The notes below the pieces were generated by a model. It did not search any database, had not been told where the DNA came from, and saw nothing but the letters and a program-made list of their open reading frames with translations. From positions 496,001 to 560,000 of the forward strand of contig NC_013743.1 of the NCBI RefSeq assembly GCF_000025325.1: a DNA stretch of 64,000 nt. The letters run 5' to 3'. The translations under genes were made by a program, and so were the position numbers. The stretch comes from Haloterrigena turkmenica DSM 5511 (GTDB taxonomy: Archaea; Halobacteriota; Halobacteria; Halobacteriales; Natrialbaceae). Below are positions 1 to 64,000 of the stretch, in pieces (position 1 is the stretch's first letter; each line of letters starts with the position of its first letter).

Positions 1-2
1 AA

Positions 3-740
3 CAACGCGACTTCGAAACCGACGTCCAGCGGGAGGTGTACGACTTCGTCGAGCAAAACGGGGCCGTCGAACGGCAGCAGTTGAAAGCGGCGTTCTCGTT
101 CGACGCCGACGAACTCGAGGAAACGCTGTCGACCCTCGAGGATGACGGGTTCGTCGAAACCGAGGACGGGCTCGTGCGGTTGTCGATCGACATCGGCGAA
201 GAGAAGACGCACACGACCGACGATCTGGAGTATACGATCCGACCGGCCGAACAGAGCGATCTGCGGGGGATCGTGGGCGTGATGCGACAGGTCGCCGAGG
301 AGAACGACTACCTCGTCGCCGAGACGATCGTCGACCTGCTCGACCACGAGGAGGTCGTGTTCCGGCACAACGACATCACGTCTCGAATTTTCTTCGTCGC
401 AACGGTCGACGACGACGTCGTCGGCTGGGTCCATCTGCAGGCGCCCAACTACGAGAAACTCTCTCACACCGCGGAGCTGACCATGGGCGTGCTCGAGGAG
501 TACCGCGGTCACGGCATCGGAAGCAATCTCCTCGAGCGGGGGCTCCAGTGGGCCACTGAAAACGAGTACGATAAAGTGTACCAGAGTTTGCCCGCGACAA
601 ACCAGGACGCCATCAGGTTCCTCGAGAACCACCGCTGGGAGACCGAGGCGATTCGCAAGGCCCACTACAAGATCGACGACCAGTACGTCGCCGAACAGAT
701 GATGGCCGTCATGACCGGTCAGTCCCTACTCCCCTCGTAA
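3..740 (+). CDS. Winged-helix/GNAT N-acetyltransferase, 5' end outside the window
   Basis: The frame is open to the window edge, so the true start lies upstream; the first in-window start (GTG at 36) falls inside the region that aligns with the paralogue at 48870-49631. The N-terminal ~60 residues look like a winged-helix module (YDFVEQNGAVERQQL...). The rest is a GNAT fold with the acetyl-CoA binding signature RGHGIGSNLL and the late stretch VYQSLPATNQDAIRFLENH. By family it should acetylate an amine using acetyl-CoA; the substrate is unknown. The fusion of a DNA-binding-like module with GNAT recurs 48 kb away, so the architecture is real and not a reading-frame accident. Confidence 0.85.
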   Translation, partial: QRDFETDVQREVYDFVEQNGAVERQQLKAAFSFDADELEETLSTLEDDGFVETEDGLVRLSIDIGEEKTHTTDDLEYTIRPAEQSDLRGIVGVMRQVAEENDYLVAETIVDLLDHEEVVFRHNDITSRIFFVATVDDDVVGWVHLQAPNYEKLSHTAELTMGVLEEYRGHGIGSNLLERGLQWATENEYDKVYQSLPATNQDAIRFLENHRWETEAIRKAHYKIDDQYVAEQMMAVMTGQSLLPS

Positions 741-986
741 TCGCACCCCGGTCGGCGGCCTCACACCCGATTTTCGCCTGACAGAACCCGGAATTGCCAC
801 GGGACGACGCTCGTGCGGTCAGACGGATGGGATCCGAGTGGCGTCCCGGTGAGGACCCAGGTTCTCACGCGCCGCCGACAGGCGACCGGTCAGATTGCCG
901 TCGCTCGTGGCCACACGATCGCGATCCGGCGGCTTTCCGGTGCGCTCGAGGGTTCCCGGTCCGCCGATCGCGCGTCGCCGTCCGTT

Positions 987-996
987 CCTTTTAATA
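987..996 (+). promoter_or_regulatory. TATA box for tRNA-Gly
   Basis: The sequence CTTTTAATAC lies about 30 bp before the tRNA, the normal distance for an archaeal TATA box to a start a few bases upstream of the mature tRNA. Nothing else is seen between the GNAT gene and the tRNA. Confidence 0.5.
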
Positions 997-1021
997 CGAG
1001 CCGTGCCTGAATTCGATACGA

Positions 1022-1092
1022 GCGCTGGTGGTCTAGTGGTAGGACATGAGCTTCCCAAGCTCATAGCCCGGGTTCAATTCCCGGTCAGCGCA
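1022..1092 (+). tRNA. tRNA-Gly (CCC anticodon)
   Basis: A complete cloverleaf can be drawn. The acceptor stem GCGCTGG pairs with TCAGCGC (one G-T pair), the anticodon arm TGAGC-TTCCCAA-GCTCA gives anticodon CCC, and the T arm is CCGGG-TTCAATT-CCCGG. The discriminator base is A and CCA is not encoded. There is no 3'-end duplication behind it, unlike the tRNA-Ile and tRNA-Leu genes of this window. Confidence 0.95.
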
Positions 1093-1197
1093 TTTTCGGT
1101 CGACTACCACACCGATAGATTTGTCTCCTGATCGTAGTACACTCGAGAGCCGAGTACACGTCACCGCGGACAGCAAAACACGCCCAAAAACCGCCTG

Positions 1198-2157
1198 CTA
1201 GATACCCATCGCTTCGATCTGCTCCTGATACCGATTCCGGATCGTCACCTCGGTCACCTGCGCGACCTCGGCGATTTCGCGCTGAGTCTTCTTCTCGTTA
1301 CAGAGCAGCGAGGCGGCGTAGATCGCGGCGGCGGCGTAGCCCGTGGGCGACTTGCCCGACAGCAGTCCCTTCTCGGTCGTCGTGTCGATGATCTCGGTGG
1401 CCTTGGCCTGGACCTCCTCCGAGAGGTCGAGCTCCGAGCAAAAGCGCGGCGTGTACTGTTTCGGATCGACGGGCTCCATCTCGAGGCTGAGCTCCTGGGC
1501 GACGTAGCGGTAGGTGCGGCCGATCTCCTTGCGCTCGACGCGGGAGACGGCGGCGACCTCCTCTAAGCTGCGGGGAATGCCCTCCATGCGGCAGGCGGCG
1601 TAGAGGGTGCTGGTGGCGACGCCCTCGATGGAGCGCCCGCGGATGAGGTCCTCGTCTAACGCGCGGCGGTAGATGACGCAGGCGACCTCGCGGACCGACC
1701 GGGGAATGCCCAGCGAGGAGGCCATCCGATCGATCTCGCTGAGGGCGAACTGTAGGTTGCGTTCGCCGGCGTCCTTGGTGCGGATGCGTTCCTGCCACTT
1801 GCGCAGGCGGCGCATCTGGCTGCGCTTGTCCGCAGAGATCGAGCGGCCGTAGGCGTCCTGGTTCTTCCAGTCGATGGAGGTCGTCAGCCCCTTGTCGTGC
1901 ATCGTCTGGGTCGTCGGCGCGCCGACGCGGGACTTGCTCTGTCGCTCCGAGTGGTTGAACGCGCGCCACTCCGGGCCGTGGTCGATGTTCGAGCCTTCGA
2001 CGACGAGTCCGCACTGATCGCAGACGAGTTCGCCCTGATCCTCGCTCGTGACGAGCGTTCCGTCGGAACACTCGTCACACGCCCGCTCGCGCTCGCGTTG
2101 ATCTGTGGTTTCGGTCGATGCTGATTCGCGTTCGCGCTGGCGGGATGGGCGAGCCAT
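1198..2157 (-). CDS. tfb: Transcription initiation factor IIB (TFB)
   Basis: This 319-residue protein is an archaeal TFB, which bridges TBP at the TATA box and RNA polymerase. A zinc ribbon is formed by C27, C30, C46 and C49, followed by the B-reader/linker ([23 protein letters not shown]) and two cyclin-like repeats (about 115-210 and 215-310). The second ends in the helix-turn-helix [20 protein letters not shown], which contacts the BRE. The charged head ([20 protein letters not shown]) is typical of haloarchaeal TFBs. Halobacteria carry several TFB paralogues, so this may be one specialised copy. It is a single gene with no operon partner. Confidence 0.97.
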
Positions 2158-2255
2158 TTCGTATAGACAATGACGGCCGAGGCTTTTAGATGTCGCCCTC
2201 CACGGATCGGCCGTTTTTCAGACGAGTCTGACCGGAAAAACGCCGCGAATCGCCC

Positions 2256-3743
2256 TCAGAAGTAGCCTAACAGCGTTCCGGAGAGGACGAGCACCCAGAG
2301 CGCGACGCCCGCGACGAGCATGTCGTTGAATCGCGACTCGCGGGTCGCGCGTTTGGCCGCGCCGCCGGCGATCAGTCCGAGCGCGACGACGACGAGCATG
2401 CGCTGGAGGACGACGTCGACGGGCAGCGAATCGACGCCGAGATAGCCGTAGTCGAGCCAGATCGCGGCGGCCAGCGAGCCCGCGGCGACGAGCGCGGCGT
2501 CGAGCCGGCGAGTGAGCATTCCGGCGACCAGGTAGGTCGCGGTCGGAATCCCGACGGCGAGTACGGGATACAGCAGGCCGGCGATCTGGTGTGGCGTCAG
2601 GAAGCCGGCGCGGTGCTCGAGAGCGAGGCCGCCGAAGCGCACGGCGAAGTACAGTCCGACGATGGTACCGACGAGGAGCAGGTGACCGATCTCGATCCGG
2701 GCGTACGCGGCCGCGATTCGCCGGCGGTCGACGTCCGTCAGGTGGTCGTCGATGGCCGACGGCGCTCGGTCGGAGATGCGTTCGGAATCGATTTGGCTGC
2801 CGGTATCGGCCCGCAGCACCCGACTGCGTCTGCGCGCGACGAGTCCGACGGCCCCGGGCAGGAGGATCATCCCGGTGAGATCGACGACCGTCGCCCAGCC
2901 GTCGGCGTCGCTGGAGTTCCTGTTGTTGAGGTACATCCGATGGACGTCCTCCTCGACGTCGACGCGCGGATGCTTCATGAAGTCGTTCTCGACTTTCGTC
3001 TGGGCGTCCTGGGAGCCGTGGACGCGGTGGCGGAGCGTAAACCAGTCGAAGTGTTCCGAGTGGGTCTGCATGATCACCCACTGGTCGTCCTCGTTGGGGC
3101 TCTCGTAGAGCCGGATGTGATAGCGCTGGCCGTAGTAGTCGCCGTCCTCGAGTTGGTGCGTCTCGGTCGTCCAGTAGCCGGACTCGTTGGGTCCGGGATC
3201 GAGATAGGCGTAGCGAGTGCCGCCGTCGGCGTCACCCCACTCGAGGTTGGGAACGGGACCAGAGGACTCGTTGGCCGCCGCAGAGTCGTTGTCGGTGTCG
3301 TTCGCGGGCGGCGCGTCGACGGTCGACTCGTTGATCGTCGACTCGTTGACGGTCGGCTCGTTGCCCGCCGTCTCGTTGTCCTCGAGATCGTCAGAGCGGT
3401 TGCCGTCGCCGGTGAGCGTGTAGGTCTCTGGCCCCGCTTCGGCCTCCGTCTCGTTGATCTCCGTCCAGTCGCCGTCGCTGGCTTCGGTCAGGACCCGCTC
3501 GATGTCGTCGACATCGCCGCGAACGATCACGTTGATCGGACTCCGCTGCTTGAACCGCTCCTCGGGGCTCAGGTATCGCCAGAACCGGCTGTCGGAATCC
3601 TCGAGTTCGGTCATTTTGGGCGATACCTCCGTCTCGTTCGGAGAGACGGACTCGGTCGAGGGAGAGAACAGCAGCGAGGGGCCGCCGACGAAGAGTAGGG
3701 CGAGAACGAATAATGCGAGTGCGATTACGAGCGAGCGACGCAT
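2256..3743 (-). CDS. Surface-exposed membrane protein rich in N-glycosylation sequons, unknown function
   Basis: I do not recognise this 495-residue protein. Residues 1-28 form a hydrophobic signal or anchor (LVIALALFVLALLFVGGPSLLF). A hydrophilic outer domain follows to about residue 285. It has a low-complexity stretch near 115-165 with closely spaced NET, NES, NDT and NDS sequons. From about 285 to the end there are roughly six membrane helices, ending LVAGVALWVLVLSGTLLGYF. The outer part carries a conserved-looking Trp/His/Tyr segment (YYGQRYHIRLYESP, QWVIMQTHSEHFDWFTLRH), which suggests a folded domain that faces outwards. It lies alone between tfb and a universal stress protein gene. 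Confidence 0.8.
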   Translation of the reverse strand: MRRSLVIALALFVLALLFVGGPSLLFSPSTESVSPNETEVSPKMTELEDSDSRFWRYLSPEERFKQRSPINVIVRGDVDDIERVLTEASDGDWTEINETEAEAGPETYTLTGDGNRSDDLEDNETAGNEPTVNESTINESTVDAPPANDTDNDSAAANESSGPVPNLEWGDADGGTRYAYLDPGPNESGYWTTETHQLEDGDYYGQRYHIRLYESPNEDDQWVIMQTHSEHFDWFTLRHRVHGSQDAQTKVENDFMKHPRVDVEEDVHRMYLNNRNSSDADGWATVVDLTGMILLPGAVGLVARRRSRVLRADTGSQIDSERISDRAPSAIDDHLTDVDRRRIAAAYARIEIGHLLLVGTIVGLYFAVRFGGLALEHRAGFLTPHQIAGLLYPVLAVGIPTATYLVAGMLTRRLDAALVAAGSLAAAIWLDYGYLGVDSLPVDVVLQRMLVVVALGLIAGGAAKRATRESRFNDMLVAGVALWVLVLSGTLLGYF

Positions 3744-3797
3744 GTTCCCCCTACTAGCGACGGCTTACACATCAATCTAGGTAATTTCAGATCCGGG

Positions 3798-4232
3798 TCA
3801 GCACTCGGTGTCCGGTCCGACGGTCAGGACGGGCGCAGGAGCCTCACGAACGACCCGCTGGGAGACGCTTCCGACGACGTTGGTCTCGTACTCGTCGCCG
3901 CTGGTTCCCATTACGATCATGTCGACGTCGTGGTCGGCCGCGTAGTCGACGATGCACTCGGCGGGGTGGCCCGTGTCGGTGGCCGTCTCGACCGTGAGGT
4001 CGTGGGCCGCTGCGCTCGTCGCGACGTCGTCGATCGCGTCGCGGGCGTTCGCTCGCAGGTCGTCGCGGACCGTCTCGACGCGGTCCTCGTCGAGGACGAG
4101 GAACGCGCGGTCGTCGACGACCGAGAGGACGTGGACTGTCGCCGATCGCGTCGCTGCGATGTCGATCGCGTGGCTCGCGGCGACCGCCGCCTGGTCGCTG
4201 CCGTCGGTTGGAACGAGGAGTGTCTCGTACAT
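3798..4232 (-). CDS. Universal stress protein, UspA family
   Basis: This 144-residue single-domain Usp protein begins with the classic MYETLLVPTDGSDQA strand-loop and ends with an ATP-binding-type loop (IVMGTSGDEYETNVVGSVSQ). It then has the usual last strand APAPVLTV. Family members are small alpha/beta nucleotide-binding proteins linked to stress tolerance; the partner is unknown. Length is normal for the family. Confidence 0.93.
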   Translation of the reverse strand: MYETLLVPTDGSDQAAVAASHAIDIAATRSATVHVLSVVDDRAFLVLDEDRVETVRDDLRANARDAIDDVATSAAAHDLTVETATDTGHPAECIVDYAADHDVDMIVMGTSGDEYETNVVGSVSQRVVREAPAPVLTVGPDTEC

Positions 4233-4339
4233 CGGGACCTACTCGAGGCACTCGCCCGCGGTGAAAAAGCGATTGCCGTCGTTCTCTTCGGATGGGAATT
4301 CCTCGTTCGCCGCCGGTAGCGATCGGTTTCGGTCGCCCC

Positions 4340-4702
4340 CTAGGCGCCGGGGATGCCCAGCGCCTCGGGGGTGACGATCCCGAGCATCGAAGCGGCGTAC
4401 ACGATCGCGACGGCGACGACCCAGGCGACGATGCCGATCGCGGCCGCGGTCCCCCAGCCGCCGGGATAGCGCCAGTTAATCACGCCGACCCAGACGACGA
4501 GCATCACCACCACGCCGAGCAGCGGGATCCAGCCGACGAAGTAGCTCGTCAGCGCCCAGACGGCCGCGCCGATGAGCGCGGTCAACGCGGCGTTGAAGGC
4601 GCTGGCGTCCCGGTCGAGGATGACGCGGGCGCCGGCCAGGATCGCGACCGTCCCGACGAGCAGACTGAGCACGAAGATGACGGCGGAATCGATTACAGCC
4701 AT
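4340..4702 (-). CDS. Small integral membrane protein, unknown function
   Basis: The 120-residue protein is almost entirely membrane: about four helices are visible (VIDSAVIFVLSLLVGTVAIL, FNAALTALIGAAVWALTSYF, GWIPLLGVVVMLVVWVGVI, AAAIGIVAWVVAVAIVYAAS). The spacing and the conserved WxLxSYFVGWIPLLG segment resemble a conserved haloarchaeal membrane protein family. It follows the 79-residue amphi-Trp gene by only 10 bp in the same direction, so the two are probably co-transcribed. Confidence 0.8.
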   Translation of the reverse strand: MAVIDSAVIFVLSLLVGTVAILAGARVILDRDASAFNAALTALIGAAVWALTSYFVGWIPLLGVVVMLVVWVGVINWRYPGGWGTAAAIGIVAWVVAVAIVYAASMLGIVTPEALGIPGA

Positions 4703-4712
4703 TGTTCGAGAG

Positions 4713-4952
4713 TTAGGACTTCCAGCTCAGTTCGATCTCGATCGTCTCGCGATTCCCCCGGAGCATCGAGGAGCGTTCGACGACGTCGATCGAGACGTCG
4801 ACCTCCGCGGCCGGGTTCAGCGAGACCGTCTTGTTACCGACGCCGACGTTGATCTCTTCGGCGTCGCCGTCGAACTCCTCGGCCAGCGTCGCCAGATACG
4901 CTGCGAGTTCCGATCGCGGAAGTTTCTCGTCGGCCGTCGTCCGTTGAACCAT
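4713..4952 (-). CDS. Amphi-Trp domain protein
   Basis: This is a 79-residue acidic protein with the pattern of the haloarchaeal amphi-Trp family: KLPRSELAAYLATLAEEFD, a middle V-G-N-K-T-V strand, and the C-terminal amphipathic strand ETIEIELSWKS. I take the ATG at 4952; the frame extends upstream to 4979 but without family-like sequence. Function is not known. It sits directly ahead of the small membrane protein gene, hinting at a shared role. Confidence 0.75.
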   Translation of the reverse strand: MVQRTTADEKLPRSELAAYLATLAEEFDGDAEEINVGVGNKTVSLNPAAEVDVSIDVVERSSMLRGNRETIEIELSWKS

Positions 4953-5157
4953 ACGCGCTAGTGGCGGCGATATCCGCAAAAGTATGGGCAGCGAACGGGT
5001 TCCTAACGGAGGTTTACCGCCCCGGACGCGGCCGAACCGTTATCGCGTTCGGACTGAAACGATAGCTGATAGGAACGGGACCACCGCTGATCGCCCGTCG
5101 ACGGACCGGGTCGATCGCCGTGGGTCAGGACGACGGCCGCGGTTCAGAGGGGTGGAC

Positions 5158-6222
5158 TCAAAACAGGTTCGCCTGCTGGTAGACCGAAATCCCGTCGTCC
5201 GTGATCTCGTAGGGTTTCTTCTCTCGAGAGTGGTTCGCGTCCCGGATCTTCTGGATCTCGACGGCCAGGCGCGTCTCCCGGAAGTCGTCCGGCCGGATGT
5301 ACTGCAAGACGAAAACCGCGTCCGTGAGGTACTCCACGATGCCGTACCGGGAGGCATAGGGCGACTCTTCGGACGCCTCGCTCGTCAGCAGCGCGGTGAC
5401 GCCGGCCTCCTTCAGGCTCCGGGTGAAGTCGTAGATCTCGTTGCGGCGGGTCGCGCGATCCTCGTACATCATCTCGAGCAGCGACACCGAGTCGAGGACG
5501 AGCCGAGCGGCGTCGAACTCCTCGATGAGCGTCGGGAGCTCGTTCGTGATCGACTGCAGGCTATTGGCCATTTCGATCGGGTCGACGTCGACGACGGCGA
5601 GTCGGTCCTCGGCGAGGTACTCGTCGAAGGGGTAGCCCTTCTCGGTCGCGCTGTCGATCACGCGCCGGCGGCTCTCCTCTAAGGTGATGAACACCGCGTT
5701 CTCGCCCCGCGCCAGCCCGTGCTCGAGAAACTGTAGGCCGAAGGTCGTCTTTCCGGTCCCGGCGCTGCCCATCGCGACGAGCAGGGAGCGTTCGGGGACG
5801 CCGCCCTGAATCATCCGATCGAGCCCCTCGATGCCGAGCTCGAGTCGGGGGAGGTCGGAGTCGACCGCTTCGTCGAAGTCGGTCTCGTCGCCCGTCGAGA
5901 GGTCGAAGTCGAGCTCCGAGAATCCCTTCGGGCCGGTCTCGTCCGCCCTGACGGTCGGAACGTCGACGTCCGCGAGCGCCGAGCCGAAGTCCTCGTCGAA
6001 CAGCTCGCCGCCGCTCTCCTCACGACTCTCGTTGGCTGTCTCGGCCTCCGTCCCACGCTGACTCGCGGCTTCAGCAGACTCGACGCGGTCACCCGTCGTC
6101 TCCGCGCTACTGATCGCGTCGAACTGCTCGGCGGTCGCATCGCCAGACGAGTCGTCCCCTGCCTCGTCGTCCGCCGACTCCTCGGCGTCCTCGAGCGCGC
6201 GTTCGAACCAGTCGTCGGACAC
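5158..6222 (-). CDS. RecA-superfamily ATPase, KaiC/HTR-like
   Basis: The C-terminal half is a RecA/KaiC-type ATPase with Walker A GSAGTGKTT, the arginine-rich ITLEESRRRVIDSA segment and Walker B RLVLDSVSLLEMM. The N-terminal ~130 residues are an acidic, low-complexity spacer rich in Asp, Glu and Ser. Haloarchaea have many such single-domain KaiC relatives, several annotated as HTR-like and thought to act in signalling. I prefer the GTG at 6222 (reading MSDDWFERALEDAEE), where acidic protein-like sequence begins. An ATG at 6276 would add 18 residues that do not look haloarchaeal in composition. No neighbouring gene suggests a specific partner. Confidence 0.85.
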   Translation of the reverse strand: MSDDWFERALEDAEESADDEAGDDSSGDATAEQFDAISSAETTGDRVESAEAASQRGTEAETANESREESGGELFDEDFGSALADVDVPTVRADETGPKGFSELDFDLSTGDETDFDEAVDSDLPRLELGIEGLDRMIQGGVPERSLLVAMGSAGTGKTTFGLQFLEHGLARGENAVFITLEESRRRVIDSATEKGYPFDEYLAEDRLAVVDVDPIEMANSLQSITNELPTLIEEFDAARLVLDSVSLLEMMYEDRATRRNEIYDFTRSLKEAGVTALLTSEASEESPYASRYGIVEYLTDAVFVLQYIRPDDFRETRLAVEIQKIRDANHSREKKPYEITDDGISVYQQANLF

Positions 6223-6496
6223 CTCACGCACGGGACTCACCGTCACTGTCGCTCGTTGACCCACGGCGGCCGTCACCAGAAGCGCCGTCGAGGCCGCCCG
6301 CTCGCAGCGGTTGCGGCGATCGGTCGAACCACCTCGGCGGGAGCGCCTCTATCATGCTGAATCTGGGACGGCGGCCGTCGCGGGGCCGTTCACGTACTCG
6401 AGTGTCCCCCACCACGATGAATGTTGTTTCCGCGCCGAGGGCGCGGTGGCGGCGTGACGGGTGGCTTTTTGACGACGCAGCGGGTAGCCGCCGACG

Positions 6497-7348
6497 ATGG
6501 ACGTCGCCGTCGGTATCGTCGGCCAGCGAGGCAACGAGCGCGCACAGGGACTCGCCGCGTCGCTCGCGGAGACGCTCGAGCGACGCGGACGCGACGGGGG
6601 TGAGATCGCGGTCGTCGTCGACGAGGCGACCGGTGAGGCAATCGACGTGCCCGCGTGCCCGGTCGACGAGATGGGCGACCGAGATCTCGTCGTGAGCATC
6701 GGCGGCGACGGCACGCTGCTGTTCGTCGCCCGCGAGGTCGGCCCCACACCGATCCTCGGAGTCAACCTCGGCGAGGTCGGCTTTCTCAACGCCGTCGCGC
6801 CCGAGGACGCCGTCGACGTCGTCACCGATCTCGTCGCGGACTACCGCGAGACCGGCGCGTTCGAGGGGCGCGAACTCGCTCGCCTCGAGGCGACGGGCGA
6901 GGGGGCCGACTGGACCCTCGAGCCGGCGCTCAACGAGATCGTCGTGCACGGCCCGCGTCGGGGTCCCGGCGGCGGGGCGACTGTCGAGATCCGCGTTGAC
7001 GGCGGGCAGTACGCCGCCGGCCACGCCGACGGCGTCCTCGTGGCGACGCCGACGGGCTCGACCGCGTACAACCTGAGCGAGGGCGGGCCGCTGGTTCACC
7101 CGGCCGCCGACGCGTTGGTCGTCACGCAGATGGCCGCCGCCGATTCGATGCCGCCGCTGGTCGTCGATCCGGACACCGAGCTCTCGATTACGATCTCGGG
7201 GCCCGACATCGCCTACGCGATCAGCGACGGCCGGAACCGACAGCGACTCGAGCCCCCGGCGACGATCACCGTCTCGGTCGCGGACGAGCCGATCAGACTC
7301 GTCGGGCCTCGCGGGGACTTCGTCTCCAGCCTCGACAAACTCGACTGA
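6497..7348 (+). CDS. nadK: NAD kinase
   Basis: This 283-residue enzyme phosphorylates NAD (or NADH) to NADP. The diagnostic GGDGTLL motif is at residues 69-75, followed by GVNLGEVGFLN, the NEIVVHGP segment and the TGSTAYNLSEGGPLV loop that together build the NAD/ATP site. Length and order match the PpnK family. The start ATG gives the usual N-terminal beta strand (VAVGIVGQRGN). Confidence 0.97.
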   Translation: MDVAVGIVGQRGNERAQGLAASLAETLERRGRDGGEIAVVVDEATGEAIDVPACPVDEMGDRDLVVSIGGDGTLLFVAREVGPTPILGVNLGEVGFLNAVAPEDAVDVVTDLVADYRETGAFEGRELARLEATGEGADWTLEPALNEIVVHGPRRGPGGGATVEIRVDGGQYAAGHADGVLVATPTGSTAYNLSEGGPLVHPAADALVVTQMAAADSMPPLVVDPDTELSITISGPDIAYAISDGRNRQRLEPPATITVSVADEPIRLVGPRGDFVSSLDKLD

Positions 7349-7372
7349 CGCCGAGACGGCGTCTCGCGAGCG

Positions 7373-8023
7373 TTATCGTTGGGCCTGCTCTGCACCCTCG
7401 ACGAGTCGCTCGAGTTGGGCCGGTGGGACGGCGCCGCGGGCGGCGTGGTCCTCGTACACGAACGTCGGAACGCCGGTTATGCCCCGCCGCTGGGCCGCTT
7501 GAAACCGGTCCTCGAGTTCCGTTCGGAGCCCGTCGTCCTCGACCGCCGAGCGAATCTCGTCGATCGGGAGCCCGACGGACTCGGCGAGGTCCGCGAGGAC
7601 GTCGGCGTCGCCGATGTCGCGGCCGTCCTGCCAGAGCGCCTGGTAGATCGCCTCGTCGAAGGCCGCCCACTGTTCGGGGTACTCCTGCTTGACGTACCAC
7701 GAGGCCTGCTGGGCCGGCAGCGAGTCGACCTCGGTGGCCATGATCTGGTTCATCTCGACGCCGTACTCCTCCTGCAGCCGGCGGACGTTCTGTTTGGCCT
7801 GTTCGTAGTACTGGTCGTCCTTGCCGTCGTCGACCTCGTGATCGATGGAGCCATCGGGGTTCCGCTTGCCGCTGCGGAGGTCGAACGGTTGCCAGTCGAT
7901 CTCGAGGGGCGCCTCGCGCTCTTCTCGGTACTGCTCGAGCGAGCGCGTCCCCAGATAACAGAAGGGGCAGACGTAGTCGGCGTAGAGTTCGAGTCGGTCG
8001 GTCGAATCGGCTGTCCCGGACAT
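7373..8023 (-). CDS. DsbA-family (FrnE-like) thiol oxidoreductase
   Basis: This 216-residue thioredoxin-fold protein has the active-site motif CPFC at residues 19-22 (YADYVCPFCYLGT) and the late cis-proline segment RGITGVPTFVYED. That combination is typical of FrnE/2-hydroxychromene-isomerase-like DsbA proteins in the cytoplasm. No signal peptide is seen. I choose the ATG at 8023 because the 13 residues upstream of it are not acidic and not conserved-looking. Its 3' end faces the nadK 3' end 25 bp away. Confidence 0.9.
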   Translation of the reverse strand: MSGTADSTDRLELYADYVCPFCYLGTRSLEQYREEREAPLEIDWQPFDLRSGKRNPDGSIDHEVDDGKDDQYYEQAKQNVRRLQEEYGVEMNQIMATEVDSLPAQQASWYVKQEYPEQWAAFDEAIYQALWQDGRDIGDADVLADLAESVGLPIDEIRSAVEDDGLRTELEDRFQAAQRRGITGVPTFVYEDHAARGAVPPAQLERLVEGAEQAQR

Positions 8024-8135
8024 ACCCGCGGTAGGGAGCGACGACGGAAAAGTCGCCGGCAACCGGAAGATCGTCTGCGAGGGTGCGTCGCCATCGACTC
8101 TCGCTCGTTGTCGGCCCCGCTCGCCGGTGGCGAAC

Positions 8136-8915
8136 TCAGGCCCCGTTCGCGCCGTCGCCGGCGGCGACGCCTTCCTCGCTCCCGGCGTTGGCCTCGGTGA
8201 CGTCCGGGAGGTTGGGATCGCGGTAGGGGTTCCGACCGTACGCCGGCAGCTCGTCCTCGAGTTGTTCCTTGAGGACCCGCCGGAGTCGGTTCAGGCTGGT
8301 CGTGTCCAACCCGTAGTCGGCCGCGAGACGCTTGAACGTCTCATCCTCGGTGATGTCGTGGGCGCGGTACTGGGCGAACAGGTCGTCCATCCGGTCGGCC
8401 GACAGCGCCTGCGCGTCGATGTCGTCGAGTCCGAAGTACTGCTGGCGGTCGACATCGACGACGTGGCGGATGACCACCAGCGCGACTTTCTCGATGGCGC
8501 GCTGGCTCCCGAACTCGGTGAGATCGATCTCGTCCATGACTCCCAGCGCGAGGTCCCGCTGCCACGGCGTCACCTCGAGGGCGTTACACAGCGCCTGGGT
8601 CGTCCGCAGCCGGTCGAGCCGATGGGCGCGCTCGCTGTAGCCCGGCGTGGCCGCGTGCTGTTCGTCGTGCAGTCGGCGGACGCTCTCCGAGAGGTCCCCG
8701 TCCGACGACTCCGCGCGGCCGATCACGGTCGCGCTCGGCGTGACGACCCCCCACTGGCGGACCGTCGAATCGCGCTGGACGTCCGCCCGCGAGAGCGACC
8801 CGGAACCGGGCCGGTTTTCGAGTCGGCGTTCGTCCTCGTACTCGAGTTGCGGGCTGTCGCCGACGGCCGCGGGTTCGTCGGGGCCTGGACCGGGTTCAGC
8901 ACCGTCGTCTCTCAT
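8136..8915 (-). CDS. rpoeps: DNA-directed RNA polymerase subunit epsilon (haloarchaeal)
   Basis: The 259-residue protein carries the block RRLENRPGSGSLSRADVQRD and QWGVVTPSATVIGRAE, which I recognise from proteins annotated in Halobacteria as RNA polymerase epsilon. Residues ~90-150 resemble a cyclin-like helical fold (AQL.NALEVTPWQRDLALGVMDEID), also seen in TFB. The identification is from memory of the family. The start at 8915 (MRDDGAEP) removes a non-acidic extension. A 25-bp repeat with a TTTAAGTG core in this gene's orientation lies about 170 bp upstream. Confidence 0.75.
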   Translation of the reverse strand: MRDDGAEPGPGPDEPAAVGDSPQLEYEDERRLENRPGSGSLSRADVQRDSTVRQWGVVTPSATVIGRAESSDGDLSESVRRLHDEQHAATPGYSERAHRLDRLRTTQALCNALEVTPWQRDLALGVMDEIDLTEFGSQRAIEKVALVVIRHVVDVDRQQYFGLDDIDAQALSADRMDDLFAQYRAHDITEDETFKRLAADYGLDTTSLNRLRRVLKEQLEDELPAYGRNPYRDPNLPDVTEANAGSEEGVAAGDGANGA

Positions 8916-9082
8916 TACCGCTTGCTCGGACCGGCAGACGGAAAAAGGCACCTCCTAGTGAAACCGTCGCTCGAGGTAACTGAGCGTCTCAGTGATACGA
9001 ACTCGGGAGAGATCGCCCGACGGCGCGACCGCTCTCGAGGTTGGGGACAGTGTTCGACGCCGCGAAAAGCTCTTCGTAGCTT

Positions 9083-9107
9083 CACCTTGTAACCAGAGGC
9101 ACTTAAA
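9083..9107 (-). repeat. 25-bp interspersed repeat, copy A
   Basis: On the minus strand the copy reads TTTAAGTGCCTCTGGTTACA then AGGTG. It shares an extended 3' flank (GAAGCTACGAAG then A/GCTTTTCGCGG) with copy E at 10862. TTTAAGTG is a good haloarchaeal TATA-like core, so a promoter role for rpoeps is possible. Confidence 0.8.
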
Positions 9108-9203
9108 GAGACACTGGGGCGTCGGTCCCCAGTCACCGCTCGAAGAGTACTCTCGCCACTCGCGAATTGGGACTCGAGGAGGACCGTCTCTCCCGCGTAT
9201 CCC

Positions 9204-9228
9204 CACCTTGTGACCAGAAGCACTTAAA
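9204..9228 (-). repeat. 25-bp interspersed repeat, copy B
   Basis: On the minus strand it reads TTTAAGTGCTTCTGGTCACA then AGGTG. The flank after it (GGATACGCGGGAGAGACGG) matches copies C and D but not A and E. It lies 121 bp from copy A and 116 bp from copy C. Confidence 0.8.
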
Positions 9229-9319
9229 GAATCCTCGGCCCGCCGTCGGGTAACTACGGATACTGAATGCTCCGTCGTGGGTAACTGCTCGAGAAGGACC
9301 GCCTCTCCCGTCGTATCTC

Positions 9320-9344
9320 CACCTTATGACCAGAGGCACTTAAA
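9320..9344 (-). repeat. 25-bp interspersed repeat, copy C
   Basis: Minus-strand copy with two base changes from copy B in the 25-bp core. It is followed by GAGATACGACGGGAGAGGCG, the B/C/D-type flank. No gene starts between copies A, B and C. Confidence 0.8.
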
Positions 9345-9440
9345 CCAGATCGGAGATCGTCTTCCCCGGTCGTTCGAGACGAACGTGTAAATTTGTAGTA
9401 CAGCGGTAGAAACAAGCGAATCGATCAGTGCGACGGCTGG

Positions 9441-9548
9441 CTACGGGCGACACTCCGGGTGAAAGACGCCGAGGTACCTCTTGCTTCTCTGGCCCGTTTT
9501 GTACAATCTAACCCCCTCTATCTCCCGGCCACACACATCACAGGTCAT
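9441..9548 (-). CDS. Possible 35-aa zinc-finger microprotein
   Basis: From the ATG at 9548 the peptide is MTCDVCGREIEGVRL followed by a basic stretch and a final HPECRP. CxxC plus HxxC would bind one zinc ion. Haloarchaea are rich in such zinc microproteins, but this one has no obvious promoter and low family evidence. It lies between repeat copies C and D, with copy D in the right orientation to start its transcript. Confidence 0.35.
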   Translation of the reverse strand: MTCDVCGREIEGVRLYKTGQRSKRYLGVFHPECRP

Positions 9549-9785
9549 TAGCGAATGCAGACGCTCACCCGAGTAAACCCTGTTGTGACCACGCGAATAG
9601 CAACAGCCGTGGTCTACTCGATGCAACAGTCTCCAGTTACGGAATGAAGCTGCCGCCGGGGCCTGTGGTCAGTCCAATACCCACGGAACGGCTGTCGGGG
9701 ATCGAAACGATAGCGGCGCTGCTCTCGACAGCAGCGGCTGGTCGGTAGAACGCCACTCGAGAAGACCGGTCTCCCGTCGTATCTT

Positions 9786-9810
9786 CACCTTGTGACCAGA
9801 AGCACTTAAA
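9786..9810 (-). repeat. 25-bp interspersed repeat, copy D
   Basis: Identical to copy B in the 25-bp core, with flank GAAGATACGACGGGAGACCG. It sits 3' of the nucleotidyltransferase gene and upstream of the possible zinc microprotein. Confidence 0.8.
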
Positions 9811-9841
9811 GACCGAGCGCCGTCCGCTGGTCGGACTCGCC

Positions 9842-10807
9842 CTACCGAACCGCAGCGATCAGTTCGTCGACGAACTCGTCGAGTCGCTTCGGATCGGGAC
9901 CGCTGTGCGCGTGACGCCCGGGATCGATTTCGTGGGGCGGATGGGCGAACTCCCGGCCGACGGCGTCGCCGATCGGCTCCGAACCGTCGCCGGCCCACTT
10001 TCGCTCGAGCAATGCGCGGGCGCGTTCGATCCGTTCGTCGTCGAAAACGGACGGCGCCTGCTCGTCCAGGAAGCGGTCGAACTCGATTACGGGCAGTTCG
10101 TGGCCGTCCCGCTCCCCGGTCGCTTTCAGGTAGCGAGCCGACATCGCCGCCCGGTAGATCGTCAGGTTTCGCTTCACCGTGGGTTTCGTCTGCGTCTCGG
10201 TGAACCGCTCGTCGTCGATTGGGATCGTCCGCGTTCCGTCGTCGACGTCGAGCTCGTCCGCCTCTTCCTCGCCCCGCGTCTCGACGACGTACTCGTCCTC
10301 GCGCGCCTCGAGGATCGGAAAGATCGCGTCGTCGGTGCGGACCAGATGGTGCGAGATGTACTTCCGGTAGTTGCTCGTCGCGATCCCCCGCCACGCGTGG
10401 TAGAGATCCATCGGATTGTACGTCCGCTCGACGTAAGCGGCGAGTTTCATGGGCTCGTAGGCGACCCGGTAGCGGATCGGGCTCCGGAGCAGATCGATCG
10501 CGCCGTCGTTGGAGTCGGCGAGCAGTCGCGCGAACGTTCGGACGTCCCAGCCCTGCAGTTCGACGTCGCCGTCGTCCGTGTCGACGGCCTCGTGGATCGT
10601 CTCCGGCGGGCCCGCGAGGTGGGCGTACCGCCGCAGATCGTCCGGAACGAAGACGAAGCCGACGTCGTAGTCGCTCTCGGGGCTCGCCGCGCCCCAGGCA
10701 TGGCTCCCGCGAGCGACCGCCAGCGCGACGCGAATTCCGCGGTCGCGCTCGAGGTCGGTCAGCAGGTCGTCGACGCGCTCGAAAACGGACTCGGGGACGG
10801 CGGACAT
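9842..10807 (-). CDS. RlaP/YcgL-type nucleotidyltransferase domain protein
   Basis: The 321-residue protein begins with a polymerase-beta-type nucleotidyltransferase active site: G34-S35 in RGSHAWG and the acidic pair D46/D48 in SPESDYDVGF. The later segments (YNPMDLYHAWRGIATSNYRKYI, KPTVKRNLTIYRAAMSARYL) fit the family of predicted nucleotidyltransferases found near RNA ligases (RlaP). The substrate is unknown. The frame is open back to 11038, but the ATG at 10807 is where family-like sequence begins. The upstream part is repeat copy E read in frame. Confidence 0.85.
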   Translation of the reverse strand: MSAVPESVFERVDDLLTDLERDRGIRVALAVARGSHAWGAASPESDYDVGFVFVPDDLRRYAHLAGPPETIHEAVDTDDGDVELQGWDVRTFARLLADSNDGAIDLLRSPIRYRVAYEPMKLAAYVERTYNPMDLYHAWRGIATSNYRKYISHHLVRTDDAIFPILEAREDEYVVETRGEEEADELDVDDGTRTIPIDDERFTETQTKPTVKRNLTIYRAAMSARYLKATGERDGHELPVIEFDRFLDEQAPSVFDDERIERARALLERKWAGDGSEPIGDAVGREFAHPPHEIDPGRHAHSGPDPKRLDEFVDELIAAVR

Positions 10808-10861
10808 GGCTGTAGCTCGTCTCTCGAGTGGGAACGGTCCGCGAAAAGTTCTTCGTAGCTT

Positions 10862-10886
10862 CACCTTGTGACCAGAAGCACTTAAA
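10862..10886 (-). repeat. 25-bp interspersed repeat, copy E (probable promoter of the nucleotidyltransferase gene)
   Basis: Core identical to copies B and D, followed by GAAGCTACGAAGAACTTTTC as in copy A. It ends 55 bp before the ATG of the nucleotidyltransferase gene on the same strand. TTTAAGTG is placed where a TATA box would give a short leader. Confidence 0.75.
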
Positions 10887-11001
10887 GGACCGTCGAGGCT
10901 GCTGGCGATTCGAGACTCCGTTCCAGTCGGGATTTGCCGACTGTACACCGACGACTTCCCGTTCCGAAAGCTTGAATCGCTGCCTGCCCTGAATACAGAC
11001 A

Positions 11002-11934
11002 ATGAGTCATCAGCTTCCGGACGTGCAGGCAACGTCACCCGACGTCACCGTCGGTCTGAGTCAGGTCGGCGTCACCGGCGTCGACAAACTCGTCAAGATC
11101 GCCCGCGAAGGGAAACGACCGATCGTCCTCACCGCCGAGTTCGAGGTCTTCGTCGATCTCCCCGCCTGGCGCAAGGGCGCGGACATGAGCCGCAACATGG
11201 AGGTCATCGACGAGATCCTCGAAGAAGCCACCCGCGAGGAGGCCTACCGCGTCGAGGACGTCTGTGGCGACGCCGCCGAACGACTCCTCGAGAAACACGA
11301 CTACACCTCCACGGCCAAGGTCTCGATGGAAGCGGAGTTCATGCGCCGCGAGCAGACGCCCGCGAGCGACCGCGAGACCCAACACACCGTCGACATCATC
11401 GCCTCCGCGACGGCCACCGAAGAGGGCACTCGCGAAGAGATCGGCGCCGAAGTCACCGGGATGACCGTCTGTCCGTGCTCACAGGGGATGTCGGCCGCGC
11501 GCGCGAAACAGACGCTCGAGGACTTGGGCGTCGAGGAGGAGACGATCACCGAGTTCCTCGAGGAAGTGCCACAGCCGGGCCACTCCCAGCGGGGCCACGC
11601 GACGCTGACGGTCGAATCGAACGGTGACCCGGCGGTCGACCTGAACGACGTCATCGACATCGCCCGGGACGCGATGAGCGCGCGGATCTACAACCTCGCG
11701 AAGCGGCCCGACGAGGACCACATGACCTACGCGGCCCACGCCGACGCGAAGTTCGTCGAGGACTGCGTGCGCGCGCTCGCTGAGGGCGTCGTCGACGAGT
11801 TCGACCACCTCGCGGACGACGCCGTGATCACGATGAAACAGTCTAACGACGAGTCGATCCACCAGCACAACGCCCACGCCGAGCGAAAGGTCGAGATGGG
11901 GACGTTGCGCGAGGAAGTCGCCGGCGACGACTGA
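11002..11934 (+). CDS. mptA: GTP cyclohydrolase MptA
   Basis: The 310-residue protein belongs to the FolE2/MptA family, which opens GTP to start pterin synthesis (methanopterin or folate-type cofactors; in Halobacteria also queuosine-family precursors). Family hallmarks are [25 protein letters not shown], the TVCPCSQGM metal-site cysteine segment, SQRGHATL, and QHNAHAERK near the end. The start follows a short leader and matches the usual N-terminus ([19 protein letters not shown]). Confidence 0.95.
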
Positions 11935-12052
11935 GTTCCGCGTTTCTCCTCGAAGGGGAACTGGGTGATCGAATCGCGGACCGACCACGGCCGCGGTGCT
12001 CTCGCGACGGATCACGCTAACCGTTATCAGCGCCGCCCGATAACGATCTGCA

Positions 12053-12799
12053 GTGACAGTACGACACGACAACGTGACGGTCTCGTGGCTCGGCTACGCG
12101 ACCGTTCGAATCGAGTCGGCCGACGGAACCGTCGTCTACGTCGATCCCGGACGATACGGGACCCTTACCGGCGAGTGGGACCGGGACGTCCCCCATCCGC
12201 CGGGCCGAGCGTACGACGAACGCGACGGTGACCTCGTGCTGGTGACCCACGACCACCACTACGACTCCGACGGCGTCCGACGGGTCGCGAGCGAGGACGC
12301 GACGGTCATCGCCTACGAGGCCGTCGACGCCGAATCGATCCGCGCGGGCGGTCGCGACGTCGAGGACCTCGAGGCCTTGCCTTACGACGTCCAGCGCGTC
12401 GAGTACGGTGAAGAGGCGACCGTCGAGGGCGTCGACCTCGAGGTTCTCCCCGCCTTCAATCATCCTGACGGCCCCAACGCTCCCGACGGCGACCCCATCC
12501 ATCCGGAGGGCTTCGGCTGCGGGTACCGGTTCGCAGTCGGCGGGACGAGCGTCTGCTGGACCGGTGACTCGGACGTGCTCGACGACCACACGGACCTCGA
12601 GGTCTCGCTGTTCCTGCCGCCGATCGGGAAGAATTTCACCATGAACCGGACCGAAGCCGCGGAACTAGCGGCGGCGATCGATCCCGACCTCGTCTGTCCG
12701 ATCCACTACAACACGTTTCCGGATCTCGATGCCGACTCCCGTGCCTTCGCCGCCGACGTCGCGGCCGCCGGGGTTCCGGTCGTTCTCGACGAGGAATAA
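12053..12799 (+). CDS. MBL-fold metal-dependent hydrolase, UlaG-like
   Basis: A 248-residue metallo-beta-lactamase-fold protein. The first metal motif is THDHHYD at residues 65-71 (HxHxxD), with later ligands in AFNHPDG, WTGDSD and CPIHYNTFPD. It is of the short UlaG-like class that hydrolyses phosphoesters or lactones; the substrate is not predictable. The start codon is GTG at 12053. It converges on the TrmB-type gene with an 8-bp gap. Confidence 0.92.
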   Translation: MTVRHDNVTVSWLGYATVRIESADGTVVYVDPGRYGTLTGEWDRDVPHPPGRAYDERDGDLVLVTHDHHYDSDGVRRVASEDATVIAYEAVDAESIRAGGRDVEDLEALPYDVQRVEYGEEATVEGVDLEVLPAFNHPDGPNAPDGDPIHPEGFGCGYRFAVGGTSVCWTGDSDVLDDHTDLEVSLFLPPIGKNFTMNRTEAAELAAAIDPDLVCPIHYNTFPDLDADSRAFAADVAAAGVPVVLDEE

Positions 12800-12807
12800 G
12801 TACCGGA

Positions 12808-13611
12808 TCAGAACTCGAGCGGTTCCGCCTCCTCCCACCGGGGGACGAACTCCTCGTGGACGTTCGCGGCGAACTCCGGGTCCTTTAGGTCGATCATGCC
12901 GAAGGCGTCGCCCGACGACAGCGGGTTCGGCACCTGAATGCAGATCTCGACGCCGTCGATGATGTTGAACGAGCCCGAGATATCGTCGTTCGTCCGGACG
13001 TCGAAGTCGTCGCGCTGCTGGAGGGTCGTTCGGTACCGTCGGCCCACGTCCGCCGAGAGCGAGGCAACCATCTCGCGGGTCATCAGGAGATCTATCGAGA
13101 CGCCCCGGTCGAGCGCGTCCTCGAGTTGAGCGTTGACCGCCTCGCTGACGGTCTGGAGGTCCCACTGAGGGGCCGGATCGGCCGACACCATCACGATGTG
13201 ATCGTCGGCGGCCGCGAGCCGTTCGAGCATGAGATCGACGGTCTCCTCGGGGCCGACGGCGGCGGTCCAGAACTGGTCTTCGACCGGCTCGGCCGCGTCG
13301 AGTTCGTCGGCCAGATCGTCGACGATCGACTCGTACTGGTCGGCCTTCTCCTCGAGTTCGCGTTTCTTGTCCTCGAGAAGCCGGTCTAACGCCGTCGAGG
13401 GTTCGACGGCGACGTACTTCTTGGGCCGACTCGCGGTCTGGCTCCGGACGAGATTGTACTGTTCGATGCTGTTGAGGACGTCGTAGATCCGTCCCATCGG
13501 CACGTCGCTGGCACGAGACAACTCCTTGGCCGTTGTGGGACCGGTATTGAGCAGCGACCGGTAGGCTCGAGCCTCGTACTCCGAGAGCCCGAGATCCCTG
13601 AGACTGGACAT
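12808..13611 (-). CDS. TrmB-family transcriptional regulator
   Basis: The 267-residue protein has an N-terminal winged helix (LGLSEYEARAYRSLLNTGPTTAKELSRAS, then GRIYDVLN). A coiled coil (about 85-115) and a C-terminal effector-binding domain of the TrmB type follow. TrmB proteins respond to sugars or other metabolites. Targets cannot be inferred from the neighbours. The gene ends 8 bp from the MBL gene, tail to tail. Confidence 0.93.
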   Translation of the reverse strand: MSSLRDLGLSEYEARAYRSLLNTGPTTAKELSRASDVPMGRIYDVLNSIEQYNLVRSQTASRPKKYVAVEPSTALDRLLEDKKRELEEKADQYESIVDDLADELDAAEPVEDQFWTAAVGPEETVDLMLERLAAADDHIVMVSADPAPQWDLQTVSEAVNAQLEDALDRGVSIDLLMTREMVASLSADVGRRYRTTLQQRDDFDVRTNDDISGSFNIIDGVEICIQVPNPLSSGDAFGMIDLKDPEFAANVHEEFVPRWEEAEPLEF

Positions 13612-13697
13612 ATTCTGAAAAAACTAACCGGGGAAATATAAACGCTGTGGTCGTTTGACAGACGGGTGACTGACCCGTAGGCGGCCGTCCGTCCGCG

Positions 13698-15347
13698 TTA
13701 CTCGAGGACCGACTGGACGCGCTCGCTCAACTCGGCGGGGGTTTCGGCGGTGTCCGAGCGCTGGTCGCCGCGTTCGACCCGCGCCAGTCCCGCCTCGAGA
13801 TCGGCGGCGGCGGGAACGACGACCTTCTCGTGGTCCGCCATTCGCAGGGCAGCCCGGTGGAGGTCCGTTCCGGGGTCGGCCGCGACGCGGATCACCAGCG
13901 GTCCCTCGAGCAGCCGCGAAACAGTGGTCGCGTAGCGAGCCATCTGGACGCCAAAGCGATCGCTCGCGCCCGCGAAGGCCTCGAGCGTCTCTCGAGCGAC
14001 CTCGCGGTAGCGCTCCTCGTCGGCCAAGACCGCGAGCTCCAGTAGCGCGTCCGCGAGCGCGACATTCGAATCCAACGGGCGAAGCGGACGGTCGAGGAGC
14101 CCGGCCCCCGACGCCGGTCCGTCGAGGAACGACTCCTCGTCGCGGAGCCGATCGATCGTCGCGTCCGCGACCCCGGTCGCGTCCGCTAGCGCGTCCGTCT
14201 CGAGGACGCTCGCGGTCGTCGTCAGCGCCGACAGGACGCGGGCCTGGTTCGCGAGCAGCGGTATCGGCTCGCCGTCCGCGTCGCGTTCGGCGTCGCCCTC
14301 GAGCGCGTGGACGGCCACGCCGTCCTCGAGCAGGTCTTCCCGGAGGGTCTCGAGGGCGCGTTCGGCGTACCGGCGGGCGCGCTCGTCGTCGGTGTATGCG
14401 TGGTAGGTGAGCAGCCCCTCGATCGCCAGCCCGTTCGGGCCGGCGAAGACGCCATCGTCGACCGGCGGCTCGTCTGCCATCGACCGATCGGTCGCGTCGA
14501 TCACGTGAGCGTCGTCTTCACCGGGTGCCTGACTGTTCGCGAAGGCGTCGGCCTCGTCGTTCCACAGCGTCGTCGTGAGGTAGTCGACGGTTCGGTCTGC
14601 GGGGTCGCGGTACTCGTCTTTGCCCGTCAGCAGGTAGGCGTTGGCGAACGCGCGCACGAGCGCGCCGTTGGAATCCAAGAGTTTCTCGTGTTGAAGTCCC
14701 GCCCAGTCGCGTTCGGCCGCGAACCGGTAGAAGCCGCCGTCGTACTCGTCCAATAGGTTCGCGCTGACCGCGTCGAACGACCGCAGAGCCATCTCCCGGT
14801 CGCGCTTGAGCGCGAACTCGAGGGCGTCGGGCAGCGGGAACTTCGGACTTCCGCCCCAGCCGCCGGCGACCTCGTCGTAGGCCTCGGTCAGCTGGCCGAG
14901 CATCGCCGACTCGACGTCGCTCGTGAGCCGACCCGCGGGCGGGTTGTTTTCGCGAAGCGGGCGCGGGACGCGACCGGCGCCGCTACCTTTCGTCTGCCAC
15001 ATGGTCCGGACGCTGTCCAGTACCTGTCGCATGCCGTCGGGTCCGAGATAGCCCGCGCCGGTCAGCACCGTCCCGTCGGGGGCCAGAAAGACCGTCGACG
15101 GGAACCCGCCCATGTTGTACCGATCGCGAACGCGCGGGTGGCGATCGACGTCTACCCGAACGGGAACGAAACTGTCGTTGATGTTCGCCGCGATGCGGGG
15201 CTCCGCGTAGGTCTTCGCGTCCATCTCGTGGCAGTGATCACACCACGTCGCGGTGAGCGAGAGCAAGACCGGGGCGTCCGCCTCCGCCGCCTCGTCGAAG
15301 GCATCTTCTCCCCAGTCGCGCCACTCGACGCGCGTCTGGTCGTCCAT
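13698..15347 (-). CDS. Thioredoxin-domain protein of the DUF255/YyaL family
   Basis: The 549-residue protein starts with a DUF255 thioredoxin-like domain whose CDHC motif is at residues 36-39 (TATWCDHCHEMD). A cis-Pro segment follows (GGFPSTVFLAPDG). The rest is the (alpha/alpha)6 glycosidase-like barrel of YyaL proteins (GGWGGSPKFPLPDALEFAL, LLDSNGALVRAFANAYLLTG). The bacterial and eukaryotic homologue is spermatogenesis-associated protein 20. A redox role is likely but unproven. The family is usually 600-700 residues, so this one is a little short at the C-terminus. Confidence 0.92.
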   Translation of the reverse strand: MDDQTRVEWRDWGEDAFDEAAEADAPVLLSLTATWCDHCHEMDAKTYAEPRIAANINDSFVPVRVDVDRHPRVRDRYNMGGFPSTVFLAPDGTVLTGAGYLGPDGMRQVLDSVRTMWQTKGSGAGRVPRPLRENNPPAGRLTSDVESAMLGQLTEAYDEVAGGWGGSPKFPLPDALEFALKRDREMALRSFDAVSANLLDEYDGGFYRFAAERDWAGLQHEKLLDSNGALVRAFANAYLLTGKDEYRDPADRTVDYLTTTLWNDEADAFANSQAPGEDDAHVIDATDRSMADEPPVDDGVFAGPNGLAIEGLLTYHAYTDDERARRYAERALETLREDLLEDGVAVHALEGDAERDADGEPIPLLANQARVLSALTTTASVLETDALADATGVADATIDRLRDEESFLDGPASGAGLLDRPLRPLDSNVALADALLELAVLADEERYREVARETLEAFAGASDRFGVQMARYATTVSRLLEGPLVIRVAADPGTDLHRAALRMADHEKVVVPAAADLEAGLARVERGDQRSDTAETPAELSERVQSVLE

Positions 15348-15515
15348 ACCGGAGCCTCGGTTGTCGCGGGCGTAAGCCCTTCGACTGCGGAAACGCCGAT
15401 GTGACCGACGGGATCGCGGGGCCGACGAGATTGCCCCGCTGGCGAGCGAAACGGTCGTTCCGCGGACGTGTAGTGAGAGTAAAGCGTTTTCACCTTCCGC
15501 CGGCTATGTCGACGC

Positions 15516-16124
15516 ATGCTCCGGTGGATCTTGGCGCTGTTGCTCATCCCGTTCCTCGATGCGGTGTTGCTCGGGGTCCTCGTCACCCAGTTCGGCGCGT
15601 TTACCTGGGTCGGGATGGTGCTGCTCGTCGTCTTGACCGGACTCGTCGGCATGTTACTCGTCCGTGCCGAGGGTCGCCGAACTATCGGGAAGATGCAGCG
15701 AACGCTGGCGGAGGGGAAGCCGCCGACCAACGAACTGCTCGACGGCGGCCTCCTGATCGCCGCCGGGGCTTTCCTGCTGACCCCTGGCCTCGTCACGGAC
15801 GCCATCGGCTTCCTGCTGGCCGTCCCGCTCACACGGATCCCGATCCGGGCCGCACTCAAGCGGTTCGTGATCATCCCCTACGCGGATAAGAAGACCGGCG
15901 GCTTCGCCAGCGGGAACGTCTGGACCTTCGGCTTCCCCGATGAAGGCCCGGCCCGAAGCGGGGACAGTGGTAGCGGTTCGACGGACGGCGGAACGTACGA
16001 CCTCGGCGCTGGCGACTACACGGTCGATGACAGCGACGACGGGGACTCGTACACTATCGACTTCGGGGACGAACGGACATCGGACTCCGGAGACGACCTG
16101 GACGACGACCCCTCCGCCCGGTAG
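15516..16124 (+). CDS. fxsA: FxsA-family membrane protein
   Basis: The first ~120 residues match FxsA: helix LRWILALLLIPFLDAVLLGV, helix GMVLLVVLTGLVGMLLVRAEGRR, then GGLLIAAGAFLLTPGLVTDAIGF. In E. coli FxsA overproduction blocks exclusion of phage T7 by the F plasmid; the general role is unknown. Haloarchaeal copies add an acidic tail, here about 70 residues rich in Asp, Gly and Ser, which should face the cytoplasm. Confidence 0.93.
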   Translation: MLRWILALLLIPFLDAVLLGVLVTQFGAFTWVGMVLLVVLTGLVGMLLVRAEGRRTIGKMQRTLAEGKPPTNELLDGGLLIAAGAFLLTPGLVTDAIGFLLAVPLTRIPIRAALKRFVIIPYADKKTGGFASGNVWTFGFPDEGPARSGDSGSGSTDGGTYDLGAGDYTVDDSDDGDSYTIDFGDERTSDSGDDLDDDPSAR

Positions 16125-16151
16125 CGGTTCGCACGGGGCCCGAAGAAAGAA

Positions 16152-16161
16152 ACGCTTAAAC
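16152..16161 (+). promoter_or_regulatory. TATA box for tRNA-Ile
   Basis: CGCTTAAACG lies about 37 bp before the mature tRNA, which would place the start of transcription near 16183 and give a short 5' leader. Confidence 0.45.
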
Positions 16162-16193
16162 GTTCCACCCCGCAACTATTGAGTGCGAAGCGC

Positions 16194-16267
16194 GGGCCAA
16201 TAGCTCAATTAGGTTGAGCGCCACTCTGATAAGGTGGAGGCTCTCGGTTCAAATCCGAGTTGGCCCA
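16194..16267 (+). tRNA. tRNA-Ile (GAT anticodon)
   Basis: A 74-base cloverleaf. The acceptor GGGCCAA pairs with TTGGCCC, the anticodon arm is CCACT-CTGATAA-GGTGG (anticodon GAT), and the T arm is CTCGG-TTCAAAT-CCGAG. CCA is not encoded. Its last 22 bases plus the next T recur exactly 150 bp downstream. Confidence 0.96.
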
Positions 16268-16417
16268 TTTCTGCTGCGAACAACGTGAACATAGTGAGCG
16301 GTGAGCAACGGAAATACACCTGACTCGGATTTGAACTAGAGAAGCCGCAGCCCGCGTAGCCGAGCGGAGCGAGGCGAGCAGGACCGTCTTCACGTGGTTC
16401 AAATCCGAGTTGGCCCA
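16246..16417 (+). mobile_element. Mini-element behind tRNA-Ile bounded by copies of the tRNA 3' end
   Basis: The last 22 bases of tRNA-Ile (16246-16267) recur exactly at 16396-16417, 150 bp away. The segment between holds an inverted copy of the T arm (ACTCGGATTTGAAC, around 16324) and blocks GCGAACAAC, GTGAGCGG, and CGTCTT just before the second copy. The same blocks lie behind tRNA-Leu at 61926-62063. This looks like an attL/attR pair around a very small, gene-less integrated unit. It could also be a tRNA-tail duplication with another origin. Confidence 0.6.
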
Positions 16418-17180
16418 TACGTTTCCGGTGGACCTCGTTCTGACTCGCAGGAACGTGCGGCGAGGATCTGAGTTCTGAACGGCGCATTCGCGACCGAAGC
16501 GAGTGTAACTGACTCGAGACGGTTCTGATTCGACTTCTTCTCTTCTGTTGTGAACCACGCGAACGGAGTCTCCGTTAGCAACAGCAAGACAACCGATTCG
16601 GGTCGGACCAACACGAGCCGCGGTTCACGAGTGAGCAATGCGAACGAACGGGACCATCTCGAGCCGGGGCAAACACGAGTTGCCACCTGTTCTCGGCAGA
16701 TCACGTCGTGAGCCGAGGAACCGTTTAGCCGTGATCTGAAGAGCGGGAGCCGATACCCACGCGGCTCGCATCACGAGCCGAGAACAGGATCGTCTTCGTG
16801 CCGTCGCCAAAGAGGTGATCTGTAACTGATCGCGGTGGCCGACTCCATATCAGATCGTTACTCTCGATATCCGGGATCGCAAGCTTCGCGCTCGAGCTGA
16901 CTCGAGGCTGTACGGCTCGTCAATTTTCGGGTTCGACTCGACACTAAATGGGAACGCCGAACGCGTACGCGTGAAACGCACACCAAAGATCAGCTGGTGT
17001 GAGCGTTGTTCTATCGTCGATGAGTCGCCGCCGACCGCGGTCGTCAAGATCGTCTCGAAAACGGTCCGTTGTCGCACTCAAGGGCCGAACTAGCTCCGTG
17101 AACGAGCACCTTCGCCGAGCGACGTTCTGAACGGGATTTGTCTGAGACTGAGGTCTCGAGTTATCGGATTAGATCGGATA
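16418..17180. other. Gene-free region with decayed element copies
   Basis: No credible gene is seen. At 16544-16590 the text TTCTGTTGTGAACCACGCGA and GTTAGCAACAG resembles the first third of the mini-element behind tRNA-Ile. Near 16797 GGATCGTCTTCGTG resembles its last block. CCTGTTCTCGG (near 16686) and CCGAGAACAGG (near 16787) form an 11-bp inverted repeat, and CAGATCACG/CGTGATCTG a second one inside it. Confidence 0.4.
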
Positions 17181-17189
17181 GGAATACAG

Positions 17190-17258
17190 TCATTATAAAT
17201 TGAAACTTGCATGGTACTGCCTACCTTTGGAGTTCCGATTCAGAGGCCTTAAGTAGTA
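17190..17258 (+). promoter_or_regulatory. Candidate rRNA operon promoters
   Basis: Two TATA-like sites lie upstream of 16S: TTATAAAT at 17193-17200 and CCTTAAGTAGTAAC at 17247-17260, the latter preceded by TTCCGATT as in many haloarchaeal rrn promoters. A further AT-rich site (GGTATAATAC) is at about 17271. Multiple promoters are usual for archaeal rrn operons. Confidence 0.55.
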
Positions 17259-17331
17259 ACCAGCGATTGTGGTATAATACGCAGAAGATGAGGACCCTTC
17301 CCCTGCGGTCCGCCGTACAGAAGGGGTCTGA

Positions 17332-17370
17332 TGTTAGCCTTGGTAGTTCGGTGACGCCCGATCGGTCGGC
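17332..17370 (+). other. Pre-16S processing stem, 5' arm
   Basis: TGTTAGCCTTGGTAGTTC and the following CGCCCGATCGG pair with the 3' arm behind 16S at 19022-19057. In archaea such a stem contains the bulge-helix-bulge cut by the splicing endonuclease to release pre-16S. Confidence 0.8.
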
Positions 17371-17462
17371 GATCTGTGGTCACCGAACGTGGACCCATGT
17401 GTGAGTGTGTATCTTAACATTCACCGCCAACAAACCCTCCCCAACTGGGGAGATCATATAGC

Positions 17463-18936
<1,474 letters not shown>

Positions 18937-19021
18937 ACAGACCGAGACCAGGCCGTCGTGCCTGGCTCACCACGCGTGGCGCATTGCGCCACGCACTCCA
19001 CGTTCGATCGACCATCCGTTT

Positions 19022-19057
19022 GGCCGATCGGGCACCTTAGAACTACCAAGGCTAACA
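19022..19057 (+). other. Pre-16S processing stem, 3' arm
   Basis: GGCCGATCGGGCACC and GAACTACCAAGGCTAACA are the complement of the arm at 17332-17370, so 16S is enclosed in a long precursor stem. Confidence 0.8.
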
Positions 19058-19092
19058 CTTTCGCGCTCTGTCCACCCTCCGGGGTGGACGTG

Positions 19093-19164
19093 GGCCCATA
19101 GCTCAGTGGTAGAGTGCCTCCTTTGCAAGGAGGATGCCCAGGGTTCGAATCCCTGTGGGTCCAT
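19093..19164 (+). tRNA. tRNA-Ala (TGC anticodon) in the 16S-23S spacer
   Basis: The cloverleaf GGGCCCATAGCTCAGTGG... has the anticodon arm CCTCC-TTTGCAA-GGAGG (anticodon TGC) and the T arm CAGGG-TTCGAAT-CCCTG. Haloarchaeal rrn spacers almost always carry tRNA-Ala(TGC). Confidence 0.97.
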
Positions 19165-19306
19165 GACTCGGAGCGGATCGAGACCGTGCCCCTTAAGTGG
19201 GACAGGCGTCTTCGATCTAATCCGAACGAAAACCGATGCACCAGCCCGTGTAAACGTGGCTGGGAAGGGTTAATGCATGCCGCGTCTACGGCGTGCAGAT
19301 GAGACC

Positions 19307-19353
19307 GTGTGTACGTGTAGTCCAGGCGTCCACTGGACCCGTTCCCGGGTCAC
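19307..19353 (+). other. Pre-23S processing stem, 5' arm
   Basis: GTGTACGTGTAGTCCAG, then the bulge and TGGACCCGTTC, is complementary to 22341-22375 behind 23S. This is the expected bulge-helix-bulge stem for 23S release. Confidence 0.75.
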
Positions 19354-19390
19354 ATACGTGGTTGCATCCGCAACCGCCGATCCGATGAAC

Positions 19391-22305
<2,915 letters not shown>

Positions 22306-22340
22306 TCATAACTACAATCGCATTGGATCCGTGACGCGGT

Positions 22341-22375
22341 GAACGGGTCCGGACGCAAACTGGACTACACGTATA
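22341..22375 (+). other. Pre-23S processing stem, 3' arm
   Basis: GAACGGGTCC and CTGGACTACACGTA pair with the arm at 19307-19353. Confidence 0.75.
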
Positions 22376-22389
22376 CTACGGTCAACCGC

Positions 22390-22432
22390 CACCGATATTG
22401 GCATGGTCACGGTTCGATTCCGTGAATCGGCG
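22390..22432 (+). other. tRNA-like element immediately before 5S
   Basis: A T arm (CACGG-TTCGATT-CCGTG) is followed by ATCGGCG, which can pair with the CCGAT upstream, giving an acceptor/T-arm minihelix that ends at the 5S 5' end. In Haloferax volcanii a tRNA-like element at this place directs tRNase Z cleavage to form the 5S 5' end; the same role is inferred here. Confidence 0.7.
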
Positions 22433-22554
22433 TTCGGCGGCCACAGCGGCGGGGAACCACCCGTACCCATCCCGAACACGGACGTTAAGCCCGCCTGCGT
22501 TTCGGCGAGTACTGGAGTGCGCGAGCCTCTGGGAGAGCTGATTCGCCGCCACCA
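22433..22554 (+). rRNA. 5S ribosomal RNA
   Basis: Sequence and length (~122) match archaeal 5S: terminal stem GGCGGCC / GCCGCC region, loop CCCGTACCCATCCCGAACAC, and GAGTACTGGAGTGCGCGAGC. It ends the rrn operon. Confidence 0.97.
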
Positions 22555-22572
22555 CTCATACTTCATCATCAG

Positions 22573-22600
22573 GCCCCACACAGCACCGGCTGTGTGGGGC
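22573..22600 (+). terminator. Stem-loop after 5S
   Basis: GCCCCACACAGC and GCTGTGTGGGGC form a perfect 12-bp stem with a 4-base loop (ACCG), 18 bp behind 5S. Archaeal termination mainly uses T-rich tracts; TACTCGTATTT follows. It may be an end-processing or termination structure. Confidence 0.5.
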
Positions 22601-22631
22601 TACTCGTATTTACCCCAGTAGCCCTCGGAAA

Positions 22632-22672
22632 ACCGATAATAGTTAACGGCGGTTCGATCCCGCCGATTGGTG
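22632..22672 (+). other. Second tRNA-like element behind 5S
   Basis: ACCGAT, then the T arm GGCGG-TTCGATC-CCGCC, then ATTGGT: the two outer hexamers pair (one G-T), giving the same minihelix shape as the element before 5S. It precedes a decayed 5S-like stretch. Confidence 0.5.
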
Positions 22673-22795
22673 TTACAGCGGCTCGTATAACAGGACCACC
22701 CAGAGTATCCTGAATCCGAGAGCGATCTCGCGTCCGTTTTGGGAGTGTTTAGGAGGGCTAGAGGGGAGCCTCCACGAGCACAATGGATGTCCATA
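22673..22795 (+). pseudogene. Possible decayed second 5S rRNA
   Basis: Following the second tRNA-like element, ACAGCGGC, ACCACCC, TTTTGGGAGTGTTTAGGAG and GAGCCTCC appear in the same order and about the same spacing as the matching blocks of the intact 5S. The rest has diverged. This is a by-eye alignment and could be chance apart from its position. Confidence 0.3.
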
Positions 22796-22867
22796 GTCTC
22801 CATCACGAAGCTACCAGTCCATCTTCCCCTCACTTTCAAACACTACTCACAGAGGTGAGAATTGGCA

Positions 22868-23023
22868 TCAATCGATGATCGTCTCCGGTTCGTGAACCTG
22901 GTTCGACTCGAGTAAGTAGTCCAACCAATCGTCAGTCAGGACAGAAGCCGTAATCGGACTGCTGAGACGTCGTCTTAACTGGGCAACGCTGTTCACGAGT
23001 GCAGTGGTCGCTTCAGCTACCGA
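22868..23023 (-). pseudogene. Protein-coding remnant of unknown origin
   Basis: The minus strand is open for 51 codons with protein-like composition (NSVAQLRRRLSSPITASV, LTDDWLDYLLESNQVHEP). No ATG is present; a GTG could give about 42 residues. It may be the tail of a lost gene or a small gene. The rest of 22800-23430 shows no recognisable gene, only an AT-rich TATA-like patch near 23175. Confidence 0.25.
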
Positions 23024-23430
23024 TCATGGCAAGCGGGCACTACACGCACGTTCTTACAAGAGTGCAACCGGACACAGAGCGGTAACTGTGCTTCTCGAGC
23101 GGGAATACGATCGAATGGTACCTGTCCCAGCACAGTCGGTCCGAAATCGACTGCTGTGGAAGCTGCCACGCTGATAAATATATAACCAGTCCGGTACAAT
23201 GGGGAACATACTGTTTCCCAAATCACTATCGCGATACGTGAGGACGAATTCCATCCGCGAGCCCTTCTCGAGTACACACGGCTGTTGATCGGAGCCCGTG
23301 ATGGGAGCGGTAGCTTTGCGTCTCTGCTACGTTGACTCAGCTCACGATGTGAGTACGCGATTTGAGACGAACGAGAACAAGGATTGGAGTCCTGAATCGG
23401 CGATTCGGAAGCGCCGCGGTGCGAGGAGCT

Positions 23431-23943
23431 TCAGTCCGTTAGCGGCGACTCTGTTCCGCGGACACTATCGACGATGACGTCGCCGTCGGGTCGGGACGCG
23501 ATCCAGAACAGTTTGTGGGCGTCGACCGACTGCTCGAACGAGATCTCCGGCGCGGAGCCGACGGCAACTTTCCGGAGCGTCCACGTGAACACCGCGTCTT
23601 CAGCCTTCTCGCGAACCAGCGCGTCGGGGAGTTCGGACGGAACGACGAGGACGTCGTCGACCGTTTTTCCGATGGTGTCCGGAAACACGTCGGCCCGAAC
23701 AGCGAGTCGACGGGAGCGGTCGACGCTGACGACGTATTCGACGTCGCGGTTCGAAAGCAGCGGCCGTTCGATCGTCGCGACTGCGTCGTAGACTCGAAAC
23801 GGGTATGCGACAGCGCCGACGCGTCCGGTAGAGTCGACGTTCTCGCGGGTCACCGTCGGTTCGATGACGGTGAGGTCCGCGCGCTCGCGTGGCTCGCCGG
23901 TGATCACGGCGGGCTCGGCCGACTGTCGACGCGCGTCGCTCAT
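23431..23943 (-). CDS. Conserved hypothetical protein linked to the proline symporter
   Basis: I do not recognise this 170-residue acidic soluble protein. It starts at 23943, right after the symporter stop on the same strand (the two coding regions abut), so it is almost certainly co-transcribed and translated with it. Its strands (AYPFRVYDAVATIERPLLSNR, VEYVVSVDRSRRLAVRADVFP) suggest a beta-rich fold. There are no membrane helices and no cysteine motifs. A role in transport control or stability is only a guess from context. Confidence 0.75.
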   Translation of the reverse strand: MSDARRQSAEPAVITGEPRERADLTVIEPTVTRENVDSTGRVGAVAYPFRVYDAVATIERPLLSNRDVEYVVSVDRSRRLAVRADVFPDTIGKTVDDVLVVPSELPDALVREKAEDAVFTWTLRKVAVGSAPEISFEQSVDAHKLFWIASRPDGDVIVDSVRGTESPLTD

Positions 23944-25632
23944 TTACTCGTCACCCGTTTCCCAGTAGTCGCTGGCCGTGACGTGTGCACGGATGTTGTC
24001 GGTTTCCGTGACGGCCTTCGGATCGACGTCCTGACCGCCGTCGGTCACGTAGTCAGGGGTCCCCGTCGGATCATCGCTGCTCGAGAGGGCCGACAGCGGT
24101 TTGTTGAAGGACTCAAAGTGGTCGTCGACGCCCTCCGGGGGCTCCGTGACGAGCGAGACGACGATGAGCGTGAGCGTCGAAAGGATGAACGCGGGGACGA
24201 GACCGTAGACGCCGATGAGTCCCGTGAGGAACGCCGACCCCTCGACGACACCCATGAGTCCGAGGGCTTCGAGGAGGCTCGAAAGCTGGATCCAGACGAT
24301 CATCGTCAGGGTCCCGACGATCATACTCGCAACCGAGCCTTTGGCGGTGATGCGCTTCCACCAGAGCGACGCGATGAGCGTCGGGCCGATGGCCGCGCCG
24401 AGGCCGCCCCAGGCGTAGTCGAGGACGAGCGTGTAGATCGGCGTGTTCTGTGCGAGGAAGGCGAAGGCGACGCTCGCTGCTCCGAGTCCGAGCGTGACGT
24501 ACTGGGAGTAGCGAACGAGCGTCTCCTGGCTCGCGTCCGGGTTGATGTAGCCGTGGTAGACGTCTTCGACGATCGCGCTCGTCGCGACGAGGAGCTGCGA
24601 GTCCGCACTGGACATCATCGCGGCGAGTGCGGCCGCCAGGATGATACCCGCGATCGCGCCGGGGAAGAACTCGAGCGTGAGCAGCGGCATGACGTTGTTC
24701 GGGTCTTCGATGCCGCCCTGGCCGAAGACGACCAGCGCGTACAGTCCGACGAAGCCGGCGCCGATGTAGGCGACGAACATGAACAGCTGGGCGACCAGCG
24801 CCGCCAGACGGATGTTCTCGACCTCGTCGATCCCCATGAACCGGACCATCACGTGGGGGTTGCCGGGGATACCGAGACCGATCGCGGCGTAGCTGATGAT
24901 ACCGAAGAGAGCGGCCCAACCGGTCATGCCGGCCGTGACGCTCGTGTACGAACTACCGACGGATTCGAGTTCGCTGAACGGGAGCCCGTAGTTGGTAAAG
25001 GCGATGATCGGCAGGATGATGAACGCGATCAGGATGATCGCGCCCTGCACGTAGTCGGACCACGCGACGGCGAAGTAGCCACCGAGCATGGTGTAGCCGA
25101 CGACGATGACGCCACCGACGAGGATTCCGACCAGCGACGAGACGCCGGTGAGAACCTCCAAGAGCGTCCCGGCGGCGACGATCTGTGCGCCCACGTAACC
25201 GCCCTCGAAGATCATCAGGACGATGGCGGACGTGCCTTTGACGTAGCCGGTATCGTCCTGTAGACGTGTCTCGAAGAAGGTCGGTAGCGTGACCGCTTTC
25301 ACGATCTCCGTGTACTTTCGGAGCCGCTTTGCGATCCCGGCCCAGGCGAACAGGTCGGCGGGAATCATCCCGAGGCCGTTGTAGAAGGCCATCACACCGG
25401 TGCCGAACGCGTCGCTGGGGACACCGAGGGTGAGCCAGCCGCTCATCTCGGAGGCACGTTCGGAGAACCCGGTGACGACTGGACCGACGCTTCGACCGCC
25501 GATGACGTAGTCGTCGACGGTGTCCATGAGCCGAGAGGAGTACAGTCCGATGCCGAGGAGGACGAGCAGATACACGGCGAACGTTCCGAGCACCCAGATG
25601 CCGGCCGAGCCGGCGAGCCCGTTACTGGCCAT
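23944..25632 (-). CDS. putP: Sodium:solute symporter (proline-type, SSS family)
   Basis: This 562-residue transporter has about 13 helices. Signatures are GGRSVGPVVTGFSERASEMSG near residue 45 and the later AALAAMMSSADSQLLV, both diagnostic for PutP-like sodium symporters. It would import proline (or a related solute) with sodium. Its neighbours, proline dehydrogenase and a P5C-type aldehyde dehydrogenase, support proline. The start ATG overlaps the end of the 48-residue protein upstream; the gene downstream abuts its stop. Three genes therefore form a tight operon. Confidence 0.95.
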   Translation of the reverse strand: MASNGLAGSAGIWVLGTFAVYLLVLLGIGLYSSRLMDTVDDYVIGGRSVGPVVTGFSERASEMSGWLTLGVPSDAFGTGVMAFYNGLGMIPADLFAWAGIAKRLRKYTEIVKAVTLPTFFETRLQDDTGYVKGTSAIVLMIFEGGYVGAQIVAAGTLLEVLTGVSSLVGILVGGVIVVGYTMLGGYFAVAWSDYVQGAIILIAFIILPIIAFTNYGLPFSELESVGSSYTSVTAGMTGWAALFGIISYAAIGLGIPGNPHVMVRFMGIDEVENIRLAALVAQLFMFVAYIGAGFVGLYALVVFGQGGIEDPNNVMPLLTLEFFPGAIAGIILAAALAAMMSSADSQLLVATSAIVEDVYHGYINPDASQETLVRYSQYVTLGLGAASVAFAFLAQNTPIYTLVLDYAWGGLGAAIGPTLIASLWWKRITAKGSVASMIVGTLTMIVWIQLSSLLEALGLMGVVEGSAFLTGLIGVYGLVPAFILSTLTLIVVSLVTEPPEGVDDHFESFNKPLSALSSSDDPTGTPDYVTDGGQDVDPKAVTETDNIRAHVTASDYWETGDE

Positions 25633-25768
25633 GTTCAGCCTCCTCGTAGCGCTGTCGGAGCTGTTCTTCCCGTTTCCCCTCCCAGACGTAGTAGACGCCG
25701 AGCATCACCAGATACACGACGAACGGTCCGAATAACCACAGCAAGTCAACTGATCCACTCTCAAGCAT
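25622..25768 (-). CDS. 48-aa membrane protein, symporter accessory subunit
   Basis: A 48-residue frame begins at ATG 25768 and ends at TAA 25622, overlapping the putP ATG by 11 bp. It has one strong membrane helix (LLWLFGPFVVYLVMLGVYY) followed by a charged cytoplasmic tail (WEGKREEQLRQRYEEAEHGQ). The arrangement matches small accessory proteins encoded beside sodium:solute symporters. Translational coupling to putP is likely. The gene is short enough to be missed by standard gene finding. Confidence 0.8.
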   Translation of the reverse strand: MLESGSVDLLWLFGPFVVYLVMLGVYYVWEGKREEQLRQRYEEAEHGQ

Positions 25769-25918
25769 ACTGCCGTGTGCTTACTACCCGCAGATAAATA
25801 TACCGAATTTTCCTCGCAGTCATAGATTACTTCGAACGAAAAACAATTCTATCCCGATTGAATTACCGAAGGATAGATCGCTCGTTGTCGCGCAGTACTC
25901 GAGTGATTCGGGGCTCGT

Positions 25919-26758
25919 TCAGACGCCGACGACGGCGCGAAGCGCGAACAGCGCGTTCTCCTTGCGTTCGCGGACACGGCGGTAGAAGTACTGCATCCAC
26001 TTGTCGCCGTAGGGAATGTACTGGTTGACCTCGTAGCCCTTCTCGGCGAGTTCGCGCTGGGCGTCCTCGCGGACGCCCATGAGCATCTGAATCTCGAACG
26101 GCGTACCGTACTCCTTGTGGAGGTCGACCGCGGTCTTGAGCATCTTCGTGTCGTGACTGCCGACCGCGATACCCTGATCGAACTCGCGGAACAGGAACTC
26201 GAGGTGGTCCTCGTAGGCCTCGTCGACGGCCGCCTTCGAATCGAGCGCGACCGACGACGGTTCGTCGTAGGCGCCCTTGACCAGACGGACCGCTGCGGGA
26301 ACGTCGGCGAGTCGCTCGAGGTCGTCGCGCGTCCGCGTGAGGTTGGCCTGGATCGCGACCCCGACGCCGTTGGGATGGTCGCGGGCCGTGGATTCGACGG
26401 CGTCGAGCGTCGTATCGGTCGTCGTGTGGTCTTCCATGTCACACCAGACGAAGACGTCTTCGGCCGCCGCGGCCTCGACGATCCGTTCGAAGTTCGCCGT
26501 GAAGACGTCCGGGCCGACGTCGATCCCGATCTGAGAGGGTTTGACGGAGATGGTTCCGTTCAGATCGCGCTCGGCTAGTTGGGAGGCGAGATGGCAGTAT
26601 TCGTCGGCGTCTTCGGCCGCGGGCTCGGGTTCGTGGTAGTGTTCGCCGAGGAGGTTCAGGATGCCGCCCATCCCGTCTTGGTTACAGTCGGAAACGTGAT
26701 CCAGTGCACCGGATGCGGACGTGCCGGCGACGAACCGGCTCGCAATCGGGGGTATCAT
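25919..26758 (-). CDS. putA: Proline dehydrogenase
   Basis: The 279-residue enzyme is a stand-alone FAD-dependent proline dehydrogenase (monofunctional PutA domain, beta/alpha barrel) oxidising proline to pyrroline-5-carboxylate. Typical segments are SVKPSQIGID, WCDMEDHTTTDTTLD, GVAIQANLTRTRDDLE, RLVKGAYDEP, GSHDTKMLK, EIQMLMGVREDAQ and the end YGDKWMQYFYRRVRERKENA. The ATG at 26758 fits the family; the frame upstream is a shadow. It lies between the symporter operon and its likely regulator, all on the minus strand. Confidence 0.96.
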   Translation of the reverse strand: MIPPIASRFVAGTSASGALDHVSDCNQDGMGGILNLLGEHYHEPEPAAEDADEYCHLASQLAERDLNGTISVKPSQIGIDVGPDVFTANFERIVEAAAAEDVFVWCDMEDHTTTDTTLDAVESTARDHPNGVGVAIQANLTRTRDDLERLADVPAAVRLVKGAYDEPSSVALDSKAAVDEAYEDHLEFLFREFDQGIAVGSHDTKMLKTAVDLHKEYGTPFEIQMLMGVREDAQRELAEKGYEVNQYIPYGDKWMQYFYRRVRERKENALFALRAVVGV

Positions 26759-26846
26759 ACCCGATCGCTGGCACGGAACCCCCCTAAATCGATACCCGAC
26801 CAAAAGATTCTGTCGGATGGATGGGGAAATAAATGGCGAGAAACGA

Positions 26847-27578
26847 TCAGGCGTCGTCGGGATTGAGTAACTTCGCTTCGGCCTTCCGGAGGTGCTCGAG
26901 CAGTGTCGTCTTCGAGACGCCGAGTTCGTCCGCGAGTTCGCGCGTGCTGATCTCGCGGGGCCAGGCGTAGTAGTTCTGTTCGCAGGCGAGTTCGAACGCC
27001 TCGCGCTGGCGGGGCGTGAGACGATCCGCTCGGTCGGCGGTCTCGGACGGGCCACCGTCGGGCGTGGCGACTCGGCTGATCGAGATCTCCGCGTCGGTCT
27101 CGTTCCGGATCGCCTCGAGACGGTTTCGGATCTCGTCGCGGCCGCCGGCGACGAAGACCGGCCAGTGTTCGACGCCGCCTTCGACGCGCACCGACGCGTC
27201 GTGGATGAAGCCGTGGGAGACGAGCGCGTCGCTGATACTGTGTTCGGGCTCGTACTCGACGAACAGTTCGCGGGTCGCGTTCCCCGGGTTCGGCGCCGTG
27301 CTGGTCGGTCGTTGTCCGAGTTCGACCGTCGAGTGGGTCAGCGGCGACTCGTCCGCGAAGGCGACGAACTCGTCGAGTTGGTTCGTCGTATCGGCGTAAA
27401 CGGTGAAGTGGCCTTTGACCGCGTCCTCGACGGTGCGGTGGACGGTGTGGACGAGCAGACCGGCGTCGACCGCCTCGGTCGCCTGCAAGCCCCAGCAATC
27501 CGGGTGCCAGATCTCGAGTGTGAGTCGTGTGCCGTCCGGGGACCCTGTCGTAGTCGTCGTCGGACTCGTGCTGCTCAT
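26847..27578 (-). CDS. Bat-type HTH_10 transcriptional regulator, probably of proline use
   Basis: This 243-residue protein ends with an HTH_10 (bacterio-opsin-activator type) domain: LTPRQREAFELACEQNYYAW and ISTRELADELGVSKTTLLEH. The N-terminal part is a Bat-associated sensing domain without PAS or GAF. It is placed between proline dehydrogenase and, divergently, the aldehyde dehydrogenase, so control of proline catabolism is the simplest reading. The ~210 bp to the aldehyde dehydrogenase start would hold both promoters. Confidence 0.9.
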   Translation of the reverse strand: MSSTSPTTTTTGSPDGTRLTLEIWHPDCWGLQATEAVDAGLLVHTVHRTVEDAVKGHFTVYADTTNQLDEFVAFADESPLTHSTVELGQRPTSTAPNPGNATRELFVEYEPEHSISDALVSHGFIHDASVRVEGGVEHWPVFVAGGRDEIRNRLEAIRNETDAEISISRVATPDGGPSETADRADRLTPRQREAFELACEQNYYAWPREISTRELADELGVSKTTLLEHLRKAEAKLLNPDDA

Positions 27579-27791
27579 GGGTCGGCTCTACTCGCTAGTT
27601 CCGTGTGAGCACTATAAACATACTGAATAGCGATAACGCGCGCTAGTTCGCCGGTGATCACCTCAATACGCCCGCGTTGGGGCTCGAAGCGCGGGTTACG
27701 TGACGCTCCCGCACCAATCGTCGGGGGAATGCGGACATTCCCGACCATGGGAGGCCGTGGTTATTCCGCGGTGATCCGTGATCCATACCGT

Positions 27792-29327
27792 ATGAGTCAG
27801 CAGACGACAGCTCAGCCTGACCAGCACTACATCAACGGCGAGTGGACCGACGGGGAGGGCGAGGAGACCTTCGAAAGCGAGAACCCGGCGACCGGCGAGA
27901 CCCTGCGGACCTTCCGCCGCGGGACCGCAGCCGACGTCGACGCGGCCCTCGAGGCTGCGGAAGAAGCACAGGACGAGTGGCGCGAACTCTCCCACATCGA
28001 CCGCGCTGAGTACCTCTGGGACATCTACCACGAGCTCCGCCAGCGGACGGACGAGCTCGGCGAGATCGTCACCAAGGAGTGCGGCAAGGAGATCTCGGAA
28101 GGAAAGGCCGACGTCGTCGAGGCCGCTCACATGGTCGAGTGGGCCGCGGGCAACGCCCGTCACCCCCACGGCGACGTCGTCCCGAGCGAGATCGGGAGCA
28201 AGGACGCCTACATGCGCCGCAAGCCCCGCGGGGTCATCGGCTGTATCACGCCGTGGAACTTCCCGGTCGCGATCCCGTTCTGGCATATGGCCGTCTCGCT
28301 GGTCGAGGGTAACACGGTCGTCTGGAAGCCCGCCGAACAGACGCCGTGGTGCGCTCAGATCGTCGCCGAGATGTTCGAGGACAGCGGCATCCCGGACGGC
28401 GTCTTCAACATGATCCAAGGCTTCGGCGACGCCGGTGAGGCTATCGTCGAAGACGAGCGCGTCGACACCGTGCTGTTCACCGGCTCGGCGGAGGTCGGCC
28501 AAGAGGTCGCCCGCAGCGTCGCCGAACAGCCCGGGAAGCTCGCGGCCTGCGAGATGGGCGGCAAGAACGCGGTCGTCATCACCGACGAGGCCGACCTCGA
28601 CACGGCCGTCCACTCGGCGGTCATGTCCTCGTTCAAGACGACCGGCCAGCGCTGCGTCTCGGCCGAGCGCCTGATCGTCCACGAGGACGTCTACGACGAG
28701 TTCAAGGAACGGTTCGTCGACGTCGCCGAGAACGTCGCCGTCGGCGACCCGCTGGCCGAAGACACCTTCATGGGCCCGCTCGTCGAGGGCGAGCACAAGG
28801 AGAAGGTCCTCGAGTACAACGAACTCGCTCGCGAGGAGGACGTCGACGTGCTCGTCGACCGCGACGAACTGGGCGACGACGAGATTCCGGACGGCCACGA
28901 GGACGGTCACTGGGTCGGTCCGTTCGTCTATGAGGCCGATCACGAGGCCGACCTCCGCTGTACGCAGGAGGAGGTCTTCGGTCCCCACGTCGCACTCATG
29001 GAATACTCCGGCGACATCGAGGACGCCGTCGAGGTCCACAACGACACGGAGTACGGCCTCGCAGGAGCGATCATCTCCGAGGACTACCGCGACATCAACT
29101 ACTACCGCGACAACGCCGAGGTCGGACTCGCGTACGGGAATCTGCCGTGTATCGGCGCCGAGGTTCACCTGCCCTTCGGTGGCGTCAAGAAGTCCGGTAA
29201 CGGCTACCCGAGCGGTCGCGAAGTGATCGAGGCCGTCACCGAGCGCACCGCCTGGACGCTGAACAACTCGAAGGACATCGAGATGGCCCAAGGGCTGTCC
29301 GCCGACATCACGACCGACGATGACTGA
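27792..29327 (+). CDS. Aldehyde dehydrogenase, likely 1-pyrroline-5-carboxylate dehydrogenase
   Basis: The 511-residue NAD(P)-dependent enzyme has catalytic Glu254 (CEMGGKN) and Cys288 (TGQRCVS). The substrate-binding start CITPWNFPVAIPFWHMA and the NAD loop FTGSAEVGQEV are also present. Being divergent from the proline regulator and near proline dehydrogenase, it probably turns glutamate semialdehyde into glutamate. A general semialdehyde dehydrogenase is the alternative. I choose ATG 27792; the frame upstream to 27654 is not family-like. Its stop codon overlaps the start of a 32-residue zinc protein. Confidence 0.9.
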   Translation: MSQQTTAQPDQHYINGEWTDGEGEETFESENPATGETLRTFRRGTAADVDAALEAAEEAQDEWRELSHIDRAEYLWDIYHELRQRTDELGEIVTKECGKEISEGKADVVEAAHMVEWAAGNARHPHGDVVPSEIGSKDAYMRRKPRGVIGCITPWNFPVAIPFWHMAVSLVEGNTVVWKPAEQTPWCAQIVAEMFEDSGIPDGVFNMIQGFGDAGEAIVEDERVDTVLFTGSAEVGQEVARSVAEQPGKLAACEMGGKNAVVITDEADLDTAVHSAVMSSFKTTGQRCVSAERLIVHEDVYDEFKERFVDVAENVAVGDPLAEDTFMGPLVEGEHKEKVLEYNELAREEDVDVLVDRDELGDDEIPDGHEDGHWVGPFVYEADHEADLRCTQEEVFGPHVALMEYSGDIEDAVEVHNDTEYGLAGAIISEDYRDINYYRDNAEVGLAYGNLPCIGAEVHLPFGGVKKSGNGYPSGREVIEAVTERTAWTLNNSKDIEMAQGLSADITTDDD

Positions 29328-29418
29328 GACGGGCTGTCCGCTCTGCGGCCAGTCGACTGCCGTCTCGGCGGAGTGGTGTCGACACTGCGGCTGGATGGGA
29401 CGCTGCGGCGCTGATTAG
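29320..29418 (+). CDS. 32-aa CPxCG-type zinc-finger microprotein
   Basis: ATG at 29320 overlaps the aldehyde dehydrogenase stop (ATGACTGA). The peptide contains CPLCG at residues 6-10 and CRHCG at 20-24, that is two CxxC pairs that can bind one zinc ion, ending GWMGRCGAD. Zinc-finger microproteins are abundant in Halobacteria and some affect stress or biofilm phenotypes. The overlap means translation is coupled to the dehydrogenase. It is far below usual gene-calling limits. Confidence 0.75.
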   Translation: MTETGCPLCGQSTAVSAEWCRHCGWMGRCGAD

Positions 29419-29851
29419 TCCCGATCGGGCGGCATCCGATCGGCACTGATCACGCTACACAGACACCACCACACGAACCGAGTCAACGATTCGCTATTGT
29501 GACTCGTTCTCAGTGGTCTGTTTTGAATGTGTGAACGATCGATATCGCTACTGACCTGTGACGATTGATGATTTCCCGAACTCGATCGAAGCGGTCGATG
29601 ATCGCTCTCGCCTATTCACACATTCCGAACGCAAACCTCGTTAATGGGTCTCACCATCCGATAGCTACTGAGGATCCGACAGGATATCGAGCGACTGCGC
29701 GAGTCGATACCACTATGCGGATGAAACTAAGTTATTTTCCAATATTGTTTTATGAATTAATAAGAAAACTCGATACCATCGCAGTGGCGATTCGGAGGCT
29801 ACGTTCACACATTCCGAACCCTTATGCCGGAGCACTCCCACAAATCAACGT
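29419..29851. promoter_or_regulatory. AT-richer region upstream of an IclR gene with a 16-bp direct repeat
   Basis: No gene is seen in this 433-bp stretch. TTCACACATTCCGAAC occurs exactly twice, at 29615-29630 and 29804-29819. The second copy is 33 bp before the IclR start, where a regulator could act. Between them lies an AT-rich patch (TATTTTCCAATATTGTTTTA, near 29731). Confidence 0.5.
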
Positions 29852-30628
29852 ATGACGGACGAGGGTCCCCGCCCGGTCAAGACGACGAAAACGTCGCTCG
29901 CAGTCGTTCGCGCGGTTCGCGACAACGACGGCGCCACGTTGAGCGAGCTCGCCGACCGACTCAAGTTGGCGAAAAGTACCGTTCACAACCACCTGCACAC
30001 GCTGGTCGAGGAAGGGTTTCTCGTCCGCGAGGGCGACACCTACCACGTCGGCCTCCAGTTTCTCCCGTTCGGCGAACACGCTCGCGATCGAAATCCGCTG
30101 TACGCGGCGGCCCGACGGCGGGTCTATTCCCTCGCGGAGAAGGCGGGCAACGAGGCCGACTTCATCGTCGAGGAAAACGGTCGCGCGTACTCTCTCGAGT
30201 ACGCTATCGGCGAGTCGACTCCGCGAGGACTGTCGGAGTCGGGGCCCTTCCGCGCGGGGAACCGGTTTTACATGCACAACTGCGCCTCGGGCAAGGCGAT
30301 CCTGGCGTCGATGCCCGAAGCGCGCGTTCGAGAGATTATCGATCGCTGGGGGCTCCCAGCCACGACCGAGGAAACCATCACCGACGAGACGGCGTTGTTC
30401 GACGAACTCGAGGCGACCCGGCGGCGCGGGTACGCGACCAACAACGAGGAACTGATCGAGGGGTATCGGTCCATCGGCGCGTCGATAACGAGTCCGGACG
30501 GCGAAGTCGTCGGTGCGTTCTCGATCGGTGGTCCGACGTACCGCATGGCGGTCGACGAGTCGACGACCGATGAGATCGGACACCTACTGGTCGACGAGAT
30601 CGACGCGCTCGAAGCGGAACTATTCTAA
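29852..30628 (+). CDS. IclR-family transcriptional regulator
   Basis: The 258-residue protein has an N-terminal winged helix (TLSELADRLKLAKSTVHNHLHTL). Its IclR effector domain is marked by MHNCASGKAILASMPEARV and RGYATNNEELIEGYRSIGA, the usual effector-site region. IclR proteins in Halobacteria control sugar or organic-acid catabolism. The duplicated TTCACACATTCCGAAC motif upstream could be its own operator. The ligand cannot be read from the sequence. Confidence 0.95.
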   Translation: MTDEGPRPVKTTKTSLAVVRAVRDNDGATLSELADRLKLAKSTVHNHLHTLVEEGFLVREGDTYHVGLQFLPFGEHARDRNPLYAAARRRVYSLAEKAGNEADFIVEENGRAYSLEYAIGESTPRGLSESGPFRAGNRFYMHNCASGKAILASMPEARVREIIDRWGLPATTEETITDETALFDELEATRRRGYATNNEELIEGYRSIGASITSPDGEVVGAFSIGGPTYRMAVDESTTDEIGHLLVDEIDALEAELF

Positions 30629-30798
30629 CAAGACATTACATCCGTATGTGTGTAATTCTGAAGCGGTAGTACTCAGAATACGGGGATACCAGCCGCCTGA
30701 GCGTCGGATACGGCCGATTCTGAATCGGAGCGGCGGCTACAGGTGGCCCTGTAAGCGCCCGAGTCGTCCCGGGCCAGACACCGCTTCGACGGCCGTCG

Positions 30799-31257
30799 TT
30801 ACGTCGGGTTGTCGCTGGCCAGCGAGTCGAACCGCTCTTGGGGCGACGGCTCCGACGCGCTCCGTCCGGGTCGTTTCGGGAGTTGCTGTGCCACGAGCAG
30901 GTCGCCGTCCTTGAAAATGACGCTCAGGATATCTCCCTCCTCGACCGACTCGAGCGTCGATCGGGGAGCCACGTGCTGATCGACGAGTTCACCGTCCGAC
31001 TCGAGCAGGAGGACGACGTGCCTCCCGTCGACGATCCGGTCGACGGTGCCGATATAGCGGTCCACGTCGGCCGATCCGCAACCGGCCGCGGCCGACTGCG
31101 ATCGAGCGCCGTTCGCGGGCAGTGACGGTCCGTCGTCGCCATTGCCCTCGTCGTTGTCGGCGGCGCCGGCCGTCGCGGCAGTGGCAACCGGTGCCAGTCC
31201 CAGCGAGCCGATCGTTCGAAGTACCGTTCGTCGCGTCGAGTGCTGTCGCGTCGACAT
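30799..31257 (-). CDS. Secreted Tat-signal protein with DUF3006-like domain
   Basis: The 152-residue protein starts with a twin-arginine signal (TRRTVLRTIGSLGLAPVATA) and is therefore probably exported folded. Residues ~65-125 (YIGTVDRIVDGRHVVLLLES, VEEGDILSVIFKDGDLL) look like the small beta-barrel DUF3006 domain found in secreted proteins. Haloarchaeal Tat substrates often stay attached to the membrane, but no lipobox is evident here. An 18-bp motif shared with the promoter of the neighbouring IclR gene lies 68 bp upstream of the start. Confidence 0.75.
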   Translation of the reverse strand: MSTRQHSTRRTVLRTIGSLGLAPVATAATAGAADNDEGNGDDGPSLPANGARSQSAAAGCGSADVDRYIGTVDRIVDGRHVVLLLESDGELVDQHVAPRSTLESVEEGDILSVIFKDGDLLVAQQLPKRPGRSASEPSPQERFDSLASDNPT

Positions 31258-31324
31258 ACCCCCGTTGGCCGCGCAATCACTGATAAAGGTGCGGCGGCAA
31301 CCGGCATCGCTTCTCGATCCGTTC

Positions 31325-31342
31325 GTTCCGCATAGTGAAACG
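31325..31342 (+). promoter_or_regulatory. Putative IclR operator, copy 1
   Basis: GTTCCGCATAGTGAAACG differs at one base from the copy at 32182-32199. The ends (GTTCC...GAAAC) form an imperfect inverted repeat, as in IclR sites. It lies upstream of the Tat-signal gene. Confidence 0.5.
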
Positions 31343-31386
31343 ATACACCGTCGATCCGATGCCGCTCCGAACCGATAGCGGTCGAA

Positions 31387-32151
31387 TCAGCCGTAGGCGA
31401 GGGTCACTCGAATCTCGTCGGCCTTGTCCCGGAGTAGGGTCGGCAGTTCCTCGTGGACGGCCTCGTCTTTGAATCGGCTCGTCGGTCCGAACACGCCCAG
31501 CGCGCCCAGCAGTTCGTCGTCGGGCGTGTAGACGGGGACGGCGACCCCGCGGAGGCCGTCCATGTGCTCCTGATCGTTCACGGCGTAGCCGCGCTCGCGG
31601 ATCCGCTCGAGGTCGGCGCTGAGTTCGTCGAGGTCGGTGATGGTGTTGTCCGTGACCGCCTCGAGGCCCGTCTCGTCGACGAACCGGGAGACGGCGTCGT
31701 CGTCCCACTCCGCGAGGATCGCCTTCCCCGACGCCAGCGTGTGCAGCGGCCGCCGCTTGCCGATAAACGTGTTCGAGCGACTCCCGTACCGGTGGACGTA
31801 GACGGCCTCGCCGCGCTCTTCGACGGTGAAGACCGCTCGCTCGCCCGTCTCCTGTCCGAGCTCGAACACCGTCCGCTTCGCGGCCGCGTACCCCGTCTCC
31901 CGGTTGCGGGCCTGCTCGCTGATCTCGAGCAGTCGGAAACCGATGTAGTGTTCGCCGTCGCGTTCGACGACGTACCCCATGTCGGTCAGCGTCGCGAGGT
32001 GGCGGTAGACGGTGCTCTTGCTCAACCCCGTCTGACGGGTGAGTTCTGTGATCGTGAGCCCGTCCGTTTCCGTGAGCGCCTCGAGGATTGCGAACGTCTT
32101 CCGCGTGGTCGAGACGCCTGCATCCGTTCCGTCCCCCTCGGTCGTGTCCAT
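31387..32151 (-). CDS. IclR-family transcriptional regulator
   Basis: A 254-residue IclR protein. The winged helix is visible (GLTITELTRQTGLSKSTVYRHLATL) and the effector domain has RPLHTLASGKAILAEWDDDAV and RGYAVNDQEHMDGLRGVAVP. It is transcribed away from its upstream motif at 32182-32199, which overlaps its likely promoter, so autoregulation is plausible. The next gene upstream, an acyl-CoA dehydrogenase, has a partial match (TCCGGATAG at 33587), suggesting a fatty-acid or organic-acid regulon. Confidence 0.95.
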   Translation of the reverse strand: MDTTEGDGTDAGVSTTRKTFAILEALTETDGLTITELTRQTGLSKSTVYRHLATLTDMGYVVERDGEHYIGFRLLEISEQARNRETGYAAAKRTVFELGQETGERAVFTVEERGEAVYVHRYGSRSNTFIGKRRPLHTLASGKAILAEWDDDAVSRFVDETGLEAVTDNTITDLDELSADLERIRERGYAVNDQEHMDGLRGVAVPVYTPDDELLGALGVFGPTSRFKDEAVHEELPTLLRDKADEIRVTLAYG

Positions 32152-32181
32152 ACGCGTACATACGGCACCGACTAGTTCAAT

Positions 32182-32199
32182 GTTCCGGATAGTGAAACG
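32182..32199 (+). promoter_or_regulatory. Putative IclR operator, copy 2
   Basis: GTTCCGGATAGTGAAACG begins 31 bp before the IclR start codon at 32151. A weaker relative (TTCCGAAAGATGAGACG) is at 32296-32312. Confidence 0.5.
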
Positions 32200-32403
32200 C
32201 GGTTGCAGAACTGCGGAACGCTCGTCGTCGTTATCGCGAGATCGTTCGCCGCTTTCCGGTATTTGAGATTACTATTCCGTGCTGCGGACGGTCTATTCCG
32301 AAAGATGAGACGTCCGTCGCGGATCAGACGACCGCCGCGGATCGATCCCTGCGGGTAACGGACTATAGTCTCGGACTCGGTTCGAGGCGACCGCCTCGAG
32401 ACG

Positions 32404-33567
32404 CTACTCGTAGGCCGGGATGCCCGTGAACTCCTCGCCGAGGACGAGCGTGTGAATGTCGTGGGTACCCTCGTAGGTGTAGACCGTCTCCATGTTGGCC
32501 ATGTGACGCATCGGCGAGTAGTCGGTGGTGATCCCGTTGCCGCCGAGCATCTCGCGGGCGATCCGGGCCTGATCGCGAGCCGTCCGGACGTTGTTTCGCT
32601 TGGCCATCGAGACGTGCTGCGGTCGCATCTCGCCGCGCTCCTTGAGTTCCGCCAGGCGGTAGGCGAGCAACTGGGCCAGCGTGATCTGGGTCCCCATCTC
32701 CGCGAGCTTGCGCTGCTGGAGCTGAAAGCGTCCGATCGGGCCGCCAAACTGATCGCGGTCTTTAGCGTACTGGCGGGCCTCCTCGAAGCAGTCGCGCGCG
32801 GCGCCGACGGCGCCCCAGGCGATCCCGTAACGGGCCTGCGTGAGACACGAGAGCGGTCCCTTCATCCCCGAAACGCCCGGCAGGACGTTCTCCTCGGGAA
32901 CGTGGACGTCGTTGAGGCCGATCTCGCCCGTGATCGACGCGCGCAGGGAGAGCTTCTCGGTGATCTTGTTGGTCGAGACGCCGTCGCGGTCGGTCTCGAC
33001 GAGGAAGCCGCGGACCGGGGTGTCGGGATCCGACTGGTCGCGCGCCCAGACGACCGCGACGTCCGAAATGGGCGAGTTCGTGATCCAGGTCTTCGAGCCG
33101 TTGAGGATGTAGCCGTCTCCGTCCCGCTCGGCGCGGGTTTCCATCGCCGACGGGTTCGAGCCGTGTTCGGGTTCCGTGAGGCCGAAACAGCCGACGGCTT
33201 CGCCCCGTCCGAGCGCGGGGAGCCACTCCTCCTTCTGCTCCTCGCTCCCGTAGGCGTGGATCGGGTACATGACGAGCGCGCCCTGCACCGACGCCATCGA
33301 GCGCAGCCCCGAGTCGCAGGCCTCGAGTTCCTGCATCAACAGGCCGTAAGCCGTCTCGGAGACGTTCGGCGAGCTGTAGCCCTCGAGGTTGGGGGCGTAG
33401 AAGCCGAGCTCGCCCATCTTCGGGATGATCTCTTTCGGGAACGTCCCGTTCTCGAAGTGTTCGCCGATGTCAGGTGTGACGTGCTCCGTAACGAACTCCC
33501 GGGCCGTATCGCGGATCATGCGCTCTTCCTGGTCCAAATCCGCCTCGAGATCGACGAAATCCAGCAT
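32404..33567 (-). CDS. Acyl-CoA dehydrogenase (glutaryl-CoA dehydrogenase-like)
   Basis: The 387-residue flavoprotein has the ACAD signatures GCFGLTEPEHGSNPSAMETR and NGSKTWITNSPISDVAVVWA. The C-terminal block ARDQARIAREMLGGNGITTD and YEGTHDIHTLVLGEEFTGI is closest to glutaryl-CoA dehydrogenases as I remember them. It oxidises an acyl-CoA and passes electrons to ETF. The start is ATG 33567; the longer open frame is non-family. It is divergent from a second acyl-CoA dehydrogenase 301 bp away. Confidence 0.93.
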   Translation of the reverse strand: MLDFVDLEADLDQEERMIRDTAREFVTEHVTPDIGEHFENGTFPKEIIPKMGELGFYAPNLEGYSSPNVSETAYGLLMQELEACDSGLRSMASVQGALVMYPIHAYGSEEQKEEWLPALGRGEAVGCFGLTEPEHGSNPSAMETRAERDGDGYILNGSKTWITNSPISDVAVVWARDQSDPDTPVRGFLVETDRDGVSTNKITEKLSLRASITGEIGLNDVHVPEENVLPGVSGMKGPLSCLTQARYGIAWGAVGAARDCFEEARQYAKDRDQFGGPIGRFQLQQRKLAEMGTQITLAQLLAYRLAELKERGEMRPQHVSMAKRNNVRTARDQARIAREMLGGNGITTDYSPMRHMANMETVYTYEGTHDIHTLVLGEEFTGIPAYE

Positions 33568-33868
33568 ACGTGATACTCTACCAATGTCCGGATAGGTATT
33601 ACGGTACATTCCGTCCGACGAATACGTTTCGAGGGAGCGTCGATTCCGGGGTGTGGTCCTCGCGGACCGGAGGGCTCGAGCCAAGTGATCTCGCCGCGAA
33701 CGTACTCGAGGATGGGTAGTGGCTGTCTAACAGGGAACACAGCCGTTTCGCTAGCGGGATCGACCTTTCGCGCGAACTCACTTAACAAAGTTAGAATCGC
33801 ATCGAGGATACTTTGCAACTGTTGAATATATCGAAGCTATTTTGGTTCCCGCAGTCGAGCAGTAGCAT
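33568..33868. promoter_or_regulatory. Divergent promoter region between two acyl-CoA dehydrogenase genes
   Basis: No gene is seen. Near the minus-strand gene, TCCGGATAG at 33587-33595 matches the centre of the IclR-type motif. Near the plus-strand gene, GAATATATCG at 33825 is a TATA-like site about 40 bp before the ATG. Confidence 0.45.
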
Positions 33869-35008
33869 ATGGCATTTACGTTGTCCGACGAACACGAGGC
33901 CATTCGCGAGGCCGTCCGCGAGTTCGGTGAGAATGAGATCAAACCGGTCGCCGAGGAACACGACCAGGAAGGGAAGTACCCCGAGGACCTCCGCCGGAAG
34001 GCCGCCAAGTACGACTTCGTCGCGCCGAGCATCCCGCTCGAGTACGGCGGTGCCGGGATGGACAAGATAGCCAGTACCATCGTCACCGAGGAACTCTGGC
34101 GTGCGGATCCGGGGATCGGCTCCGCGATCGGCAGCGCCGGATTCGGCTCGAGCATGATCATGGAGTTCGGCGACGAATGGATGAAAGAGGAGTGGTTGCC
34201 CAAGATCGCCGACGGCGAGATCGCGTCGGTGTCGATGATCTCCGAGCCCGCACACGGCTCGAACGTCGCCGGGATAGAGACGGTCGCCGAGAAGGACGGC
34301 GACGAGTACGTCGCCAACGGCAACAAGATGTGGATCACCAACGGGACCGTCGCCGACATCGGCGTCCTCATGGCCAAGACGAGCCCCGGTGAGGGCCATA
34401 AGGGCATCACCGCCTTCCTCGTCGAGATGGACTGGGACGGCATCACGACCGACAAGATCGACAACAAACTCGGTATCCGCGCCTCCGACCTCGCGGAGGT
34501 CGTTATCGACGACGTCCGTATTCCCGAGGAGAACGTCATCGGCGAGGTCGACAAGGGCTTCTACCAGCTGATGGAGTTCTTCGCCGCCGGTCGTGCCAAC
34601 GTCGCTGCTCAGGCCGTCGGCGCCGCCCAGGGCGCGCTCGACGCCGCCGTCGAGTACGCCAACCAGCGCGAACAGTTCGACCAGAAGATCAAGGAGTTCC
34701 AAGCCATCCAGCACAAGATCGCCGAGATGGCCACCAAGGTCGAGGCCGCCCGCTCGCTGACCTACCGCGCCGCGACCCAGGTCGAGCAGGAGAACCAGGA
34801 CATCGCCGCGCAGTACTCGAGCATGGCGAAGCTGTTCGCCTCTGAAATTTCCGTCGAGGTCGCCGACGAGGGCATTCAGGTCCACGGTGGCTCGGGCTAC
34901 GTCACCGACTACCCCGCCGAACGCTACTACCGCGACGCCCGCATCACAAAGATTTACGAGGGGACCAGCGAGATCCAGAAGAACATCATCGCCGACCAGA
35001 TCTTCTAG
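33869..35008 (+). CDS. Acyl-CoA dehydrogenase
   Basis: A 379-residue ACAD flavoprotein: SMISEPAHGSNVAGIETVAE, NGNKMWITNGTVADIGVLMA, RQ-type substrate loop (NQREQFDQKIKEFQAIQHKI), VHGGSGYVTDYPAERYYRDA and the end IYEGTSEIQKNIIADQIF. It carries out the first step of fatty-acid beta-oxidation. The following 3-hydroxyacyl-CoA dehydrogenase gene on the same strand (146 bp on) does the third step. Confidence 0.95.
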   Translation: MAFTLSDEHEAIREAVREFGENEIKPVAEEHDQEGKYPEDLRRKAAKYDFVAPSIPLEYGGAGMDKIASTIVTEELWRADPGIGSAIGSAGFGSSMIMEFGDEWMKEEWLPKIADGEIASVSMISEPAHGSNVAGIETVAEKDGDEYVANGNKMWITNGTVADIGVLMAKTSPGEGHKGITAFLVEMDWDGITTDKIDNKLGIRASDLAEVVIDDVRIPEENVIGEVDKGFYQLMEFFAAGRANVAAQAVGAAQGALDAAVEYANQREQFDQKIKEFQAIQHKIAEMATKVEAARSLTYRAATQVEQENQDIAAQYSSMAKLFASEISVEVADEGIQVHGGSGYVTDYPAERYYRDARITKIYEGTSEIQKNIIADQIF

Positions 35009-35154
35009 GTCGTTCGCTCCCACCCGTTTTACTGGCGGTCACGTCGCTCGAGCGTAGCGGTCGGGATCTGTTCGCGTCCTCGAGCGGTCGTCCTCACCCG
35101 GAAGCGGTCGTTCGAACGGGAACGCTTTTGACAGCTTCCGCTGTGGAATAGCAC

Positions 35155-36042
35155 ATGCAGATCGCAGTCCTCGGAGCGGGCAGTATGGGGCACGGAATCG
35201 CGCAGGTCTCGGCGATGGCGGGCCACGACGTCGTCCTGCGGGATATCGAGGCGAGCCTCGTCGAGGACGGCCTCGAGGGAATCCGAACTAACCTCCAGGG
35301 CGGCGTCGATCGAGACAAACTCACCGAGTCGGAGATGGAGGAGACCCTCGAGCGCATCGACGGGACGACCGACCTCGAGGCGGCCGTCGACGATGCGGAC
35401 CTCGTCGTCGAGGCGGTGCCCGAAGAGATGGACCTGAAACAGGAGGTTTTCGCAGACGTCGAGGCGGCGACCGGCGAGGAGACCGTCATCGCGTCGAACA
35501 CCTCCTCGCTCTCCGTGACGGAGATGGCCAGCGCACTCGAGCACCCCGAGCGCGCGGTGGGGCTGCACTTCTTCAACCCGCCCCATATCATGGACCTCGT
35601 CGAGATCGTGATCGCCGAACAGACCGACGAACGCACCGAGGCCTTCGCCGTCGACTACGTGCAGGGCATCGAGAAGGAGGACGTCGTCGTCCGCGACACG
35701 GCCGGCTTCGCGACCTCGCGGCTGGGCGTCGCACTCGGCCTCGAGGCGATCCGGATGGTCGAGCAGGGCGTCGCCAGCCCGGCCGACATCGACGCGGGGA
35801 TGGAACTCGGCTACGGCCATCCGATGGGGCCGATCGAACTGACCGACCACGTCGGGCTGGACGTCCGCCTGCACATCGCCGAACACCTCCGCGAGGAACT
35901 CGGCGAGCGGTTCAAGCCGCCACAGTCCCTGCGCCGGAAGGTCCGGGCTGGCAAGCTCGGCAAGAAGACCGGCGAGGGCTACTACGTCTGGGAAAACGGC
36001 GAGCGCGTCGGCACGAGCGGCGACTGGGGTACGGACGAATGA
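35155..36042 (+). CDS. hbd: 3-hydroxyacyl-CoA dehydrogenase
   Basis: The 295-residue NAD-dependent enzyme starts with the Rossmann motif VLGAGSMGHGIAQVSAMAGH. It also has the catalytic region ERAVGLHFFNPPHIMDLVEI (active-site His) and the C-terminal GYGHPMGPIELTDHVGLDV and GKLGKKTGEGYY. It oxidises 3-hydroxyacyl-CoA in beta-oxidation or the reverse in butyrate-type pathways. The gene behind it is a ruined enoyl-CoA hydratase, the enzyme that would supply its substrate. Confidence 0.96.
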   Translation: MQIAVLGAGSMGHGIAQVSAMAGHDVVLRDIEASLVEDGLEGIRTNLQGGVDRDKLTESEMEETLERIDGTTDLEAAVDDADLVVEAVPEEMDLKQEVFADVEAATGEETVIASNTSSLSVTEMASALEHPERAVGLHFFNPPHIMDLVEIVIAEQTDERTEAFAVDYVQGIEKEDVVVRDTAGFATSRLGVALGLEAIRMVEQGVASPADIDAGMELGYGHPMGPIELTDHVGLDVRLHIAEHLREELGERFKPPQSLRRKVRAGKLGKKTGEGYYVWENGERVGTSGDWGTDE

Positions 36043-36199
36043 TCGGATTCGCCGCGCTCGACGCTACTCTCGAGGCGGTCTCTTCCCGGTTGGCGGGCAC
36101 CCTGAGCGGAGACGGCAGTCGCCATCGAACGCACGAACGCCCCGAGGCGTCGACTAGCGGGTCCGCACCGAACTAACGGGCCGCCGCGGCCACGGCGGC

Positions 36200-36557
36200 G
36201 GACGCGATTCGCGTGTCCGTCTTCACCGGCGGGTGGGCTCGCGCGCGTTCGTTACCGGCGTGGACGTGATCGAATTCCAAGACCGGGGGTGCCTCTCAGA
36301 CGAACTCATCGCCGCCGCGGCGGCGAAAGAGATCAGCCTCGTCGACGGAGACGAGCTCAACGGTGTCTACGAATTCGGGAGTTCGGCGGCGGCAGCGACG
36401 AATCCGATCGTCTCGAGCCGCGAAGAGCGCTATGAAGAAGCGTTCGCGGACGGTGTTCGAGCCCGAGCCGAACCGTTCGGCCGGTTGCGATCGAAGACGA
36501 CACGAGGGAATCGAGGCGTTCCTCGAGAGCCGCGAACCGGAGTTCACCGGCGAGTAG
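36200..36557 (+). pseudogene. Decayed enoyl-CoA hydratase (crotonase)
   Basis: Crotonase-like pieces appear in order but in different frames. They are ADAIRVSVFTGG, RAFVTGVDVIEFQDRG (cf. the oxyanion-hole strand AFVAGADI-x-EF), EFGSSAAAATNPIVSSREER, ARAEPFGRL, EDDTRE and GIEAFLESREPEFTGE, the normal crotonase end. A one-base loss explains the shift between DDTRE and GIEAF. The central part is too short, so there is an internal deletion as well. Fatty-acid hydration must depend on another copy elsewhere. Confidence 0.65.
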
Positions 36558-37291
36558 TGAGACGACATAATATTCTATATCAATTAAAAGATCTCGTTCT
36601 ATCCTGTTATATTATGTTTTTAACGCTGTTCCACCGATCTCGATCGAGAGCGCCATATTTTCGCCGTTTAAGACCGTATAACGTTATTAGAACGAAAATT
36701 AAAACCCCCTATCTGACTGTTTCTGGTTGTCGACCGAATTGGACGTCAAAACCGGCTTATTCGTCCATATTTCGACGTTTCATTCGTTTTTCGGTGTTTC
36801 GACGTGTGAAAGTCGCGTTGAAAGCATCTGGGAGACATATATGACTGCTTTATGGTATTTTGGAAGATGAATGCGAGATCGACGCCAGCCGCTCGCGGGA
36901 TGGTCTTCGCGACGCGACTCTCGCGGTCCGCCTCCCCGACCGGGGTGGCCATCGCCGAACTCAGGCAAATAGGTGCTTCCGACTGTTTATTTGCTGTATA
37001 ATAATCCCAGAACGATTACTACGAACGGTCGATGGATCTGACCGGTCGGTCGTCACTCTCCCCGTTCCAGCGGTCGAACGTACGGACGCGTTCTACAGCG
37101 CACGCGAACGAGTTCGCCGCCGCTTCCATCGACTGCGCGCGTCCGATCATCGCCGGTCGCTTTCGTCGCACCGTCGACGCGTCCGACCCGCAAGTCGGAG
37201 TCGGCGAGCCCACGCCGGCGCTCGACACGTCGACCGAACCGATCACGCGCGGCGCGGACGCCGCCGCATCAGGACGATCGCATCACGAGGC
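36558..37291. other. AT-rich, gene-free region ahead of the glycan genes
   Basis: Positions 36560-36860 are clearly AT-richer than the surroundings (e.g. TTCTATATCAATTAAAAGAT). A TATA-like CTGTATAATAATCC is near 36990. Long open frames here read in unlikely composition and I do not accept them. Low GC beside surface-glycan genes often marks transferred DNA. Confidence 0.5.
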
Positions 37292-39043
37292 ATGAAACGA
37301 AGCATCACGAGCGGGTTTCTCTCGATCGTCAGCATCAAGTTCCTCCTCATCGGTCTCGATTTCCTCTCGTCACCGCTGTTGACCCGGTTTCTAGGAGAGG
37401 GGTACGGCGACTACGCGTTTCTGATGTCGATCTTTGCGATCTACATGATCTTCGTCAGTTCGGGTGTCGGCGACGGCGTACGAAAGTACGTCGCGGAGGA
37501 ACGCGACAGGGCTCACTGGGACGAACACGTCGTCGGATTCTATCTCCGGATGGCGATCCTACTCGCGGCGATCGGGTGTTTAGGACTCGCTCTCGCGGCG
37601 CAAACGGGGATCGTAACGTCCCGGCTCGGGACGTCGTATCGGACGTACTTCTATCTCCTCTCGTTGCTCGTGCTCTCCTCCCAGTTCCGCGAGTACACGC
37701 GGCGGACGCTCATGGGATTCGGTCTCGAGCGCTACTCCGAACCGCTGCTCTTCCTCGATAAAATCCTGTTCATCGTCGTCGGCGTCGGCCTCGCATTCCG
37801 CGGCCACGGCGTTCAGGGTGTGCTGATCGGCCACATGACTGGCGCGGTCACGACCTCGATCGTCGGGCTCGCACTGATAAACCGAACGGTGTCGCTGCGA
37901 ACCGCGATCGCCCGGATTCCGCCGAAAGACTTTCCGCGCCGCGAACTGTTCACTTTCAACGCGCTTAGCATCGTCTTGATCCTCTGTTTAACGTCGCTGT
38001 ACCAACTCGACGTCATGATGCTCGGGGTGCTCGGGACGACGCAGGAAACCGCCTACTACAAGATTTCGCTCACGATCGCGGAGTTCCTCTGGATCGTCCC
38101 GCTGGCGTTACAGAACGTGCTCTTGCACTCGACCTCGAACATCTGGTCGAATCGCAACCACGAGCGGATCAACTCGCTCGCCGCTCGCGTCACCCGGTAC
38201 ACGCTGTTGTTTACGTTACTGCTCGCAATTGGTATCGGCACGCTCGCCCCGGTTGCGCTCCCGATCGTGTACCCCGCCGAGTACATAGCGAGTTACGGTC
38301 CGATTCTCCTGTTGCTTCCCGGCTGCGTCGGGTTCGCGCTGGCGCGACCGATCCTCGCGATCGGACAGGGCAAAGGCGATCTTCACGTGCTGATCGCCTC
38401 GACCGGTGCAGCGGCGGTCGGCAACATCGCGCTCAACGCGCTGTTGATCCCCCGGTACGGAATGTACGGTGCGGCCGTCGCGACGAGCATCAGCTACGGG
38501 ACGATGTTCGTGTTTCACGTCTGGAGCGCCAGGGAAATCGGATTCGACCCGGTCACCGGTGCGCGGATTCCGCGGGTCATTTTCGCGGGCGGAGTCGCTG
38601 CGCTTCCAATCGGCCTACTGGTGCGATTTCTCGGGGATTCGATCTTCTCACTGGTCATCGTCCCTCCGATGGGTGCAGCGATCTTTCTCGTGGCCGCAGT
38701 CGTCGTCGGTGCGCTTGATGTCGAAGAAATTATCACCCTTCTCGAGGCCGCACCGGACCCGATTGGTTCGTTCGGCTCTACCCTCCGTGCTAAATTCGAC
38801 GGTGTCGACGATGACCACGGAGCGGACGACCACGAGGTCCCAGACGATGACGCGTCACCCGTCGGAGAGAGACAGCAACCGGAAGACCGAAGCACGGCGG
38901 CAGAAAGCAACGCGGTCTCGAGTTCGGACGCTCGCGAGCGACTGAACACGATCGAAACGAGGATCGAACGACAGAACGAACGGATCGAGAGCCAGCGGCA
39001 GACGATCGAGCAGTTGATCGACGAACTCCGCCGAGGGCGGTGA
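37292..39043 (+). CDS. Oligosaccharide flippase (Wzx/MATE-type) with C-terminal coiled coil
   Basis: This 583-residue membrane protein has 12-14 helices starting at SITSGFLSIVSIKFLLIGLD and belongs to the polysaccharide export (Wzx-like) family, which flips lipid-linked glycans across the membrane. The last ~60 residues are cytoplasmic: an acidic linker, then a coiled coil (RLNTIETRIERQNERIESQ). The ATG at 37292 is where family sequence begins; the open frame upstream to 36860 is not membrane-like. It is followed by GNAT and polysaccharide deacetylase genes on the other strand. Confidence 0.88.
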   Translation: MKRSITSGFLSIVSIKFLLIGLDFLSSPLLTRFLGEGYGDYAFLMSIFAIYMIFVSSGVGDGVRKYVAEERDRAHWDEHVVGFYLRMAILLAAIGCLGLALAAQTGIVTSRLGTSYRTYFYLLSLLVLSSQFREYTRRTLMGFGLERYSEPLLFLDKILFIVVGVGLAFRGHGVQGVLIGHMTGAVTTSIVGLALINRTVSLRTAIARIPPKDFPRRELFTFNALSIVLILCLTSLYQLDVMMLGVLGTTQETAYYKISLTIAEFLWIVPLALQNVLLHSTSNIWSNRNHERINSLAARVTRYTLLFTLLLAIGIGTLAPVALPIVYPAEYIASYGPILLLLPGCVGFALARPILAIGQGKGDLHVLIASTGAAAVGNIALNALLIPRYGMYGAAVATSISYGTMFVFHVWSAREIGFDPVTGARIPRVIFAGGVAALPIGLLVRFLGDSIFSLVIVPPMGAAIFLVAAVVVGALDVEEIITLLEAAPDPIGSFGSTLRAKFDGVDDDHGADDHEVPDDDASPVGERQQPEDRSTAAESNAVSSSDARERLNTIETRIERQNERIESQRQTIEQLIDELRRGR

Positions 39044-39111
39044 CGGGTTCGTTCTCGGCCTAGCGCTCGGTGATCGAGCGTACGAACGCGGTCACCGAAA
39101 ACGAGGTGCCC

Positions 39112-40209
39112 TCACCCGCTATCGACCTCGCAGAACGCGAGTCGCCAGTTCGCGCCGTCCGCGAGCCGGGTTCCGGACCGCGTCCAGTCCAGCGGTGGTG
39201 TCCCGGCCGGTCTGACGACGTGCGTCGACGACGAGGTGCCCCACTTCAGGGGCGCTCGCTGGTCGCTGTGAAAGCCCCGCGACCGCAACACCGACCGGGG
39301 GACCACCGACCCGGGAGCGGCGATGACGTCCGCATCGCCGGTTTCTCGAAGCACCGCGTCAAGAAGTGCAGCCAGTGTCGCCTGCCGGGACGGGGACGAA
39401 CTCGTCCCCGCTGCGAGCGGGAGGACGTCGAGGATTCGGACGACCGTCGGACCGCTCGTTCGATCCCGTCGACCGTAGACGACCGCTGCGACGGGCGCTC
39501 CGTCCCGCGTTGCGACGATCGTGCGGTACGTCCAGAGCGGATTCGCGAACCGCCACTCGTAGAACGTTTCGTCGCGAACGACGTGAAATTCCGGGACCGT
39601 CTCGGACGAAGCCAGCGTCGCGAGCAGCGAGGACGGCACGCGATCGTACCGCGAGAGTTCGACCGCATCGGTCGGATCGGCAAATCGATCCCGGATCGAG
39701 ACGTACCCGCTCGCCAGCGACCGAACGATCGGCTCGACCGGCTCGAGTTGGGGGAGCCACGCGGTCGGATTTTGGATTCGGTAGTACGTCTCTCGCTCGC
39801 TCGCGACCCGCCAGCCGAGTTTGAGATTCCCCGGAAGCGAGCGGTGGTTCGGGAAGTTGAAGAACAGATCCGCGTCGTCGTATCTGTCGATCGCCCGCTC
39901 GGTCAGCCGCGTGAAGAGTCCCCGACGCTGGTGCTCGGGACGGACCATCGAATCGCACGGCTGGAAGGCGCTGAACTCGTCGTCGCCCGCGGCGAGGCGG
40001 AGCGGGAAGAACGCCCGCGCGCCGACGAGTTCGTCGTCCCGCTGTGCAACCAGGATAGGAACGTGGTTAACGTACGGATTCCGTTCGTACTTCCACGTGA
40101 ACCAGTCGTTGCCCATTCGCCCGCCCAGTACGTCGGCGAACAGGTCGAGAAACGCGTCCCTATCGGCCGGTTCGTACTGTCGGATCTCGTACGGGTCCGA
40201 ATTGGTCAT
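39112..40209 (-). CDS. GNAT-family N-acetyltransferase, surface-glycan context
   Basis: The 365-residue protein has an N-terminal GNAT domain (YEIRQYEPADRDAFLDLF, then MVRPEHQRRGLFTRLTERA with the acetyl-CoA motif QRRGLF). A second half follows with WRFANPLWTYRTIVATRDGA, typical of two-domain GNAT/FemAB-like proteins in polysaccharide loci. It probably acetylates an amino sugar. It lies just downstream of the deacetylase gene on the same strand (9-bp gap), so the two may be an operon. Confidence 0.85.
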   Translation of the reverse strand: MTNSDPYEIRQYEPADRDAFLDLFADVLGGRMGNDWFTWKYERNPYVNHVPILVAQRDDELVGARAFFPLRLAAGDDEFSAFQPCDSMVRPEHQRRGLFTRLTERAIDRYDDADLFFNFPNHRSLPGNLKLGWRVASERETYYRIQNPTAWLPQLEPVEPIVRSLASGYVSIRDRFADPTDAVELSRYDRVPSSLLATLASSETVPEFHVVRDETFYEWRFANPLWTYRTIVATRDGAPVAAVVYGRRDRTSGPTVVRILDVLPLAAGTSSSPSRQATLAALLDAVLRETGDADVIAAPGSVVPRSVLRSRGFHSDQRAPLKWGTSSSTHVVRPAGTPPLDWTRSGTRLADGANWRLAFCEVDSG

Positions 40210-40218
40210 CGATAGACG

Positions 40219-41166
40219 TTAGCTGTTCTCGAATGTAGTTTCCGGTCGACTCTCGTTTCGCACCCTGTCTGCGACCTCGGCCATGGTTTCGACGCGTAGG
40301 CCGTCCGTGCTTCGACGACGGTCGATGTATCCCGCAATCGATTGAAGCCGCCGGTAGTGCGCCGGCGTCCGGAGGTTATGGGGGTGAAGCCACATGTGCA
40401 ACACGCCGTCCGTTCGGGCAACGCGGTCGATCCCGGATTTCACTTGTCTGACTACCGGATCCTCACCGAACGCGGAAAACAGTTTTCTATACTTCGCTTC
40501 GAAGTTGAACAGGTAGATCGACGCCGGCACGTTGACCAGGCCGCGGTCGTCGACGTACGGGTCGACGATCGGCGGCGCCGGTTTTCCGACCGCAGCGCTC
40601 GATAGCTTCGTCATCTGTCGCGTCAGCGTACTCTGCGAGTCGCGGAGCGGGTTCGTACCGCGATAACAGTCGAAACCGTGTGCCGCGAGTGCGTCCCGGT
40701 GTCGGATCCTGTTGACGGGGAAGATGAACGATGACAGGTCGTGGCCGCGGCGCGACGCGGCACGAACGCAGTTTTCGATCTCTCGAGTTGCGAACGCTTC
40801 GTCCATTCGATCGTGGTCGAAGTGAACGTGTGTGAACCCGTGACCGGCGATTTCGTGGTCGATATCGGCGGTCGCGATTTCGTCGACGAGTTCGGCTCCA
40901 CACCAGATATCGGTCGCTGGAAGGTCTTCGATCGATTTCTGGCAGCATCGCTCGCCGGCGGGGTGGTTCCGGTGTCTGTCAGTACACGAGCGCAAGAATA
41001 GGTGCCCGGTAACCGCCCATGTCGCCGGAATTTCGAACGCGTCGAATAGCTCTCGGAGGCGACGCCAGTTCTGGCGCGTGTTGCGAAGAAACGTCTCCGA
41101 CACAGATTCGTCGTGGTGAAATCCCCAGCCTACTTCTGCATCGAGGGAGATGACGACCGATCCCAT
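40219..41166 (-). CDS. Polysaccharide deacetylase-family protein
   Basis: The 315-residue protein shows the NodB fold: VVISLDAEVGWG at the first strand (catalytic/metal Asp), PATWAVTGHLFL, then IDHEIAGHGFTHVHFD holding the metal His pair (H-S/T-H type), and LHMWLHPHNL near the end. It would remove acyl groups from a glycan. No signal peptide is seen, so it should act on cytoplasmic lipid-linked sugars. It pairs with the GNAT gene behind it and the flippase beyond. Confidence 0.9.
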   Translation of the reverse strand: MGSVVISLDAEVGWGFHHDESVSETFLRNTRQNWRRLRELFDAFEIPATWAVTGHLFLRSCTDRHRNHPAGERCCQKSIEDLPATDIWCGAELVDEIATADIDHEIAGHGFTHVHFDHDRMDEAFATREIENCVRAASRRGHDLSSFIFPVNRIRHRDALAAHGFDCYRGTNPLRDSQSTLTRQMTKLSSAAVGKPAPPIVDPYVDDRGLVNVPASIYLFNFEAKYRKLFSAFGEDPVVRQVKSGIDRVARTDGVLHMWLHPHNLRTPAHYRRLQSIAGYIDRRRSTDGLRVETMAEVADRVRNESRPETTFENS

Positions 41167-41707
41167 CTGATTACGTGCGCGATCCGTGCGCGATCGCTGA
41201 TCGAAACCGAACTTGCGTCGTCTGATTGGAGTCGGACCGGACCCGTCGTGTAATTGATACGGAATAATGGCAACTCATTCGAGTGAGTCATCGATACTAT
41301 CGCTCGTATTTCCCCTGATATTAAATTCGATTGTAGCAGTTACACAGATACTTAGCGTCTAAATTGGATGCTGTAGAGAAAAGCAACTGGAAGTGATCGA
41401 ACCGCGTACCGTTTGCCGAACTCATAAACGAGAATCGCGGCTACCGTTCAGACCGTATCGCTCTCGTACGGTTCGGTGGCGGTGACCGGCCGAACGACGG
41501 GCTGACGACGTGACGATCACCGTTATCGGCGCCAGTTGCTCGTGGAGCAAGTATTCGTGGCGACACCGCGGGCCGACGATTCGGTTTTGAAACAGTTACA
41601 CTACCGCGGATATCGCCGCTGATCTCGGACGCTTCGGAACGAACCATTCGAGAGCGGGATCTTTCCCGAGGGATGATCACTTAAGCGCCGCCGGACAAGG
41701 GCCAACT
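41167..41707. other. Intergenic region, no gene seen
   Basis: This 541-bp stretch separates two divergent genes. It contains an inverted repeat ACTCA-TTCGAG-TGAGT at about 41273-41288 and AT-rich patches near 41320. I see no coding frame worth reporting. Confidence 0.4.
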
Positions 41708-44700
41708 ATGTCACTGGAGTCGAGCGCCGACCCGGCCGCCGACGGACGTGCGAACTACGACTACCGAAGCGACGAGGTCGATCGGCCGGCGCTGGTCGAC
41801 GACCTCGAGCGACTCGTCGGCTGTGACGTTCGCGGCGATTCCTACTCCCGCGAGCTCTATGCGACCGACGCGAGTCCCTACGAGGTGACGCCGATCGCCG
41901 TCGCCTTCCCCGAGTCGACTGCCGACGTCGTTGGGATCGTCGAGTACTGCGCCGAACGGGAGATTCCAGTGCTCCCGCGGGGCGGCGGCACCAGCCTCGC
42001 CGGCCAGACGGTCAACCGCGCCGTCGTCCTGGACTTCACGCGGCACATGAACGATATCCTCGAGATCGATCCCGACGGGCGGACGGCGACGGTCCAGCCC
42101 GGGACGATCCTCGGGACGCTGAACGAGGCTCTCGCTCCCCACGACCTCAAGTTCGCGCCCGACCCCGCTTGGGGCGACAAGAGCGCCATCGGCGGCGCGA
42201 TCGGCAACAACTCGACGGGATCGCACTCGCTGAAGTACGGGAAAACGGACGCGTACATCGAGGAGTGCGAGGCGGTTCTCGCCGACGGCACCGTGACGAC
42301 CTTCGGCGAGGTCACCCTCGAGGAGGTCGCCGACCGCGTCGACCCCGAAGGAGGCCTCGAGGAGCGTATTTACGCGGAAGTCGAGCGAATCATCGAGGAC
42401 GAGGCGGACCTAATCGAGGAGACGTATCCCGATCTGAAGCGGAACGTCTCCGGATACAACCTCGATCGGCTCGTCGCGGAGGCTCGCGGGTCGACGCTTC
42501 CGGGCGGCGAAGAGACGGGTGAGCCCGGAACGGTCAACCTCGCGCGGCTGCTGGCCGGCAGCGAGGGGACGCTGGCGATCGTCACCGAAGCGACCGTCTC
42601 GCTCGAGTCCGTCCCCGAGACGAAGGCCGTTACCCTACTGTGCTATCCGGACCTCCACGAGGCGATGCGGGACGTCGAACCGATTCTCGCACACGACCCC
42701 GCCGCGATCGAGGTGTTAGACGACGTCCTGATCGACCTCGCGCGCGACACCGCGGAGTTCGGGCCGGTCACCGAGATGCTCCCCGAGGGGACCAACGCCG
42801 TGTTGCTGGTCGAGTTCTACGCCGAGGACGCCGACCACGGCGAGGAGCTGGTCGCGGGACTGCTCGCCGATCGCCTCCCGTCGGCGACGCCTGCCGGCAA
42901 GCCGGCTTCAGACGCTCCGCGTTCTGACGCGGAGACGCTCGCCCTCGAGGCCCTCGAGGCCTACGAGAAGGAAGAACGCGCCCAGCTCTGGAAGCTCCGC
43001 AAGTCCGGGCTCCCGATCCTCCTCTCGCGGACGACCGACGAGAAGCACATCTCGTTCATCGAGGACACCGCGATCCCGCCCGCGGAGCTGCCCGAGTTCG
43101 TCGAGCGATTCGAAGCGATCCTCGAAGAACACGATACCTACGCCAGCTTCTACGCCCACGCGGGGCCGGGCGTGCTCCACGTGCGGCCGCTCGTGAACAC
43201 GAAAACCGAGCTCGGCCTCGAGCAGTTACACGGGATCGCCGACGACGTGACCGACCTCGTCGTCGAGCTGGGGGGATCGGTCTCGGGCGAACACGGTGAC
43301 GGCCGCGCCCGCACCCAGTGGAATCACAAACTCTACGGCGACGAACTCTGGCAGACGTTTCAGGACCTCAAGACCGCCTTTGACCCCAACTGGCTCCTGA
43401 ATCCGGGCCAGGTCGTGTTTCGGGAGGACAATCCCACGGATCTGCGCGAACACCTACGGTTCGACCCCGACTACGAGTTCGAGGCCGGCTTCGAGCCCGC
43501 CCTCGAGTGGGACACCGACAACGGCATGCAGGGAATGGTCGAACTCTGCCACGGCTGCGGGGGCTGTCGCGGCGAGCAGGAGACCACTGGCGGCGTGATG
43601 TGTCCGACCTACCGGGCGAGCCGCGAGGAGATCACCGCCACCCGCGGCCGGGCGAACGCGCTCCGGCAGGCCATGAGCGGGAACCTCGAGCCCGATGAGG
43701 CCGTCTCCGACGAGTTCGTCGAGGAGGTGATGGGACTGTGTATCGGCTGCAAGGGCTGTGCCATCGACTGTCCGAGCGAGGTCGACATGGCGAAGCTCAA
43801 GGCCGAGGTCACCCACGAGTACCACCAGCGCAACGGCGCGACGCTGCGCGATCGACTCTTCGCCAACGTCGCGACGCTCTCGAAGTGGGGCTCCCAGCTC
43901 GCACCGCTCTCGAACGCCCTGCCGAAACTGCCGGGCGCCCGGAGCGTTCTCGAGTCGACCGTCGGCATCGCGTCCGACCGCCCGCTGCCGACGTTCCGCG
44001 CGACGACGTTCCGGAACTGGTTCGATCAGCGCGGCGGCGCGCGAGTCAGCGAGCAGGCCGCCGACCGGAGCGTCGTCCTCTACCCTGACACGTACACCAA
44101 CTACAGCCATCCCGACGCGGGGAAAGCAGCCGTCCGCGTCCTCGAGGCCGCGAACGTCCACGTGACGGTCCCCGACGAGCTGGGCGATACGGGCCGGCCG
44201 GCGTTCTCGAAGGGCTTCCTCGAGAAGGCCCGCGAAACCGCGCGAGAGAACGTCTCGAAGCTCGCACCGCTCGTCGAGGAGGGACGGGACGTCGTCGTCA
44301 TCGAACCCTCCGACGCGGTCATGTTCCAGTTGGATTACCTCGATCTGCTCTCCGACGAGCGCGCCGAGCGGGTCGCGGCCGCGACCTACGGCGTCTGTGA
44401 GTACGTCGATTCGTTCCGGCTGGACGAGGAGATTGCGTTCGACGAGAACGCGGCCGCCGAATCGCTGACCTACCACGGCCACTGCCACCAGAAGGCCGTC
44501 GCCAAGGACCACCACGCCGTCGGCGTCCTGCGCCGGGCGGGCTACGCCGTCGACCCGCTCGACTCCGGCTGCTGCGGGATGGCTGGAAGTTTCGGTTACG
44601 AGGCCGAACATGCCTCGATGAGCGACGGAATCGGCGAAATCCTCTACGAGCAGGTCGACGCGAGTGAGGGCGACCGCGTCGTCGCCCCCGGCGCGTCGTG

Positions 44701-44782
44701 TCGCACGCAACTCGAGCATCGGCCCGGCACCGACGAGAGCCCGCCGACGCCGATCGAACTGGTTGCGAACGCGCTCGAGTGA
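41708..44782 (+). CDS. D-lactate dehydrogenase-type FAD/Fe-S oxidoreductase (GlcD-GlpC fusion)
   Basis: The 1024-residue protein fuses an FAD-linked oxidase (FAD loop VLPRGGGTSLAGQTVN, C-terminal VSGEHGDGRARTQWN) with an iron-sulfur part. The latter has C-rich clusters CHGCGGCRGE near 614 and CIGCKGCAIDCPSE near 678. It ends with a CCG domain (SGCCGMAGSFGYE near 952). Such fusions oxidise D-lactate or glycolate and pass electrons to the respiratory chain. The substrate is inferred from family only. It ends about 80 bp before the first origin box. Confidence 0.93.
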   Translation: MSLESSADPAADGRANYDYRSDEVDRPALVDDLERLVGCDVRGDSYSRELYATDASPYEVTPIAVAFPESTADVVGIVEYCAEREIPVLPRGGGTSLAGQTVNRAVVLDFTRHMNDILEIDPDGRTATVQPGTILGTLNEALAPHDLKFAPDPAWGDKSAIGGAIGNNSTGSHSLKYGKTDAYIEECEAVLADGTVTTFGEVTLEEVADRVDPEGGLEERIYAEVERIIEDEADLIEETYPDLKRNVSGYNLDRLVAEARGSTLPGGEETGEPGTVNLARLLAGSEGTLAIVTEATVSLESVPETKAVTLLCYPDLHEAMRDVEPILAHDPAAIEVLDDVLIDLARDTAEFGPVTEMLPEGTNAVLLVEFYAEDADHGEELVAGLLADRLPSATPAGKPASDAPRSDAETLALEALEAYEKEERAQLWKLRKSGLPILLSRTTDEKHISFIEDTAIPPAELPEFVERFEAILEEHDTYASFYAHAGPGVLHVRPLVNTKTELGLEQLHGIADDVTDLVVELGGSVSGEHGDGRARTQWNHKLYGDELWQTFQDLKTAFDPNWLLNPGQVVFREDNPTDLREHLRFDPDYEFEAGFEPALEWDTDNGMQGMVELCHGCGGCRGEQETTGGVMCPTYRASREEITATRGRANALRQAMSGNLEPDEAVSDEFVEEVMGLCIGCKGCAIDCPSEVDMAKLKAEVTHEYHQRNGATLRDRLFANVATLSKWGSQLAPLSNALPKLPGARSVLESTVGIASDRPLPTFRATTFRNWFDQRGGARVSEQAADRSVVLYPDTYTNYSHPDAGKAAVRVLEAANVHVTVPDELGDTGRPAFSKGFLEKARETARENVSKLAPLVEEGRDVVVIEPSDAVMFQLDYLDLLSDERAERVAAATYGVCEYVDSFRLDEEIAFDENAAAESLTYHGHCHQKAVAKDHHAVGVLRRAGYAVDPLDSGCCGMAGSFGYEAEHASMSDGIGEILYEQVDASEGDRVVAPGASCRTQLEHRPGTDESPPTPIELVANALE

Positions 44783-44861
44783 CCACGTTTCAGTTAAACT
44801 ATATAACCTATGTGTTTCTCCGCGTATTCCCACCCACGAGTGTCCGATCACTGACTATACT

Positions 44862-44886
44862 CCCACACCCCGGGTGTCGAGTGTAG
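44862..44886 (-). repeat. Long origin-recognition box, left
   Basis: On the minus strand: CTACACTCGACACCCGGGGT then GTGGG. It differs at a single base from the right box and is inverted relative to it. The GGGGTGTGGG end corresponds to the G-string of haloarchaeal boxes. Confidence 0.85.
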
Positions 44887-45205
44887 ACGCTCGAAAGCGG
44901 AGAGAAGAGCTCGTTTCTGGGCGTGATGGGAATGGGTGATGGTTCTAGGTCTGGTTTGATAGCAAATATCGTATGATAGGATGGAAGGTTTTATTACCTA
45001 CTACTGGAAACCGGAACCGTACTGGACTATTCGAAGTTCGAACGATGGTTCGAACGAACGGAGCCTTCGATCTCCGTCTCCCTGTCAATTCTCCGTCCGC
45101 TCACCGGTAGTTCTCACACGTCTCTCACTGGTTTCAGCTATCTATAGTCCCTACTTCCATTTCCAACAGCGCTCCTTAGGTCATCTGTCGGAGGTTTTCG
45201 GCGAT

Positions 45206-45230
45206 CTACACTCGACACCTGGGGTGTGGG
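45206..45230 (+). repeat. Long origin-recognition box, right
   Basis: On the plus strand: CTACACTCGACACCTGGGGT then GTGGG, 24 of 25 bases as in the left box. It lies 270 bp upstream of the orc1/cdc6 start. Confidence 0.85.
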
Positions 45231-45466
45231 GCTACTCGAGTACGGCGGTCCGTTACACCGCATTCGCACTCGAATTTCGATCGCGATTTCGGTCGGCACT
45301 CCTCCGATTTGATGGCTAGCACAGCGGGCGTGTGCCGTCGACCGCGCGCGTTCCGGATTCACTCGACGCGAGGATAGACGCAGTATGACGAACGCGCTCG
45401 ATAGACCCCTTCTTGCTGCTTATTTCCGGCACCTACATCCGACAGTCGGTGACTGCCAATCACTAG

Positions 45467-45474
45467 TCTATATG
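45467..45474 (+). promoter_or_regulatory. TATA box of orc1/cdc6
   Basis: TCTATATG is centred 29 bp before the ATG at 45500. That places transcription start at or next to the start codon, so the mRNA is probably leaderless; this supports ATG 45500 over GTG 45491. Confidence 0.6.
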
Positions 45475-45499
45475 TGACCGTCCTCGATACGTGGTGTGT

Positions 45500-46753
45500 A
45501 TGGACGACGGCTCCGGTCACGAAGACGGATCTCTGGAGGATTTCTGGGCGACGGAGGACCCGATCTTTAGCCGCAAGGAACTTCTCGATATCGACCTCGT
45601 TCCGAACGAGGACCGGATCATCGGCAGGGACAGCGAAATTCAGAACGTCGCCTCGAGTATTCATCCCGCGGTGAAGGGCCAATCGCCGCGAAACACGCTT
45701 ATCTACGGGAAAACGGGGACGGGAAAGTCGCTCGTCGCGAAACACGTCACCAGGAGCGCCCAGCAGTATTCGGTCGAAAACGGGACGGAGATGGGTCGAG
45801 CGTACATCGATTGCACCCAGACGAAGACCGAGACCCGCGTCGTGATCAATCTGGCACAAGAACTGAACGACCCGGAGGAGACCGGTATCAGCATCCCGGT
45901 CACTGGCCTCTCGACCGACGTCTACTACGAACGCTTCTGGTCGATTCTGGATCAGCTCTACGACGTCGCGATCATCATTCTCGACGAGATCGACAAACTC
46001 CAGGACAACGAGATCCTCATGCAGCTGTCGCGGGCGGGGGAAGCCGGGAAGCTGGACGCCTGTAAGGTGGGGATCATCGCGATCAGCAACAAGATCTCCT
46101 TTAAGGAATCGCTCGACGAGCGGATCCTCAGCAGCCTCCAGGACCGCGAGTTCGTCTTCCCGCCGTACGACGCGAACCAACTCCGCGAAATCATGTACAA
46201 TCGGGAGGACGCGTTCAGGGAGGGCGTCCTCTCCGACGACGTCATCCCGCTTTCCGCCGCCTTCGCCGCACAGGAACACGGCGACGCGAGGAAGGCGCTG
46301 GACATCCTCCGAAACGCCGGCGAACTGGCGAAAGACGAGGACGCCGACGAGGTGACCGAGATCCACGTCCGCAACGCTCGAGAGAAGGCCGATATCGACC
46401 GCTTCTCGCAACTCCTCGAGGGGCAGCCGACCCAGATCAAGGCGTCAGTGTACGCGCTGTCGATACTCGCGGACCGACACAGCGATCGAGAGGAGTTCGC
46501 GACCCGCGAAATCTACGAGATGTACAAGTCCATCACTTCGGACAGCGCCCTCGGGATCGAGACGCTCTCGCAGCGCCGGATGAGCGATAAACTCGATGAG
46601 CAGGTCTTTCTGGATATCCTCGGGCGGACCGAACGAGTCGGCCGCGGATACAGCAGCGGCGTGACGAATTACTACTACCTGTTGGAGGATCCGTCCGTCG
46701 TCCAGGCCGTTATTCACGACGACGATCGCTTCTCGGAACTCGAACGCCAGTGA
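45500..46753 (+). CDS. orc1/cdc6: Orc1/Cdc6 replication initiator
   Basis: The 417-residue AAA+ initiator has Walker A GKTGTGKS, Walker B IIILDEIDKL and sensor 1 IIAISN. The sensor 2/lid region follows (HGDARKALDILRNAGELA), then a C-terminal winged helix that would read origin boxes. It loads the MCM helicase at the origin. The flanking boxes, two before and about a dozen behind, indicate it acts here. Haloarchaea have many orc1/cdc6 copies, each usually bound to its own box type. The gene is monocistronic. Confidence 0.96.
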   Translation: MDDGSGHEDGSLEDFWATEDPIFSRKELLDIDLVPNEDRIIGRDSEIQNVASSIHPAVKGQSPRNTLIYGKTGTGKSLVAKHVTRSAQQYSVENGTEMGRAYIDCTQTKTETRVVINLAQELNDPEETGISIPVTGLSTDVYYERFWSILDQLYDVAIIILDEIDKLQDNEILMQLSRAGEAGKLDACKVGIIAISNKISFKESLDERILSSLQDREFVFPPYDANQLREIMYNREDAFREGVLSDDVIPLSAAFAAQEHGDARKALDILRNAGELAKDEDADEVTEIHVRNAREKADIDRFSQLLEGQPTQIKASVYALSILADRHSDREEFATREIYEMYKSITSDSALGIETLSQRRMSDKLDEQVFLDILGRTERVGRGYSSGVTNYYYLLEDPSVVQAVIHDDDRFSELERQ

Positions 46754-46812
46754 CTGGAGTCGTAATGTAGTCGATTCCGGAGCGACTGAAGCGTCGGCAT
46801 CATCGGTAGGAA

Positions 46813-47567
46813 TTCATTCGACACCCGGGGTGACACGGTCCCGATGACGCTCGGTGTGGTACAGTCTTGACGGCGCCCGGTATGGTGCAGGCTCGATTGT
46901 TTCACTCACGCCCTCTCGAGTCCCGACGCTCGATTTCATTCGACACCCGGGGTGAGAGACGAGTCGTTCGACACCGAACCACGGCTTTCTCATTCGACGC
47001 CTGCGACGGCCGTGTGATTCTCTCGCATTTCACTCGACACCTGGGGTGGTATCGTTCGCATACCCGCTCAGATGGCCGCTACCCCGTGATATGTCGAACC
47101 TACATTCGACGCATGGGGTAGTGACTCTCGGCGTTTCACTCGAGTTCACGAAACGACGATTCCGCCGGTTTCATTCGACACTTGGGGTAGCAGTGCCAGT
47201 AGCTCTACTCGATTCCTCGGACTGACTCTGCTGGCTGCTTTCACTCGATACTGGGGTACCATCCCACAGTCGATTTCATTCGACACCCGGGGTGACACTT
47301 TTAAGCGATTTCACTCGACGCCCGGGGTATCGGACGCACCCCTCCGACGCTACCGGTAGCGACTGCTTTTGGCGCTCGAGACGCGAACTCCCGAAATGAA
47401 TTTCACTCGACACCCGGGGTGTCAGATTCCTAAGTGTGTGAAAGAGGTCCGTTCCGGGGCGAAATCGCATCCATTTCACTCGACACCTGGGGTGGTGGTA
47501 TCTCGCAGATTTCACTCGACACCCGGGGTAACCGGTCGCGACGGATTTTCATTCGACACCTGGGGTG
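46813..47567 (+). repeat. One-direction array of short origin-recognition boxes behind orc1/cdc6
   Basis: TTTCAYTCGACACCYGGGGT recurs on the plus strand at about 46813, 46934, 47028, 47101, 47169, 47239, 47274, 47309, 47401, 47475, 47511 and 47547. A degenerate member is near 46988. Spacing is irregular (33-121 bp). All share the core of the two long boxes but lack their GTGTGGG extension. No gene is present in 46754-47686. Related clusters in other haloarchaea have been described as modulating origin activity. Confidence 0.85.
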
Positions 47568-47686
47568 AAACGCGACGAGACGAGCGCGCTCCGGCGGAGC
47601 GTCCGTTGTGACCCAAATTCGACAGAGCCGGAACCGCCAGGGGTCGGGTTGGTTCGGGTCGGATTGGGTCGGGAAACGCGGCGGCC

Positions 47687-48727
47687 TCAGCGCCCGACGA
47701 GTTCCTCGTAGCGCGCGCCGGTCTGTTTCAGCGTCTCGGTCGAGTAGAGACGTTCGTGTTCGACGGGGAGATATTCCGTTGCCAGGTCGTCGATCTTCGC
47801 GTCGACGGCGTCCGAATCGCGGCCGTGGATCATCGTGAACAGGTTGTACGACCACTCTCGGTCGGGCCGACGGGGCCGGTGATAGCAGAGCGTGACGTAC
47901 GGCAGCCCGCCCGCGCGTTCGCCCCACTCGTCGAGCCGGTCGTCCGGGACGTCCCAGACGACCATGCAGTTCGCGTCGAACCCCGTGACGACGTGGTTGA
48001 CCACGCAGCCGATCCGCTTGATACAACCCGACGCGACGAGCCGCTCGACGCCCTCGAGAACGTCTCCGACGGCGTATCCGATCTCGCCGGCGATGTCGCG
48101 ATACGGCGTCGCCGACAGCGGAAACCCGTCCTGGATCGCGAGCAGCAGTTCGGCCTCGAGCGCGGAGAGGTCGCCCGTCGCTTCCTCGCTGATCCGCGTC
48201 GCGGAGGAGTCCAGTCGCTCCTCGAGCGATTCGCGCGCGAAGCGATCGGCATTGACGACGGGGAACTCGAGGTCGATATAGTAGTCGGTCAACATCGGCA
48301 GATTGAGCACGGGACAGCCCGTTCGCGCCTCGATCTCCGCGAGGATCTCGTCGCGCCGGGCTCGCGAGCCGGCGGTGACGACGAACCACATGTTCCACTC
48401 GTGGTCGCGGGCGTAGTTGTGGTTGACCTGCCGGTACTCGTTGATGACGGCCGCGATCTCGTCGAACCGGTCCGCGGGCGCCTGCACGGCCGCGAGGGTC
48501 GACGAGCCGATCACCGGTGGATTGAGAACGGCGCCGAACCGTCGGACGATTCCCGACTCGTGGAGGCGCGTCACGCGTTCGAGCGCCTCGTCCTCGCCGA
48601 TCCCCAGCGCGGCACCGATCGATCGGAAGGGCCGCTCCTCGACGGGGACGCCGCTCTGGTAGCCGTCGATGATGGCCGCGTCGACGTCGTCGATCCCCTC
48701 GCGCCAGTCCCCCGAGAGGGTACTCAT
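47687..48727 (-). CDS. ahbAB: Siroheme decarboxylase, AhbA-AhbB fusion (Lrp/AsnC-like)
   Basis: The 346-residue protein is two tandem Lrp-type units, each a winged helix plus a decarboxylase domain. The first has VNHNYARDHEWNMWFVVTAG and the second CYHRPRRPDREWSYNLFTMI, both diagnostic for siroheme decarboxylase subunits. It removes the acetate carboxyls at C12 and C18 of siroheme in the archaeal heme pathway. Haloarchaea often have the two subunits fused as here. I choose ATG 48727. The gene lies alone, directly after the origin-box array. Confidence 0.92.
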   Translation of the reverse strand: MSTLSGDWREGIDDVDAAIIDGYQSGVPVEERPFRSIGAALGIGEDEALERVTRLHESGIVRRFGAVLNPPVIGSSTLAAVQAPADRFDEIAAVINEYRQVNHNYARDHEWNMWFVVTAGSRARRDEILAEIEARTGCPVLNLPMLTDYYIDLEFPVVNADRFARESLEERLDSSATRISEEATGDLSALEAELLLAIQDGFPLSATPYRDIAGEIGYAVGDVLEGVERLVASGCIKRIGCVVNHVVTGFDANCMVVWDVPDDRLDEWGERAGGLPYVTLCYHRPRRPDREWSYNLFTMIHGRDSDAVDAKIDDLATEYLPVEHERLYSTETLKQTGARYEELVGR

Positions 48728-48869
48728 TGTCAGCCCTAGGGAGAACGGCACCGTATTGCTTTCGGGTCCCTGCGGCGAACGGGAATCAGTCCTCGTATTC
48801 GCGCAGATGACTGTCTCTCATGTGTGACTATTGAAACGATTATAGCAGTGGTGGACGTTATCATTATAC

Positions 48870-49631
48870 ATGGCACTCACCGAACCGATCGCGATCGAAG
48901 GCGACGAGCGAGAACAGATCTACGCGTACGTCGAGACCCACGGCGCGGTCGATCGAGATCGAGCCAGGGAGGCGCTCTTCCCTGAGGATCCGCCGGGAGA
49001 TCCCCAGTATACGCGAGCGTTCCGCCACAACGTCGCGATCCTGAAACGAGACGGGTATCTCGAGGAGGACGACGACGGAACGTTGCGTATCGCCATCGAC
49101 GTCGAGGACGAGCGCGAGGAGTTCTTGACCGAGGACGTCGACGTCACGATTCGGCCCGCCAGACAGGAGGACCTCTCGGGCATCGTCGGCGCGATGCGAC
49201 GGCTCGTCGAGGGGATGACCTACATCGAGGCCGAGACCGTCGCCGACGAACTTGACCACGAGAACGTCCTGCTCCGGCACAACGAGTTCGAATCGCGGAT
49301 GTTCTTCGTCGCGACCGTCGACGAAGAGGTCGTCGGCTGGGCCCACCTGCACGTCCCCAACTTAGAGAAGCTTTCTCACACTGCCGAACTCACGGTCGGC
49401 GTCTTGGAGGAGTATCGCGGGATGGGGATCGGGAACGAACTGCTCGATCGCGCCCTCGAGTGGGTGCGCTCGCAGGGCCACGAAAAGGTCTATCAGAGCG
49501 TCCCCTCGACCAACGAGGCGGCCATCGAGTTCTTCGAGGATCGAGGGTGGGTCGTCGAGGCCGTCCGGGAGGACCACTACAAACTCGAGGACGAGTACAT
49601 CGACGAGGTGATGATGGCGATCGAACTGTGA
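48870..49631 (+). CDS. Winged-helix/GNAT N-acetyltransferase, paralogue of the first gene
   Basis: The 253-residue protein has an N-terminal winged-helix-like part (REQIYAYVETHGAVDRDRAR) and a GNAT domain (IRPARQEDLSGIVGAMRRLV, LEEYRGMGIGNELLDRALEW with the acetyl-CoA motif RGMGIG). It aligns along its full length with the truncated gene at 3-740, including the KVYQSVPSTNEAAIEFFEDR and HYKLEDEYIDEVMMA ends. Substrate unknown; such proteins may sense and modify at once. The ATG follows a TTATCATTATAC promoter-like stretch. Confidence 0.92.
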   Translation: MALTEPIAIEGDEREQIYAYVETHGAVDRDRAREALFPEDPPGDPQYTRAFRHNVAILKRDGYLEEDDDGTLRIAIDVEDEREEFLTEDVDVTIRPARQEDLSGIVGAMRRLVEGMTYIEAETVADELDHENVLLRHNEFESRMFFVATVDEEVVGWAHLHVPNLEKLSHTAELTVGVLEEYRGMGIGNELLDRALEWVRSQGHEKVYQSVPSTNEAAIEFFEDRGWVVEAVREDHYKLEDEYIDEVMMAIEL

Positions 49632-49770
49632 TCGCCTGACGGCCGCGGACCGTCGATCCCGCGTCGAACCCGTCCTCGACGGTCCGAGATAGCTTGGAAT
49701 CGAGACGATTTCGCGGGGGAGCACTACCGGAAACGGGACCCTTTTGCGGGGGCCGTCCGAACGAACGCAC

Positions 49771-50838
49771 ATGGCGCAGGCATCCCAGGAGTTCGGTGAG
49801 TGGCCGCTGAAACGCCTGATGACGGAAGTCGTCGGCTCCGGTCCCAAGTCCGCCGACGACATGAGTCGCGAGCAAGCCCGCGAGGCCTTCCAGCGGATTC
49901 TGGCGGGCAAGCCCGACGCGACGACGCTGGGGGCGTTCTGGCTGGCCAATCGCTGGAAGCGCAACAACCCCGAGGAGCTGGCCGGCTACACCGACGTCAT
50001 GCGCGAGGAGTCGGTCGTCACCGCCGAACCCGAGGCCGATCCGGTCGACTGCGGCGCGAACTACGACGGGAAGCACAGTTCGGCCGTCCTCGGCGTCGGC
50101 GCCGGCCTCGTGGCCGCCGCCGCGGGCACGCCGGTCGTCGTTCACTCCGGCGACCGCGTCCCGACCCAGAAGGCCACGGCGTACAAACACGTCCTCGACG
50201 AACTCGGGATTCGAACCGACCTCGAGCCCGAAGAGAGCGCCGACATGGTCGACGAGACCGGCTTCGGCTTCTACTACCAGCCCGCGTTCAACCCCGGTGT
50301 CCACGACCTCTACGACCGTCGCGACCAGATGGGCGTGCGGACGTTCGTCAACACGATCGAGACCGTCGGCAACCCCGCGAACGCCGACGTCCACCTCGGC
50401 TCGTTCTACCACCTCGCGTTCGCGAAGAAGCTGACCGATCTCATCCGGGAGAGCGACCACCTCGACTACTCGCGGGCCATCTTCTTCCAGGGAATGGAGG
50501 GCTACGACGACATCCGCCCCGGCTACACGAAGGTCGCCGAGTGGAACGAGGGCGAGGAACTCGAGGACTACGAGATCGAGACCGCCGAGTACGGCATGGA
50601 GATGGAAAACGAGGACCTTGAGGTCGACGACGTCACCGCCGATTCGGCGTCGATCACCGAGGCGGTGCTCGCCGGCGAGCGCGACGACCACTTCGCCGAC
50701 GCCATCGCCCTCAACGGCGCGTTCCGGATGTACGCCCGCGAGGACGTCGATACGCTCGAGGCGGGACTCGAACAGGCCCGCGACGTTATCGCCGACGGCA
50801 GCGCCGAAGCGGTGCTCGAGGACCTGCGAGCGTTCTGA
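49771..50838 (+). CDS. TrpD2-like glycosyltransferase (anthranilate phosphoribosyltransferase family)
   Basis: The 355-residue protein has the TrpD fold: an N-terminal helical domain (MTEVVGSGPKSADDMSREQA) and the PRPP-binding-like segment CGANYDGKHSSAVLGVGAGL. Conserved stretches then follow (TPVVVHSGDRVPTQKATAYK, GFGFYYQPAFNPGVHDLYDR, MGVRTFVNTIETVGNPANAD). It differs from true TrpD (no KHGN-type motif; NYDGKH instead) and resembles TrpD2/YbiB proteins. YbiB binds nucleic acid, so tryptophan synthesis is unlikely. Confidence 0.85.
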   Translation: MAQASQEFGEWPLKRLMTEVVGSGPKSADDMSREQAREAFQRILAGKPDATTLGAFWLANRWKRNNPEELAGYTDVMREESVVTAEPEADPVDCGANYDGKHSSAVLGVGAGLVAAAAGTPVVVHSGDRVPTQKATAYKHVLDELGIRTDLEPEESADMVDETGFGFYYQPAFNPGVHDLYDRRDQMGVRTFVNTIETVGNPANADVHLGSFYHLAFAKKLTDLIRESDHLDYSRAIFFQGMEGYDDIRPGYTKVAEWNEGEELEDYEIETAEYGMEMENEDLEVDDVTADSASITEAVLAGERDDHFADAIALNGAFRMYAREDVDTLEAGLEQARDVIADGSAEAVLEDLRAF

Positions 50839-51087
50839 GACGCGCCGTCGATTTTGCGACTGACGAGCGCGCGGTCGTCACTGCGTCGGTTGTCAGAGAC
50901 GCGCTCGTCCGCGAACGAAGCGCCGATTTCCTCGAGTCTCGTTTCCATCAGCGACGCCACCGACCGTTCGATGTCCATATTCTGCAATTACCACTGTTTC
51001 AGCTTCGACACATTCTATCAAACACTGAATCTCTAATCTGCTAAAATAATGAACGAATTTATATTCCTAGCGTCCGATTCCGCGAGT

Positions 51088-51846
51088 ATGCGACTCGAAG
51101 ACAAAACCGTCGTTATCACAGGTGCGGGCGCGGGGATCGGTCGGGAGACGGCACTGCGATGCGCCGACGAAGGCGCGCGGGTCATCGTCACCGACGTCGA
51201 CGTCGAGGGCGGCGAGGAAACCGTCGAACTGATCGCCGAGGCCGGCGGCGAGGCCGAGTTCGCCGAACTCGACGTCACCGACAGCGATCGGTTCCACGAC
51301 GTCGTCGACACCGTCGCCGAGGACTACGGCCTCGACGTGATGATCAACAACGCCGGCACCGGCCATCCCGGCGGTCCGCTCGAGGACCTCGACGAGGAGG
51401 TTCGGGACTTCGTGGTCGATATCAACATCAACGGCGTCTGGAACGGCTGTTCCGCGGCCTTGCCCCACATGAAAGACCAGGGCCACGGCGCGATCGTCAA
51501 CGTCGGCTCGCTGGCGAGCATCCTCGGACTCCCACATCAGGCCGCCTACGCGACGACCAAGGCCGCCGTGTTGAACCTGACCCGGACCGTCGCGGCGGAG
51601 GCCGGCCCCTACGGCGTCCGCGCCAACGCCGTCTGTCCCGGTTTCACGGAGACCCAACTGCTCGACGAGTATCTGGATCAGCAGAGCGATCCGGAGCGGG
51701 CCCGCGAGGCGATGGTCGAGGAGTACCCGCTCAAGCGGCTCGGCGAACCCGAGGAGATCGCCGACGCGATCCTGTTTCTCGCCAGCGACGAGGCCTCGTT
51801 CGTCACCGGCCACGGACTGGTCGTCGACGGCGGCTATTCGGCCTGA
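51088..51846 (+). CDS. SDR-family oxidoreductase (FabG-like)
   Basis: A 252-residue classical short-chain dehydrogenase with NAD(P) motif TGAGAGIG, NNAG (MINNAGTGHPG), catalytic Ser in NVGSLAS and YATTK (YxxxK). The PGFTET end-loop is also present. It reduces a carbonyl or oxidises an alcohol on a substrate that cannot be told from sequence. ATG 51088 is the family start. Confidence 0.95.
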   Translation: MRLEDKTVVITGAGAGIGRETALRCADEGARVIVTDVDVEGGEETVELIAEAGGEAEFAELDVTDSDRFHDVVDTVAEDYGLDVMINNAGTGHPGGPLEDLDEEVRDFVVDININGVWNGCSAALPHMKDQGHGAIVNVGSLASILGLPHQAAYATTKAAVLNLTRTVAAEAGPYGVRANAVCPGFTETQLLDEYLDQQSDPERAREAMVEEYPLKRLGEPEEIADAILFLASDEASFVTGHGLVVDGGYSA

Positions 51847-51946
51847 GAGCCGCTTTCGGATCACCAATCGGTACCGAACCGAAACGGCTTTTTCCACTGC
51901 CTTCGTTTCGTTCCAGTAACACGTCCGCCATCGGACGACGGTCCCC

Positions 51947-52447
51947 ATGACGCTCGCTCCAGCACTCGTCGACGTCGGCAGCGCGCTCGAGGAGGCGACC
52001 GGCGCCGGTCGATACCTCCTCGTGTTCGTCCTCGCGATGATTCCGGCGGTCGAACCGTTCATCGTCATCCCGGTCGCGATCGGACTCGGCTTCGATCCGA
52101 CCGCCACCGGCGCCGCCGCCTTCGCCGGCAGCGCCACTGCGGTTGGCGCCATCGTGATTGCCCACGAACGACTCACGGCGTGGTGGACCCGCCGACGGGG
52201 CGGTGACGACCTCGACTCGAGTGACCGGTACGGTCGCGCGCGGCGGCTCTGGAAGCGCTACGGAATCGTCGGGCTTTCGTTCGCCGGCCCGATACTCGCC
52301 GGGATCCACCTCACGGCGCTGCTGGCAGTGGTCGTCGGCGAGGACACGCGGTTGACCGTCGGCTGGCTCACGGCCGGACTCGCGGCCTGGACGGTCGCTC
52401 TCGTCGGCGGTTCGATCGCCGGCATCTCGCTGCTCGGGCTCCGCTGA
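51947..52447 (+). CDS. Small multidrug export-family membrane protein
   Basis: The 166-residue protein has about four membrane helices and matches the Sm_multidrug_ex family: VLAMIPAVEPFIVIPVAIGL near the start, WKRYGIVGLSFAGPILAGIH in the middle and a last helix LAAWTVALVGGSIAGISLLG. Transport function is by family naming only. A broken-looking ATG start at 51947 follows the SDR gene by 100 bp. Confidence 0.85.
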   Translation: MTLAPALVDVGSALEEATGAGRYLLVFVLAMIPAVEPFIVIPVAIGLGFDPTATGAAAFAGSATAVGAIVIAHERLTAWWTRRRGGDDLDSSDRYGRARRLWKRYGIVGLSFAGPILAGIHLTALLAVVVGEDTRLTVGWLTAGLAAWTVALVGGSIAGISLLGLR

Positions 52448-52468
52448 ACGCTCATTCCGTGGGCTCCG

Positions 52469-53452
52469 CTACCCGGTCTCCCCGCGGACCAGCGCGACGC
52501 TCGCGAGCTGGTCGCCCGCGGTCACGGTCGCCTCACGGGTCAGCGCGTAGAGGATTCCGTCGCGGTCCGCGACCGCCTCGTGGCGCGGTTCGTACGTCCG
52601 CGGATCGTAGACGGTTCCGAGTGGCGTCCCTTCGGCGATATCCTGGCCGACCTCGAGCCCCGGTTCCGGGCGGAAGAGGCCGGAGCCGTCGGCGGTGACC
52701 TGTCCGAGGTGGTTGCGCGCGACCGTCTGGTTTCGCTCCGGAACGTCGCCGGGGAGCAACCCCATATACCGGCAGACGCCGAGCAGTCCCTCGACGCCCT
52801 CCTCGACGGCGTCCTCGAGGATCTGCTTGTTGTGGGCGAGTTCGGGCGTGATCGAGGGGATCCCCTCCCCGGCGGCAACGACGCGGAGCTTCCCCGCGAA
52901 GCCGCGCCGGTGCCACTCCTCGTTGGCGTCCTCGTCGGCCTCTTCGGAGAGCAGCAGGTCGGTGCCGAAGGCTTCGGCGAGCGCGCGCGACCGTTCGTCG
53001 CCCTCACGGTAGACGACGTGGGGGTACATGTCGGGGCTCCCCGTGTGGAGGTCGACGATGGCGTCGGCGCGGCTCACCTCCGTCCAGAGTCGCGCGGCCA
53101 TCTGCTGGTGGAGGCTCCCGTTCACGTCGCCCGGCCAGATCCGGTTCATGTTCGGGTTGACGCTGTCGAACTCCTCGGGTGTGATGTAGGAGACCAGATC
53201 GAAGGTCAGCGGGTTCGCGACGGGGACGGCGACGATCGTTCCCGACAGCTCCTCGAGGGGCAGCCGCTCGTGGAACCGCCGGAGCGTCTCAGTCCCGTTG
53301 ATCTCGCGGCCGTGCTGGGCGGCTTGCACGTACAGTGTCGGCCCATCCTCGGCGCCGCGATACGTGTGGAACGTCGTCGTGAGTTCGACGCCGGAGGGCA
53401 GTCTCGCGAGCGTCACCTCCTCGACCGTGTGGGTTCCGGTGTGCTGACTCAT
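52469..53452 (-). CDS. Succinylglutamate desuccinylase/aspartoacylase-family protein
   Basis: The 327-residue zinc carboxypeptidase-like enzyme has the metal pair in AAQHGREINGTE (His, Glu) and the third ligand His in AIVDLHTGSP, followed by a C-terminal beta domain (GLFRPEPGLEVGQDIAEGTP). Family members hydrolyse N-acyl amino acids. It is convergent with the small multidrug-export gene, 21 bp away. Confidence 0.9.
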   Translation of the reverse strand: MSQHTGTHTVEEVTLARLPSGVELTTTFHTYRGAEDGPTLYVQAAQHGREINGTETLRRFHERLPLEELSGTIVAVPVANPLTFDLVSYITPEEFDSVNPNMNRIWPGDVNGSLHQQMAARLWTEVSRADAIVDLHTGSPDMYPHVVYREGDERSRALAEAFGTDLLLSEEADEDANEEWHRRGFAGKLRVVAAGEGIPSITPELAHNKQILEDAVEEGVEGLLGVCRYMGLLPGDVPERNQTVARNHLGQVTADGSGLFRPEPGLEVGQDIAEGTPLGTVYDPRTYEPRHEAVADRDGILYALTREATVTAGDQLASVALVRGETG

Positions 53453-53628
53453 ACGCCGTCGTTCCATGTCCGGCGGTATGTAGCTGCGGCCGGCCTGTTG
53501 CCGGTATCGCTCGAGATTACGAACGCAACCGCTCTGAGTGAAGTATACTAAATCATCTTCACATCTTCAGCGATGAGTACAGGGGAACGACTGTCCGGCC
53601 TCTACCCATTCACCCGATTACTCACACA

Positions 53629-53637
53629 ACGATTATA
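53629..53637 (+). promoter_or_regulatory. TATA box of the response regulator gene
   Basis: CGATTATAC is centred about 29 bp before the ATG at 53662, giving a leaderless transcript. This decides for 53662 over the in-frame ATG at 53641. Confidence 0.5.
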
Positions 53638-53661
53638 CAGATGGCAGCATTTGAACCGACA

Positions 53662-54129
53662 ATGACCGATAGCTGTGCGACGCCGCATAGTGGCTACTCC
53701 CAGACACTTTTGCTGGTAGAGGATAATCCGGGTGACGCACGGCTGATCAAGGAAGCATTCAGTCCAGCACTTGCGGACCGACTCCGCGTCGTTTCGACGG
53801 GAGATGAGGCGCTCGATTTCGTTAATCAACGTGGAGAATACGTAGATGCCCAGCGGCCGGACCTCATCCTCCTCGATTGGCATCTCCCCGGCATAGATGG
53901 CGGGAACGTATTAGCCGAACTGAACTCCGATTCGAATCACCGTCGTATCCCCGTTATCGTATTGACGGGATCACAGTCTGCACAGGAGGTCCGCGATGCG
54001 TATACAAAGAATGCGAACGCCTGTATCAGCAAGACAGCGGAACCGGACGAACTCGAAGAGACACTTCGTGTGCTCGAGAACTTCTGGTTGACTGCCGTGC
54101 GGCTCCCTTCTCCTGCCAACGAGGTGTGA
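53662..54129 (+). CDS. Receiver-only response regulator
   Basis: From ATG 53662 the protein is 155 residues, one receiver domain without an output domain. The acidic pocket is in LLLVEDNPGD, the phospho-acceptor Asp in DLILLDWHLPG, Thr in VIVLTGSQ and Lys in ACISKTAEP, so all key residues are present. It resembles the second receiver protein at 62774, which has lost them. Its partner could be a histidine kinase such as that at 54973. Confidence 0.93.
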   Translation: MTDSCATPHSGYSQTLLLVEDNPGDARLIKEAFSPALADRLRVVSTGDEALDFVNQRGEYVDAQRPDLILLDWHLPGIDGGNVLAELNSDSNHRRIPVIVLTGSQSAQEVRDAYTKNANACISKTAEPDELEETLRVLENFWLTAVRLPSPANEV

Positions 54130-54323
54130 CCCTCTCTCGCGCTACGATACGTTGCAGGTGGTCGTCCTGTTCGCATGTATGGGGAGGCAGTATGTTTCCT
54201 GAAACTGGTGTGTACGTGCCGTGAACGGATCGAGGGCGATGAGAGCAGATATCGACGGCTCGAAGCGAGGGAGCAGCGGTCGAGACCACTACCGTTTTCC
54301 GTAGCCCTGCCGTCTCGCCGGAC

Positions 54324-54842
54324 ATGGGAGACGTTACTGCCACCCTGCACACGAACCGCGGCGATATCGAAGTCGAACTCTACGACGAGCGCGCGCCGCG
54401 GACCGTCGACAACTTCGTCGGTCTCGCGACCGGCGGCAAGACCTGGGAAGACCCCGAGACGGGCGAGGAGGTCGAGGGCGAGCCGCTGTACGACGACGTC
54501 GCCTTCCACCGCGTCATCGAGGACTTCATGATTCAGGGCGGCGACCCGACCGAGACCGGTCGCGGCGGCCCCGGCTACCAGTTCGACGATGAGTTCCACG
54601 ACGAACTGCGCCACGACGACGAGGGCATCCTGAGCATGGCCAACTCCGGGCCCGACACCAACGGCTCGCAGTTCTTCATCACGCTCGACGCTCAGCCTCA
54701 CCTCGACGACCGCCACTCCGTCTTCGGCAAGGTCATCGACGGCATGGACGTCGTCCACGAGATCGGGAACGTCGACACGGACCCGAACGACCAGCCGCGT
54801 GAGGAGGTCGTCCTCGAGTCGGTCTCCGTCGACTACGAGTAA
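54324..54842 (+). CDS. Cyclophilin-type peptidyl-prolyl isomerase
   Basis: The 172-residue protein carries FHRVIEDFMIQGGDPTETGR, SMANSGPDTNGSQFFITLDA and HSVFGKVIDGMDVVHEIG, the active-site signature set of cyclophilins. It is cytoplasmic (no signal) and assists folding. An acidic insertion (EDPETGEEVEGEP) near residue 42 is a usual haloarchaeal feature. Confidence 0.96.
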   Translation: MGDVTATLHTNRGDIEVELYDERAPRTVDNFVGLATGGKTWEDPETGEEVEGEPLYDDVAFHRVIEDFMIQGGDPTETGRGGPGYQFDDEFHDELRHDDEGILSMANSGPDTNGSQFFITLDAQPHLDDRHSVFGKVIDGMDVVHEIGNVDTDPNDQPREEVVLESVSVDYE

Positions 54843-54972
54843 CGACCGAACTTCGGGGGCCGTCACTGACGGCGACGGCGTCCGAATCGCCGTCACTGCC
54901 CCTCGAGTGACGAGATATTCGACAGCGGCCGGACAAAGACGTTTTACCGCCGCCGCCACTGTATTCCGGTGA

Positions 54973-57900
54973 ATGGGATCGTCGTCCACTGACGCGGATC
55001 ACCGCGCGCAGCTTCACCGGCAGGAGGTCGTCGCCGACCTCAGCCAGCAGGCCCTCGAGACGGGGGATCTCGACGGGGTACTGGCCGATGCGGCGCTCGC
55101 TATCACGGAGACGCTCGATATCGAGTACTGTTCCGTGTTCGAACTCCGACCCGATCGAACGGCCGCCGTGTTGCGCGCCGGCGCCGGCTGGCCGACCGAT
55201 CGACTCGGGTCGACCACCGTGTCCGTGGAGCGGACCTCGTGGACGGGCGACGCGGTTCGCGAGGCGGAGCCGGTCGTTGCCGACGATCTCGACGCTGAGT
55301 CGCGGTTTTCCATCCCAGAGGCGCTCACCGATCGCGACGTCGCAAGCGGCGTCGCCGTCCGCATCGGCCCGGCGGAGCAGCCGTGGGGCGTCCTCGGCGC
55401 GTACGCGACCGAGAGCCACGCGTTTTTGGAGGCCGACGTCGACTTCCTCGAGCGCGTCGCGGACGTCCTCGGATCGGCGGTCGAACACGCCCGCACACGG
55501 CGTGACCTCGAGCGAACGGAGCGCCGGTTCGAAGCGATCTTCGAGGATCCGAACATCCTCGTGGGACTGCTCGATCCGGACGGTACGGTCCGGGACATCA
55601 ACGGGACGGCGATGGAGTACATCGACGCTGACCTCGAGGACGTGACCGGCGAGTTGTTCTGGGAGACGCCGTGGTGGGGCGAGGGCAGCGACGCGCGGGA
55701 CGACGTCAAGCGGTGGACCGAGCGGGCGGCGGCCGGCGAGTACGTCGAGTTCGAGGCCGATCTCACGCGACCGGACGGCGAGTGGTACACCCTGAACGGC
55801 GCCTTCCGGCCGGTCACGAACGAGGAGGGGGAGGTCGTCTCGGTGATCGTCTCCGACCGCGACGTGACCGAGCGCAAGGCCCGCGAGCGGGAACTCGAGG
55901 AGTCCGAACAGCGCTACCGGACGCTGGTCGACCACTTCCCCAACGGCGCCGTCGCCCTCGTCGACGAGGACCTGACCTACCGGACCGTCGGCGGGAGCCC
56001 GACGGACACGGCCGACGCCACGGCCGATGAAATCGAGGGCGAACCGGTCGCCGAGGCCGTTCCGCCGTCGCTGGCCGACGAACTCGTCCCGCGCTACGAA
56101 GCCGCCCTCGAGGGCGAGTCGACCGCGTTCGAGACGACCGTGAACGGACGCGTCTACGACTTTCAGCTCGTCCCGGTCCGGGACGACGACGGCGAGGTGT
56201 TCGCCGCGCTCGGCATGTCACAGGACGTCACAGAGCGTAGGAAGCGCGAACGTCAACTCGAGGAGTCCGAGCAGCGCTACCGGACGTTGATGGAGTACTT
56301 CCCGAACGGGATCGTGACGCTGTTCGACCTCGATCTCCGGTACGAACTGGCGGCCGGGCGCGGATTCGACCGCATTCCCGTCGACCCCGCGGACTTCGAG
56401 GGAAGCCACGTCAGGGAGGTCTGGGACGACGAGGCCGCCGACACCCTGCAACCGGTGTTCGAGGCCGCCCTGGACGGCGAGGAGCAGTCGGTCGAACTCG
56501 AGTACAACGACCGCGTGTGGATCGTGCGGGTGGTCCCGATTACCGACGAACGCGGCGATGTCTTCGCGGGCATGACCATGGCCCAGGATATCACCGAGCG
56601 CAAGCGACACGAGCAGTACCTCCGGGAGACGACGGCGCAACTCGAGGCCGCGACCGAAGCGGGCGCGGTCGGCACGTGGGAGTGGCGCGTTCCGGAGGAC
56701 GAGATCGTCGCCGGCGAGACGTTCGCCGAGACGTTCGACGTCGATCCGCAGGCGGCCCGCGAGGGCGTCTCGAGCGAGCGGTTCCTCGAGTCGATCCACG
56801 AGGACGACCGCGCCCGCGTCGAGGCGAAGATCGAGGCAGCCTTCGAGTCCTGCGGGGAGTACGAGGCGGAGTACCGCGTCAGAACTGCCGACGGCGACCT
56901 CCGATGGGTCGTCGCCCGCGGTCACGTCGAATGCGACGAGGACGGGGACCCTGTCAGGTTCCCCGGCGCGCTCACTGACATCACCGAGCGGAAACACGCC
57001 GAGTTGGAACTGCAACGGAACAACGAGCAACTCGAGACGCTGTTCGACGTCCTTCCGGTCGGCGTCGTGGTCGCAGACGCCGACGGTCGGATCCGCCAGG
57101 CCAACGATACCGCCAGGGAAATCTGGGGCGGCGACGTGTTCAACACCGACACCGTCGCGGAGTACGAGCGGTATCCGGTGTGGTCGGCCGATTCCGGCGA
57201 GCGGATCTCGCCGGAGGAGATGACGCTCGCGCGCGTCCTCGACGGCGAGGAAGTGACGGAACCCGACATCTACGAGATCGAAGCCGACGACGGCGAGCGC
57301 CGGATCGTCCGCGTCGAGGGAATGCCGGTCCGGAACGAGCGCGGCGAGGTGGCCCGCGGCGTCGTCACCCTCACGGACATCACCGACCGCCGGGAGTCCC
57401 AGCGTCGCCTCGAGGAGTCCGAGCAGCGCTACCGGACGCTGATCGACCACTTCCCCAACGGCGGGGTCGGACTGTTCGACGAGAACCTCGAGTACCAGAT
57501 CACCGGCGGCGAGGCGTTCGACGAGATCGGCGCCTCCGCGGACGATATCGTCGGTCAGACGCTCTGGGAGCGGTATCCGTCCGAGATGGCGGAGCGCCTC
57601 GAGCCGAAGTTCAGGGCCGCGCTCGAGGGCGAGGTCAGTTCCTTCGAGATGGCGTTTCACGACCGGGATTGGATGGCGTACACGGTTCCCGTCATGGACG
57701 ACGACGACGAGATCTTCGGCGGGATGGTCATGGTCCAGGAGATCACCGAGCGAAAGGAGCGCGAGCGGAAACTCCGCGAGCGCGAGCGTCGCCTCGAGCA
57801 GTACAAGGAGTACATCGACGAGATCCTCGACGCCATCGACGACGTGTTCTACGTCATCGGCGAGGACGGCTCGCTACAGCGGTGGAACCGGAGCGTGACC

Positions 57901-59571
57901 GACGTAACCGGCTACTCAGACGAGGAGATCGCTGCGATGGAGCCGACGGACCTCTTTATCGACGACGATGTCGAGGACGCCCTCGCAGCCATCAGAGCGG
58001 GATTCGAAACGGGGTCGGTCAACGTGGAACTGACGGTTCGGACCAACGACGGCGACGCCGTCCCCTTCGAGTTCAACGCCTCGCGGCTCGAGGATCCCTG
58101 GGGGAACACGGTGCTGGCCGGAATCGGACGCGACATCACCGATCGGCTCGAGCGCGAGAAACACCTCGAGCGGTACGAAACGATCGTCGAGACGGTCAAT
58201 GACGGCGTCTACGTCGTCGACGAGGACGGGCGCTTCACGATGGTCAACGAGACGTACGCGTCGATGGTCGGCTACGAACCGGACGAACTCGTCGGCGAGC
58301 ACGTCTCGATGGTCGTCGACGACGACGTCTCGGCGCAGGTCCCGAAGCTAATGGCCGAACAGACCGATCGGCCGACGCTGGAGGCGACGGTCCGAACGGC
58401 CGACGGCGACCGAATTCCCGCCGAGGCGACGTTCGCGATGTTACCCGAGGACGACAGCCGGTGGCACCGCGTCGGCGTCGTCCGGGACATTAGCGAGCGC
58501 AAGGAACGCGAACGCCGACTCGAGGAGTCGGAGCGCCGATACCGGACGCTCGTCGAGAACTTCCCCGGCGGTGCGGTGGGGCTGTACGACGAGGACCTCG
58601 AGTACATCGTCGTCGGTGGCGAGGCGTTCGACGACCTCGGCATTGAGGAAGACGAGGTCGCCGGGGCGACGGTCGACGAACGGTTTTCGGACGAGCTCGT
58701 CGCGGAGATCAGACCGTACTTCCGGGCCGTGTTCGAGGGCGAGTCGAACACGTTCGAGTATCAGGCCCACGGACGGGACGTCTGGGCCCACACCCTCCCC
58801 CTTCGAAACGAGGACGACGAGATCTTCGCGGGCATGGTCATGGCCCAGGACGTCACCGAACGCAAGGAGTACCAGCGCAAACTCGAGGAGTCCAACGAGC
58901 GCTTAGAGCGGTTCGCCTACGCGGCCTCCCACGACCTCCAGGAACCGCTCCGGATGGTGACGAGCTACCTCACGCTGCTCGAGAACCGGTACGCCGACGC
59001 CTTCGACGAGGACGGGCGGGAGTTCCTCGAGTTCGCGGTCGACGGCGCCGATCGGATGCGCGAGATGATCGACGGCCTGCTCGAGTATTCCCGCGTCGAG
59101 ACGCGGGGCGACCCGTTCGAACCGATGGATCTCGACGATATCGTCGACGACGTCCTCGAGGACCTCCAGTTCCGGATCGAGGAGACGGACGCCGAGCTCA
59201 CCGTTGAGGACCTCCCGCGCGTCGAGGGCGACGCCAGCCAGTTGCGGCAGGTGTTCCAGAACCTGCTGTCGAACGCGCTCACCTACAGCGGTGACGAGCC
59301 GCCCCGGATTCACGTCGGCGCCGAGCGCCGGGATGACGAGTGGGTGATCTCGGTCGCGGACGAGGGGATCGGCATCGATCCCGAGGATCAGGATCGCGTG
59401 TTCACAATCTTCGACCGCCTCCACAGTCGCAGCGAGTACGATGGGACCGGTATCGGGCTGGCGCTCTGTGAGCGGATCGTCGAGCGCCACGGCGGGGAGA
59501 TCTGGGTCGACTCCGAACCCGGCGAGGGCTCGACGTTCTCCGTCGCCCTCCCCGCCTCCCGCGACTCGTAG
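54973..59571 (+). CDS. Nine-PAS sensor histidine kinase with GAF domain
   Basis: This 1532-residue soluble kinase has a GAF domain (about 25-178) and nine PAS units starting near 190, 308, 430, 550, 680, 814, 935, 1060 and 1183. A HisKA domain follows (AASHDLQEP, phospho-His near 1320), then an ATPase domain (N box LLSNALTYSG near 1431, G1 DEGIGIDPED near 1463, G2 GTGIGLALC). There are no membrane helices, so it senses something inside the cell. Four PAS units share a nearly fixed start (EESEQRYRTL, then FPNG or FPGG), meaning recent internal duplication. The output receiver is not fused. Confidence 0.95.
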   Translation: MGSSSTDADHRAQLHRQEVVADLSQQALETGDLDGVLADAALAITETLDIEYCSVFELRPDRTAAVLRAGAGWPTDRLGSTTVSVERTSWTGDAVREAEPVVADDLDAESRFSIPEALTDRDVASGVAVRIGPAEQPWGVLGAYATESHAFLEADVDFLERVADVLGSAVEHARTRRDLERTERRFEAIFEDPNILVGLLDPDGTVRDINGTAMEYIDADLEDVTGELFWETPWWGEGSDARDDVKRWTERAAAGEYVEFEADLTRPDGEWYTLNGAFRPVTNEEGEVVSVIVSDRDVTERKARERELEESEQRYRTLVDHFPNGAVALVDEDLTYRTVGGSPTDTADATADEIEGEPVAEAVPPSLADELVPRYEAALEGESTAFETTVNGRVYDFQLVPVRDDDGEVFAALGMSQDVTERRKRERQLEESEQRYRTLMEYFPNGIVTLFDLDLRYELAAGRGFDRIPVDPADFEGSHVREVWDDEAADTLQPVFEAALDGEEQSVELEYNDRVWIVRVVPITDERGDVFAGMTMAQDITERKRHEQYLRETTAQLEAATEAGAVGTWEWRVPEDEIVAGETFAETFDVDPQAAREGVSSERFLESIHEDDRARVEAKIEAAFESCGEYEAEYRVRTADGDLRWVVARGHVECDEDGDPVRFPGALTDITERKHAELELQRNNEQLETLFDVLPVGVVVADADGRIRQANDTAREIWGGDVFNTDTVAEYERYPVWSADSGERISPEEMTLARVLDGEEVTEPDIYEIEADDGERRIVRVEGMPVRNERGEVARGVVTLTDITDRRESQRRLEESEQRYRTLIDHFPNGGVGLFDENLEYQITGGEAFDEIGASADDIVGQTLWERYPSEMAERLEPKFRAALEGEVSSFEMAFHDRDWMAYTVPVMDDDDEIFGGMVMVQEITERKERERKLRERERRLEQYKEYIDEILDAIDDVFYVIGEDGSLQRWNRSVTDVTGYSDEEIAAMEPTDLFIDDDVEDALAAIRAGFETGSVNVELTVRTNDGDAVPFEFNASRLEDPWGNTVLAGIGRDITDRLEREKHLERYETIVETVNDGVYVVDEDGRFTMVNETYASMVGYEPDELVGEHVSMVVDDDVSAQVPKLMAEQTDRPTLEATVRTADGDRIPAEATFAMLPEDDSRWHRVGVVRDISERKERERRLEESERRYRTLVENFPGGAVGLYDEDLEYIVVGGEAFDDLGIEEDEVAGATVDERFSDELVAEIRPYFRAVFEGESNTFEYQAHGRDVWAHTLPLRNEDDEIFAGMVMAQDVTERKEYQRKLEESNERLERFAYAASHDLQEPLRMVTSYLTLLENRYADAFDEDGREFLEFAVDGADRMREMIDGLLEYSRVETRGDPFEPMDLDDIVDDVLEDLQFRIEETDAELTVEDLPRVEGDASQLRQVFQNLLSNALTYSGDEPPRIHVGAERRDDEWVISVADEGIGIDPEDQDRVFTIFDRLHSRSEYDGTGIGLALCERIVERHGGEIWVDSEPGEGSTFSVALPASRDS

Positions 59572-59642
59572 CCGTCGCGACCGAAACCGGCGAACGCGAG
59601 GGGTACCCGACCCGTTTACCCGCAATATCTCGTAGCGAGCCC

Positions 59643-60596
59643 ATGAGCTGGACTGCCGCCGATATCCCCGATCAGCAGGGTCGAACGGTCGTCATCACGG
59701 GTGCCAACAGCGGTATCGGTCTCGAGGCGACGCGCGAACTCGCGCGCAACGGTGCGACGGTGATCATGGCCTGCCGGAGCGCGGCGCGGGGCGCGGAGGC
59801 CGTCAGCGATATCCGCTCGGACGTTCCCGACGCCGACCTCCGCGTCGAGGAGTGCGACCTCGCGGACCTCGAGTCGGTCCGGTCGTTCGCCGACCGCCTC
59901 GACGGCGAGGACCTCGACGTGTTGATCAACAACGCCGGCGTCATGGCGATCCCCCGCTCGGAGACCGAAGACGGGTTCGAGACCCAGTTCGGCGTCAACC
60001 ATCTCGGTCACTTCGCGCTGACGGGACTGCTGCTCGAGAACCTGGGACTGAACGAGGACGGCGACTCCCGGATCGTCACCGTCTCGAGCGGCGTCCACGA
60101 GAGCGGCGCGATCGACTTCGACGACCTCCAGGGCGAGGCGTCCTACGACGAGTGGGACGCTTACGCCCAGTCGAAACTGGCCAACGTGCTGTTCGCCTAC
60201 GAACTCGAGCGCCGGCTGCTGACGGCGGACGCGAACGTGAAGAGCAACGCGGTCCACCCGGGCTACGCGAACACGCGCTTGCAGTTCCGCGGCCCCGAAC
60301 AGCGCGGTAGCCGGATCCGGAAGGCGGCGATGAAGGTGATGAACACCGTCCTCGCGCAGTCGGCCGAGATGGGCGCGCTGCCGACGCTGTACGCCGCGAC
60401 CGCGCCCGAGGCCGAGGGCGGCGCCTACTACGGTCCCGGCGGACTCATGAACATGCGCGGCACGCCCGAGCGCCAGGCCTCCTCGGAGCGCTCCTACGAC
60501 GAGGAGACGGCGCGCCGACTGTGGGACGTCTCGAGCGACCTGACCGGCGTGACCTACGACCGGCTGCCCGAACCGGCGCAGCCGGTGGAACGGTAG
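59643..60596 (+). CDS. SDR-family oxidoreductase (retinol-dehydrogenase-like)
   Basis: The 317-residue enzyme has TGANSGIG (NADP-binding), NNAG (LINNAGVMAIPRSE), catalytic Ser in VSSGVHESG and YAQSK, plus the VHPGYANT end-loop. The FGVNHLGHFALTGLLL segment places it with the extended WWOX/retinol-dehydrogenase group. Substrate unknown. Confidence 0.94.
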   Translation: MSWTAADIPDQQGRTVVITGANSGIGLEATRELARNGATVIMACRSAARGAEAVSDIRSDVPDADLRVEECDLADLESVRSFADRLDGEDLDVLINNAGVMAIPRSETEDGFETQFGVNHLGHFALTGLLLENLGLNEDGDSRIVTVSSGVHESGAIDFDDLQGEASYDEWDAYAQSKLANVLFAYELERRLLTADANVKSNAVHPGYANTRLQFRGPEQRGSRIRKAAMKVMNTVLAQSAEMGALPTLYAATAPEAEGGAYYGPGGLMNMRGTPERQASSERSYDEETARRLWDVSSDLTGVTYDRLPEPAQPVER

Positions 60597-60730
60597 CCCG
60601 CGTCTACCTCGGCTACCGACACGCGCCGATCGCCCGTAACGGACCCGACCCGTTCGGAACGTGTTCGGCGGACAGTGCCAGCAGCACTCTTAGATACGCC
60701 TGATTCGAACCCCGAATGTGAGTAACACTC

Positions 60731-61315
60731 ATGAGAAACGATAACGACAGGTCACTCGTTTCGCGTACCATCGAGGGGGTGGAGACGCTAGTCAGCACGG
60801 AATCCGGTGAGATCTTCGTCGACGTCCCCGCGGCGAACGCCCGCTACGTCCGCGTCGAGGAGGGCGATACGATTCAGGAAGGCGATATCCGCTCGCGGTC
60901 GGCGGACGAACTCGCGTCCGAATCGCTGCGGAAGTGGAGGGTAGAGTCGATCGGACCGGAGACGATCATCGGAACGGATCGGGAAACGGACGAGCGACGC
61001 GAATGGGATCGCGAGGAACTCGAACAAAAGCTCGCGATCGGGTCGCTCAGCACGAGCCTCAGCGGGTTCGAGCGAGCGACGGTTAGCGGAACGGCGGACG
61101 CATCGAACGGGGAACCCGTCACCGTGACCGTGTACGGAAACGATAGTCGAAAGTTCACACAGACGTACCGCCCCGTCGATGATACCGACCGCGACGAGCG
61201 CCGTCTCGAACTGGCGACCGCTGACGAGCGTGTCGAGGCCTTCGACGACGACCTCCGCGAGCGGTTCGATAGCACGGTCGCGCTCGCACTGCGAAACGAA
61301 GGGTACGCGGTCTGA
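60731..61315 (+). CDS. Hypothetical protein, unknown function
   Basis: I do not recognise this 194-residue acidic protein. It starts MRNDNDRSLVSRTIEGVETL and contains a beta-strand region in the middle (SGFERATVSGTADA, PVTVTVYGNDSRKFTQTYRP), so it is probably a real folded protein. There are no cysteines, no membrane helices and no signal peptide. It stands alone between the SDR gene and the ferredoxin gene. Confidence 0.7.
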   Translation: MRNDNDRSLVSRTIEGVETLVSTESGEIFVDVPAANARYVRVEEGDTIQEGDIRSRSADELASESLRKWRVESIGPETIIGTDRETDERREWDREELEQKLAIGSLSTSLSGFERATVSGTADASNGEPVTVTVYGNDSRKFTQTYRPVDDTDRDERRLELATADERVEAFDDDLRERFDSTVALALRNEGYAV

Positions 61316-61420
61316 CCGACGAACGGCCGGTTCCGCGGCGTTCGAATCGCCGCGCGGTCTCGTCGCGTCCCGGTCGCGGTAACCGTAACGCGAAAGGTCG
61401 CACGGACTAACTCCTACCTA

Positions 61421-61759
61421 ATGAGCGACGACGGTATCCAGCGCGCGAGCGACGTCGGCTCGTCGGACGCCCCGCCGGTCGAGGAAAAGCCCTACAAGAT
61501 CGTTTTCGAGGCCAACAAGTGCTTCGGCGCGGGCAAGTGCGCCGAGGTCAGCGACAACTGGGAGATGTCCCTCGCCTCGGGGATGGCCCAACCGAACGAG
61601 TACTTCTTCGGCGAGGAGGACCTCGAGCACAACGTCCGCGCGGCGGAGATCTGTCCGGCCAAGAAGGACGACGGCTGCATCCACGTCGTCGACCGCCGGA
61701 CCGACGAGGAGATCGCGCCGGACCCCCACGGCGACGGGACGCTGAGCGTCGACTGGTAG
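61421..61759 (+). CDS. Ferredoxin, probably single-cluster (3Fe-4S/4Fe-4S type)
   Basis: The 112-residue protein has C-F-G-A-G-K-C near residue 31 and CPAKKDDGC near 78. This layout resembles single-cluster ferredoxins of the cytochrome-P450 redox-partner type, but with an unusual spaced C-terminal cysteine. It should pass single electrons in the cytoplasm. The acidic ends fit haloarchaea. The cluster type is inferred from cysteine spacing only. Confidence 0.8.
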   Translation: MSDDGIQRASDVGSSDAPPVEEKPYKIVFEANKCFGAGKCAEVSDNWEMSLASGMAQPNEYFFGEEDLEHNVRAAEICPAKKDDGCIHVVDRRTDEEIAPDPHGDGTLSVDW

Positions 61760-61863
61760 CGACTCGAGCGGGACTTCCTCGGTCCGCTCGCTCACTCCGT
61801 TCGCTCGCGGTACACATCGAAACGCACATCCCACCGCGCGGACAACGATCGATTGCTTTCTGT

Positions 61864-61947
61864 GCGAGGGTAGCCAAGCAGGCCAACGGCGGTGGGCTTA
61901 AGACCCGCTCCCGTAGGGGTCCTTGGGTTCAAATCCCAACCCTCGCA
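61864..61947 (+). tRNA. tRNA-Leu (TAA anticodon)
   Basis: An 84-base class II tRNA with acceptor GCGAGGG/CCCTCGC, anticodon arm GTGGG-CTTAAGA-CCCGC (anticodon TAA), a variable arm and T arm TTGGG-TTCAAAT-CCCAA. CCA is not encoded. Its last 22 bases plus one recur 115 bp downstream with one change. Confidence 0.95.
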
Positions 61948-62063
61948 TGTCGCCGCGAACACCCCGTGAGCGGCGACTGCGTTCTTGGATTTGAATTACG
62001 CAAGACGCAGCGCGAACGGAGTGAGCGATCGTCTTGCGGTGGTTCGAATCCCAACCCTCGCAT
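61926..62063 (+). mobile_element. Mini-element behind tRNA-Leu bounded by copies of the tRNA 3' end
   Basis: The tRNA 3' end (61926-61948) recurs at 62041-62063 with one base change. Inside are GCGAACACC, GTGAGCGG, an inverted T-arm-like GGATTTGAA, GACGCAGCGC and CGTCTTGCGGT right before the second copy, in the same order as behind tRNA-Ile. A degraded further unit follows to about 62145: GCGAACGC, GGGATTCGAAC, then AACCCTCGC. Confidence 0.6.
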
Positions 62064-62329
62064 ACCGACTCGAGCGACAGTGAGAGTCGTGTCTGCGAAC
62101 GCGGGATTCGAACGAGACGAGTCGAAGCGTCCGAGCGAACCCTCGCCTTTCTGTCGGACTGTACCGCGATCGCCAGCGGTCGGACGGGGGCAGTAATCAA
62201 TCTCTCCACATGTAGTGTTCGATACCGACAGCGCAGTAGCGTAATGGCAACCGCAGTATACGCAAGTGCCAATTGCTTTAGGAAGAGGTGCTTTCCGGGT
62301 CGGTGTTCTTGCTCAAGGTAGGCATCGTT

Positions 62330-62689
62330 ATGAAACAAACAGAGGCATTCCGCGTTCTCGCGAGCGCCGACCGTCAGCTCGTCCTCCACGAGCTACTGGA
62401 ACACGACGGGGCGGCCGATATCGACGAAATCTCTCAGCAGGTGGCCGCTCGGCGACACCGCCTCTCGTCCGGTAAGATCGACGACGGGATGATCGAGCGC
62501 GCACACGTCCGGCTCGTCCACGCTCACTTCCCGCATCTCCAGGCGCGAAATCTGATCGATATCGACTGGGACGACGAAGCAGTCGTGTTGACCGACGACG
62601 AGTGCGTCGACCAGCTCCTCAAGGCCGCCGAAGAGTTAGAGAGCTGGCCGCCGACGGATCTGCTCGAACGGCCGTCGCGCAGCCGTTGA
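62330..62689 (+). CDS. Small winged-helix protein (DUF7344-like)
   Basis: The 119-residue protein has an N-terminal helix-turn-helix (FRVLASADRQLVLHELLEHD, then DIDEISQQVAARRHR) and a second part starting VRLVHAHFPHLQARNLIDID. This is the form of the many small haloarchaeal winged-helix regulators grouped as DUF7344. ATG 62330 is chosen since the residues before it are hydrophobic and not family-like. Targets are unknown. Confidence 0.85.
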   Translation: MKQTEAFRVLASADRQLVLHELLEHDGAADIDEISQQVAARRHRLSSGKIDDGMIERAHVRLVHAHFPHLQARNLIDIDWDDEAVVLTDDECVDQLLKAAEELESWPPTDLLERPSRSR

Positions 62690-62773
62690 GAGGGTTTCGA
62701 GACAGCCAGGAATAGCGGACCGTACTGGTTCCCTGAGAGTTGCAATTTTATCCTTGCAGCCGCATGCTCAGGT

Positions 62774-63241
62774 ATGGCGTCTGTAGACGAGGCGGACGAA
62801 ACCGATCTGGGGGAGGCGATCGATATTCTGTTAGTCGAGCCGAACCCCGGCGACACCCGTCTCTTCGAGGAAAACTTTCGCGACGCGAAGCTCATGAACG
62901 CCGTCCACGCCGTCACCGACGGTAAGGAGGCGCTCGACTTTCTCCATCAGCGGGGCGCGTACGGCGACGCGCCGCAACCGGATCTGATCCTGCTCGAGCC
63001 CCAGCTCCCGGGAACCAGCGGGATGGAGGTGCTCTCCGAACTGAAAAACGAGCCACCGCTGGACGAGATCCGCGTCATCGTGCTCACGAGTTCGGAGATG
63101 GGCGAGGAGATCGTCCGCTCCCACGGCCTCGAAGCCGACGAGTACATCCGCAAGCCCGTCGAGACCGAGGAGTTCATCGACTTCGTCCGGGAGGTCGAGG
63201 ACTTCTGGTTCGCGATCGTCAAAAACGAGTCCGACGACTGA
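62774..63241 (+). CDS. Receiver-domain protein lacking the phospho-aspartate
   Basis: The 155-residue protein is a receiver domain related to the one at 53662. The pocket reads LLVEPNPGD (Asp replaced by Pro after Glu) and the phospho-acceptor position reads DLILLEPQLPG (Asp to Glu). Thr (VIVLTSSE) and Lys (YIRKPVE) are kept. It therefore probably cannot be phosphorylated in the usual way and may be a constitutive or ligand-controlled pseudo-receiver. No output domain is fused. Confidence 0.92.
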   Translation: MASVDEADETDLGEAIDILLVEPNPGDTRLFEENFRDAKLMNAVHAVTDGKEALDFLHQRGAYGDAPQPDLILLEPQLPGTSGMEVLSELKNEPPLDEIRVIVLTSSEMGEEIVRSHGLEADEYIRKPVETEEFIDFVREVEDFWFAIVKNESDD

Positions 63242-63255
63242 GCGGACCGGGCCGC

Positions 63256-64000
63256 TTAGAAGGGGTACTCCCGCCGTTCGCGCTGGACGGAGACAACTTT
63301 CGTCGTCGTCAGTTCCTCGAGGATCGCCTCGCCGTTGTACCGGCCCATGCCGGACTGTTTCATTCCGCCGAAGGGGACGTGGGGTTCGTCGTTGATCGGC
63401 TGATCGTTGATGTGGATCATGCCGGTGTCGATCCCGTCGGCGATCGTCCGCGCCTGCTCGAGATCCTCGCTGTGGACCGACCCCGACAGGCCGTGGATCG
63501 TGTCGTTGGCCAGTTCGATCGCCTCCTCGTCGCTCGAGTAAGGGATCACGGGCGCGACGGGGCCGAAGTGTTCGTTCGCCGCGGCGGCCATGTCGTTGTC
63601 TGCGTCGGAGAGGACCGTGGGTTCGACGACCAGCCCGTCGGCCTCGCCGCCGGTCTCGAGGGTCGCGCCCTCGTCGACCGACGTCTCGACGTACTCGAGG
63701 ATCTGATCGCGCTGGCTCTCGTCGATGATCGGGCCGATGATCGTGTCGTCGTCGCGCGGATCGCCGGTCGGGAGGTTCGATGCGCGATCGGTGAGCATCC
63801 CGACGTAGTCGTCGTAGACGCTCTCGTGGACGAGGTGGCGGTTGATCGAGATACACGCCTGTCCCTGGTGGAGGAACGAGCCGAAGACACCGCCGTCGAC
63901 CGCGCGCTCGACGTCGGCCCCGTCGGTGACGACGTGGACGTTGTTGCCGCCCAGTTCCAGCGCCGGGAGCGCGCAGTTTTGCGCCGCGTTCGCGGCGACG
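63256..64000 (-). CDS. Aldehyde dehydrogenase, 5' part outside the window
   Basis: The visible C-terminal ~247 residues include catalytic Glu in ALELGGNN, Cys in QGQACISIN and the conserved PFGGMKQSGMGRYNG. The frame stays open to the window edge, so the first methionine visible inside (near 63798) is not the start. NAD-dependent oxidation of an aldehyde is certain at family level; the substrate is not known. It is convergent with the pseudo-receiver gene, 14 bp apart. Confidence 0.93.
   Translation of the reverse strand, partial: VAANAAQNCALPALELGGNNVHVVTDGADVERAVDGGVFGSFLHQGQACISINRHLVHESVYDDYVGMLTDRASNLPTGDPRDDDTIIGPIIDESQRDQILEYVETSVDEGATLETGGEADGLVVEPTVLSDADNDMAAAANEHFGPVAPVIPYSSDEEAIELANDTIHGLSGSVHSEDLEQARTIADGIDTGMIHINDQPINDEPHVPFGGMKQSGMGRYNGEAILEELTTTKVVSVQRERREYPF

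Follow-up and report, generated by a model that had tools for sequence, protein, structure and literature searches.

We analysed a 64,000-nt window of the 5.44-Mb genome of Haloterrigena turkmenica (G000:C1:496001-560000). On its forward strand, at 16194-16267, lies a tRNA-Ile(GAT) gene, identified by ARAGORN and Rfam, which is followed by a short structured unit on the same strand. Sequence comparison revealed a 23-nt exact direct repeat, GGTTCAAATCCGAGTTGGCCCAT, at 16246-16268 and 16396-16418, with a spacing of 150. The first-pass annotation of this DNA had recognised the repeat and its spacing but had given its length as 22 bases. Positions 54-73 of the tRNA (16248-16267) form the left tail copy, and the same positions recur at 16398-16417 as the right tail copy. 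The latter had been considered as a possible decayed full tRNA gene; this idea fails, as only positions 52-73 are present and a core sequence common to several tRNA kinds precedes them.

Two hairpins separate the tail copies. The first, H1 (TTTCTGCTGC...GCAACGGAAA, 16268-16314), starts from the T run 3' of the tRNA and was found with an ungapped stem search; a hairpin at the same position was found 3' of other tRNAs. The second, H2, occupies 16325-16408 (G000:C1:512325-512408) and is matched by our covariance model R1 with 92.3 bits (E 2.3e-17), although the window H2 is itself one of the 47 sequences used to build that model. Its outer left arm, at 16325-16335, is an exact inverted copy of tRNA-Ile positions 54-64, and this assignment is also backed by covariation that tracks the host tRNA. 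The inverted T-arm sequence as a whole, ACTCGGATTTGAAC, is exact over 14 nt (16323-16336), bearing out the earlier remark that such a copy lies between the repeats. The H2 core (TAGAGAAGCCGCAGCCCGCG...GCAGGACCGTCTTCACGT, 16337-16395), with an apical GNA-triloop hairpin (GAGCGGAGCGAG), was delimited from alignment A1, pair counts and model R1.

The list of open reading frames confirms that no gene fits between the two tail copies. The first-pass annotation had also pointed to GFEPR-type peptides on the reverse strand and to the lack of an integrase near the unit, and both points hold: the reverse-strand ORF at 16209-16487 encodes MGQLGFEPR twice, and no integrase lies nearby. Searching 16180-16700 against Rfam 15, we found that only the tRNA reaches a gathering score, and we rejected a known RNA family as an identity for the unit. 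A weak H2 match on the forward strand at 16598-16678 (E 0.14), together with a 70% tail copy at 16666-16688, marks 16598-16688 as a possible decayed second unit of the same array. The window holds a second unit-bearing tRNA, tRNA-Leu(TAA), which a tRNA search placed at 61863-61948 on the forward strand; an H2 follows it at 61985-62053, also on the forward strand (R1 60.9 bits, E 5.9e-10), and then a copy of the Leu tail.

With the tRNA-Ile unit as query, we detected similar sequence in the genome after tRNA-Val and tRNA-Glu, and three such stretches in succession behind tRNA-Phe. We located 46 tRNA genes and parsed what follows each of 41 distinct ones. A copy of the gene's own tail is present within 500 nt of 21 of the 41, and in 19 of these cases within 165 nt; the remaining two copies, at tRNA-Gly and tRNA-Asp, lie at ~365 nt, and in both cases the tRNA gene itself is present twice at close range. 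When each copy was compared with all tails of the genome, the host tRNA was the best or tied-best match for 20 of the 21, and in a control within the same genome 32 of 1148 trials turned up the tail of another tRNA. The recurrence of the tail behind its own tRNA is far above chance. The covariance model places the hairpin at 23 sites in the genome at E <= 1, mostly at tRNA loci. A core-like hairpin also occurs away from any tRNA, within another palindrome-rich stretch (L276, G000:C1:3470020-3470089). A different palindrome is seen at tRNA-Arg(GCG) near C1:441995 (L079) and in L103, where the acceptor end rather than the T arm is duplicated and inverted (CGTCCTGAC...GTCAGGACG). Separately, a tyrosine integrase lies in reverse orientation 186 nt behind tRNA-Ala(GGC) (L154, G000:C1:1456702-1457253), forming an ordinary tRNA island; neither H1 nor H2 adjoins this tRNA.

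The units share a constant order: tRNA positions 1-73, H1, an inverted copy of the tRNA's own positions 54-64, the core hairpin, and a copy of its own positions 54-73. H1 begins with the T run that adjoins the tRNA and has a variable stem and loop motifs such as CGAACAA..CGTGAG. The right tail copy begins at position 53/54 and ends at 73, and is sometimes tandem. The distance between tails is 76-171 nt in nearly all cases, and the units are ~75-170 bp long. The tail copy is exact over 21 nt in 72 of 132 units, and its unpaired part, positions 65-73, is also exact in most of them. In a set of 92 units, host tRNA and inverted arm change together far beyond shuffles at the variable positions 57, 59, 62, 63 and 64; position 64, for example, forms 47 Watson-Crick pairs with the host, compared with 21 in shuffles. 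Because this signal ends at position 65, we define the inverted arm as the complement of positions 54-64, that is, the T loop and the four bases that open the 3' side of the T stem. By eye, we also saw the same kind of one-base T-loop change in several tail copies, at tRNA-Lys, tRNA-Phe and tRNA-Thr (TTCATAATC or TTCACAATC in place of TTCAAATC; L085, L092, L114, L115, L005, L019). Since some copies have decayed, many units may be inactive.

Aligning 47 H2 sequences (A1) yielded a structure of 22 pairs, which we compared with 500 shuffles. In this structure 92.6% of cells are paired, double changes number 130, compared with 35.5 in shuffles, and the covariation score is 0.339, compared with 0.091; none of the 500 shuffles reaches any of the three values, and the pairing signal drops sharply when the structure is slid by one column. 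Helix 1 varies with the tRNA, while helices 2 and 3, which form the core, vary independently of it. Alongside these helices, columns 12-17 and 71-77 are unpaired. The near-invariant parts of the core are AGTCGCAG and GACCGTCT, with a T.T mismatch, and a GNA triloop closed over tandem G.A mismatches is one possible reading of apical modules such as GCGAACGAAGTGAGC. Mismatches are strongly asymmetric between strands: G.A outnumbers T.C by 37 to 3 in the H1 and core stems, and T.T outnumbers A.A by 24 to 2 in the core stems. This asymmetry suggests that the target of selection is the tRNA-sense strand in its folded state, whether single-stranded DNA or RNA, and not a double-stranded cruciform. 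RNA folding of the window unit gives a z of -2.8, but energy-based folding of this unit by itself misses H2, since the T arm of the tRNA is an equally good pairing partner for the inverted arm. Our case for the predicted H2 fold is covariation.

We scanned 84,980 species genomes for the exact pattern and obtained 58 matches, all in Halobacteria; 5 of these are too close to a contig end to judge, leaving 53. In agreement with the earlier expectation that copies begin at a tRNA 3' end and finish in a copy of that same end, 50 of the 53 lie within 400 nt behind a tRNA on the same strand, involving many kinds of tRNA, and nearly all show 0-2 mismatches between the 21-nt copy and that tRNA. The three exceptions are a flipped unit, one that lies 1.8 kb from its tRNA past a mobile-element remnant, and one for which the retrieved sequence contains no tRNA. 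The covariance model has matches in 41 of 43 genomes of the order, with 1 to at least 18 each, and in none of 204 other genomes of the phylum. A search of relatives found related sequence in 41 of 41 genomes, with the tRNA itself being the only match in some of them. Plasmid records gave only three haloarchaeal matches, and phage records matched only at tRNAs. Plasmid CP031304 of Natrinema thermotolerans (L145 2850-3092) carries an apparent tRNA-Glu with an intron-like insert, missed by ARAGORN, and then a full unit. We are highly confident that the units constitute a real, order-wide and tRNA-specific family of structured cassettes. We found no description of such units in the open literature, the part of the literature that our search covered; subscription literature may hold an earlier one.

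Related genomes contain both empty and filled sites, as the first-pass annotation had suggested looking for. At the tRNA-Ile locus, the site is empty in L056 and L059 and holds a 105-bp unit in L061. The flanks of the empty L056 and the filled L061 align over 199 nt at 84%, starting from the first base past the junction, and the flank behind the 130-bp unit of L058 starts with the same bases. More generally, orthologous tRNAs gain or lose the unit, and loci differ by complete units, inserted precisely at the 3' end of the tRNA. Tandem units behind one tRNA often have different cores, and near-identical cores are found behind different tRNAs in different species, including a 50-nt core that is 94% alike behind tRNA-Ile in G009 and behind tRNA-Gly in G016. 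H1, by comparison, is more alike behind the same tRNA. One unit, behind tRNA-Glu in Halostella pelagica (L180), has a flipped core between its arms; as this is the sole case in ~122, inversion between the arms is at best rare. These comparisons, both of empty with filled sites and of cores, are between species rather than between genomes of one species. On this basis we think it likely that the units arise by insertion, and we infer that they may be mobile.

The core also has a life away from tRNAs. In the Halorubrum-like genomes G108, G140, G120 and G200, the two-hairpin module lies inside an unrelated ~300-bp dispersed repeat, although most copies of this repeat are without it. Where empty repeats read GGTTGCG followed directly by GTCGGGTGGG, filled ones read GGTTGCG, then TTCCCGCGAG...CTTCCAGTG, then GTCGGGTGGG. 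By our reading of the sequence, the module here adjoins TGCGG motifs and has a short GCAC/GTGC arm, which is suggestive of the same principle applied to another target. The repeat (L269-L273, L284-L303) starts with GGTGGCGCGC and ends with GGCTGGGGCTTTGGAGG, is strongly palindromic and has 68-81 matches per genome; it has no Rfam match, and looks like a structured RNA or a mobile element in its own right. In three further loci (L157, L195 and L274), partial tRNA copies, each with an H2, lie 1.6-3.3 kb downstream of a unit-bearing tRNA. In L157 and L195 the 5' part of the tRNA is fused straight to the inverted arm, and L195 contains an integrase fragment; at these three loci, units seem to have been taken up by mobile elements. 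We considered gene-bearing cassettes and rejected them, as what fills the long gaps in L157, L195 and L274 resembles common mobile elements, or tRNA fragments duplicated next to units.

How might such units move? We give no single mechanism an even chance. The account that we favour, at a little short of even, is that the units are non-autonomous, gene-less insertion cassettes whose folded H2 would be a recombination site and which would be moved in trans by a recombinase. Going by sequence features, the folded H2, with its T-arm outer arm, unpaired spacer, inner stem with the T.T mismatch and variable apex, would be the site that the recombinase sees, much as in attC. Strand exchange would take place at G53/T54, so that the host tRNA would keep a full 54-73 tail and the cassette would end in another. 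The enzyme would be encoded elsewhere than near the unit. No excision product, circle or recombinase came to light in these sequence comparisons. T arms are the usual target of haloarchaeal tyrosine recombinases, which makes an enzyme of this kind the likeliest candidate. A weak and limited phmmer search, with queries partly in the wrong reading frames, found no integrase beside the units except the fragment in L195. Simple strand exchange would leave the wrong tail on a tRNA that receives a cassette from another tRNA, so cores common to several tRNA kinds call for an extra step, in which the arms would be re-made to the local T arm by copying or conversion.

Alternatively, the arms may be written from the target at each insertion, in a replication-based spread by target-copying synthesis: the 3' side of the core hairpin would extend along the tail, while its 5' side would snap back and copy positions 54-64. 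A single event of this kind would give both the agreement of tail, inverted arm and host and the sharing of cores between tRNA kinds, and templated copying explains the host-matched arms better than a recombinase acting in trans does. The inverted copy ends at about position 64, which fits, but such a sharp stop needs a reason. The Halorubrum-type module, as we read it, between TGCGG motifs and with its GCAC/GTGC arm, would be consistent with the same process, although its target motifs are themselves repetitive and a duplication there is accordingly not proved. We know of no enzyme that carries out such target-copying synthesis, and overall consider this route rather unlikely. In a more general form, possible but doubtful, the unit would be a mobile hairpin that rewrites its own ends, copying a local sequence S both ways to give S - H1 - inverted S' - core - S; with ends rewritten from the target, one core family could settle at any tRNA gene, and in at least one repeat besides, and would always have the arms of its current host.

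The units could instead work at the RNA level. A structured trailer RNA, read through from the tRNA promoter, might use H1 and H2 in tRNA processing, termination or regulation; the need for helix 1 to pair would then preserve the tail copy together with its complement. That the folded strand is the tRNA-sense strand is in line with this, as are the strong covariation and the folding z-score of the window unit. The excess of G.T over A.C pairs in H1 (11:3) and H2 (47:9) points the same way, but the two are even in the core (13:14) and the H2 excess comes partly from one junction position. The exact copy of the unpaired positions 65-73 is not demanded by pairing, about half of the tRNAs are without a unit, orthologous tRNAs differ in having one, and the module is also found away from tRNAs; moreover, the T run directly 3' of the tRNA means that transcription would have to read through it. 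We judge a trailer RNA unlikely. Less probable still is that each unit is an attR scar, left behind when a virus or plasmid of the ordinary tRNA-integrating kind lost its body by deletion. Such elements normally leave partial tRNA duplications (PMC8371274, PMC9897764), and H2 units do lie at the far end of some larger elements at tRNA-Gly and tRNA-Val. Against this, scanning 2.9 million viral contigs twice gave no H2 match, leading us to reject a viral attP origin; the core is conserved and covaries across the order instead of decaying; unit length is uniform; and the chromosomal integrase by tRNA-Ala(GGC) has neither hairpin next to that tRNA. The least probable source, in our view barely credible, is mobilisation of REP-like hairpins by a Y1 transposase of the IS200/IS605 or RAYT type. 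Irregular hairpins recognised as single strands are a hallmark of these systems, in which haloarchaea are rich, but IS200/IS605-type elements make no target duplication (PMC3119063). Y1_Tnp (PF01797) is absent from G028, G247, G218, G012 and G262, which have 14, 10, 6, 10 and 1 H2, respectively; conversely, G034 and G135 have Y1 without H2, and the Haloterrigena turkmenica genome has a broken Y1 fragment only. The presence of a Y1 transposase does not track the units, and we rejected it as their mobiliser.

The first-pass annotation, which took the locus for a lone small element or a mere attR scar, is partly supported: an insertion at a tRNA 3' end with duplication of that end was the right direction, but its scope was too small for what is an order-wide two-hairpin family. 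In this archaeon about one tRNA gene in two has a structured, tRNA-specific cassette behind it, and such cassettes occur at tRNA genes in nearly every sampled genome of its order; annotation would at best call the units tRNA remnants. They look like an insertion-like mobile family of an undescribed kind. If they are mobile, they would be the smallest tRNA-targeting insertion cassettes known to us, with a folded single-strand site and target-fitted arms, and would suggest that haloarchaea share an unknown recombination activity. If they are RNA elements, they would be an undescribed feature of archaeal tRNA loci. Either reading explains why partial tRNAs occur beside complete ones.

Such partial tRNAs, termed 'tRNA remnants', adjoin complete tRNAs in Haloferax gibbonsii LR2-5, where they are counted as remnants and no unit, hairpin, inverted arm or family is described in the main-text passages concerned (PMC7921747). 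SNJ2-type tRNA-integrating elements (PMC8371274) likewise target the tRNA 3' end, duplicate its tail and leave the tRNA intact; unlike them, the ~100-bp unit has no integrase, genes or cargo, its inverted arm matches the host, and its hairpin core is conserved. The PATEs and SMRs of Haloquadratum are also short, gene-less palindromic mobile repeats, and the mobiliser of SMRs is unknown; in contrast to our units they are not tied to tRNAs and make no target duplication, and PATEs derive from IS605-type elements (PMC3119063). The units differ from MITEs in that their ends have no terminal inverted repeats, and in that the duplication is a tRNA tail and not a sequence-independent stretch of fixed length. 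REP and REPIN sequences with their RAYTs similarly form paired irregular hairpins in intergenic DNA, but to our knowledge show no tRNA anchoring or host-matched arms.

The closest likeness in design is to the attC sites of integrons. H2 resembles attC in its outer arm, unpaired spacer, inner stem and variable apex, in the folding of one strand, in the retention of structure over sequence, and in a junction at G/TT. The R boxes of attC have the consensus RYYYAAC / GTTRRRY, whereas the outer arm of H2 is the host T arm, TTTGAAC / GTTCAAA. Like integron cassettes, archaeal integrons and CALINs (PMC9668308), the units form arrays of small elements between imperfect palindromes, but they have no genes, and their arrays are anchored on a tRNA in place of attI. 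The integron integrase model TIGR02249 finds no protein over its curated cut-off in any of 41 haloarchaeal genomes, so that we rejected this enzyme as the mobiliser. Despite their putatively attC-like way of working, the units stand outside integrons.
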